A stretch of DNA of 34,724 nt from an uncultured Caulobacterales bacterium (lineage in GTDB: Bacteria > Pseudomonadota > Alphaproteobacteria > Caulobacterales > Maricaulaceae). Each line of letters opens with the position of its first letter. The first letter of the stretch is position 1. The translations under genes were made by a program, and so were the position numbers. Below the pieces are notes generated by a model. It had not been told where the DNA came from. It was given only the letters and a program-made list of their open reading frames with translations, and made no database searches. The stretch spans positions 1 through 34,724 of the forward strand of contig CALHXF010000142.1 in assembly GCA_938040095.1 (NCBI GenBank), given 5' to 3'. This document shows positions 1 through 34,724 of this stretch, piece after piece.

Positions 1-674
1 GCGAATTCGAACCTCTGGCGGATTTTATCAACGTCCGCATGTTCGAAATTATAGGTCGATTGCTCGACTTCATTGCGGTGGAAAACGTCACCATAGCTCA
101 CGCCGTGATCATTATATGGCAAATCATAGACGTTATCGACGTCAAACACATACATGGCGAGCCGTTCCAAACCATAGGTCAATTCGCCCGAGACAAGGTC
201 GAGGTCTTGCCCGCCAACCTGTTGGAAATATGTATATTGGCTGACTTCCATGCCGTCACACCAGACTTCCCAGCCGAGGCCCCATGCGCCGACAGTTGGA
301 TTTTCCCAATCATCTTCGACGAAGCGAATATCATGTAAATCACGGTCAATGCCGATGGCATCGAGGGAGCCAAGATAGAGTTCCTGTAGGTTCTCTGGAT
401 TCGGCTTCATGATGACTTGGAACTGATAATAATGCTGCAAGCGGTTTGGGTTCTCACCGTAACGCCCATCCGCAGGGCGACGCGATGGCTGCACATAGGC
501 GCAATTCCAGGGCTTTGGCCCGAGCGAACGCAGTACAGTCGCGGGATGCAATGTCCCCGCCCCGACTTCGGTATCAAAGGGCTGCAAGATCACACAGCCC
601 TGCGCGGCCCAATAAGCCTGCAGCGTGAGGATTAAGCCCTGAAAGGACGACGGTGTTTTTGTTTCGGCGGTCAT
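1..674 (-). CDS. glyQ: Glycyl-tRNA synthetase alpha subunit, 3' end cut by window
   Basis: This is the catalytic alpha chain of the alpha2beta2 glycyl-tRNA synthetase, which charges tRNA-Gly in the cytoplasm together with the beta chain GlyS. I translated the reverse strand from the ATG at 674. About 224 codons are visible and remain open to the window edge, so the C-terminus is missing. The N-terminus reads [19 protein letters not shown], followed by blocks typical of the family: [64 protein letters not shown] and [11 protein letters not shown]. These are near-identical to the bacterial GlyQ core. glyS would be expected beyond position 1. No frameshift is seen. Identification is firm. Confidence 0.96.
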
Positions 675-856
675 GCGTGGCGTTCTACGGAATCACAAGA
701 AAAGCGCAACCATGATGTGCGGGTGAAGATTTACCTTTCCAACCTTTCGTCATCACAAGGCCTGTCCTTGAGATCCACGAGTAGCTAGGAGTGGTCGGTT
801 AAAACAAATAATAACATCTAACTCTAAATTCATGGTTCGGCGGTAGGGCAGCCAGC

Positions 857-1126
857 ATGGATATGTGGAATTTCATGGGAAAACTACTAGCAGCCTTTCT
901 AATGGGCATAGCTGGTGCAATCGCTGCCATTGCTTTGTCTGAATGGTTGATCCCGAGGGACACGATGAACGGCCTCCCAATTTCAGACGTTTCCATTGCT
1001 CTAGGATTATTTTTTGGCACACTCGGCGGATACTTTGGATGGAGAAATGCCGAAGAGGTCTTTGATAGCTTTATTTGGTCTATTCTTGAAAGAGTTTTGG
1101 GGAGACTGCTTTTTTGGTGGGTTTAA
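857..1126 (+). CDS. Small hypothetical membrane protein (89 aa)
   Basis: I do not recognise a family. The predicted protein has two hydrophobic segments, roughly residues 8-29 (rich in Ala, Gly and Ile) and 46-63 (ALGLFFGTLGGYFGW), followed by an amphipathic C-terminus ending LLFWWV. It could be a small inner-membrane protein. The ATG at 857 has no clear Shine-Dalgarno sequence. Its stop lies 4 bp from the stop of the convergent DUF2007 gene. The 182 bp between glyQ and this ORF contain no other gene I can support. Length and hydrophobic pattern favour a real gene, but there is no family evidence. Confidence 0.5.
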   Translation: MDMWNFMGKLLAAFLMGIAGAIAAIALSEWLIPRDTMNGLPISDVSIALGLFFGTLGGYFGWRNAEEVFDSFIWSILERVLGRLLFWWV

Positions 1127-1130
1127 CCAC

Positions 1131-1352
1131 TCACACAGCCATCAAATCCCGTTCCATACCCGCCAAACCTAATTGACGGCGCGCGGCGCTTTCGTCTTCA
1201 TCTACGACCATCAAGCGACGCGGGATCATGATCCCTGGTTCTAACACGCTCATATTTTGATCGAGCACGAAATACTCGATTTTCGATTCCGTCAGGATTG
1301 CCTCAGCGAAGTTCAGCGTCGCAGGGTTATTTGTCGTCAAAATGTTTTTCAT
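1131..1352 (-). CDS. DUF2007-type small protein, copy 2
   Basis: This 73-residue protein matches the pattern of the DUF2007 family ('putative prokaryotic signal transducing protein'): an N-terminal T-NPATLNFAEAIL block and a C-terminal RRLMVVDEDESAARR-L block. It has no signal peptide or membrane segment. Its biochemical role is unknown. It lies 5 bp downstream of a longer paralogue and aligns with it without gaps from the first residue (MKNILTTNNPATLNF against MLCLIRTMNPVTLNF), so the two are probably a tandem duplication in one transcript. In other alphaproteobacteria a single DUF2007 gene often sits divergent from a polyprenyl synthase gene, as here; that statement comes from general knowledge of the family context. 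Confidence 0.8.
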   Translation of the reverse strand: MKNILTTNNPATLNFAEAILTESKIEYFVLDQNMSVLEPGIMIPRRLMVVDEDESAARRQLGLAGMERDLMAV

Positions 1353-1357
1353 AAGAC

Positions 1358-1657
1358 TTACTTCGGCTTTGAGCTGAAGGTCTGCAAGAGTTTTGACAAA
1401 AATGTGTTTGTCGCGCGAGGAGCGGTTTGAGGTTCTTCAAACGTCAGTTCTTTGCCGAGCCCTGCGGCGTTCAACAGCTCTCTGGCATCGGTTTCATCTT
1501 CATCAATAATCATCAAACGACGACGCACGATGGTTGATGACCCGTCCAAAACGGATGCATTCATGTCAAACAAGAAGCTTTCTATGCCCGCATCTTTCAA
1601 AACAGCTTGTGCAAAATTAAGCGTAACGGGGTTCATAGTTCGGATAAGACATAACAT
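1358..1657 (-). CDS. DUF2007-type small protein, copy 1
   Basis: This 99-residue protein has the DUF2007 core (NPVTLNFAQAVLKDAGIESFLFD, then VRRRLMIIDEDETDARELL) plus a C-terminal extension of about 25 residues rich in Thr, Ser and Lys that its neighbour lacks. Function is unknown. I kept the ATG at 1657 rather than the internal Met at residue 8 because the ungapped alignment with the paralogue starts there. It is first in a two-gene unit and is divergent from the polyprenyl synthase gene across about 120 bp. The extension could be a linker or a degenerate tail; nothing in it resembles a known domain. Confidence 0.8.
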   Translation of the reverse strand: MLCLIRTMNPVTLNFAQAVLKDAGIESFLFDMNASVLDGSSTIVRRRLMIIDEDETDARELLNAAGLGKELTFEEPQTAPRATNTFLSKLLQTFSSKPK

Positions 1658-1777
1658 GACCTATAGATGGGGCGACCCTGCATATATGCAACTCGGACAT
1701 TCGCCGCAGGGAATCGCCTTGCCGTGCGGGACACTGCGCATTAGGTAGTGAATAACTAAAAAGGTGATCTCCCTCTC

Positions 1778-2806
1778 GTGAATGCACCCGCACAAATACG
1801 CCAAGATGCAGCCCTCTCTCCGGCACAGACCCTTTGGGATCTGACTGGCGATGACATGGCCGCTGTTGACGCCCTGATCCTTGATCGCATGCAGTCATCC
1901 GTCGGGATGATACCTGACCTTGCGCAACATTTGGTTGGCGCAGGTGGAAAGCGCTTGCGGCCCTTGCTGACCATCACTGCCGCGCAGCTTTGTGGATACG
2001 CCTCTTGCTCCAAAGGGGGCACGGCCCATCATAAATTGGCTGCGGCTGTCGAATTTATCCATTCCGCGACATTACTGCATGATGACGTTGTTGATGAAAG
2101 CGCTCTGCGTCGGGGCAAAAAGCCTGCGAATTTGATCTGGGGTAATAGCGCGTCGATCTTGGTCGGCGACTTCCTCTTTGCGCGCGCCTTTAACCTGATG
2201 GTCGAAACAGGATCGATGGAAGCGCTCGGGATTTTGTCCAATGCGTCCTCCGTGATTGCCGAAGGCGAAGTCCAACAACTCGCGGCATTGCGTAACCTCG
2301 CCATGACCGAAGAGACCTATATGCAGGTGATCGAAGCCAAAACGGCAGCTCTCTTTGCGGCCGCAACCGAAGTTGCACCCGTCATCGCAGACTGCCCTGC
2401 GACTGAACGCGACGCGCTACGTGAATATGGCCTCAAACTCGGCCTCGCATTCCAACTCGTCGATGACGCCTTGGATTATGGCGGCATGGCAAGCGCGCTT
2501 GGTAAATCTGTCGGTGATGACTTCCGCGAAGGCAAAATGACTTTGCCCGTGATCCGCGCGCTAGAAACGGCGTCCGAGGATGACAAAGCATTTTGGCGAC
2601 GCGTGATTGTAGACCATGACCAAAAAGATGTTGATCTGGAAAAAGCTGTTTCAATGCTTCGCGCGTCGGGCGCATTAGAATCTACGATGGAGCTGGCGAA
2701 GCGGTATTCTCAAGATGCAGCAGATGCTCTGAATGTGTTCCCGCAATCATCCCTGCGTGACACGCTCAAAGAGTTGGCAGGATTTGTCGTCGCGCGCATA
2801 AGCTAG
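1778..2806 (+). CDS. ispB: Polyprenyl (octaprenyl-type) diphosphate synthase
   Basis: This trans-type prenyltransferase extends farnesyl or geranylgeranyl diphosphate with isopentenyl diphosphate to make the long chain used for the ubiquinone tail. Visible motifs are GGKRLRP (residues 56-62), the first aspartate-rich motif DDVVD (102-106) with RRG following, and the second aspartate-rich motif DDALD (229-233). The length of 342 aa is typical. The start is a GTG at 1778, supported by a strong Shine-Dalgarno sequence AAGGTGAT at 1761-1768 about 10 bases upstream. The gene ends 3 bp from the convergent glycosyltransferase gene. Chain length cannot be read reliably from sequence, so octaprenyl or decaprenyl specificity is left open. 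Confidence 0.92.
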   Translation: MNAPAQIRQDAALSPAQTLWDLTGDDMAAVDALILDRMQSSVGMIPDLAQHLVGAGGKRLRPLLTITAAQLCGYASCSKGGTAHHKLAAAVEFIHSATLLHDDVVDESALRRGKKPANLIWGNSASILVGDFLFARAFNLMVETGSMEALGILSNASSVIAEGEVQQLAALRNLAMTEETYMQVIEAKTAALFAAATEVAPVIADCPATERDALREYGLKLGLAFQLVDDALDYGGMASALGKSVGDDFREGKMTLPVIRALETASEDDKAFWRRVIVDHDQKDVDLEKAVSMLRASGALESTMELAKRYSQDAADALNVFPQSSLRDTLKELAGFVVARIS

Positions 2807-2809
2807 CGG

Positions 2810-3859
2810 TTAATTTTTCGACCTGCGATCATCTAATATACGACTGATCAGAATATAGGCCGTAACGCTCGCGCCCACCAATATCAGTGGCACATGTATG
2901 CGATCCAACCAGCCCTTTGTTGACCCGATCACAACCACATTCGCGCAAATCAATGCTCCCAAAGCATAGAATCCACCGACAGCTAGATGGCCGCGCCCGC
3001 TTTGAATAAGGCGTTGGTAGAGATGCGAATTATGAGCCTGAAGAATATTTTCACGCTTCCGTACGCGCCGCACTAACGTCAGTAAAACATCAACCAATAT
3101 AGGTAAAATCAAAATCGGCCCGACGAGGTGAAACGTCTTCTCTGGCGTCTCAGCAATCAGAAACAACACCGTCACGGCAAAAAGAAACCCAACACTTAGA
3201 GAGCCAATATCTCCTGAAAAAACACGAGCCTTCTGACGTAAATTATAAGGTAAAAACCCGAGCAGAGCCATGAAGGTTAGCGCTGAGAGTAAAAGCGTTG
3301 TCGGCGACCCACTGATCAATCCCACGCCAAACAATGCGAAATTAGCAATGATCATCGAAAGCCCCATCAACCCATTTGCGCCATCTATAAAATTGACGGC
3401 ATTCATCACGACAAAAATCCAAAGCAGCGCGCCGCCAAACCCTATGATGGGATGCAAAGCGATAGGTGTGTTCAGAAACGGCAACGTCTCGGGCGGACCA
3501 ATGGACCAAACGGCGGCCCCACAAATCAGCAGCATCAGACCAAATTTCAACTTTGGCCCCAATGTCAGCGAATCATCAACCAGACCCAAAACCCCAATGG
3601 CAAACAGAAGCGCCATGACAGGCGCAAAACCTGCGCCCAAAGATAGGCTTGGGAATAAAAATGCGACACCACAAAGCGACAATCCAAAACTCGCGATGAT
3701 GCCTAAACCACCCGATGTCGGGATAACGCCACGATGGGCAGATCGTCCATCAGATGCGTCACCAAGCCCAGCCATGGACATGAACCCCGTCACGGCAAGG
3801 CTCGCAAAAAATGCGAGGGCAGCAACCTGTATCCAGAGCCATAAATTCTGCGCCAACAT
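2810..3859 (-). CDS. WecA/MraY-type polyprenyl-phosphate phosphoglycosyl transferase (GT4 family)
   Basis: This integral membrane enzyme is expected to transfer a sugar-1-phosphate from a UDP-sugar to undecaprenyl phosphate, starting a surface glycan. Many hydrophobic helices are visible. Conserved blocks, numbered from the chosen start: SAHRGVIPTSGG (about 40-51), the Asp pair VDDS (95-96), NAVNFIDGANG (153-163), FSGDIGS (215-220) and HNSHLYQ (276-282). I chose the ATG at 3859, which overlaps the ispE stop as TAATG and has GGGAG about 10 bases upstream; an in-frame ATG at 3898 would add 13 residues but overlaps ispE by 40 bases. The motifs fit WecA/WbpL-like members better than peptidoglycan MraY, which normally sits in the dcw cluster. 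The sugar substrate is unknown. Confidence 0.85.
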   Translation of the reverse strand: MLAQNLWLWIQVAALAFFASLAVTGFMSMAGLGDASDGRSAHRGVIPTSGGLGIIASFGLSLCGVAFLFPSLSLGAGFAPVMALLFAIGVLGLVDDSLTLGPKLKFGLMLLICGAAVWSIGPPETLPFLNTPIALHPIIGFGGALLWIFVVMNAVNFIDGANGLMGLSMIIANFALFGVGLISGSPTTLLLSALTFMALLGFLPYNLRQKARVFSGDIGSLSVGFLFAVTVLFLIAETPEKTFHLVGPILILPILVDVLLTLVRRVRKRENILQAHNSHLYQRLIQSGRGHLAVGGFYALGALICANVVVIGSTKGWLDRIHVPLILVGASVTAYILISRILDDRRSKN

Positions 3860-4707
3860 TACGCCGCATCTCCCAGACGACAGGCCCTCACCCACCATGT
3901 TGGACAGTCAGTTTCCAAGGCCTGCGCAGCCGCTTGCGCTTGCGCATCTGATCTAAATATCCCGAAACATGTCGCGCCCGACCCTGACATACGCGCAAGC
4001 TCGCAGCCGGTTTGTTGCGCCAGAGCGCGGAGAACATCAGCAATAATCGGAGCCTGCGAAATCGCCGCGTCTTGCATGTCATTTTCCCCCGCTAGAGCCC
4101 GCGAAAGAAGATCACCTGTCAGAGACGTTTGGCGCGGGTCAGCCGCACGCGGCACACTATCCATCGCGTGAAATATTTTTCCCGTCGAGACCGCCACACC
4201 TGGATTCACCAGAACCGCAGACAGTTGCCCTAAATTGGAAAGCAGAGAAATATCCTCTCCAATCCCTGACATCATCCCGGTTTGAGACGCGCGACAGACA
4301 GGCACATCCGCACCCAACTTATACGCCAGATCACGATCAGATATGTCGGCGTCAAACACACGCAACACTGCGCCCGCATTGGCGCTACCGCCGCCTAACC
4401 CTGCGGACACGGGAAGATCTTTGTCCAAGATAATATGGTACGGCGAGGCTTTGGCCATACCCATCGCGCGTAAGATCAGATTTGACCCATCCGTTGGTAA
4501 ATCATCTGCCCCCCGAATGGTGAGTTGCATTTTCTCACTGGGTTCAAACCACAATCTGTCACCTATATCTGCAAAGACAACGAGACTATTTAGGGGATGA
4601 TACCCGTCTTCACGTGCGGCACCCACATGGAGTGTCAGATTGACCTTCGCCTTCGCGATTTCGTCAATAGCAACCCCAGTTTGAGTGTGAATGTTCGCCC
4701 CTGCCAT
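3859..4707 (-). CDS. ispE: 4-diphosphocytidyl-2-C-methyl-D-erythritol kinase
   Basis: IspE phosphorylates 4-diphosphocytidyl-methylerythritol in the MEP route to isopentenyl diphosphate. The 282-aa protein shows the N-terminal substrate block AKAKVNLTL (about 19-27), the GHMP kinase ATP loop LPVSAGLGGGSANAG (about 99-113), the catalytic Asp in LGADVPV, and the C-terminal MSGSGATCFG motif. The glycine loop reads SANAGA where many family members have SSDAAA; other alphaproteobacterial enzymes tolerate this. The gene sits between a TPR gene 4 bp upstream and the GT4 gene that overlaps its stop, so these three are probably co-transcribed. It faces the polyprenyl synthase gene, a natural downstream user of its product. 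Confidence 0.95.
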   Translation of the reverse strand: MAGANIHTQTGVAIDEIAKAKVNLTLHVGAAREDGYHPLNSLVVFADIGDRLWFEPSEKMQLTIRGADDLPTDGSNLILRAMGMAKASPYHIILDKDLPVSAGLGGGSANAGAVLRVFDADISDRDLAYKLGADVPVCRASQTGMMSGIGEDISLLSNLGQLSAVLVNPGVAVSTGKIFHAMDSVPRAADPRQTSLTGDLLSRALAGENDMQDAAISQAPIIADVLRALAQQTGCELARMSGSGATCFGIFRSDAQAQAAAQALETDCPTWWVRACRLGDAA

Positions 4708-4711
4708 AATT

Positions 4712-6421
4712 TTATGGTGCAGATTTTGGATCGACGGGCACAGCCTCTAGGCCACCCTCAAGCTTCAACTTGATCTTCGCACGCTCGTCATCAGTCGGGT
4801 CAAATTCTAAGGCCCGTTTCCACTGAAAACCCGCTTCGCGTTTACGACCTAGCTTGTAATAAACATCACCCAAATGGTCGATTATCGTCGCGGCAGAGGG
4901 GGATAAAGCCACGGCGTCTTCTAATTTTTCACGCGCGTCCTGATACTCGCCCAATTTATAATGCGCCCAGCCAAGACTATCAACAATAGCCCCAGACTCG
5001 GGTTGTTGTTTCACGGCTTCGCGGATCATATCAAAGGCTTCCTCGAGGTTTTCACCCCGATCCACCCACGTGTAACCCAAATAATTTAGCGTATCGACAT
5101 CGTCAGGGACGAGTTCCAACACACGTTTAAAATCAGCTTCCGCTTCGGACCACCGATCAAGGCGCTCATAGATAATCGCACGAAACCGCAGAGGTTCGAC
5201 GTTCCCTGTTATCTCTTCATCTGACATGGAATCGACCAAGGCCGTATAGAACGGCAAGGCTTCGGCGTAATTTTCGCGGAAAAACCGAGCGCGACCTAAA
5301 CTCTCACGCGTTAGGACAGATTGCTCGCGTTCATTCAGCGCTTCCAAAACCTCAATGGCTTTATCGTCGTTTTCACGATTAAAATGGATATTGGCGAGAT
5401 TGAGTTGCGCAGACACATAATAAGGATCAGCTTCACCAATGACCGTATAAAGGTCATGGGCCTTATCTTGTCCGATTTCACCTTGATCCTCTAAAATAGA
5501 GCCGAGCCAAATAGATGATTTCGTACTTGTGGGGTCAATGAAATTTGCAAAGCGCAAATAAAGCTCCGCACCATCAATGGAACGGTTTGCAGCGAAGAAC
5601 CCAAAGGCGGGATCCGTCACGGCGCGCGCGGCTTCCCCTTTGATACTTATACGCGGCAACGGCTCACCGGCGTTTAGACGCTTTAGATAAACGCCAACTG
5701 GACCAATCGAAAGGCCTTCATTTTTTTCGAGGGTTTCTTCGAGGGCCGCAATGGCTTCAATTTGACGCCCAGATTGATCTAAAATACGTGCCCGCGTCAG
5801 CAACGTCTCAACACCCGAAACACCCGCCTCATCGACGGCATCCAGACGTTCGAGCGCTTCGTCGAAATCCCCCTCTAAAGCGTCGATTTTTGCGAGCTGC
5901 AATTCTGAGAGCGCTTCGAAATATTCGCTTCCATTGAAATCCGCAAATGTTTCTCGGGCGGCGTCGTAATTCTTATTACCGGCTTCTGCCCAACCACGCA
6001 CCAATTGCATCATCGGTGTCATGATGACGTCATTTGAACGTCCCGAGAAGTATTTGATCGTTCGTTTGTTCCGACCACGGCTAAACGCGTCGACACCCAA
6101 TATAGCACGCGCCATAGCTTCGGTCTTATCCGCTTTGCGAACTTTTTCCGCTAGCTTTACAGCGCCCGCCATATCGCCTGTTTCTATGGCTGAAACAATG
6201 GCACGGCGTCCAATGCGCGTATCGGTTGGTTCCTGCAAAAAGGCGTTGGTGAAATATTTTTGTTGCGCAGCGCGATCTTCAATCTTCTGTGCGTAAGTGC
6301 CCGCGAGGTAATTCCCGTAAAGACCAGAGAGGTCGGACGTATCGGGCGCAGCCGTTGCACTGACGTGGCAGGACAGCGCCAAGATCGAACTAAGGGTCAG
6401 GGAAATCAGGCGATGTTTCAT
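4712..6421 (-). CDS. Secreted tetratricopeptide-repeat protein
   Basis: This protein of 569 aa has a signal peptide (MKHRLISLTLSSILALSC..., cleavage likely after the SATAA stretch) followed by TPR-type helix pairs. The clearest repeats are C-terminal, for example EPLRFRAIIYERLDRWSEAE, VDTLNYLGYTWVDRGENLEE, GAIVDSLGWAHYKLGEYQDA and ATIIDHLGDVYYKLGRKREA. It should act in the periplasm as a scaffold, partner unknown. I chose the ATG at 6421 because the signal peptide begins there; an in-frame ATG at 6469 would put 16 Pro-rich residues in front of it. A TPR gene between ETF-QO and ispE is a recurrent alphaproteobacterial arrangement, by my general knowledge. No lipobox is clear, although a Cys lies within the signal region. 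Confidence 0.88.
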   Translation of the reverse strand: MKHRLISLTLSSILALSCHVSATAAPDTSDLSGLYGNYLAGTYAQKIEDRAAQQKYFTNAFLQEPTDTRIGRRAIVSAIETGDMAGAVKLAEKVRKADKTEAMARAILGVDAFSRGRNKRTIKYFSGRSNDVIMTPMMQLVRGWAEAGNKNYDAARETFADFNGSEYFEALSELQLAKIDALEGDFDEALERLDAVDEAGVSGVETLLTRARILDQSGRQIEAIAALEETLEKNEGLSIGPVGVYLKRLNAGEPLPRISIKGEAARAVTDPAFGFFAANRSIDGAELYLRFANFIDPTSTKSSIWLGSILEDQGEIGQDKAHDLYTVIGEADPYYVSAQLNLANIHFNRENDDKAIEVLEALNEREQSVLTRESLGRARFFRENYAEALPFYTALVDSMSDEEITGNVEPLRFRAIIYERLDRWSEAEADFKRVLELVPDDVDTLNYLGYTWVDRGENLEEAFDMIREAVKQQPESGAIVDSLGWAHYKLGEYQDAREKLEDAVALSPSAATIIDHLGDVYYKLGRKREAGFQWKRALEFDPTDDERAKIKLKLEGGLEAVPVDPKSAP

Positions 6422-6520
6422 GACATCTTTCTGCGGTGGGCGCGGGGGAGTATCAAGTGATGACGGCAAGCGCTGAAATCACGTTATCGGAAGGGATCCG
6501 TAAGACCGTAAAGCGTTACA

Positions 6521-8269
6521 CTACATATTTGGATAATTTGGACCGCCGCCACCTTCGGGTACAGTCCAGACAATGTTCCGCGATGGATCTTTAATATCGC
6601 AGGTTTTGCAATGGATACAGTTCTGCGCATTGATATTAAATCGTGGATTTGAGCCATCATCATCCGTCAGGACTTCATAGACACCCGCAGGGCAATAGCG
6701 CACGGCAGGTTCTGCAAATTCTGGAAGGTTCACCGTGATCGGGATAGAATCATCAATCAAGCGCAGATGGCTCGGCTGATCTTCGCCGTGATTTGTGGCT
6801 GTGAAGGACACATTGGTCAGACGATCAAATGTCAAAACACCATCAGGCTTTGGATATTCTATCGGCGCATAAGCTGGAACCGTCTTGATCCACAGCGACT
6901 TATAGGAGCGTTTCGTTTTACCCAACGCCTTTGTCGAACCCGCATCGTCTTTCTTATGGCTCATCGTGCCGAGCAAGTTGATCTTCAGGATCGAAGCGGA
7001 CCACATATCCACACCGCCCAACAACATCCCGCCGAGGAACGGACCAAAACGGCCATTAAGGGGCGCAACATTACGCACAGGACGCAGGTCTTCACCAATC
7101 GGTCCATCATGCAACATATCATCATATTCCGTGAGCGTGTCGCCGGATCGTCCAGAGGCCAGCGCTGTCGTCGCCGCATCAGCCGCATGAATGCCTGACA
7201 GCATCGCATTATGATTACCTTTTATACGCGGTAGGTTCACAAGCCCAGCCGTACAGCCGAGCAGCGCGCCGCCGGGGAACGCGACTTGTGGAACAGATTG
7301 GATGCCGCCTTTGGTCACGACCCGCGCACCATAGGCCACGCGTTTCCCGCCTTCGAGGAGGTCAGCCACATCAGGATGTGTCTTCCATTTTTGGAATTCC
7401 ATATACGGATATAAATGAGGGTTTTCGTAGTTCAGATCGACGATCATGCCGACGAAAACTTGGTTGTTTTCGGCGTGATAGATAAAGGAACCGCCGCCTT
7501 GTTTAAAACCTAAGGGCCAACCCGCAGAATGCACGACCGTGCCTTCGCTATGTTTGGCAGGATCGATATCCCAGATTTCTTTCATACCAAGGCCGAATTT
7601 GGACGGCTGTGCGCCCTCGTCTAGCTTATATTTAGCAATGGCAACTTTGGACAATGACCCACGTGCACCCTCGCCCAACATGACATATTTACCGTGCAGT
7701 TCCATGCCCGGTTCGTAGCCAGGACCCTTGGAGCCATCTTTCTGGAACCCAAACTCACCCGCAACGACACCTTTGACGGAACCATCTTCGCGGTACACCA
7801 GCGCGGAACACGCCATGCCAGGGAAAATTTCAACACCCAGAGCTTCGGCTTGCTCTGCCATCCAACGACATGTGTTCGCCATTGAAACGATATAATTCCC
7901 GTGATTATGCATGAGCGGTGGCAGCGCGATTTCAGGAATACGCAGGGCGCCTGCTGGGCCATAGATGTAGAACTTATCAGCCGTCACTTCAGTTTTAACG
8001 GGACATCCGTCCATTGTGGCAAAGTCAGGGAACAACTCTCGGAGGCCTTTTGGATCAAGTACCGCACCTGACAGGATATGCGCGCCGACTTCTGAGCCTT
8101 TTTCAAGGACAACGACGCTTGTATCGGGGTTGTTTTGCTTCAAACGGATCGCGGCGGAAAGGCCCGCAGGCCCCGCGCCGACGATGACGACATCATATTC
8201 CATACTCTCGCGCTCAACGGGCGTCACATCAGCCGTGAAAGCGGCACTTGTTTGGTCTAGATTATACAT
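6521..8269 (-). CDS. Electron transfer flavoprotein-ubiquinone oxidoreductase
   Basis: ETF-QO takes electrons from reduced ETF, the acceptor for acyl-CoA dehydrogenases, and passes them to ubiquinone at the membrane. The 582-aa protein has the N-terminal FAD dinucleotide-binding motif VVIVGAGPAGLSAA (27-40), the EKGSEVGAHILSGAVLDP block, and a C-terminal [4Fe-4S] ferredoxin-type site with Cys526, Cys551, Cys554 and Cys557 (CPAGVYE and NCIHCKTCDI). It ends GGGPNYPNM, typical for the family. The ATG at 8269 has AGGG about 14 bases upstream, which is a loose spacing. About 100 bp separate it from the TPR gene downstream. It is divergent from the rimK-like gene. Confidence 0.96.
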   Translation of the reverse strand: MYNLDQTSAAFTADVTPVERESMEYDVVIVGAGPAGLSAAIRLKQNNPDTSVVVLEKGSEVGAHILSGAVLDPKGLRELFPDFATMDGCPVKTEVTADKFYIYGPAGALRIPEIALPPLMHNHGNYIVSMANTCRWMAEQAEALGVEIFPGMACSALVYREDGSVKGVVAGEFGFQKDGSKGPGYEPGMELHGKYVMLGEGARGSLSKVAIAKYKLDEGAQPSKFGLGMKEIWDIDPAKHSEGTVVHSAGWPLGFKQGGGSFIYHAENNQVFVGMIVDLNYENPHLYPYMEFQKWKTHPDVADLLEGGKRVAYGARVVTKGGIQSVPQVAFPGGALLGCTAGLVNLPRIKGNHNAMLSGIHAADAATTALASGRSGDTLTEYDDMLHDGPIGEDLRPVRNVAPLNGRFGPFLGGMLLGGVDMWSASILKINLLGTMSHKKDDAGSTKALGKTKRSYKSLWIKTVPAYAPIEYPKPDGVLTFDRLTNVSFTATNHGEDQPSHLRLIDDSIPITVNLPEFAEPAVRYCPAGVYEVLTDDDGSNPRFNINAQNCIHCKTCDIKDPSRNIVWTVPEGGGGPNYPNM

Positions 8270-8391
8270 TGTTGATCTTTGGCCCTAGCGGAGTGTCTTT
8301 AAGTGGCGTATTCTGTAACGTCTCATAGCGCGCCCGACAAGCGCCTGTTCTGCCGCATTAACACTGAAAATACAGGATTTACTCGACCAAT

Positions 8392-9795
8392 ATGAGCGAA
8401 TTGGAAAAAGAAACGACACCAATGCAAACATTGGGGTGGGAAGAATGGGTCTCGCTCCCAGGATTGTCCCTGCCTGCCATCAAAGCAAAAGTGGATACAG
8501 GTGCCCGCACATCCGCTCTTCATGCCGTTGCGATTGAGCCTTTTGGCACAGATAAAAACCCGCAAGTTCGCTTTATCATGCATCCCGATCCATCGGACCC
8601 AACCCTAGAAGTCGTCTGCTCGGCCAAGGTCTTAGATCGTCGCCGAGTCACATCCTCAAATGGGTCGACGGAATTACGCTATATTATTGATGCAACGATC
8701 AAGGTCGCCGGCAAAAGCTGGCCGATTGAACTGTCACTGACAAATCGAGAGACGATGGGATATCGCATGTTGTTGGGGCGCTCTGCGCTCCGCAAGGATA
8801 TCTCCGTCGTCCCGACACTTTCCTTCCAACAACCCATCTTATCCTATGACGTCTACAAACGAAAACAGGGTAAAAAGACAATCCCACTGCGCCCGCTTCG
8901 CATTGGTATTCTGACACAAGAACCAAATAATTATTCAAACACGGAAATGGTACGCGCCGCCGAAGCACGGGGTCACGTGGTCGATATGATCTATACCTCG
9001 CGGTGCTATATGTCGATCAATGCGCATAAACCCGAAGTTTTTTACGATGGCGCGCCTTTGCCCCGATATGATGCCATTATCCCGCGCATCGGGTCGCGCC
9101 TAACGTTTTACGGTATGTCCATTGTACGCCAATTCGAAGCGATGGGTGTCTTCTGTCTGAACAATGCGCAACCTATCGGGGCCAGCCGCGATAAACTCCT
9201 CGCGCATCAAGTCCTCTCGCAGCATGGCCTCGGCATGCCCGTGACGGCCTTTGCAAAATCATCACATGATACGAAGGGTATTCTTGATCTCGTAGGTGGC
9301 GCGCCTGTTGTTGTGAAATTACTGGAAAGCACACAAGGCAAAGGCGTGGTTCTGGCGGAAACACGATCGGCCGCGACGGCGATCATTGATGCCTTCCGCG
9401 GGTTGAACGCCCATTTCCTTGTGCAAGAATTCGTCAAAGAAGCGAGTGGATCAGATTTACGATGCTTTGTGGTCGATGGAAAAGTTGTCGGCGCCATGAT
9501 GCGAACCGCCCAAGAAGGAGAGTTCAGGTCAAATGTCCACCAAGGCGGTAGCGTCAAGAAGGTACGCCTTTCCAAAGAAGAGCGTCGCGCCGCCGTCAAA
9601 GCCACTAAAATCTTGAAATTGAAAGTGGCAGGTGTTGATATTTTACGGTCTAAAAGTGGCCCAAAAATTCTCGAAGTGAACTCGTCTCCCGGATTGGAAG
9701 GCATCACAAAAGCCACTGGCAAAGACATCGCCGCAGAAATCATCGGCTGCATCGAAGCCAATGTGCGCACCGTCTTTAAAACGGCGGTAAAGTAA
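8392..9795 (+). CDS. Retropepsin-like zinc-protease domain fused to RimK-type ATP-grasp glutamate ligase
   Basis: Two domains are visible in 467 aa. Residues about 15-150 resemble the ATP-dependent zinc protease / RimB-like family (PF05618): a retropepsin-like KVDTGARTSALHA motif (33-45) and MLLGRSALR (127-134). Residues about 168-460 are an ATP-grasp ligase of the RimK family, with ASRDKLLAHQVLSQHG, VVVKLLESTQGKGVVLAE, FVKEASGSDLRCFVVDGKVVG blocks and the metal-binding ILEVNSSPGLEGIT. RimK adds glutamate residues to the C-terminus of ribosomal protein S6, and RimB-like proteases can counteract it; here both seem to be in one chain. Neither the ATG at 8392 nor the in-frame ATG ten codons on has a clear ribosome site. 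The downstream UDG gene overlaps its stop (TAATG). Confidence 0.88.
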   Translation: MSELEKETTPMQTLGWEEWVSLPGLSLPAIKAKVDTGARTSALHAVAIEPFGTDKNPQVRFIMHPDPSDPTLEVVCSAKVLDRRRVTSSNGSTELRYIIDATIKVAGKSWPIELSLTNRETMGYRMLLGRSALRKDISVVPTLSFQQPILSYDVYKRKQGKKTIPLRPLRIGILTQEPNNYSNTEMVRAAEARGHVVDMIYTSRCYMSINAHKPEVFYDGAPLPRYDAIIPRIGSRLTFYGMSIVRQFEAMGVFCLNNAQPIGASRDKLLAHQVLSQHGLGMPVTAFAKSSHDTKGILDLVGGAPVVVKLLESTQGKGVVLAETRSAATAIIDAFRGLNAHFLVQEFVKEASGSDLRCFVVDGKVVGAMMRTAQEGEFRSNVHQGGSVKKVRLSKEERRAAVKATKILKLKVAGVDILRSKSGPKILEVNSSPGLEGITKATGKDIAAEIIGCIEANVRTVFKTAVK

Positions 9796-10547
9796 TGGAC
9801 GCAGCCCTTAGATCACTCTTGGATTGGTACGCGTCGATGGGCGTCGATGTGCCCAAGGTTCCACCTGTACGCGTTTCGCGGCCTAAAAGGCGGGCTTTGC
9901 CAGACACGCGCACGACATCATCCACCCCATCAAAACCCGCGATCAACACCGCGCTGCCAACCCGCGTCGCCCCTGCCCTTTCTAAAATCCGAACCTTGGA
10001 CACCCTCAAAGAGGCGATGATTAGCTATGATGCGGGCGCACTCTCAGACACGGCCCGTCAGCCTGTTTTCGCTCGCGGAAATCCTGAAGCCAAACTCATG
10101 GTCATCGGCGAAGCGCCGGGGCGCGAGGAAGACATTCAAGGCAAACCCTTTATTGGTCCTGCGGGACAATTACTGGATCGTATGCTGGGTGCCATCGCCT
10201 TAGGTGAAGATGATTTCTACGCGACGAATGTCATCAACTGGCGTTTACCAAAGAACCGCAATCCAACGCCTGACGATCTCTCGATTTGCAGACCCTTTCT
10301 CGAAAAACATATCGAGCTGGCACAGCCTAAAGCCTTACTTTTGGTCGGCGGAATTTCGATGACGGCTTTGACGGGCATGACAGGCATTATGAAAAATCAT
10401 GGCCAGTGGCAGGACGTAACCATCGCGGGGACAACATACCCTGCAATGTCGCTTTATCACCCTGCGTTCCTTCTCCGTCGCCCCGAATTAAAAAAAGACG
10501 CATGGCGGGACCTGTTGAGCTTGCGTGAAAAGCTACTCTCACTTTAA
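9795..10547 (+). CDS. Family-4-type uracil-DNA glycosylase lacking the iron-sulfur cysteines
   Basis: The enzyme removes uracil from DNA at the start of base-excision repair. Visible motifs are GEAPGREEDIQGKPFIGPAGQ (105-125), TNVINWR (144-150) and YHPAFLLR with the catalytic-region His222. The first 65 residues are a Pro- and Ser-rich extension with basic residues. Family 4 enzymes normally hold a [4Fe-4S] cluster through four cysteines, but this protein has only Cys165 (SICRPFL); the region before VFARG, where the first pair would lie, has none. It is translationally coupled to the upstream rimK-like gene by a TAATG overlap. Family assignment is sound; the cluster loss is read directly from the translation. 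Confidence 0.9.
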   Translation: MDAALRSLLDWYASMGVDVPKVPPVRVSRPKRRALPDTRTTSSTPSKPAINTALPTRVAPALSKIRTLDTLKEAMISYDAGALSDTARQPVFARGNPEAKLMVIGEAPGREEDIQGKPFIGPAGQLLDRMLGAIALGEDDFYATNVINWRLPKNRNPTPDDLSICRPFLEKHIELAQPKALLLVGGISMTALTGMTGIMKNHGQWQDVTIAGTTYPAMSLYHPAFLLRRPELKKDAWRDLLSLREKLLSL

Positions 10548-10597
10548 ATTCTCACTGGCCTACGCTATCTCGGCGCGAATTTTGAATAGGACGCCTC

Positions 10598-11392
10598 ATG
10601 TTTAAACGCTCACTCATTCTCTCGACACTCTTCCTTGCAGCTTGCAGCCCAGCAGAGGCTCCAGCGCCGAAAGCCGCAGACGCATTTCTGACAAAGGTTC
10701 AAGCGGATTATCCTGTGACACTGTCCAAATTAGCCGAAGGCGTTTGGGTCCATACGACGAATTACACCTTACCTGGGCAAATCCCGATCCCGTCCAACGG
10801 ACTGGTCGTTGTCGATGGAGATGATGTCATATTGGTTGACGGCGCATGGGGCGAGTTGGCGACAATTTCGCTTTTGGAAAAAGTAAAAGCCGAAACGGGC
10901 AAAGCTGTCACTAAAATGATTGTAACACACCATCATGCTGACCGCACGGCAGGCGTAGATGCCGCCGAATGGCAAGGTATCCAAGTCTTCACCCATCCTG
11001 ACACGCCCGCACTCGCAGCAAGAGCTGGATTTCCAGCTCCCAATACATCGGTGGCTGCATTGAAAGCGCCGAAATCCAGAACCAAAGTTGGGAGTTTAGA
11101 AATCGCCTATCCCGGTCACGGACATGCCTCAGACAACCTCGTCGTTTATATTCCTTCGGCGGCGGTTCTATATGGCGGTTGTGCCGTGCGTGGCGCCGGC
11201 GCAAAAACGTTAGGGAATACAAGTGACGCAGATTTAGAAAAGTGGAGCGAGAGCCTAAACTGGGTCAAAGCCACCTATCCCAAAGCGCAAATCGTCGTGC
11301 CGGGGCATGGTAAAGGCGCGAACCTATCTCTCATCGACGGGACTTTGGCCCTTCTTAAAGCCGAGACTGACGATACGCCTGCAGCGCCTTGA
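10598..11392 (+). CDS. Subclass B1 metallo-beta-lactamase-like lipoprotein
   Basis: This 264-aa protein has a lipoprotein signal (LFLAAC, lipidated Cys16) and a metallo-beta-lactamase fold. All six B1 zinc ligands are present: His111, His113 and Asp115 in THHHADR (standard H116, H118, D120), His176 in GHGHASDNLV (H196), Cys195 in LYGGCAV (C221) and His237 in VPGHG (H263). The surrounding blocks PSNGLVVVDGDD, SAAVLYGGCA and GNTSDADLEKW closely resemble VIM-type enzymes from memory. It should sit on the periplasmic membrane face, probably the outer membrane, and may hydrolyse beta-lactams. AGGA lies about 6 bases before the ATG. Its 3' end overlaps the convergent transferase gene by 38 bp. Actual substrate is untested; a non-lactam hydrolase is possible. 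Confidence 0.88.
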   Translation: MFKRSLILSTLFLAACSPAEAPAPKAADAFLTKVQADYPVTLSKLAEGVWVHTTNYTLPGQIPIPSNGLVVVDGDDVILVDGAWGELATISLLEKVKAETGKAVTKMIVTHHHADRTAGVDAAEWQGIQVFTHPDTPALAARAGFPAPNTSVAALKAPKSRTKVGSLEIAYPGHGHASDNLVVYIPSAAVLYGGCAVRGAGAKTLGNTSDADLEKWSESLNWVKATYPKAQIVVPGHGKGANLSLIDGTLALLKAETDDTPAAP

Positions 11393-11930
11393 GGTCATCT
11401 ACATCGGTGAGCGTTCGAAGCACACCAAACGCGCCGTCTGTTCGGTCTTTGACATCGGATAGCGTCTTTTCATGCGACCAGCGGACACCGTCGAAAAACC
11501 CACGCGGCAGAGGACCAATTGCGCCCATCAACCAAAAGCCACCATCACTGGCGGGACCAAATACGTGATCTTTGGATTTCAAGACTTCAAAGGCTGCGGC
11601 AATATCTTTCGCTGTTACTTGTGGACAATCCGTTCCAATCGTCAACGTAGGCCCTTTACGCGAAAACAATGCAGCCAGACGCGGCGAGAGTGAGCCAGCC
11701 ACTTGAGGAATTTGCGCAAATCCGTCCCAATCTGGGACGCGGCCTAAGAGATGTGGCGGTGTAACGGCCAGTACCGTGTCCCAGCGCGGATCGTGAACCT
11801 GCCGCAAGACTTGCCCCATCATCGCACGGTAAAGCCGTTTGGCATGCACAGGTCCAATATCTGCGGCCAAGCGTGTCTTCGCGCGGCCCATAATCGGAGC
11901 CTTAGCGACAATAAATAAAGTGGGTCGCAT
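11355..11930 (-). CDS. TIGR04282-type glycosyltransferase (rSAM/selenodomain-associated transferase 1)
   Basis: The 191-aa protein opens with FIVAKAPIMGRAKTRLAADIG, the signature of the TIGR04282 family of small nucleotidyl- or glycosyltransferase-fold proteins, and carries LTIGTDCPQVT and FGPASDGGFWLMG. These are annotated in databases as arsenosugar-biosynthesis-associated transferases; the exact reaction is not firmly known to me. The ATG at 11930 overlaps the stop of the upstream TIGR04283-type gene (TGATG), so the pair is translationally coupled. Its 3' end overlaps the convergent metallo-beta-lactamase-like gene by 38 bp. No radical SAM partner is present within the window. Confidence 0.85.
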   Translation of the reverse strand: MRPTLFIVAKAPIMGRAKTRLAADIGPVHAKRLYRAMMGQVLRQVHDPRWDTVLAVTPPHLLGRVPDWDGFAQIPQVAGSLSPRLAALFSRKGPTLTIGTDCPQVTAKDIAAAFEVLKSKDHVFGPASDGGFWLMGAIGPLPRGFFDGVRWSHEKTLSDVKDRTDGAFGVLRTLTDVDDLKALQAYRQSRL

Positions 11931-12607
11931 CAGCCATATCTCCGCAGTAATTCATCGATAGATGTTCCACGTCGGTACGCCCTTAGCAGTTTATAATTCC
12001 GCCACCCCCGCGTCCAAATACCTTCATCTAAATGGCACGATACATCTGTTTTCAAACCTAGAGGCAAAGGTTTCAACGCATCACGTCCGAATTGAGCCTT
12101 TATCCGATCAACAATATCAACATCTTCAAATAAAGGTTTATCGCGATCATATCCGCCCAGCGCCTCATACATCGCGCGCGGGATCAAAAGCCCCTGATCG
12201 CCATAGGGCAACCGCCACGCCCAACTTCGCAAGCCCACAATAAATCGAAGCCAAAGACCAGAAAGCCCAGTCGTTTCCGGTCGATACTTGAAGAACCAAG
12301 CGGTGTTCTCTTGCTGCAAAGCCGTATCTACGACGGCCTGCCACCCAGGAAGCAACCGACAATCTGCGTGTAGAAAGAGATATGCCGTTACGGAATTCAC
12401 TGCGGCTGCAAGCTCAGTGCCACGCGCCAATTGCGCGCCACGACTCGGATTTCCACTCGCGATAACGGCGTTGTACGCCAAGGCCAATTTAAGCGTCCCA
12501 TCCGTTGAGCCACCATCACTGATGACCACGCGCTGTTCGCCCGTCTGCGCCAACAAAGGCGACAAGCAGGTTTCAGCATTTAATGTCGGAATAATAACAG
12601 CCAGCAC
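11930..12607 (-). CDS. TIGR04283-type family 2 glycosyltransferase (rSAM/selenodomain-associated transferase 2)
   Basis: This GT-A fold transferase begins VIIPTLNAE and has VVISDGGSTDGT, YLFLHADCRLLPGW (DxD-like region), PYGDQGLLIPRAMYEALGGY and FEDVDIVDRIK, matching the TIGR04283 family that pairs with TIGR04282. I chose the GTG at 12607 (225 aa), which places the start just before the first beta strand as in relatives. An upstream in-frame TTG at 12658 would begin inside the terminator hairpin of the preceding gene and is unlikely. The stop overlaps the next gene's ATG as TGATG. Product and acceptor are unknown; an arsenosugar or other glycosyl metabolite is suggested by family annotation only. 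Confidence 0.82.
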   Translation of the reverse strand: MLAVIIPTLNAETCLSPLLAQTGEQRVVISDGGSTDGTLKLALAYNAVIASGNPSRGAQLARGTELAAAVNSVTAYLFLHADCRLLPGWQAVVDTALQQENTAWFFKYRPETTGLSGLWLRFIVGLRSWAWRLPYGDQGLLIPRAMYEALGGYDRDKPLFEDVDIVDRIKAQFGRDALKPLPLGLKTDVSCHLDEGIWTRGWRNYKLLRAYRRGTSIDELLRRYG

Positions 12608-12643
12608 AGTGCGCTTTTGCCGCCTCAAATGCCATATGGCCAC

Positions 12644-12675
12644 AAAAAAGCCCAGCAACTGGGTGTGCTGGGCTT
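12644..12675 (-). terminator. Rho-independent terminator of the small secreted protein gene
   Basis: On the minus strand a perfect 10-bp stem (AAGCCCAGCA / TGCTGGGCTT) with an 8-base loop is followed by a run of T. It lies 44 bp past the stop of the secreted-protein gene at 12719 and ends just before the transferase gene, so it separates the two transcripts. Confidence 0.85.
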
Positions 12676-12718
12676 CAATAAATCGTGTCCAGGTCGAGAC
12701 CTAGGAGATTTGGTAGAC

Positions 12719-13129
12719 TTAGTTGTTCGCGGCCAATTCGGCTTCTGTCATCGCAGCCAATTCAGCTTCGAGCTCTTCCCGTGTTTTCTTCTGGGCTTTT
12801 GGGCCAAGATAAACGCGGCAATATTGTCCGCTGGGCTGGATGATTTCATTCGAAAATGCACCGTTGCCAGTACAGCGAATAACGCCAAGACCTTTGCCGT
12901 CGTAATTTGCCGTATTTGCAGAGACGCCGCGAATTGGGATGAAACAGATTTTACCATCCGTCAGATCCATAACGGAACCGCCTTCATATTCACAAGAAGT
13001 CGCATTTGTTACGACACCTTCTGAACTTGGTGTCTTCATCAGTTCCGCGTCTGCGTCCTGAGCGAAAGCAGCACCTGAGGCTGCGAATACTAGCGCGAGT
13101 GTTGCGCCAGCGATTTTGAGTTTGGACAT
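12719..13129 (-). CDS. Small secreted protein with four cysteines, function unknown
   Basis: The 136-aa product has a clear Sec signal peptide (MSKLKIAGATLALVFAASGAAFA, cut before QDADAE). The mature part has four Cys (TSCEYEGG, KICFIPI, VIRCTGNG, QYCRVYL), compatible with two disulfides in the periplasm, then a charged Glu/Lys/Ala-rich helical tail. I recognise no family. The start at 13129 is fixed by a strong AAGGAG about 6 bases upstream; an ATG five codons earlier lies in that ribosome site. A strong terminator follows. It is divergent from rnhB, with a perfect 7-bp inverted repeat in the shared promoter region. Signal peptide, good ribosome site and terminator make a real, well-expressed gene likely. 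Confidence 0.82.
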   Translation of the reverse strand: MSKLKIAGATLALVFAASGAAFAQDADAELMKTPSSEGVVTNATSCEYEGGSVMDLTDGKICFIPIRGVSANTANYDGKGLGVIRCTGNGAFSNEIIQPSGQYCRVYLGPKAQKKTREELEAELAAMTEAELAANN

Positions 13130-13193
13130 GGAATGCTCCTTCATAAACCGTTAGAAAGTCTTTAGCAGACCTTCATCCTCCTAATAAACCCTG

Positions 13194-13214
13194 CACATGC
13201 GTTTTTTGCATGTG
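13194..13214. repeat. Perfect inverted repeat in the rnhB divergent promoter region
   Basis: CACATGC and GCATGTG arms (13194-13200 and 13208-13214) flank a 7-base T-rich spacer between the secreted-protein gene and rnhB. It could be an operator or an RNA hairpin; its role is unknown. If rnhB started at the upstream ATG at 13210 the dyad would overlap that start. Confidence 0.5.
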
Positions 13215-13254
13215 TCGTGCCATTCGTTCTTTTCCATCAAAATACGGCCTAAAT

Positions 13255-13845
13255 ATGCCTGACTTCAAATATGAAACCCAAGCTGGCGCGTATCAGGACC
13301 GGATCATATGCGGGGTAGATGAAGCGGGTCGCGGGCCCCTTTCGGGACCGGTTGTTGCGGCCGCCGTCATCTTAAACCCCGATAATATTCCGGAAGGTCT
13401 GAACGACAGTAAGGCTCTTTCCCACTCGGCGCGTGAACGACTCCTGAATATCTTAATAGAAAATGCACAAATCGGGATTGGGATCTCAGAACCTGCAGAA
13501 ATAGATCGCATCAATATCCTTTGGGCCTCGATGGAAGCTATGCGTCGCGCCGTAGAAAACATTGGAATTTCAGTTGATTACGCCCTCATAGACGGTAACC
13601 GCGTTCCGCCAAATTTAGTCTGTGACGCTCACGCAATCGTGAAGGGTGATGCTAAAAGCCTCTCCATAGCGGCGGCGTCTATTGTAGCAAAAGTTACGCG
13701 AGACCGATTGATGGCAGAAGCCGATCAACGATTCCCTGGATATGGATGGTCGGGACACAAGGGATATCCAACAAAGGCCCACCGCGCTGCCATTGATGAA
13801 TTAGGCCGAAGTCCCTCACATCGATGGACATTTGGGAAACCTTAG
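13255..13845 (+). CDS. rnhB: Ribonuclease HII
   Basis: RNase HII cuts RNA in RNA-DNA hybrids and removes misincorporated ribonucleotides. Numbered from the ATG at 13255 (196 aa), acidic catalytic residues are Asp22 and Glu23 in GVDEAGRGPLSGPVV, Asp113 in ALIDGNRVP and Asp150 in KVTRDRLM; KGDAKSLSIAAASIVAK is also typical. An earlier in-frame ATG at 13210 would add 15 residues with no family resemblance, so I prefer 13255, although neither has a clear ribosome site. It converges on zapE, with 10 bp between the stops. Identification is firm. Confidence 0.95.
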   Translation: MPDFKYETQAGAYQDRIICGVDEAGRGPLSGPVVAAAVILNPDNIPEGLNDSKALSHSARERLLNILIENAQIGIGISEPAEIDRINILWASMEAMRRAVENIGISVDYALIDGNRVPPNLVCDAHAIVKGDAKSLSIAAASIVAKVTRDRLMAEADQRFPGYGWSGHKGYPTKAHRAAIDELGRSPSHRWTFGKP

Positions 13846-13855
13846 AAAAAAGCGG

Positions 13856-14998
13856 TCAGCTCTTTTCTTGACCAAGATATTCTTCAGTCCGCATTTCCAT
13901 CAAACGACTCACAGTTCGCTCAAACTCAAATGCGCCGTCTCCTTGATCGTAGAGATCATTAGGTTGCACCGCGGCGCTCATCACGAGCTTGGTCCGCGAC
14001 TCATAAAGTGAATCAATTAAGGTCACGAAGCGTTTGGCTGCATTGCGCATGTGCGGACCCATTTCTGGGACGTCTTCAATAATGACGGTGTGGAACGCTT
14101 TTGCGAGCTCAAGATATTCAGCGGAGCTACGATTGGTTTCACAAAGCAACGAAAAATCGCTCCATAAAACTCCGCGCGCCGTTTTGGGGAAATCCAACGT
14201 TCGGCCCTGCACGGTAAGCTCAAAAGATTCGGGCGTTGCTCCTCGCGTTAAGCGATCCCACGCAGCAGATATGGCCGTTGTCGCATCTGCATTCAGAGGA
14301 GTGTAATAGATAGGTGCCGCCGTCAGGGCACGCAGGCGATGATCCGTGTCTCCCTCAAAAGGGTGAATAAGAAAATGGTCTGGCATCATCCGAATAAAGG
14401 GCTCGAACAAATTTCGGTTTAGGCCATTTTTATAAAGGCCGTCAGGTTCACGGTTCGACGTTGCGATGACGACAACACCTTCATTTATCCATAACGCCTC
14501 GAACAGACGTGATAAAATCATCGCATCCGTAATATCGGTAACATAGAATTCGTCAAAACAAAGCAGCTTCGCCTCGGTCGCAATGGCGCGTGCGACGGGT
14601 GCAATCGGGTCATCCCCTGCCCCGCGTACATGAAACGGACTAGCGCGTCGTCCAGCCTTGTCCAATTTCCGCCACGCATTGATGCGCTCATGCACATCCA
14701 ACATGAAGGCGTGGAAATGTGTACGCGCTTTGGGTTTGAAGTCTGCCGCCTCAAAAAACCAATCCATCAACATGGATTTACCGCGTCCTACACCGCCATA
14801 CATATAGAGTCCGCGCGGCACCGTTTCGCGCCCCCCAAAGAAACGCCCTAGCAACCCGCCTTTCGCGGGCTCATATTCGCCAAGGGCCTGTAAACGACCA
14901 TCAAGCGCGATGGCGGCCTCAACTTGCTCAGGGTCGCGAATCAGTACCCCATCTTGAATGCGACGCTCGAGTCTGGTTTGAACGGGTCCCATGCTCAC
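13856..14998 (-). CDS. zapE: ZapE/AFG1-like AAA ATPase
   Basis: ZapE is an AFG1/LACE1-type ATPase, linked to the Z-ring at constriction in E. coli and related to mitochondrial AFG1. The 380-aa protein shows Walker A GGVGRGKS (68-75), Walker B LLCFDEF (145-151) and a family block THFHAFMLDVHERI. The GTG at 14998 overlaps the stop of an upstream 39-codon gene as GTGA; the ATG two codons on is an alternative. It is the last gene before the convergent rnhB. The family assignment is firm; the cell-division role is carried over from other bacteria. Confidence 0.92.
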   Translation of the reverse strand: MSMGPVQTRLERRIQDGVLIRDPEQVEAAIALDGRLQALGEYEPAKGGLLGRFFGGRETVPRGLYMYGGVGRGKSMLMDWFFEAADFKPKARTHFHAFMLDVHERINAWRKLDKAGRRASPFHVRGAGDDPIAPVARAIATEAKLLCFDEFYVTDITDAMILSRLFEALWINEGVVVIATSNREPDGLYKNGLNRNLFEPFIRMMPDHFLIHPFEGDTDHRLRALTAAPIYYTPLNADATTAISAAWDRLTRGATPESFELTVQGRTLDFPKTARGVLWSDFSLLCETNRSSAEYLELAKAFHTVIIEDVPEMGPHMRNAAKRFVTLIDSLYESRTKLVMSAAVQPNDLYDQGDGAFEFERTVSRLMEMRTEEYLGQEKS

Positions 14999-15114
14999 AC
15001 CGACAGTAATATTACAGCAAACCCGAGCAAGCCGAAGCTCACACTGACAAGACCATAGAAGAGCGGCTTATTGCGTATTGGGGCAGGTTCCATAGGGGCG
15101 CTTTGACGGACCAT
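14995..15114 (-). CDS. 39-residue single-span membrane protein coupled to zapE
   Basis: I found this short ORF by reading the minus strand upstream of zapE. It starts MVRQSAPMEPAPIRNKPLFY and continues into one hydrophobic helix of about 20 residues ending AVILLSV. The basic N-terminus suggests N-in topology. Its ATG at 15114 has GAGGA 4 bases upstream, and its TGA overlaps the zapE GTG as GTGA, so translation of the two is likely coupled. No family is recognised. The ribosome site, the hydrophobic helix and the 4-base overlap together support a real gene, but homologues were not checked. Confidence 0.6.
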   Translation of the reverse strand: MVRQSAPMEPAPIRNKPLFYGLVSVSFGLLGFAVILLSV

Positions 15115-15223
15115 TCGGTCCTCGTCAACGTGGCGTTTTGAGAGAACGGCAACTGCAGAACAATAACGTTCAGGAACTGTTAATCTAGTATTGCCGAAGG
15201 TTAACGTTTAAGGGGCAACCAAA

Positions 15224-15240
15224 TCGCAGAAAATCTGCGA
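15224..15240. repeat. Short perfect inverted repeat before the channel-like gene
   Basis: TCGCAGA and TCTGCGA arms (15224-15230 and 15234-15240) surround AAA, ending 32 bp before the ATG at 15273. It may be an operator or a 5' UTR hairpin. No T-run follows, so it is not a terminator. Confidence 0.45.
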
Positions 15241-15272
15241 CTAAGCCTATATGTCTGGAGGGACACAACATC

Positions 15273-16520
15273 ATGGACTTCATCAACAACATTCTCGCCA
15301 ATGAGGACTTGCAAAAGTGGGCAGCCGCCGCCGCAATTCTCGTCGTAGGCGTTATCATCTCTTACGTTCTTCGTGGCCTCGTCAGCGGTGCGATTAATCG
15401 CACGGGTCTTGGCAAACGTGCCGCAACAACAGGTGGAAACATCGGTATCGCAATTGGTAAAGCCGTGTTCTGGCTTGCGCTGCTTTATACATTGTTCCTC
15501 TCGCTTTCACGCGTTGGCATGGGCAGCTACTTTGGCCCCGTTGAAAACCTTTTCAACAACATCAGTGGTGTCGTTCCAAACCTAATTGGCGCCGGTTTCA
15601 TCGGTTTCATCGGTTTCATCATCGCAAAAGTTGCCAGCACAGCCGTTTCGTCTGTTGCTGAAGCTGCGCAAGTTGACACCATCGCTTCACGTTCAGGTCT
15701 AACATCTGCAACGGGTTCATCTGGATCAATTTCTAGCCTTCTCGGCAAAATCGTATTTGTCCTGATCATCGTACCTGTCGCGATTGCCGTTCTTGAAAAG
15801 CTGAACATGGAAACAATTTCCACGCCGCTTTCAGAAATGTTGAATGGCTTCCTTAGCTATCTTCCAGCGCTCGTCGCCGCGTCTGTTGTTCTGGCTGCAA
15901 CGATCTTCATTGGTCGTTTCGTTTCGAACTTCATCGAAAACCTATTGGCTGGCTTTGGCTTTGATCGTTCGATCAACGAAGTCATGTCACTTGACGATGG
16001 TGAAGGCCTCAAAACAGCGCCATCTAAATCCGCTGGTTATATCGCCTTCTTGATCATCTTGGTCGTCGGCGTCTCCGCAGCTGTCAACATCCTCGGTAAC
16101 GACAGCTTGTCGTCAGCCTTTGGTACAGTCCAAGAGTTCGGTGGTAGCTTGCTTCGTGCAGCTGTCTTGATAGCAATTGGCGTCTTCTTGGCCAACTTCA
16201 TGGGTCGCTTCCTGTCTACGATCATGAGCCCGCGCATTGCGAGTTTTGTGAAATACGCAGCGATGATCCTCTTCGTCTTCTTGGGCCTCAACTCCCTTGA
16301 TCCAGAAGGTCAAATCGTACCAGTAGCCTTCTCTGCCTTCGTGATTTCTGCGGCTGTTGCTGCTGCTATCGCCTTCGGTTGGGGTGGACGTGACTGGGCA
16401 TCAAAAGTCTTGGGTAAGACAATGCCACCAGCAGACTTCAAAAAACTTGGTGATGCACCAAAAGCTGCGCCGGCTCGTAAAGCGCCAGTGAAACGCGCTG
16501 CACCGCCTAAAAAGAAGTAA
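15273..16520 (+). CDS. MscS-related membrane protein with repeated conserved TM helices
   Basis: The 415-aa protein has many hydrophobic helices and repeats of the 'conserved TM helix' unit seen in small-conductance mechanosensitive channel relatives (VLRGLVSGAINRTGLGK; VPNLIGAGFIGFIGFIIAKV; LPALVAASVVLAATIFIGRFVSNFIENLLAGFGFDR). It lacks an obvious MscS beta domain. The C-terminus is a basic Pro/Ala/Lys tail ending APPKKK, probably cytoplasmic. The ATG follows GGAGG at 11 bases, a long spacing. A strong terminator follows. Codon use is C- and T-ending in a way consistent with high expression, for example repeated GGT, CGT and AAC, and unlike several neighbours; this is an impression, not a calculation. 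Channel function is plausible but unproven. Confidence 0.8.
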   Translation: MDFINNILANEDLQKWAAAAAILVVGVIISYVLRGLVSGAINRTGLGKRAATTGGNIGIAIGKAVFWLALLYTLFLSLSRVGMGSYFGPVENLFNNISGVVPNLIGAGFIGFIGFIIAKVASTAVSSVAEAAQVDTIASRSGLTSATGSSGSISSLLGKIVFVLIIVPVAIAVLEKLNMETISTPLSEMLNGFLSYLPALVAASVVLAATIFIGRFVSNFIENLLAGFGFDRSINEVMSLDDGEGLKTAPSKSAGYIAFLIILVVGVSAAVNILGNDSLSSAFGTVQEFGGSLLRAAVLIAIGVFLANFMGRFLSTIMSPRIASFVKYAAMILFVFLGLNSLDPEGQIVPVAFSAFVISAAVAAAIAFGWGGRDWASKVLGKTMPPADFKKLGDAPKAAPARKAPVKRAAPPKKK

Positions 16521-16542
16521 TATTCTTCACATCTAAATAGAG

Positions 16543-16571
16543 AAAGCCGCTCTTTCGGGAGCGGCTTTTTT
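16543..16571 (+). terminator. Rho-independent terminator
   Basis: A perfect 10-bp stem (AAAGCCGCTC / GAGCGGCTTT) with a 6-base loop TTTCGG is followed directly by a T-run. It lies 22 bp past the stop of the channel-like gene. Confidence 0.93.
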
Positions 16572-16630
16572 ATTGCGTATTTTTCAGGCTAGATGGATAT
16601 CAATCCAAAGCCTTTTCAGACGAGCCCACG

Positions 16631-17131
16631 CTAGGCATCAATATTAGCAATCGCTTGAACTGCCGCGTGATCTTTCAACTCATCAGCTGAAAGCGCCATC
16701 AACGCTTCAATCCGTGCTTTGCAAATGCGGTAGGTCCGCGCAAAGGCGGTCTGGCGTGCAGAGATCGGCTCAATATGTGCAGGGTCGACTTGTGGCCAAT
16801 GCACTTTCAGACCAGGCCCAAAGAAAACAGGACAAGTTTCTGCCGCCGCATTATCGCAAACCGTCACAACGATATCGAATTCAGGCGCGCCAATCTTGGA
16901 AAATTCGTCCCAACTCTTTGATCGGTAGAGTGTTGTAACATGCCCTTGGTTTTCCAACTCCGCGAGGCCCTCTGGATGAGGTTGACCGCTCGGTTTCGAT
17001 CCTGCGGACCAGGCCAGAAATCGCGGGCTACCATCGTCATTTCGCCCTAAGTCATTGAGCAAAGCTTCTGACAAAATAGAGCGCGCAGAGTTACCAGTGC
17101 AGAGGAAGAGGACATTTATAGGGTGGGTCAT
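16631..17131 (-). CDS. arsC: Arsenate reductase, low-molecular-weight phosphatase type
   Basis: The enzyme reduces arsenate to arsenite, using thioredoxin in characterised relatives. From the ATG at 17131 (166 aa) the P-loop is CTGNSARS with Cys11, and the redox pair is Cys92 and Cys100 in TVCDNAAAETCPVF; HWPQVDP (111-117) holds the general-acid Asp. AAGGGG lies about 8 bases before this ATG; a longer frame from 17182 is rejected because it would overlap the divergent gene and lacks a site. No arsR, acr3 or arsB lies next to it. The two rSAM-associated transferases about 4 kb away belong to families annotated as arsenosugar-linked. Confidence 0.92.
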   Translation of the reverse strand: MTHPINVLFLCTGNSARSILSEALLNDLGRNDDGSPRFLAWSAGSKPSGQPHPEGLAELENQGHVTTLYRSKSWDEFSKIGAPEFDIVVTVCDNAAAETCPVFFGPGLKVHWPQVDPAHIEPISARQTAFARTYRICKARIEALMALSADELKDHAAVQAIANIDA

Positions 17132-17176
17132 AAACCGCCCCTTGGATTCATCGCGCGTATTCGTCAATAGGGAACC

Positions 17177-17971
17177 GTGCATATTGTCGAAGAACTCATC
17201 GCCGAACGCGCCCCGCGTCTTATGGCGCGGCCCCGTTTTTTCGGGGCGATCAAGCCCGTGCTGTATCGTATTTTAGCCTATGATGCGGCAGTTTTTCTGT
17301 CCGATACGATCCGCCCTCTGACGGGACATCAGGCCTTTCAACGCGTGTCCCGACACATAAACCCCCGCACCGCTGTCGTTGGCCTGTCAAACCTCCCTCG
17401 CACCGGGGCTTGTATCGTCATCGCCAATCACCCCACAGGACTTGCCGATGGACTGGCCGTCTTCCAAGCTATTCGAGAGCGGCGGCCTGATCATCTTTTC
17501 ATGGCAAATGCAGACGCATTGCGCGTTATCCCCAAAGGGCAGGACATCATCATTCCTGTCGAATGGGTGAAAGAGAAACGCAGTCATGCCAAAGCCCGCG
17601 ACACGCTTTTGGCTGTCAAACAAGCGATTGACGACGAACGCTGTATTGTGATTTTCCCCTCAGGCGCGCTTGCCACGCTGTCATGGCGAGGCTTGGTGGA
17701 TAGACCTTGGGAAAATAGTGCCGTGACACTCGCCCGAAAATACAAAACCCCTATTGTGCCGCTGAAGATCAAAGCACGCAATTCGACGCTCTATTATATC
17801 TTCGCAAAGCTAAATTCTGAACTCCGCGACATCACCTTGTTTCATGAGCTGTTGAACAAGAAACGGCAGATCTTTCATATGACCTTCGGCGAGGCCATTG
17901 CGCCCGATACCATCTCAAAAAATGCAGATGAGGCAACACATGAAATTCGCAAAATTGTCGAAGGACTATAA
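17177..17971 (+). CDS. PlsC-like lysophospholipid/glycerol acyltransferase
   Basis: The 264-aa protein resembles membrane acyltransferases that acylate glycerophosphate or lysophospholipids. Motif I reads NHPTGLADG with His85 and Asp91 (H-X5-D; the textbook form is H-X4-D), and motif III reads VIFPSGAL (158-165). This NHPTGxADG variant is, as I recall, a known alphaproteobacterial subfamily, so it need not be inactive. The start is a GTG at 17177 with AGGGA 3 bases upstream. It diverges from arsC across 45 bp and converges with the amidase gene (9 bp gap). Acyl donor and acceptor are unknown. Confidence 0.82.
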   Translation: MHIVEELIAERAPRLMARPRFFGAIKPVLYRILAYDAAVFLSDTIRPLTGHQAFQRVSRHINPRTAVVGLSNLPRTGACIVIANHPTGLADGLAVFQAIRERRPDHLFMANADALRVIPKGQDIIIPVEWVKEKRSHAKARDTLLAVKQAIDDERCIVIFPSGALATLSWRGLVDRPWENSAVTLARKYKTPIVPLKIKARNSTLYYIFAKLNSELRDITLFHELLNKKRQIFHMTFGEAIAPDTISKNADEATHEIRKIVEGL

Positions 17972-17980
17972 AACATAGAT

Positions 17981-19606
17981 TTAACGCAGTGACGCTTGGC
18001 TGACCTTCATCGCAACGGAGAACTCTGGGCGATCCCCTGCATTGCGTAGATACTTGGGCGTGACACGCTTCCCTGCGACCTGCTCAAAACTATAGCCAAA
18101 GGACAGTACTTGCGCGTCTTGCCCTTTCCCCGCCATAATCGAAAATCCGATCGGAATGCCGTGGATATCGCCCATCGGGACGGTGATATGCGGATATCCC
18201 GCAACAGCCGCTAAATACCCTGCGCCAGCCCAACTTGGCCAAACATCCCCATTGATAGGATCGACACGCGACGAAACAGGCCCTGATGGACTGACTAGCA
18301 TATCGAGTTGATTGGCGACCATTAAACGGTCAATGCCGTTCGCCCCAGTTGCACGCTGAATTTCTGTGCGAGCCGTAAGGTAATCTGGATCCGTCAAATC
18401 GCCCTTCGCTTGCGCGGCTTCGAATATATCTTGATCAAATACAGCTGTCTCTCGCGGGTCACTCTCATTGTAAGCCATGAGTTGTTCCAAGTTACGCGTT
18501 TTGACCGCTGGTGCGGCATCCGCAAGATATTCATTTATACCCGCTTTGAACTCATAAAGTAGAACATCGAGGGACTTTTCTCCATAATCGTCGCCGCGTG
18601 AAAACTCTTCGATTTCCACTAAAACTGCCCCTGCAGCGGCCATCGCCTCTAAGCTGGCATTAAAACGATCTTTAATGTCATCATTGGACCCTTCGGCAAA
18701 ACGCATAACGCCGACACGCGCCCCCACTAAAGAATTTGCGGCCAAACCCGCAGTATAATCAATCTCTTGGTTATCCATCGCGTCGAGCATCAATGCGGCT
18801 CCGCGGACCGTTTTTGTGATAGGACCTGCCGTATCCTGGCTGGCACTAATGGGGACGATGTGTTTCTGACTGACGAGACCAACAGTTGGTTTAAATCCGA
18901 CGACGCCGTTCACATTGGACGGGCAGATGATTGACCCGTTGGTTTCCGTGCCGACTGTGCCTGCGGCCAAGGACGCTGCCGCCGCGACACCTGACCCTGA
19001 CGAACTTCCGCACGGGCTGCGGTCTAGCATATGTGGATTTCGAACTTGTCCGCCCAAAGCGGTCCATCCCGAAACACTCTCATTTGATCGAAAGTTTGCC
19101 CATTGTGAAAGGTTTGTCTTGCCTAGAATGACGGCCCCCTGCGCCCTTAGTCCAGCAACTAAGGGACTATCACGTCCTGTGATATTTTCGGCCAGCGCGT
19201 AGGCGCCCGCCGTTGTCGCGACAGGGTCCAGCGTTTCGATATTATCCTTTAGAAGGACAGGAATACCATCCATCGGGCCTAAAGATTGTCCTGCAATGCG
19301 ACGTGCATCTGATGCCTTCGCTTGCGACATCGCATCAGGGTTAAGCGCGAGGACAGATCGAAGCGTAGGGCCGCTCCGATCAATTTCCGCAATCCGTCGA
19401 AGATAGGTTTTCGTGAGGGATTGCGACGTGAGTTGCTTTGCCGCCAAGCCTACCGAAATTTCAGAGAGCGACTTCTCACTCCAACCTGTTGCCGCATATT
19501 CATTTTGTGCAATTTTGCGGTAATCGGACGGCATCGGACCGTAAGGCTTTACCGTTATGCAGGCCGATAGCAAAAGCGACGCCGTAGAGATCAGAAGTAA
19601 ACGCAT
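17981..19606 (-). CDS. Amidase-signature family lipoprotein
   Basis: The 541-aa protein carries a lipoprotein signal ending LLLSAC (Cys16) and an amidase-signature domain that hydrolyses amide bonds. The Lys-cisSer-Ser triad is Lys120 (PVLLKDN), a Ser in PCGSSSGSG (201-203) and nucleophile Ser225 (TETNGSI). Secreted members of this family resemble aryl acylamidase or peptide-amidase-like proteins; the substrate is unknown. A TTAA-N7-TTAA box lies 26 bp upstream of the ATG, pointing to possible CtrA control. It converges with the acyltransferase gene. No truncation is seen. Confidence 0.9.
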   Translation of the reverse strand: MRLLLISTASLLLSACITVKPYGPMPSDYRKIAQNEYAATGWSEKSLSEISVGLAAKQLTSQSLTKTYLRRIAEIDRSGPTLRSVLALNPDAMSQAKASDARRIAGQSLGPMDGIPVLLKDNIETLDPVATTAGAYALAENITGRDSPLVAGLRAQGAVILGKTNLSQWANFRSNESVSGWTALGGQVRNPHMLDRSPCGSSSGSGVAAAASLAAGTVGTETNGSIICPSNVNGVVGFKPTVGLVSQKHIVPISASQDTAGPITKTVRGAALMLDAMDNQEIDYTAGLAANSLVGARVGVMRFAEGSNDDIKDRFNASLEAMAAAGAVLVEIEEFSRGDDYGEKSLDVLLYEFKAGINEYLADAAPAVKTRNLEQLMAYNESDPRETAVFDQDIFEAAQAKGDLTDPDYLTARTEIQRATGANGIDRLMVANQLDMLVSPSGPVSSRVDPINGDVWPSWAGAGYLAAVAGYPHITVPMGDIHGIPIGFSIMAGKGQDAQVLSFGYSFEQVAGKRVTPKYLRNAGDRPEFSVAMKVSQASLR

Positions 19607-19631
19607 GGAGTCATCTCGCCCAAATTAGGCG

Positions 19632-19646
19632 TTAAGACTTCATTAA
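19632..19646 (-). promoter_or_regulatory. Candidate CtrA binding site
   Basis: TTAA, seven bases, TTAA (19632-19635 and 19643-19646), flanked by GG and C in the direction of the amidase gene, matches the full CtrA consensus TTAA-N7-TTAA. It starts 26 bp upstream of that gene's ATG. A chance match in AT-rich DNA cannot be excluded. Confidence 0.5.
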
Positions 19647-19720
19647 CCTTGTCGCTAGGTCAAGGCATTGCCGTAAGAATTTTGGAAATGTGATGCGTGA
19701 TATCTCTGATGATCAGACAT

Positions 19721-19752
19721 AAAAAAACACCCCTAACCGAAGTTAGAGGCGT
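19721..19752 (-). terminator. Rho-independent terminator of sdhB
   Basis: On the minus strand an 11-bp stem (ACGCCTCTAAC / GTTAGGGGTGT, two G-T pairs) closes on a TTCG tetraloop and is followed by seven T. It lies 29 bp past the sdhB stop. Confidence 0.9.
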
Positions 19753-19780
19753 TTCAGAACTCTAGAATATGAAGGTGGCG

Positions 19781-20560
19781 CTATGCGCGCTCAACCATCA
19801 TTTTTTTGACTTCAGCAATCGCCTTGGCCGGGTTCAATCCCTTTGGACACACATTGGCGCAATTCATAATCGTGTGACAGCGATAAAGCTTGAACGGGTC
19901 ATCTAGCTTTTCAAGACGTTCCGCCGTCGCATCATCACGGCTGTCGACCAACCAACGATAAGCTTGCAGGAGCGCTGCTGGGCCGAGGTAACGATCGCCA
20001 TTCCACCAATAGGATGGGCAAGATGTTGAACACGACGCACAGAGAATGCACTCGTAATAGCCGTCCAGCTTGTCACGCTCTTCGACCGTTTGCGTGATTT
20101 CTTCGGTTGGCAATGGTGTGGACGTGTGGAGCCACGGCTCAATCGAGGCGTATTGTTTGTAGAAATTTGATAGATCAGGAACCAAGTCACGTACAACTGG
20201 CATGTGTGGAAGTGGTGAAATCGTGACTGTGCCGCCTTTGACCTCATCAATACCTTTGGTGCAAGCCAGCGTATTACGCCCGCCAATGTTCATGGCACAG
20301 GAGCCACAAACCCCTTCGCGACAAGAGCGACGGAATGCGAGTGTTGGATCAATTTCGTTTTTGATTTTGAACAGAGCATCCAGAACCATTGGACCACATT
20401 CGTCCAGATCAATCTGATAGGTATCCCAATACGGGTTACCGCCATCCGTCGGATCATAACGATAGATTTTGAATGTTTTGAGGCGCGTTGCGCCTGGTTT
20501 GGCTTTCCACGATTTGCCCTTACGGACTTTGGAATTTTTGGGAAGTGTGAGCTGAACCAT
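19781..20560 (-). CDS. sdhB: Succinate dehydrogenase iron-sulfur subunit
   Basis: SdhB carries electrons from the SdhA flavin to ubiquinone through three iron-sulfur centres. Ligands visible in the 259-aa protein: [2Fe-2S] Cys80, Cys85, Cys88 and Cys100 ([15 protein letters not shown]); [4Fe-4S] and [3Fe-4S] Cys171, Cys174, Cys177, Cys181, Cys228, Cys234 and Cys238 ([30 protein letters not shown]). The gene is on the same strand as sdhCDA but about 10 kb downstream of it with many genes between, and has its own terminator. A weak -10-like TATATC lies about 37 bases upstream, so separate transcription is likely. Confidence 0.97.
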
Positions 20561-20697
20561 TGGGATCGTGTTCCGTGTCTTAATTTCGAAATTTTGATAT
20601 AGACACTAACGTGGACGAACAAAAGACATTTCCCGCGCGACAAACTGCATCGTTTCACCGACGCGCAAGGATAGGTGTTAAAGGAGAGAATCCCCCC

Positions 20698-22125
20698 TCA
20701 GGTCGAAGATTTCGTTCCCCCGTACCAATCCATGTCACGGGTTAGATACATCGTTGCTGCAATCGCAACAAAGCTAGCGAGAGCCCCAATCATAAGCGCA
20801 AAGTCGGCGATGCGCATCAGGACAAATAACAGGCCATAAACCGTCGCAAAGACACCACCCGCTTTCCAAATATAGGAGCGCCCGCCAAAAACGGCCCCTG
20901 CATAGGCCGAGGTGACGGCAACCGTCAGAGATGACGCAATCATAAAGGCCAATGTAAACCCGACGCGTTCAGCGAAAGCCAACAAGAGGAGGTAGAAAAT
21001 TGCCTGCGCCAAACCGATCAAAATATATTGCGCAGGATGAACAGGTGTCCCGACAATCACTTCGAAGAGAAAGTAAGCCAAAAAAACAAGCCCAATGAAC
21101 AGCACTGAATATTTCAATGCACGATTGACAGTTTGATACGGATTATCCGTATTCACGAATTTCACACGTACTGCATTTTGATCAATGCCGCGCAATACAT
21201 CGCTTGATTTCCCCTGCCCGCGAATACCACGAGACAGATAGGGCATTGCCCATTCGGCCGTGAAACCCGTTTCAGTTTCCGTCCGCGCGCTGGGCGTGAA
21301 TTCTCCTTGAAAACCAGGGTCAGCCCAATTTGAGCTCATCCGAACATCTGTAGATTTCGCAAAGGGTAAAACGGACAAGTTTTGCGCACCCGATAAAACA
21401 AGATCGACAGTGACTTCAAAGCTATCACCTGATGTCAAAAGCGTGGCGGCCGGAACTGCCATCCAATGCCCAAGACTTGGAAGCGCCGTGTTTGAACGAC
21501 CTGGAACAGCGGGCCTTACGATCTTCCGGTTTCCACTGGAATCAAATTCATATGTCGCGGACGCACCCGAACGAACATTTGTTTCACGCTGCCAAGGTTC
21601 GAAGGCTTGCGACACGCCAGTTTCGCTGCGTAAGGCGACGTCTTGTTTTAAACCGCGAACATCAGAAACAGATACGAGGACCTTCGCCTGCTTCATGTCC
21701 AACTCTAAACCTTGCGTCTCAAGTCGCGAAAGCGGAGCCTCAAAGCGAGCCGTCAGTTCACCCTTCACCGTATAGATCGGCACTTTACAAAGTGATTGGG
21801 TTTTTGTCTCGACCTCGACGGAGGTAAAGTCAGCCAAACCACTATCAGCATAGATGATGTAGTGACCTGTCTCAGTTGACCCATCAGATTGTTGCGATTC
21901 ATATGGAATGGAGAGGATCGGGCCGATGATCACTTGAGGACCACCATATCGGCGGCTCACATCATCTACGACCTTATTGGCTTCCGAAGAACGTTCGTAG
22001 CTGATCGCCCCGATAAACATGGCAGGGATCGACATGAGCAAGACCAGCGCACAGATTAAAATAAGTTTCAACCCTGCCGACCGACGTATTCCAGGCAAAG
22101 GTGCAGGCGGCATTTTAGATGACAT
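20698..22125 (-). CDS. creD: CreD-family inner membrane protein
   Basis: The 475-aa protein has one N-terminal transmembrane helix (about residues 18-42, LKLILICALVLLMSIPAMFIGAI), a large periplasmic region with the family block VSRRYGGPQVIIGPILSIPYE, and a C-terminal group of helices from about residue 330. This matches CreD ('cell envelope integrity protein'). In E. coli creD is the main CreBC target, and creD homologues respond to beta-lactams in some species; its molecular function is unclear. No creBC pair is adjacent. It ends about 137 bp upstream of sdhB. Confidence 0.9.
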   Translation of the reverse strand: MSSKMPPAPLPGIRRSAGLKLILICALVLLMSIPAMFIGAISYERSSEANKVVDDVSRRYGGPQVIIGPILSIPYESQQSDGSTETGHYIIYADSGLADFTSVEVETKTQSLCKVPIYTVKGELTARFEAPLSRLETQGLELDMKQAKVLVSVSDVRGLKQDVALRSETGVSQAFEPWQRETNVRSGASATYEFDSSGNRKIVRPAVPGRSNTALPSLGHWMAVPAATLLTSGDSFEVTVDLVLSGAQNLSVLPFAKSTDVRMSSNWADPGFQGEFTPSARTETETGFTAEWAMPYLSRGIRGQGKSSDVLRGIDQNAVRVKFVNTDNPYQTVNRALKYSVLFIGLVFLAYFLFEVIVGTPVHPAQYILIGLAQAIFYLLLLAFAERVGFTLAFMIASSLTVAVTSAYAGAVFGGRSYIWKAGGVFATVYGLLFVLMRIADFALMIGALASFVAIAATMYLTRDMDWYGGTKSST

Positions 22126-22218
22126 GATGTGAAGCTCTTAGAAATTAGAAATCATTCGTCGTCTAATTTTAAGGCTGAAATAAGTTGAGAACCCGACGTT
22201 ACAACGACGAAGACGTGT

Positions 22219-22512
22219 TTATTCCGCGACAGCTAATAGGCGTGTTTGAAAATCAGGCACCATCACTTCGTAATTCGCCGCAGACCCAATTGGCATCTCA
22301 AATTCAGTGAATAAGAAATCCAAGTCTTCAACCTTGCAATTCAACACGTCGGAAACATCCGACAGAATCTTGCGGCGATTAATGTGATTGGCGGATCCAG
22401 CCGCACGCAAACCCGACATCACAAAATTTGACTCAGGTTCAGCCCTGTCGACGTGACCAGGCACAGACATATGTGTACTGATCAATTCATTGAGTTTCAG
22501 CGTGGGGCGCAT
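22219..22512 (-). CDS. Hypothetical small protein (97 aa)
   Basis: No family is recognised. The predicted soluble product contains SAANYEVMVPDFQTRLLAV near the C-terminus and a central segment with VSDVLNCKVEDLDFLFTEFE, which has the look of a helix-rich regulatory or partner protein. I chose the ATG at 22512 because AGGGA lies about 7 bases upstream; an in-frame ATG at 22596 would add 28 residues with no ribosome site. The 57 bp before the next gene upstream are very AT-rich. Confidence 0.55.
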   Translation of the reverse strand: MRPTLKLNELISTHMSVPGHVDRAEPESNFVMSGLRAAGSANHINRRKILSDVSDVLNCKVEDLDFLFTEFEMPIGSAANYEVMVPDFQTRLLAVAE

Positions 22513-22653
22513 CTCTATTTCCCTAGAGCGATCCCTTGTTAGGCTGGGGGCGGCAAGATCGCTAAAATAGTGGAAACACATTTTTTCATGCAGCAAAAGT
22601 TAAAAATTTATTAATGCCACATTTTCAGTGATTTTACTCGATATGATGAAAGA

Positions 22654-23385
22654 TTACGCACTAAACACACGTCTAAGGATATCCGATGTGCGTTTTGCAG
22701 GATTGGCACGAATGGCTTTTTCTTCTTCACCAATGAAATGGAAGACTCCGTTCAAACCATATTTTACACCGTGGTTGACCAAGTCCGTTCGGGCATCAGC
22801 TCCCAAACCTGGCGCAAATGGCACGGATCGCAATTGAGACGACACGTCATCGACAAGACGCAAGGCCCCCGTCTGGTTGAGCGCATTTTCCATGATAGGT
22901 GAAAATAATTGACCTAATCGATCCGTTGTACGTCCGCGTAAATATTCGGTTGCCGCCGTATCTGTGCCACGCAAAATATCAAAAGCATCCGTAATGGTCA
23001 AACCCTTAACGGCACTCAGGAAGATATCCTTTGCGACGGGTGCGGCTTTTTCCGCCCCCCGATTGAGCTGTGTTTGTAGATCGACTAATAAATTATCCAT
23101 CCCGATTGGAGCCAGAAAAGACTGCACATCCTGCAACACCTTTGGCAGCGGAATACGGACAATATCATTACCTAGGAAACCATTCAAAACCCCGACATTC
23201 GTCAAGGCATTGCCGACACCATTATCAAGTGCGGCTTTCAAACCCAGCGCGACTTCGCCAGCCGACAAAGCGCCAAGACCGCCTTGTCCACTTAAGATAC
23301 CATCAAGGATAGCAGGGTCGAGCGTTTCACAGGCCACGAGTGGTGTCGCGGCTAAGCCGAGGAGAAGATGTCTACGATCCATCAT
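22654..23385 (-). CDS. DUF4197-family lipoprotein
   Basis: The 243-aa product begins MMDRRHLLLGLAATPLVAC, a lipoprotein-type signal with Cys19, followed by the DUF4197 pattern: a helical region with ALSAGEVALGLKAALDNGV, the segment FLSAVKGLTITDAFDILRG, and the end KYGLNGVFHFIGEEEKAIR. The role of DUF4197 proteins is unknown; the sequence implies a periplasmic, membrane-anchored helical protein. AAAGGTC precedes the tandem ATGs at 23385 and 23382. Its start overlaps the preceding gene by 14 bp, indicating co-transcription with it. Confidence 0.85.
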   Translation of the reverse strand: MMDRRHLLLGLAATPLVACETLDPAILDGILSGQGGLGALSAGEVALGLKAALDNGVGNALTNVGVLNGFLGNDIVRIPLPKVLQDVQSFLAPIGMDNLLVDLQTQLNRGAEKAAPVAKDIFLSAVKGLTITDAFDILRGTDTAATEYLRGRTTDRLGQLFSPIMENALNQTGALRLVDDVSSQLRSVPFAPGLGADARTDLVNHGVKYGLNGVFHFIGEEEKAIRANPAKRTSDILRRVFSA

Positions 23386-23644
23386 GAGATTGACCTTTCA
23401 AAGCTTGGTAAAAACGCTCGCGAATACTGAAACGGATAAGCCCATAGGCAAACCCGCCCATCGCGAAATAAAGTATAGATTGTAACGTGAGGCTATCTGG
23501 CCCCTCCATTCCAGTCAAATTTATGACCAGTTTCAAAAGACCTATCATCCCACCGATGACGGCAGCGTGAATTAGGGCATAGACCCAGCGACCACGCGCC
23601 CGTTGGCGTTCCCACTTTTTCGGAAATTTCTCGGCATTTATCAT
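23372..23644 (-). CDS. Hypothetical two-helix membrane protein (90 aa)
   Basis: No named family is recognised. A basic N-terminus (EKFPKKWERQRARGRW) precedes two hydrophobic segments, about YALIHAAVIGGMIGLLKLVI and SILYFAMGGFAYGLI, then a basic C-terminus (RFSIRERFYQALKGQ), consistent with a small inner-membrane hairpin with both ends in the cytoplasm. I chose the ATG at 23644, 10 bp past the crotonase stop; an in-frame ATG at 23686 overlaps the crotonase gene by 32 bp. It overlaps the DUF4197 gene by 14 bp. Confidence 0.65.
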   Translation of the reverse strand: MINAEKFPKKWERQRARGRWVYALIHAAVIGGMIGLLKLVINLTGMEGPDSLTLQSILYFAMGGFAYGLIRFSIRERFYQALKGQSHDGS

Positions 23645-23654
23645 TTTTAATGTG

Positions 23655-24491
23655 TCACTTTTTACGGTCTGAGAATTTAGGTGCACGTTTTTCGAGAAAC
23701 GCTTTTACGCCCTCTTGGCAATCTTCACTGACGAAGGCAGCATTTAATAATTTGCTCTCTTCGATATGCGCCGTGAAAGCAGCCTCTTCGAGTAAACCAT
23801 ATCCCATCATAGAATTTCGCAGCAGACGTTTATTGCTGGCAGTTGAGGTCGGAGAACAATTCGCTGCAATATCACGTGCAAGGTCCAAGGCTTTTGGCAA
23901 AACGGCTTCGGGTGGATGGACTTCGCTGACATATCCTGCCCGGTACATCTCATCTGCTTTGATAATATCGGCCTTCAAAATCCACTCATTGGCTTTCGCC
24001 CAGCCAACCAAACGTGGCAGGAACCAACTGGCCGCGCCGTCAAACACAATTCCGCGACGCGCAAAGGGAAAAGCCCATTTCGTTTTTTCCGAACAAATGC
24101 GTAAATCCATCGGCATCGTCATTGTCGCACCAATACCAACGGCATGACCATTGATCGCGCCAATGATGGGCGTCTCAACTTTGAACATATCCAAGACTAA
24201 TTCTCCGCCCGCATCACGCGCAACATCTTCGTGCATGGTCGGTGCGGTTGAAAGTCCCGCCCCGTCAAAGCCGCTGGAAATATCTGCGCCTGCGCAAAAG
24301 GCACGACCCGCGCCAGTCACCACAATCACGCGCACAGAACTATCTGCATCCAGGTCCGCATAGGCCTGTTGAAGCTCTCTGTGCATGGCGAGATTGAAAC
24401 TATTCATCGCCTCAGGGCGATTAAGCGTGAGAATGGCGACGGCTGCATTTTCTGCATCACGGGAAATAAGGAGTGATTTAAAATCTGTCAT
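23655..24491 (-). CDS. Crotonase-fold protein lacking both canonical catalytic glutamates
   Basis: The 278-aa protein has the crotonase (enoyl-CoA hydratase/isomerase) fold, with LTLNRPEAMNSFN, VVTGAGRAFCAGADIS and the oxyanion segments. The two Glu used by enoyl-CoA hydratase, in GGGCELA and QPE blocks of rat crotonase, are replaced here by Thr123 (GIGATMTM) and Phe143 (FPFARRG). The GIGATMT-FARRGIV pattern marks, from memory, a distinct crotonase subgroup, so another CoA-substrate reaction is likelier than classic hydration. It may be co-transcribed with the two small membrane-associated genes downstream. Confidence 0.85.
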   Translation of the reverse strand: MTDFKSLLISRDAENAAVAILTLNRPEAMNSFNLAMHRELQQAYADLDADSSVRVIVVTGAGRAFCAGADISSGFDGAGLSTAPTMHEDVARDAGGELVLDMFKVETPIIGAINGHAVGIGATMTMPMDLRICSEKTKWAFPFARRGIVFDGAASWFLPRLVGWAKANEWILKADIIKADEMYRAGYVSEVHPPEAVLPKALDLARDIAANCSPTSTASNKRLLRNSMMGYGLLEEAAFTAHIEESKLLNAAFVSEDCQEGVKAFLEKRAPKFSDRKK

Positions 24492-24595
24492 GTGATGACG
24501 CTATGCCCAAGCGCGTCCAATTGCAACGCCATCTATAGCGTCTCAATCATCGCTAACTCGGGTCAACTTTTCACGTCCAGGAAAAACCAGACGTC

Positions 24596-25123
24596 TTAGT
24601 ATCGAAGCGTCAAAATTTCCGAACTAGATGCCCCCTGATACTCCGTGTTCAAGGATAGATCTTCATGGGAATTGATATCCAACCCCGCCAAACGACAACA
24701 AGGTTCATTTGATGGCATAATCACCTTTACCAAATTATATCCATTCTCAATCGGAACTTTCAATTGGACGACGACGAAGTGAAACCCATCGTGTTCGCCA
24801 TATGCATGCCCGTAATATTCAATCGCTCTGAGGTCAGCAGTCTCCGAGGCCACCCCTTTTAAGAACGTCCACCTATTATCAGACACCCCCTGCAAGCTCG
24901 GATGAAAATGATCTTTGATGGCGTCGCGACCTTCAAGGAAAAAGAGCTGCGTACCGCCAACCGCAAATTCGTAGAACTTTGGTGAGAGCGGAGGCAGGCC
25001 CTGTGTTACATTTGACGTCTCCGCCTGCGCGACCTTACTGGGTAAAATTGCGCTACTGTCTTCACATCCCGCGAAGGATAGACACATGATTAAATATAAA
25101 GCAGACGAAATAAAATGACGCAT
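24596..25123 (-). CDS. Lipoprotein with a CC-x2-L-GL motif, copy A
   Basis: The 175-aa product has a lipoprotein signal ending LSFAGC (Cys20). No named family is recognised. The mature part has a helical segment (DAIKDHFHPSLQG), then strand-like stretches (HFVVVQLKVP, YNLVKVIMPS) and the motif PCCRLAGLDIN with Cys142-Cys143. A second lipoprotein at 30114-30608 has the same order and TCCVLYGLRLN at the matching place, so the two may be distant paralogues. The start ATG at 25123 has no strong ribosome site. It follows rarA by 33 bp on the same strand. Confidence 0.7.
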   Translation of the reverse strand: MRHFISSALYLIMCLSFAGCEDSSAILPSKVAQAETSNVTQGLPPLSPKFYEFAVGGTQLFFLEGRDAIKDHFHPSLQGVSDNRWTFLKGVASETADLRAIEYYGHAYGEHDGFHFVVVQLKVPIENGYNLVKVIMPSNEPCCRLAGLDINSHEDLSLNTEYQGASSSEILTLRY

Positions 25124-25156
25124 AATTTCGTATGACGCATAATCTTTTATACAACC

Positions 25157-26461
25157 TTAAGGTCTTTTTTTATTTGCTCTTATTTTGGCCCAAGCCGCTA
25201 ATCTCGCTTTGATCGGCGCTTCGCGTCCGTCACCTTTTGGTGCGTAAAACGTCTCACGCGGCATATCATCGGGAAAATAGTTCTGACCAGAGAAGCCCTT
25301 CTCAGTTGATGGGTCATAGGCATATCCGTCGCCATACCCGATATCTTTCATCAATTTCGTTGGCGCGTTGAGAATGTGTTTTGGCGGCGGTAAACTGCCT
25401 GTGGCCTTTGCCGATCGCATCGCCGCTTTGTAGCCCGCGTAAACACCAACAGATTTGGGCGCAGTCGCAAGGTGAACAACGGCATGGGCCAAAGATAAAT
25501 CCCCTTCAGGACTCCCCAAACGCTCATAGGCCCGCGCCGCTTCGCTTGCGATCATCAAAGCAGTTGGGTCAGCAAGACCAATATCTTCACTCGCGAAACG
25601 GACCAGTCGACGCGCGATATAGCGTGGGTCTTCGCCACCCGTCATCATCCGTGCATACCAATAAAGCGCCGCATCAGGATCAGATCCACGCATAGATTTA
25701 TGTAGCGCGGAGATAATATTATAATGCTCGTCTCGGGACTTATCATAGGCAGGCGCACGTTTCTGAAGCAACGCAGCGACCCCCGCAGAGTTCAACACAT
25801 CTTCACCCGCGAGAAAAACTTCATCCGCTAGGGTCAGTAAATAACGCCCATCCCCATCGGCAAATCCAATCAATGTATCACGCCCACTCTCATCGAGCGG
25901 TAAGTCCCGCCCAACATGGGTCTCCGCCCGTTTGAGCAACCCTTGCAGTGCATCCTCGTCCAGACGGTTGAGGACAAAAACCTGCGCACGGGAGAGCAGC
26001 GCGCCATTCAGTTCAAAGCTAGGGTTTTCCGTGGTCGCCCCAACGAGCGTCACAACGCCTTCTTCAACATAGGGCAAAAAGCCATCTTGCTGCGCGCGAT
26101 TAAATCGATGAATTTCGTCGACGAACAATAGAGTTCCGCGACCAGACTCGCGACGAGCGCGGGCCGCTTCAAACGCCTTGCGCAAATCTGCAACGCCAGA
26201 AAAAACCGCAGACAGCTGAACAAATTCAAGATCGGCTTTATCCGCTAACAAACGCGCGATAGTTGTTTTCCCAACGCCGGGTGGCCCCCACAGAATCATG
26301 GACGACAATCGACCCTGCCCCAACATTCGCCCGATTGGACCGTCAGATCCGATCAGATGTGATTGCCCAACAACGTCATCCAAGACGGCGGGTCGTAAGG
26401 CTTCTGCCAAAGGCCGAGGCGCACACGCCTCAAGACCAGCAGATTGAAAGAGATTGCTCAT
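25157..26461 (-). CDS. rarA: Replication-associated recombination protein A (MgsA/RarA)
   Basis: RarA is an AAA+ ATPase of the Mgs1/WRNIP1 family acting at stalled replication forks. The 434-aa protein shows Walker A GPPGVGKT (59-66), Walker [17 protein letters not shown], sensor segment [13 protein letters not shown] and the C-terminal blocks [18 protein letters not shown] and [16 protein letters not shown]. Length is normal. It is divergent from the histidine kinase gene across 170 bp. Confidence 0.96.
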
Positions 26462-26631
26462 ACCGACTCTCTACCAAAAGGCGTCTACGGGAGATAGCGG
26501 GAAAACTGAAAAGACGGGGTAGCAGGAGACGAAATTTAGCGCAAAATCGAGACAAATCTATCGATTGGATTAGAGGGTTTTCCGGTTGTAATTTCAACGC
26601 ATTGCTAACCTTGTTCGGTTATCGCCTATAT

Positions 26632-28002
26632 ATGGAAACTTCATTTAATCGTTTCGAACGTTTTTTGCGCATTGATCGCATGACCACAAAAAGTGAGTTG
26701 ATGCGCGCCCGTGCCGTCTACTTCGTTGGATTTGCGTTCATCATCACCCAGTTGATCAATATTGTGGCGATGTATTATACCTATAACGGGTTTACATTCG
26801 ATCATATCGTCTCCGTGATTGCGTGTTGTTTCGTTTTTACAGCGATCATGTTTTTACGGATCAGCAAACGGTTTCAGGTTTATGCGTTCGCATTTTCTGT
26901 GCTGATCCTTGCGGGCACAGCGTCATCCGCGTTGAATCAAAATACAGGTATCAATTCTGCGCTACTTCCCTTTTTAGTTTTAGGTATTGTTATCAACGGT
27001 TTCATTTGTGGCGCGCGCGCCACAATAGCATTTGGATTAGCCTGTTTTATCGGGATATGGGGATTGTGGTGGGTGAGCTCGAATTACAACTATACGCCTA
27101 TCTTTGATGTCGAAAAATTCGCGGATCGAAATTTTCAACGCGCGGTACAAACCAGCTTAGCGGCCTTTCTCATCACGATGGTCGGGGCGTTTTTCTCGGA
27201 AAATATGCACTCCGCCTTTGGGGATCTCGAAGCAGGCATCACCGCCGCGCAAGATTCGGATCGCGCCAAGACAGATTTTCTCGCCACGATGAGCCATGAA
27301 CTTTTCACACCCATGAACGGCATCATCGGGATGAATGATATTCTGCAAGAAACAGACCTCGACGAAGATCAGCGCGAATTGACGTCAATCATTCGCGACT
27401 CCGGCCGCGATTTGCAGGCCATCATCGGGAATGTTCTGCTCTTCTCGCAACTAGAAGCAGGTCGTGTCAGCCTTGATGATGCCAAATTCGATATACGCGA
27501 AACCCTCGAAAAGACGGCCGAGTGCTTTGCAAATTCTGCGGCAGCCAAAGGGCTCGTATTCAAAACGCGTTTCGCCCCTACAATCCCGAAGGTTGTTGTC
27601 GGCGATAGAATACGAACCGCTCAGATTGCCTCTGCTATCTTAGACAATGCCGTGAAATTTACCGACACAGGCGCAATCGAACTCTCTCTTCACGGCGGTA
27701 CAGACGAACATGGCGACGTGATCCTGCTGATGACGGTAACAGACACTGGCATTGGAATCGCAGCCGAAGATAGCGCCCGTATTTTCGAGCGGTTCACCCA
27801 ACAAGACGGGTCGATCAAGCGTCGCCACGGCGGTACAGGCCTTGGTCTGACCATTGCACGCGGCTTAGCCAACCTCATGGGCGGAAGCGTTACTGTCCAT
27901 AGCGAACCGTCCATCGGAAGCTCGTTTTCGGTTCGCTTGAAATATGCTGTTGCAGACGCTGACACAGCAGATGTTGAGGCTTGGCAAGAAGCCGCAGAGT
28001 AA
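26632..28002 (+). CDS. Membrane sensor histidine kinase without receiver domain
   Basis: From the ATG at 26632 (456 aa) the protein has about five or six N-terminal hydrophobic helices (about 29-190), a dimerisation/phosphoacceptor segment with His222 in [12 protein letters not shown], and an ATPase domain with N-box [10 protein letters not shown] (337-346), G1 DTGIGI (371-376), an F box [12 protein letters not shown] and G2 GGTGLGL (400-406). The H-box has Phe where most kinases have Arg (SHELRTP). The C-terminus ends shortly after the ATPase domain, so it is not a hybrid kinase. A longer frame back to 26263 is antisense to rarA. No response regulator is adjacent, so the partner is unknown. 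Confidence 0.88.
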
Positions 28003-28073
28003 TACGCGCACCCCAAATAAGAAAGAACAAGACGTCTAATACTGGAACGCTTGATCTTTCACCTATTCGAACC

Positions 28074-29561
28074 CTATTTCTTTAGATTGAATTCCCAAAC
28101 ATCAGCAGGGTCAACGCGCTGCCCGTTTCTGGATGTCTCGATATGCACATGCGGACCTGTGCTTTTCCCGCTGCTGCCCACTGTCGCGATTTGCGAGCCT
28201 TTTGAAACGGCCTCTCCCGTGACAACGGTATAGCCGTCCAAATGCGCAAACATTGTTAGCATGCCACCTTCGGTTTTTAGAGCGACAACATTGCCGTATT
28301 TAGTGTTTCCATTGTAGGCATCTGTCGCCGCGAGAATGACACCGTCAGCAGGCGCGTAGATCGGTGTGCCGGTTGGTGCGGCAATGTCGATACCATAATG
28401 ATTTCGGACCTTACCCGCCTTGAACGGATCAGGTGTAGGACCGAATTTCGCCGTCAACCGACCAGAGATCATAGGCGTTGTAACAGCCTTCCCTTTTGAG
28501 GTCTTCTTAGCTGGCGCTTTCTGGGAAGACGCTTCCTGCGCCTCGGCAGCAGGGTTTTGAGCGGGTTCCGCTGTTGCAGTTGCGGAAATCGCGAGCATGC
28601 CAACGGCTGTGACACTCGCTGCGACCACACTCAGCGCCAATTTATCGCGCAGCCGCTTGAAAGCTGGCGGCGTCCCGTTCATAATATGCGTAATTCTCAT
28701 CTTTTCGTTCCTTATACGGTGGGTTGAGAAGGCGGCGGCCGGGTATTCCTGTACCCGGCCCGCCATTATGTGGAGCGCTTGCAACAATGTGTCTGCATAA
28801 GCCCTCCGCATCTTTGGATCGCGACCCGCCGTAACGGCCATATCGCAACGAAGTTCTGTGCTCTGACTCCACGCGCCGAATAGAAGGTGCGCGAAAGGCG
28901 ATACCCAGCACAGACACAGGGTCACTCTTAAAACTAATCCGCATTCGTCATCCCGCCGCACAATATGCGCGCGCTCATGAGTCAAAATATCTTCAATTTT
29001 GTCGGCCCCCACGACCCCGCGATAACTCTGCGGGAGGAGAATATGGGAGTGTTTTTTCTGTCCAAAAGGTGTGTAGGCGAGCGGCGATTGGATGTGAGGT
29101 GACACAAGCACATCATCCTGCCCCGCAATGTCGGCACAATCCGCAGCCAAAATCACCCGACGCAAACGATGACGTCCCCAGCCGAGTTTTATGAGGGCCA
29201 GAAACACGCCAGAGGCATAAAGGGCCGCTAGAATAGTCTTGAGCGTTTCGAAGGCCCAAACGCTCTCATCCGCCAAAATATTTGCAGGCTCGTTCCCTAT
29301 AAAGCCCATCGCCTCCAATGGATCATGTCCAAAAAACCCAGAGAGAGAAAATACGGACAAAGCCTCTGCTGCAACGGTATTGGGTAGCAGTGAAAACAAA
29401 AGTCCAAATAGGGGCACGGCCACACACATTGCGAGCATCGTCGCCCAGAGCAAAGGCCATTGCTCGACCCGCCTATCTATCAGGCGAAATCCTGCCGCTA
29501 GCATCCACACCGCAACACTCACCACAAACATAGACACAAGAAAAATGAAGATAGCTGTCAT
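28074..29561 (-). CDS. M56 (BlaR1/MecR1-type) membrane protease fused to an M23 LytM peptidase
   Basis: The 495-aa protein starts with hydrophobic helices (about 1-26, 36-60, 105-127) and an M56 zinc protease motif HERAH (195-199), with Glu236 in STELRCD as the likely third ligand. Another helix (about 309-330) and a Lys/Ala/Pro linker lead to a C-terminal M23 domain: HYGID (388-392), AHLDG (439-443) and GPHVHIE (469-475), the LytM zinc residues. BlaR1 normally ends in a penicillin-binding sensor; here that is replaced by a peptidoglycan endopeptidase domain, presumably periplasmic. The BlaI-type repressor stops immediately before this ATG (TAGATG), so they form one operon. Databases do use the name 'M23/M56 family metallopeptidase', but I know of no characterised signalling role. 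Confidence 0.88.
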   Translation of the reverse strand: MTAIFIFLVSMFVVSVAVWMLAAGFRLIDRRVEQWPLLWATMLAMCVAVPLFGLLFSLLPNTVAAEALSVFSLSGFFGHDPLEAMGFIGNEPANILADESVWAFETLKTILAALYASGVFLALIKLGWGRHRLRRVILAADCADIAGQDDVLVSPHIQSPLAYTPFGQKKHSHILLPQSYRGVVGADKIEDILTHERAHIVRRDDECGLVLRVTLCLCWVSPFAHLLFGAWSQSTELRCDMAVTAGRDPKMRRAYADTLLQALHIMAGRVQEYPAAAFSTHRIRNEKMRITHIMNGTPPAFKRLRDKLALSVVAASVTAVGMLAISATATAEPAQNPAAEAQEASSQKAPAKKTSKGKAVTTPMISGRLTAKFGPTPDPFKAGKVRNHYGIDIAAPTGTPIYAPADGVILAATDAYNGNTKYGNVVALKTEGGMLTMFAHLDGYTVVTGEAVSKGSQIATVGSSGKSTGPHVHIETSRNGQRVDPADVWEFNLKK

Positions 29562-29942
29562 CTATGCGCCCTCGTCATTTGAGGGCGTATTGACTTTGAG
29601 GAAGGCTTCCAACTCGGCGAGTTCATCCCCCGAGAGGATATCGCTTTTGACGAGATTGGAGACGGGCAATGGACCCTCAAGTCCCAAGACATCGGCGGCA
29701 AAGCTTTGAATGAGTCCTGCCAATGTTGGAATTTTTTTGGCCTTGGCGCGGTAAATATTCAGCCCATGCGCCTCGGTTTGGCTCAGTAGACCCTTATCCA
29801 CCATACGCTCGATTGTTTTACGAGATGACGACCGCGACCAGCCTAAGTCCTCTGAAATCGCCCCATGTATTTCCCCAACACTCTGCGCCCCAGCGGACCA
29901 AAGGTGTTTCAAAATGACAAGTTCAGAAGAAGATGGTTTCAT
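29562..29942 (-). CDS. blaI: BlaI/MecI-family transcriptional repressor
   Basis: The 126-aa protein has the BlaI/MecI/CopY winged helix: SELVILKHLWSAGAQSVGEI, a recognition region SRSSSRKTIERMVDKGLLSQ and the beta wing NIYRAKAK, followed by a C-terminal dimerisation helix. In S. aureus BlaI is released from its operator when BlaR1 is activated by a beta-lactam. Here it is first in a two-gene operon with the M56-M23 fusion. AAGGCG lies just upstream of its ATG, and three GTCRCC half-sites overlap that region, which suggests autoregulation. The symbol refers to the family; the beta-lactam response is not shown. Confidence 0.9.
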   Translation of the reverse strand: MKPSSSELVILKHLWSAGAQSVGEIHGAISEDLGWSRSSSRKTIERMVDKGLLSQTEAHGLNIYRAKAKKIPTLAGLIQSFAADVLGLEGPLPVSNLVKSDILSGDELAELEAFLKVNTPSNDEGA

Positions 29943-29968
29943 GTCGCCTTATGGTGACATGCGTCACC
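29941..29968. promoter_or_regulatory. Candidate BlaI-type operator overlapping the repressor start
   Basis: Three half-sites occur at 29943 (GTCGCC), 29953 (GGTGAC, inverted) and 29963 (GTCACC), each exactly 10 bp apart. The last two form a perfect GGTGAC-N4-GTCACC dyad. The array overlaps the ribosome site and start codon of the repressor gene. It differs from the TACA-type BlaI/CopY consensus, so ownership is inferred from position. Confidence 0.55.
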
Positions 29969-30113
29969 AAGAGTCAATCTACATATTCCGTAAGGTTATC
30001 GCAATATTCGGCGAGCAAAGTAGCTTTGACATCAAACGCGTTCACATGACGGCTATTTTACCAATTTGACGCTAGACCTAAATCGCGTCGAAGCTTTCGA
30101 CAGAACAATTAGA

Positions 30114-30608
30114 TTATTGTGGTCCACCACCGTCATCTTCCGAATGAGAAGGCTCAGTTACTTCCATCATATATTCGGGACCGATTTGCACATTCAAACG
30201 CAACCCGTAAAGCACGCAGCACGTGTCTTCGTCTGGCGACACTGTAATAGTGACGACCTCACGTCCCTTTTCACGGGGGATATGGAAGACCGTCGTGTAC
30301 AACTTCATGGTATTGCGTTGGCGAAAGCTCCGATCTGCCGCCACGGCTAAATCAGGCTGAGCCGTTTCACTAATGAACTCATAAATCGAATCGATGGCAT
30401 CAGCTGTAAACCCAACGGATTCCGCAGCAATGTTCAAAATATCTTCTGTCCGACGTGCATAAAAATGCTCTAGCGCGTCGGCAGAATATGCTTCGATTTC
30501 ATCTGAATGCGAGGAAACTAAATCATTGTTGAATGAAACGCTGCAAGCCGCCAACAAGAGTGAAACCAGCACTGCTAATGGCAAGAAAAGGTTATGAGAG
30601 CGCGACAT
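30114..30608 (-). CDS. Lipoprotein with a CC-x2-L-GL motif, copy B
   Basis: The 164-aa product has a lipoprotein signal ending LLLAAC (Cys22). The mature part has helical segments (YSADALEHFYARRTEDIL, SVGFTADAIDSIYEF), then strand-like stretches (KLYTTVFHIP, REVVTITVSP) and the motif TCCVLYGLRLN with Cys130-Cys131, then an acidic Gly-rich tail. It resembles the lipoprotein at 24596-25123 in domain order and in the CC-x2-L-GL motif. No named family is recognised. Its gene follows the sdhA terminator and precedes the BlaI operon by about 170 bp. Confidence 0.7.
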   Translation of the reverse strand: MSRSHNLFLPLAVLVSLLLAACSVSFNNDLVSSHSDEIEAYSADALEHFYARRTEDILNIAAESVGFTADAIDSIYEFISETAQPDLAVAADRSFRQRNTMKLYTTVFHIPREKGREVVTITVSPDEDTCCVLYGLRLNVQIGPEYMMEVTEPSHSEDDGGGPQ

Positions 30609-30696
30609 AAAAACTCACTACAGCAAATGTAGGTTCACCGAAAGACGGGACGAACAAACATCTTGAGAAACAAGATCACCCTATCAGATAGTTAAA

Positions 30697-30721
30697 ACAA
30701 AAAAGGCTCCTTTCGGAGCCT
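30697..30721 (-). terminator. Rho-independent terminator of sdhCDA
   Basis: On the minus strand AGGCTCC, a GAAA tetraloop and GGAGCCT are followed by a T-run, 24 bp past the sdhA stop. It implies that sdhCDA transcription ends here and does not reach sdhB. Confidence 0.92.
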
Positions 30722-30744
30722 AAATTCGTGTCTGTAATTGAAAC

Positions 30745-32541
30745 CTAGTAAACCCGCTTCTTCGGTTTAATGTAATCAATCCCGTCGGACATGGTGTAGT
30801 TATGCACCGGGCGGTAGTCGATTTTTACTGTGTTGGTTTCGCCGTCATACCATGCGAGCGTGTGTTTCATCCACTCTACGTCATCGCGTTCTGGATAATC
30901 TTCATGCGCATGTGCGCCGCGAGATTCTTTGCGGTTTTCTGCGGAAGCGATTGTAACCCGCGCTTGAGCGATCAAGTTATCGAGTTCCAATGTTTCCATC
31001 AAATCCGTGTTCCAAACCATTGTGCGATCCGTCACTGACACATCCTTGATGTGCTCTGCGATAGCGGTGACTTTTTCAAGACCTTCAGAGAGGCTTTCCT
31101 CTGTCCGGAAAACAGAGCAATGGACCTGCATGGCTTTTTGAAGATCAAGGCGGATATCAGCCGTTTTCTTGGAACCTTCCGCATTGCGGAATTTTTCGAG
31201 GCGCGCGATGGCCGCGGCCCCTGCATCCGCCGGGAGCGGTTTCTGCTCTAGGTTTGGCGTGTTGATTTCTTTGACGCGCAGACCTGCGGCACGACCGAAG
31301 ACAACGAGATCGATCAGCGAGTTAGAGCCGAGACGGTTCGCACCATGCACAGACACACAGGCCGCTTCGCCCACAGCCATCAAGCCAGGGACAACGCTAT
31401 CTGGATCGCCGTCTTTGAGCGTCAGAACTTCGCCATGATAATTCGTCTGGATACCGCCCATATTATAATGGCAGGTTGGTAGAACTGGAATCGGCTCTTT
31501 GGTCAGATCGACACCAGAGAAGATTTTCGCCGTTTCCGAAATACCCGGCAGACGTGACGCGAGAACTTTCGGGTCCAAATGATCGAGATGGAGGAAGATA
31601 TGATCTTTATCTTTCCCGACGCCGCGACCTTCGCGGATTTCCATAACCATCGCGCGGCTGACCATATCGCGTGGCGCGAGGTCTTTCACGCTAGGGGCGT
31701 AACGCTCCATGAAACGCTCGCCTTCGGAGTTGGTCAAATAACCACCCTCACCGCGTGCGCCTTCAGTGATAAGACAGCCTGCACCGTAAATGCCCGTTGG
31801 ATGAAATTGGATGAATTCCATGTCTTGAACAGGCAAGCCCGCACGAAGCGCCATCGCATTGCCGTCACCCGTACATGTATGTGCAGATGTCGCGGAGAAG
31901 AACACACGGCCACAGCCGCCCGTCGCGAGAACAACGGTCTGCGCGCGGAAACGATGCAATGTGCCATCGTCCAATTTCCAAGCCGTCATACCGCGGCAAA
32001 CACCGTCTTCCATGATCAGGTCGAGTGCGAAATATTCGATAAAAAATTCAGCGTCATTCCGAAGGGCTTGGCCATAAAGCGTGTGAAGCATCGCATGACC
32101 CGTGCGGTCAGCCGCTGCGCAGGTACGCTGTACTGGCGGGCCTTCACCCATTTCTGTTGTGTGACCACCAAAGGGCCGCTGATAGATTTTACCATCTTCG
32201 TTCCGAGAGAATGGCATACCCCAATGCTCTAGCTCGTAAACCGCCTTTGGCGCTTCGCGACAGAGATATTCGATCGAGTCTTGGTCACCGAGCCAGTCGG
32301 AGCCTTTGACCGTGTCATACATATGCCAGCGCCAATCGTCTGGACCCATATTGCCAAGTGAGGCGGCAATACCGCCCTGCGCGGCAACTGTATGGCTACG
32401 CGTTGGGAAAACTTTCGTGACACAGGCTGTTTTCAACCCAGCTTGCGCCGAGCCGAGTGTCGCACGGAGACCAGAGCCGCCCGCGCCAACAACAACAACG
32501 TCGTAAGTATGATCAATCCATTCAGTTTTTTGGGCGGTCAT
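30745..32541 (-). CDS. sdhA: Succinate dehydrogenase flavoprotein subunit
   Basis: SdhA oxidises succinate to fumarate on a covalently bound FAD. The 598-aa protein shows the dinucleotide motif [15 protein letters not shown] (16-30), His50 in [12 protein letters not shown] (the FAD-linked His), the catalytic block [21 protein letters not shown] and the C-terminal RLGSNSL segment. It is third in sdhC-sdhD-sdhA, 4 bp after sdhD, and is followed by a strong terminator. Length and motifs are normal. Confidence 0.98.
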
Positions 32542-32545
32542 AAGA

Positions 32546-32893
32546 CTATCCTAGAAATGCGAGTTTGATGAGCGCGAACGCTACGGCTGCCCATAAAATG
32601 AAGGCGACCAACTTATTCTTCAACAGGCCAAATGCGCGCAGTTTGCCCCCGAAATAATCCATGATCACCTCGTCCATCTCTAGCTTACAGTACCAAATGG
32701 CGGCCGTGAAAAAAGCGAGGAAGCCGAGCGCGCCGATAGGTGTCGAGAGCCAAGCGGCAACGCCGTCAGCTCCAGCGGGTGCAGCACCCGCAACGGAGAG
32801 AATGGCAAATGGCAAACCAATGATTACGCCCCATCCTGTCAGGGTGTGAATTTTTGCATGGGATGCACTGTGGTTAGCTGTTCCGGCGCTCAT
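32546..32893 (-). CDS. sdhD: Succinate dehydrogenase membrane anchor subunit D
   Basis: The 115-aa protein has three hydrophobic helices (about 20-40, 50-68, 95-113) and the alphaproteobacterial SdhD pattern [18 protein letters not shown]. With SdhC it forms the membrane anchor holding haem b and the quinone site. Its ATG overlaps the sdhC stop as ATGA, showing tight coupling. Confidence 0.93.
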
Positions 32894-33282
32894 GATAACA
32901 CTCCCGAAATTGCGAGGGTCAAGACAAGGGCCACAACAACAGATCCGCCGACCATAAGGAAGGACAGCATATTGTTTTTATCAGGATCGAGCATATTGCC
33001 ACGGTTCCAAATGGCGTGACGCAATTGCGCGACTGCCATAAAGATAAAGGCAAAAAGAAAGACAAATAAGCCAATCGCACCCAGTGGTGAGAAGACCAAT
33101 CCAGCCAAGGGCAAACTACCTGTCAGGGCCAAAATTAAGATGCCAATCGCCACCAACAATAGGGCCACATAGCAAATGATCGCACTTGCACGATGCAAGA
33201 TCGAACTGAGCATAGCGCCATGCCAGCGCCAAACCTGTAAATGCGGCGCCATAGGCCGCTTATCATTCCATTCCGATGACAT
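32890..33282 (-). CDS. sdhC: Succinate dehydrogenase cytochrome b556 subunit
   Basis: The 130-aa protein carries RPMAPHLQVW near the N-terminus, then SILHRASA with Ser27 and Arg31 (quinone-site residues in the E. coli numbering) and RHAIWN with His89, the likely haem ligand. Three helices follow the usual pattern. AGAGGGAC lies 6 bases before the ATG. It is first in the operon and overlaps sdhD. A plausible promoter is visible upstream. Confidence 0.95.
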   Translation of the reverse strand: MSSEWNDKRPMAPHLQVWRWHGAMLSSILHRASAIICYVALLLVAIGILILALTGSLPLAGLVFSPLGAIGLFVFLFAFIFMAVAQLRHAIWNRGNMLDPDKNNMLSFLMVGGSVVVALVLTLAISGVLS

Positions 33283-33310
33283 GAAACTGTCCCTCTTTTA
33301 ATCTTCGCGC

Positions 33311-33338
33311 AAGCTAGGCTTCGACGATAATATGTCAA
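33311..33338 (-). promoter_or_regulatory. Candidate promoter of sdhCDA
   Basis: On the minus strand TTGACA, 16 bases and TAGCTT resemble -35 and -10 elements; the -10 end is about 29 bases from the sdhC ATG. The -35 is a perfect match and the -10 is weak. Confidence 0.45.
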
Positions 33339-33440
33339 TATGTGATTAGTCGCCGGGCACGAGGTAAACCTAAGAATCTGCAGTACTCAAATGCCTGATT
33401 TTCGGCGACAAACCCCTACATTTGGATATAGGACGTTTTC

Positions 33441-34361
33441 ATGACGCCAACCATCAATCAACAGATGAGCTTCACCGACATCCTCATGTTGGTCACCCTC
33501 TCAATTTTATGGGGCGGGTCCTTTTTCTTTATCGAAATTTTGGTCAAACACCTTCCGCCTTTAACAATTGTGACATTTAGGGTTGGCCTAGCGTCAATAG
33601 CGTTGTGGATCATCGCGCTGAGCCTCAAACTCCCGCTTCCCACGACAAAACGACAATGGGGCGAGCTATTTATCATCGGGCTCTTAAATAATGCGCTTCC
33701 ATTTTGCCTGATTGTCTGGGGGCAAACGCAGATCAACTCGGGCCTCGCCTCGCTTTTCAATGCGACAACGCCGTTCTTTACGGTTCTCGTTGCCGGTACT
33801 TTCTTGATGGATGAACGCATTACGAAACGAAAACTCTTTGGCGTTGCCATTGGATTAATCGGGACGCTCGTTTTGATCGGTCCCGAAGCCCTAAATGGGT
33901 TCACAGGTTCAACACTGGGACAACTCGCGGTTATGGGCGCAGCCATATCATATGCGTTCGCGACAACTTACGCACGTCGGTTCAAAAAATGGGGATTGTC
34001 GTCGCTCATTATTGCAACGGGACAAGTGACGATGGCGACGCTCATTCTTTTCCCGTTGATGTTGATTATAGATAAACCTTGGATCGATTTTAACATGACA
34101 TTTGAGGCGATTTGGGCAATCATAGGATTAGCCCTATTCAGCACAGTTATCGCCTATACGCTCTTTTTTCGCCTTGTTGCGTCTGCAGGGGCCACAAATG
34201 CGGCGCTTGTCACCTTCCTCATTCCAATCTCAGCTATTTTGCTGGGCGTGACAATTTTAGATGAAACTTTCTCGGGCCTTCAAGCTGTCGGGATGACCTT
34301 AATTGGGTTGGGTCTGCTGGTCATGGATGGCCGTGTTTTTCAAAAGCTGAAACCTAAGTGA
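33441..34361 (+). CDS. EamA/DMT-family transporter
   Basis: The 306-aa protein has about ten hydrophobic helices in two EamA halves, with the family blocks LSILWGGSFFFIEILVKHLP, LVAGTFLMDERITKRKLFG and the second-half equivalent LLGVTILDETFSGLQAVGM. Such proteins export small metabolites; the substrate cannot be read from sequence. AGGA lies about 7 bases before the ATG. It is divergent from sdhC. Confidence 0.88.
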   Translation: MTPTINQQMSFTDILMLVTLSILWGGSFFFIEILVKHLPPLTIVTFRVGLASIALWIIALSLKLPLPTTKRQWGELFIIGLLNNALPFCLIVWGQTQINSGLASLFNATTPFFTVLVAGTFLMDERITKRKLFGVAIGLIGTLVLIGPEALNGFTGSTLGQLAVMGAAISYAFATTYARRFKKWGLSSLIIATGQVTMATLILFPLMLIIDKPWIDFNMTFEAIWAIIGLALFSTVIAYTLFFRLVASAGATNAALVTFLIPISAILLGVTILDETFSGLQAVGMTLIGLGLLVMDGRVFQKLKPK

Positions 34362-34385
34362 AACTTTGACACTCCTTGCCCCATA

Positions 34386-34416
34386 AGAAAAAGGCGCTGC
34401 CCGAGAGCAACGCCTT
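34386..34416 (-). terminator. Rho-independent terminator of the repeat-protein gene
   Basis: On the minus strand a 10-bp stem (AAGGCGTTGC / GCAGCGCCTT, one T-G pair) with a 6-base loop is followed by TTTTTC. It lies 42 bp past the stop at 34459. Confidence 0.85.
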
Positions 34417-34458
34417 ACAAATCCAAAAACAGCACCTCTAATTTAGAGAGCTTAGATT

Positions 34459-34724
34459 TTATTTCTCTTCGACAGCCGCTTTAACTTTGTCAGCGGCTTT
34501 CTCGACTTCATATTTTGTGTCCGAGCCCATGTCTTTGGCTTCAGTCGCCATTTCGCCCATTTTATCAGCGGTAGCTTTGACGCCATCTTTGGCTTCAGTT
34601 GCCATTTCGCCCATTTTATCAGTGGTAGCTTTGACGCCATCTTTGGCTTCAGTTGCCATTTCGCCAGCTTTATCCGTCGCTTCAATCATCGCGTCGCCAG
34701 TTTTGTCAGCAGCCGCTTTGATGT
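34459..34724 (-). CDS. Repetitive amphipathic-helix protein, 5' end cut by window
   Basis: The minus-strand frame ending at 34459 is open to the window edge, so the N-terminus is missing. It is built from 18-residue units of the form DKMGEMATEAKDGVKATA, then ends SDTKYEVEKAADKVKAAVEEK. The composition (Lys, Glu, Ala, Thr, Met, Asp, no Cys or Trp) and regular spacing resemble LEA-like or apolipoprotein-like stress proteins that form amphipathic helices. A parallel open frame at 34452-34685 encodes an implausible Lys/Trp-rich product and is a shadow. A terminator follows. Localisation is unknown because the start is missing. Confidence 0.75.
   Translation of the reverse strand, partial: IKAAADKTGDAMIEATDKAGEMATEAKDGVKATTDKMGEMATEAKDGVKATADKMGEMATEAKDMGSDTKYEVEKAADKVKAAVEEK
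34531..34675 (-). repeat. 54-bp tandem repeat inside the amphipathic protein gene
   Basis: Two complete 54-bp copies (34547-34600 and 34601-34654) differ by very few bases and are flanked by partial copies on both sides. Each codes for one 18-residue helix unit. The near identity suggests recent duplication or slippage. Confidence 0.85.

Follow-up and report, generated by a model that had tools for sequence, protein, structure and literature searches.

The window, i.e., the whole stretch of 34,724 nucleotides analyzed here, is one contig (C142) of a 2.7 Mb assembly that comprises 214 contigs and is 78.6% complete. A preliminary description of this DNA had reported a BlaI-type repressor gene followed by a single chain carrying an M56 motif (HERAH) and a set of M23 motifs (HYGID, AHLDG, and GPHVHIE). 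We recovered both genes at the positions it gave, with all the named motifs, and found them on the minus strand, which it had omitted. The last base of the blaI stop codon is 29562 and the fusion gene opens with an ATG at 29561, so that no base separates the two genes. The genes and the features of their products are the following:

29562..29942, minus strand: blaI, a BlaI/MecI-family repressor gene of 126 aa (Pfam Penicillinase_R, 62.6 bits, cut-off 22.6)
29652..29657, minus strand: predicted repressor cleavage site between N96 and L97, in the column of N101 and F102 of MecI/BlaI
28074..29561, minus strand: M56-M23 fusion gene, 495 aa (Pfam M56 and M23; AlphaFold2 model)
28965..28979, minus strand: M56 zinc motif HERAH, residues 195-199
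28842..28856, minus strand: second gluzincin motif E236LRCD240 (ExxxD)
28728..28733, minus strand: predicted autocleavage-loop site between A277 and F278, at the position of S283 and F284 in BlaR1
28572..28652, minus strand: last transmembrane helix, residues 304-330 (model helix 304-330; hydropathy window 308-326)
28569..28577, minus strand: signal-peptidase-like A329-T-A331 at the end of this helix (AxA conservation)
28089..28481, minus strand: M23/LytM domain, residues 361-491, with predicted catalytic residues H388, D392, H440, H471, and H473 (Pfam and fold)

In the 495-aa protein, Pfam places M56 at residues 150-281 (69.9 bits, cut-off 31) and M23 at residues 387-485 (101.5 bits, cut-off 28.7), and the motifs HYGID, AHLDG, and GPHVHIE supply the five residues of the M23 site. 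We identified no penicillin-binding domain in this protein with Pfam or NCBIfam, no third gene on the minus strand behind the pair, and no beta-lactamase among the 17 window proteins scanned with Pfam, which are a subset of the ORFs of the window. The genome encodes two further BlaI-M56 pairs (L001 and L002), in which M23 was not found. A defense system was also considered and rejected: PADLOC gave no match for the protease, and BlaI matched Csa3 only weakly (16.4 bits).

The M56 half is BlaR1-like beyond its HEXXH motif, as judged from alignments and a predicted structure: the resemblance extends to the fold, the ExxxD motif, the tyrosine, and the loop phenylalanine. BlaR1 is described as having the elements H201EXXH, E242XXXD, Tyr261, and Arg294, and as cleaving itself between S283 and F284, within the loop that obstructs its active site (PMC9834060). 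In the window protein, H195, E236, Y255, and F278 each lie six residues before their BlaR1 counterparts. Across the 73 fusions identified in our survey of the order (see below), H195, E196, H199, E236, D240, and R289 are invariant, and Y255 is found in 71. Residue 278 is F in 68 fusions, L in 3, and I in 2, i.e., a bulky residue occupies the predicted P1' position in all of them. The distance from the E of ExxxD to the loop F is 42 in BlaR1, in the window protein, and in five other aligned relatives (6 of the 23 aligned), and varies between 37 and 50 in the remaining 17.

We modeled the fusion protein with AlphaFold2 from a 23-row alignment (mean pLDDT 83.7, pTM 0.61). Residues 4-284 of the predicted model align with residues 1-293 of BlaR1 (8exs_A) with a VIA-align Z of 17.0, over 234 residues, with an rmsd of 4.4 and 17% identity. 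BlaR1 was absent among the 50 Foldseek matches listed and was recovered in a second structural comparison. When solved structures were searched by sequence, BlaR1 was the sole M56 protein matched (E 1.7e-6). The NCBIfam model blaR1_generic scored 38.7 bits, for a cut-off of 400, and covered residues 146-331 only. The fusion protein is not classed as BlaR1 because the C-terminal penicillin-binding sensor is missing and only M23 is found there. The comparison with BlaR1 drawn in the preliminary description is supported in that the protease site of the M56 part is of the BlaR1 type and complete, and in that M23 takes the position of the BlaR1 sensor.

The profile of 16 BlaI relatives matches MecI (1sd6) at 3.1e-12 and BlaI (1sd4) at 6.9e-11. 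BlaI is reported to be cut by BlaR1 between N101 and F102, and its P1' residue to be almost invariantly Phe in BlaR1 systems (PMC9834060). In the column of MecI F102, 10 of the 16 relatives have F and 6 have L; the repressors of the window and of its four congeners have Asn-Leu at the cut position. Given this column and the conserved BlaR1-type residues of M56, cleavage of BlaI by the M56 domain is likely.

To study the distribution of the system, we searched 299 genomes of the order with a profile built from five congeneric proteins (E <= 1e-35), a threshold that misses fusions such as that of genome G006. The search returned 79 rows in 76 genomes. We inspected the DNA behind each row, 77 loci in all, where BlaI, M56, and M23 were recognized by profiles made from these sequences themselves. 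The M56-M23 fusion is present in 73 loci of 73 genomes, and the other four loci have an M56 without M23. Each of the 73 fusions has a blaI gene upstream of it in the same orientation. The distance between the blaI stop and the start of the fusion ranges from -16 to +3 nt in 67 of them, including 50 with a 4-nt overlap. At four loci the mechanically called ORF of the fusion extends back into blaI on the same strand, and at two (G078 and G175) an M56 gene without M23 stands between blaI and the fusion. The preliminary description had made its reading depend on such a linkage in related genomes, and every one of the fusion loci has it. Chance adjacency of the two genes is ruled out by these 73 linked loci.

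Within the genus, 5 of 18 genomes, including that of the window, have a full-length orthologue, and the other four proteins are 44-62% identical to that of the window. In all five carrier genomes blaI directly precedes the fusion, i.e., the order is kept in the four congeners. With only five carriers among 18 genomes, the system is dispensable in the genus. In a class-wide sample, 2 of 385 genomes passed, both from the order of the window, and weaker relatives elsewhere are possible. A scan of genome contigs turned up relatives of the M56 part at 26 loci, including those of Erythrobacter rubeus and E. ani, which have both blaI and M56-M23, the gene of E. ani reading as two ORFs.

The M23 part of the model (residues ~360-491) has fold matches to the LytM domain of DipM (Z 19.4), to ShyA (Z 19.3), and to LytM (Z 18.8), and the family models of DipM, ShyA, and MepM score far under their cut-offs on the fusion protein. 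The window and the four congeners have all five active-site residues, and the domain of the window is a predicted peptidoglycan endopeptidase. Among the 73 fusions, 41 have the full HDHHH set, 29 have H440Q, one has H471Q, and the zinc site is gone from two (L206 and L217, both of a single starred clade). The His/Gln state at residue 440 changed at least three times, in either direction, according to the starred branches of a quick tree. In all the fusions with an altered M23, the residues of the M56 site are intact and blaI still lies before the gene. H440 is at the position of His260 of LytM, and a His at this position may help activate water (PMC9662197, section 8). Hence, M23 catalysis, and with it the predicted cutting of the wall, is probably not universal across the fusions. 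The place of M23 in the circuit seems to outlast its chemistry in some lineages, which favors, for the family as a whole, a role in binding or sensing.

At the end of the last transmembrane helix, A329-T-A331 looks like a signal-peptidase site. An AxA near the boundary of this helix occurs in 60 of the 73 fusions, for a permuted mean of 36.7 and a maximum of 47 in 300 permutations, bearing in mind that the rows are related to each other and that such permutation counts are not probabilities. A first set had given 21 of 32 fusions (permuted mean 13.6, maximum 19). From this set and its comparison groups, nine rows were dropped beforehand (duplicate-locus genes, the truncated G006 gene fragment, and L140, which is nearly identical to L134 of another genome), and nine more were lost for want of a recognizable last helix. 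The repeat on 73 used a slightly different helix finder and M23 fusions only. For comparison, proteobacterial M56 proteins that lack M23 show no enrichment of AxA (5 of 18, for a permuted mean of 8.4), and it is found in 4 of 8 M56 proteins from other phyla (permuted mean 2.8). In BlaR1 itself, the signal peptidase SpsB cuts the stretch that joins the last helix to the sensor, immediately after Gly331 (PMC9834060). Since the BlaR1 sensor is also shed at the equivalent place, the AxA fits a shed sensor and a released enzyme alike, and we rejected the view that it proves the release of an enzyme. In the model, the linker falls under pLDDT 50 at residues 333-340 and 346-360, and its length differs between congeners. 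A linker that is disordered and variable in length would be poorly suited to a tight mechanical coupling of M23 to M56.

We then analyzed the DNA upstream of blaI, which has the following elements:

29972..29977, minus strand: -35-like element TTGACT, with a putative promoter role (consensus and conservation)
29953..29968, minus strand: BlaI-type operator-like dyad GGTGACGCATGTCACC, between the -35 and -10 elements and kept in five congeneric loci
29949-29954, minus strand: -10-like element CCATAA, within GTCACCATAAGGCGAC
29943..29958, minus strand: second, overlapping element GTCACCATAAGGCGAC, conserved in sequence, with a third half-site touching the start codon

The five congeners share the block TTGAC...GGYGAC-N4-GTCACC-ATNN-RGYGAC-ATG and little other upstream conservation. 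A spacing of 17 bp, counted from the end of the hexamer, separates TTGAC from the CCATNN -10-like element in each of the five congeneric loci as well as in Erythrobacter rubeus. With TTGACN and CCATNN at this spacing, and the ATG 6 bp further on, transcription would start at or near the ATG. Hence, the blaI mRNA is probably leaderless, with the putative operator inside the promoter.

Operators of the bla and mec systems typically have an ACA-N2-TGT core. We found this core in 23 of 33 related loci (30 with M23 and 3 without, the upstream DNA being short in two of the 33) and in every one of 23 paralogous loci in the genus, where shuffled controls gave means of 0.8 and 1.0, respectively, and a maximum of 4. 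The core of the dyad in the window is ACG-CA-TGT, one base off ACA-N2-TGT, inside a perfect GGTGAC/GTCACC dyad. The flanks of the operators vary by paralogue (GACTACA, ACGACA, and GTGACA), which suggests that the paralogous BlaI circuits are insulated from each other.

The exact sequence GTCACCATNNRGYGAC is present at blaI in all five carrier genomes. Further exact matches to this pattern in the nine genomes searched were one in G003 and one in G007 (without the system). A looser search in the genus, with an 18-bp pattern and at most one mismatch, gave 7-11 matches per carrier genome, 1-5 in each of four others, and 0-1 for the reversed-pattern control; the sites read are those of the five carrier genomes. 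Among the 37 non-self near-operators of these genomes, 35 are internal to mechanically called ORFs of 120 aa or more, and one of these sites (L197, in G015) also touches the start of another ORF. The two intergenic ones are both of the ACGACA class: one is at a paralogous blaI in the genome of the window and the other precedes a gene of G016 that is DUF2807-like by eye. In other words, no intergenic operator of the same class was found elsewhere in the five carrier genomes at up to one mismatch, with the genome of the window 78.6% complete, and we rejected a wider BlaI regulon in the genus. Hence, BlaI in this genus probably has no target besides its own operon, to within assembly gaps and more degenerate sites.

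In other lineages (16 genomes), we read all 16 non-self near-operator sites. Three identical ones share one reading frame (a MoxR-like ATPase by eye). There are near-operators upstream of a TonB-like gene in G297 and G036 and of an RND-pump-like gene in G171 and G277, these genes being recognized by eye. The reversed-pattern control gave 2 matches per genome in genus g40, for 1-3 real ones, and the site of G171 was not found in three sister genomes. We did not retain a regulon in these lineages, where distant sites are few and the TonB-like and RND-like ones are leads only.

The reading that we prefer, and to which we give about an even chance, is that of a BlaR1-type circuit in which M23 replaces the sensor as a probe of the wall and, in the genus of the window, is also the main output. 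BlaI would sit on the operator within its own promoter and keep the operon shut, and the M56 domain would be restrained by its autocleavage loop, as in BlaR1. A cell-wall signal would release M56, BlaI would be cut between N96 and L97, and the operon would be switched on. The M23/LytM domain, in place of the penicillin sensor of BlaR1, would be periplasmic and engage stem peptides or crosslinks of peptidoglycan, and this engagement would be the input to M56. In the genus of the window, the extra M23 endopeptidase made after derepression would be the main output as well. This enzyme could also feed a dipeptide-to-BlaI pathway, since BlaI is bound directly by a wall dipeptide in a published model (PMC3305447). 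Signal peptidase would probably shed the M23 domain, like the sensor of BlaR1. The gene order, domains, motifs, operator-like dyads, linkage, and variation across the family were observed, as was the fold match of a predicted model, and the parts of the circuit that we infer are the binding and cleavage of the repressor, the signal, the hydrolase activity, the shedding, the topology, and the leaderless mRNA. That M23 keeps its fold and linkage where catalysis is altered fits a binding or input role. The points that we count against the circuit with M23 as probe and output are the disordered linker, the one-base departure of the operator, the Leu at P1', a loop spacing equal to that of BlaR1 in only 6 of 23 relatives, and an orthologue in only 5 of 18 genomes.

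The preliminary description had proposed that M23 may couple wall damage to derepression through the M56 site. The M56 site, the linkage to blaI, and the position of M23 support this proposal in part. Alternatively, M23 could be only the regulated product. In that alternative, M56 would sense through its own loops and helices and cut BlaI, and the operon would then yield a periplasmic M23 endopeptidase, freed from the membrane by signal peptidase, that never signals to M56. The disordered linker, the signal-peptidase-like motif, and the lack of another operator of the same class allow it just as well, and the latter makes the operon look like its own target (35 of 37 near-operators in ORFs, 2 of the paralogous ACGACA class). 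It would also account for the AxA found where the last helix ends in 60 of the 73 fusions, compared with 5 of 18 proteobacterial M56 proteins without M23, and for the full catalytic set of the window and its four congeners. We nevertheless consider it unlikely, as 29 of the 73 fusions lack the catalytic His and two lack the zinc site while remaining fused and linked to blaI, and as the AxA is non-discriminating when the genuine BlaR1 sensor is also shed by signal peptidase.

Conversely, M23 could be a sensor or binding domain only, reporting the state of the wall to M56, with BlaI controlling effector genes elsewhere. We regard this as improbable. M23 has the same position as the sensor of BlaR1, its His/Gln site changed at least three times and one starred clade lost the zinc, always behind blaI, and the near-operators before TonB-like and RND-pump-like genes might be taken as such effector targets. 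However, the M23 of the window retains every catalytic residue, no intergenic operator of the same class was recognized elsewhere in the five carrier genomes of the genus, and the distant sites of other lineages are few, at a level close to the control in g40 (2 for 1-3 real) and missing from three sisters in the case of G171. Finally, a beta-lactam response with a swapped sensor, in which M23 or M56 would sense beta-lactam damage indirectly and induce resistance, has the homology to BlaR1/BlaI and the published wall-dipeptide model (PMC3305447) on its side but is highly improbable for a pair with no third gene behind it, no penicillin-binding domain in the fusion protein, and no beta-lactamase among the 17 window proteins scanned.

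A wall-peptidase domain at the place of the sensor, together with a linked repressor, points to the reading or remodeling of the wall itself and not to the detection of an antibiotic. At the scale of the order, we propose, tentatively and with somewhat less than even confidence, a BlaR1-type family that uses LytM as its sensor, in which members with the enzyme would read and cut their own wall and be their own output, and members with an altered or lost site would only sense it. If true, these LytM receptors would form a natural series, from enzyme to pseudoenzyme sensor, within one signaling circuit.

Among known systems, BlaR1/BlaI of Staphylococcus aureus and MecR1/MecI are similar in having a BlaI-family repressor beside an M56 membrane protease. 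The likeness to BlaR1 covers the fold over residues 4-284 of the model, the HEXXH, EXXXD, Tyr, and loop Phe at a spacing that matches the window, and a C-terminal domain past the last helix with a possible signal-peptidase site. In contrast to BlaR1 systems, the window has M23/LytM instead of the penicillin-binding sensor, neither a beta-lactamase nor a PBP gene following blaI, the operator GGTGAC-N4-GTCACC, and a Leu at P1' of the repressor. The LytM/M23 endopeptidases (DipM, ShyA, LytM, and MepM) share the fold and the full catalytic set with the window, and we know of no M56 membrane protease in them. The M56 proteins of the same order with TonB_C, coiled-coil-like, or short C-termini have the BlaI neighbor and the M56 core but no M23, and have AxA in 5 of the 18 tested.

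The preliminary description had considered the architecture itself as probably not new, and this is the case: M56 is named as a rare partner of M23, among the catalytic domains found jointly with it in less than 1% of hits, with a role of M56 in wall cleavage given as not shown (PMC9662197). The part of that paper that mentions these proteins gives the same two domains, and neither repressor nor operator nor mechanism. Among the papers listed in searches of open-licence full texts, none was recognizable from its listing as an account of a BlaI-linked M56-M23 system. The signal for the BlaR1 homologue of M. tuberculosis is called unclear in the BlaR1 structure paper (PMC9834060). With a peptidase in the position of the sensor and blaI before every fusion, wall reading by a BlaR1-like receptor becomes testable. 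If true, it would give Gram-negative bacteria a route to control a wall-cutting enzyme via proteolysis of a repressor.

The fusion may have arisen repeatedly. In the same genus, G006 encodes an M56 protein of 805 aa that belongs to another subgroup and carries M23 at its distal end. We built a quick tree of the M56 segments (68 rows and 142 columns), which left out eight rows of the kind dropped from the first AxA set. The M23 label changes five times in this tree, with at least two changes forced by starred branches, and one of the 68 rows is a truncated piece of the G006 gene labeled as M23-less that should be excluded. The G006 fusion falls within a 99-starred group otherwise without M23, in which several rows are cut by the end of the locus and the whole-genome search lists no M23 match beside them. 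The label changes and the position of G006 tentatively disfavor a single origin of the M56-M23 fusion, and M23 seems to have been recruited to M56 proteins more than once.

In two of the loci with an M56-M23 protein, L206 (G272) and L217 (G145), all M23 zinc ligands are substituted, while the M56 site is intact and blaI lies upstream. These two loci form one clade, whose M23 domains are predicted pseudoenzymes. In L145 (G078) and L146 (G175), a single blaI is followed by two M56 genes, the first lacking M23 and the second carrying it, and the first M56 protein of L145 has a coiled-coil-like tail. Other fusions are long, at ~720-880 aa (L124, L125, L130, L132, L134 and similar), with ~240-370 extra residues C-terminal to M23; the scan of these residues in L124, L125 and L134 gave no Pfam match above the cut-off.

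Dyads resembling BlaI-type operators were also found before other genes, here identified by eye. The dyad TGCTACATATGTCGCA lies upstream of a TonB-like ORF in two genomes of the same genus, at 115 nt (L271, G297) and 230 nt (L272, G036). Near-operator dyads precede RND-pump-like ORFs in genomes of two families, by 32 nt (L282, G171) and 25 nt (L278, G277). The one in G171 was not found in three sister genomes and is perhaps a chance match. An ACGACA-class dyad, with a flank type of paralogous BlaI-M56 pairs, lies 34 nt upstream of a gene for a DUF2807-like secreted protein at L204 (G016:C1:222548); a type-A blaI is ~2.4 kb away. A similar-looking ORF adjoins the type-A pair at L001, one of two further BlaI-M56 pairs in the window's genome.

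Pfam annotation of three of the other genes in the window gave:

8392-9795 (+), fusion of a PF05618 domain (putative ATP-dependent zinc protease) with a complete RimK ligase in a single ORF
20698-22125 (-), CreD family inner membrane protein (CreD, 372.9 bits)
26455-28002 (+), histidine kinase (HisKA, HATPase_c)

The histidine kinase gene lies downstream of the BlaI operon and is convergent with it; the Pfam scan found no receiver domain in its product. CreD belongs to a beta-lactam-responsive regulon in other bacteria, and the CreD family gene is ~6 kb away from the BlaI operon.
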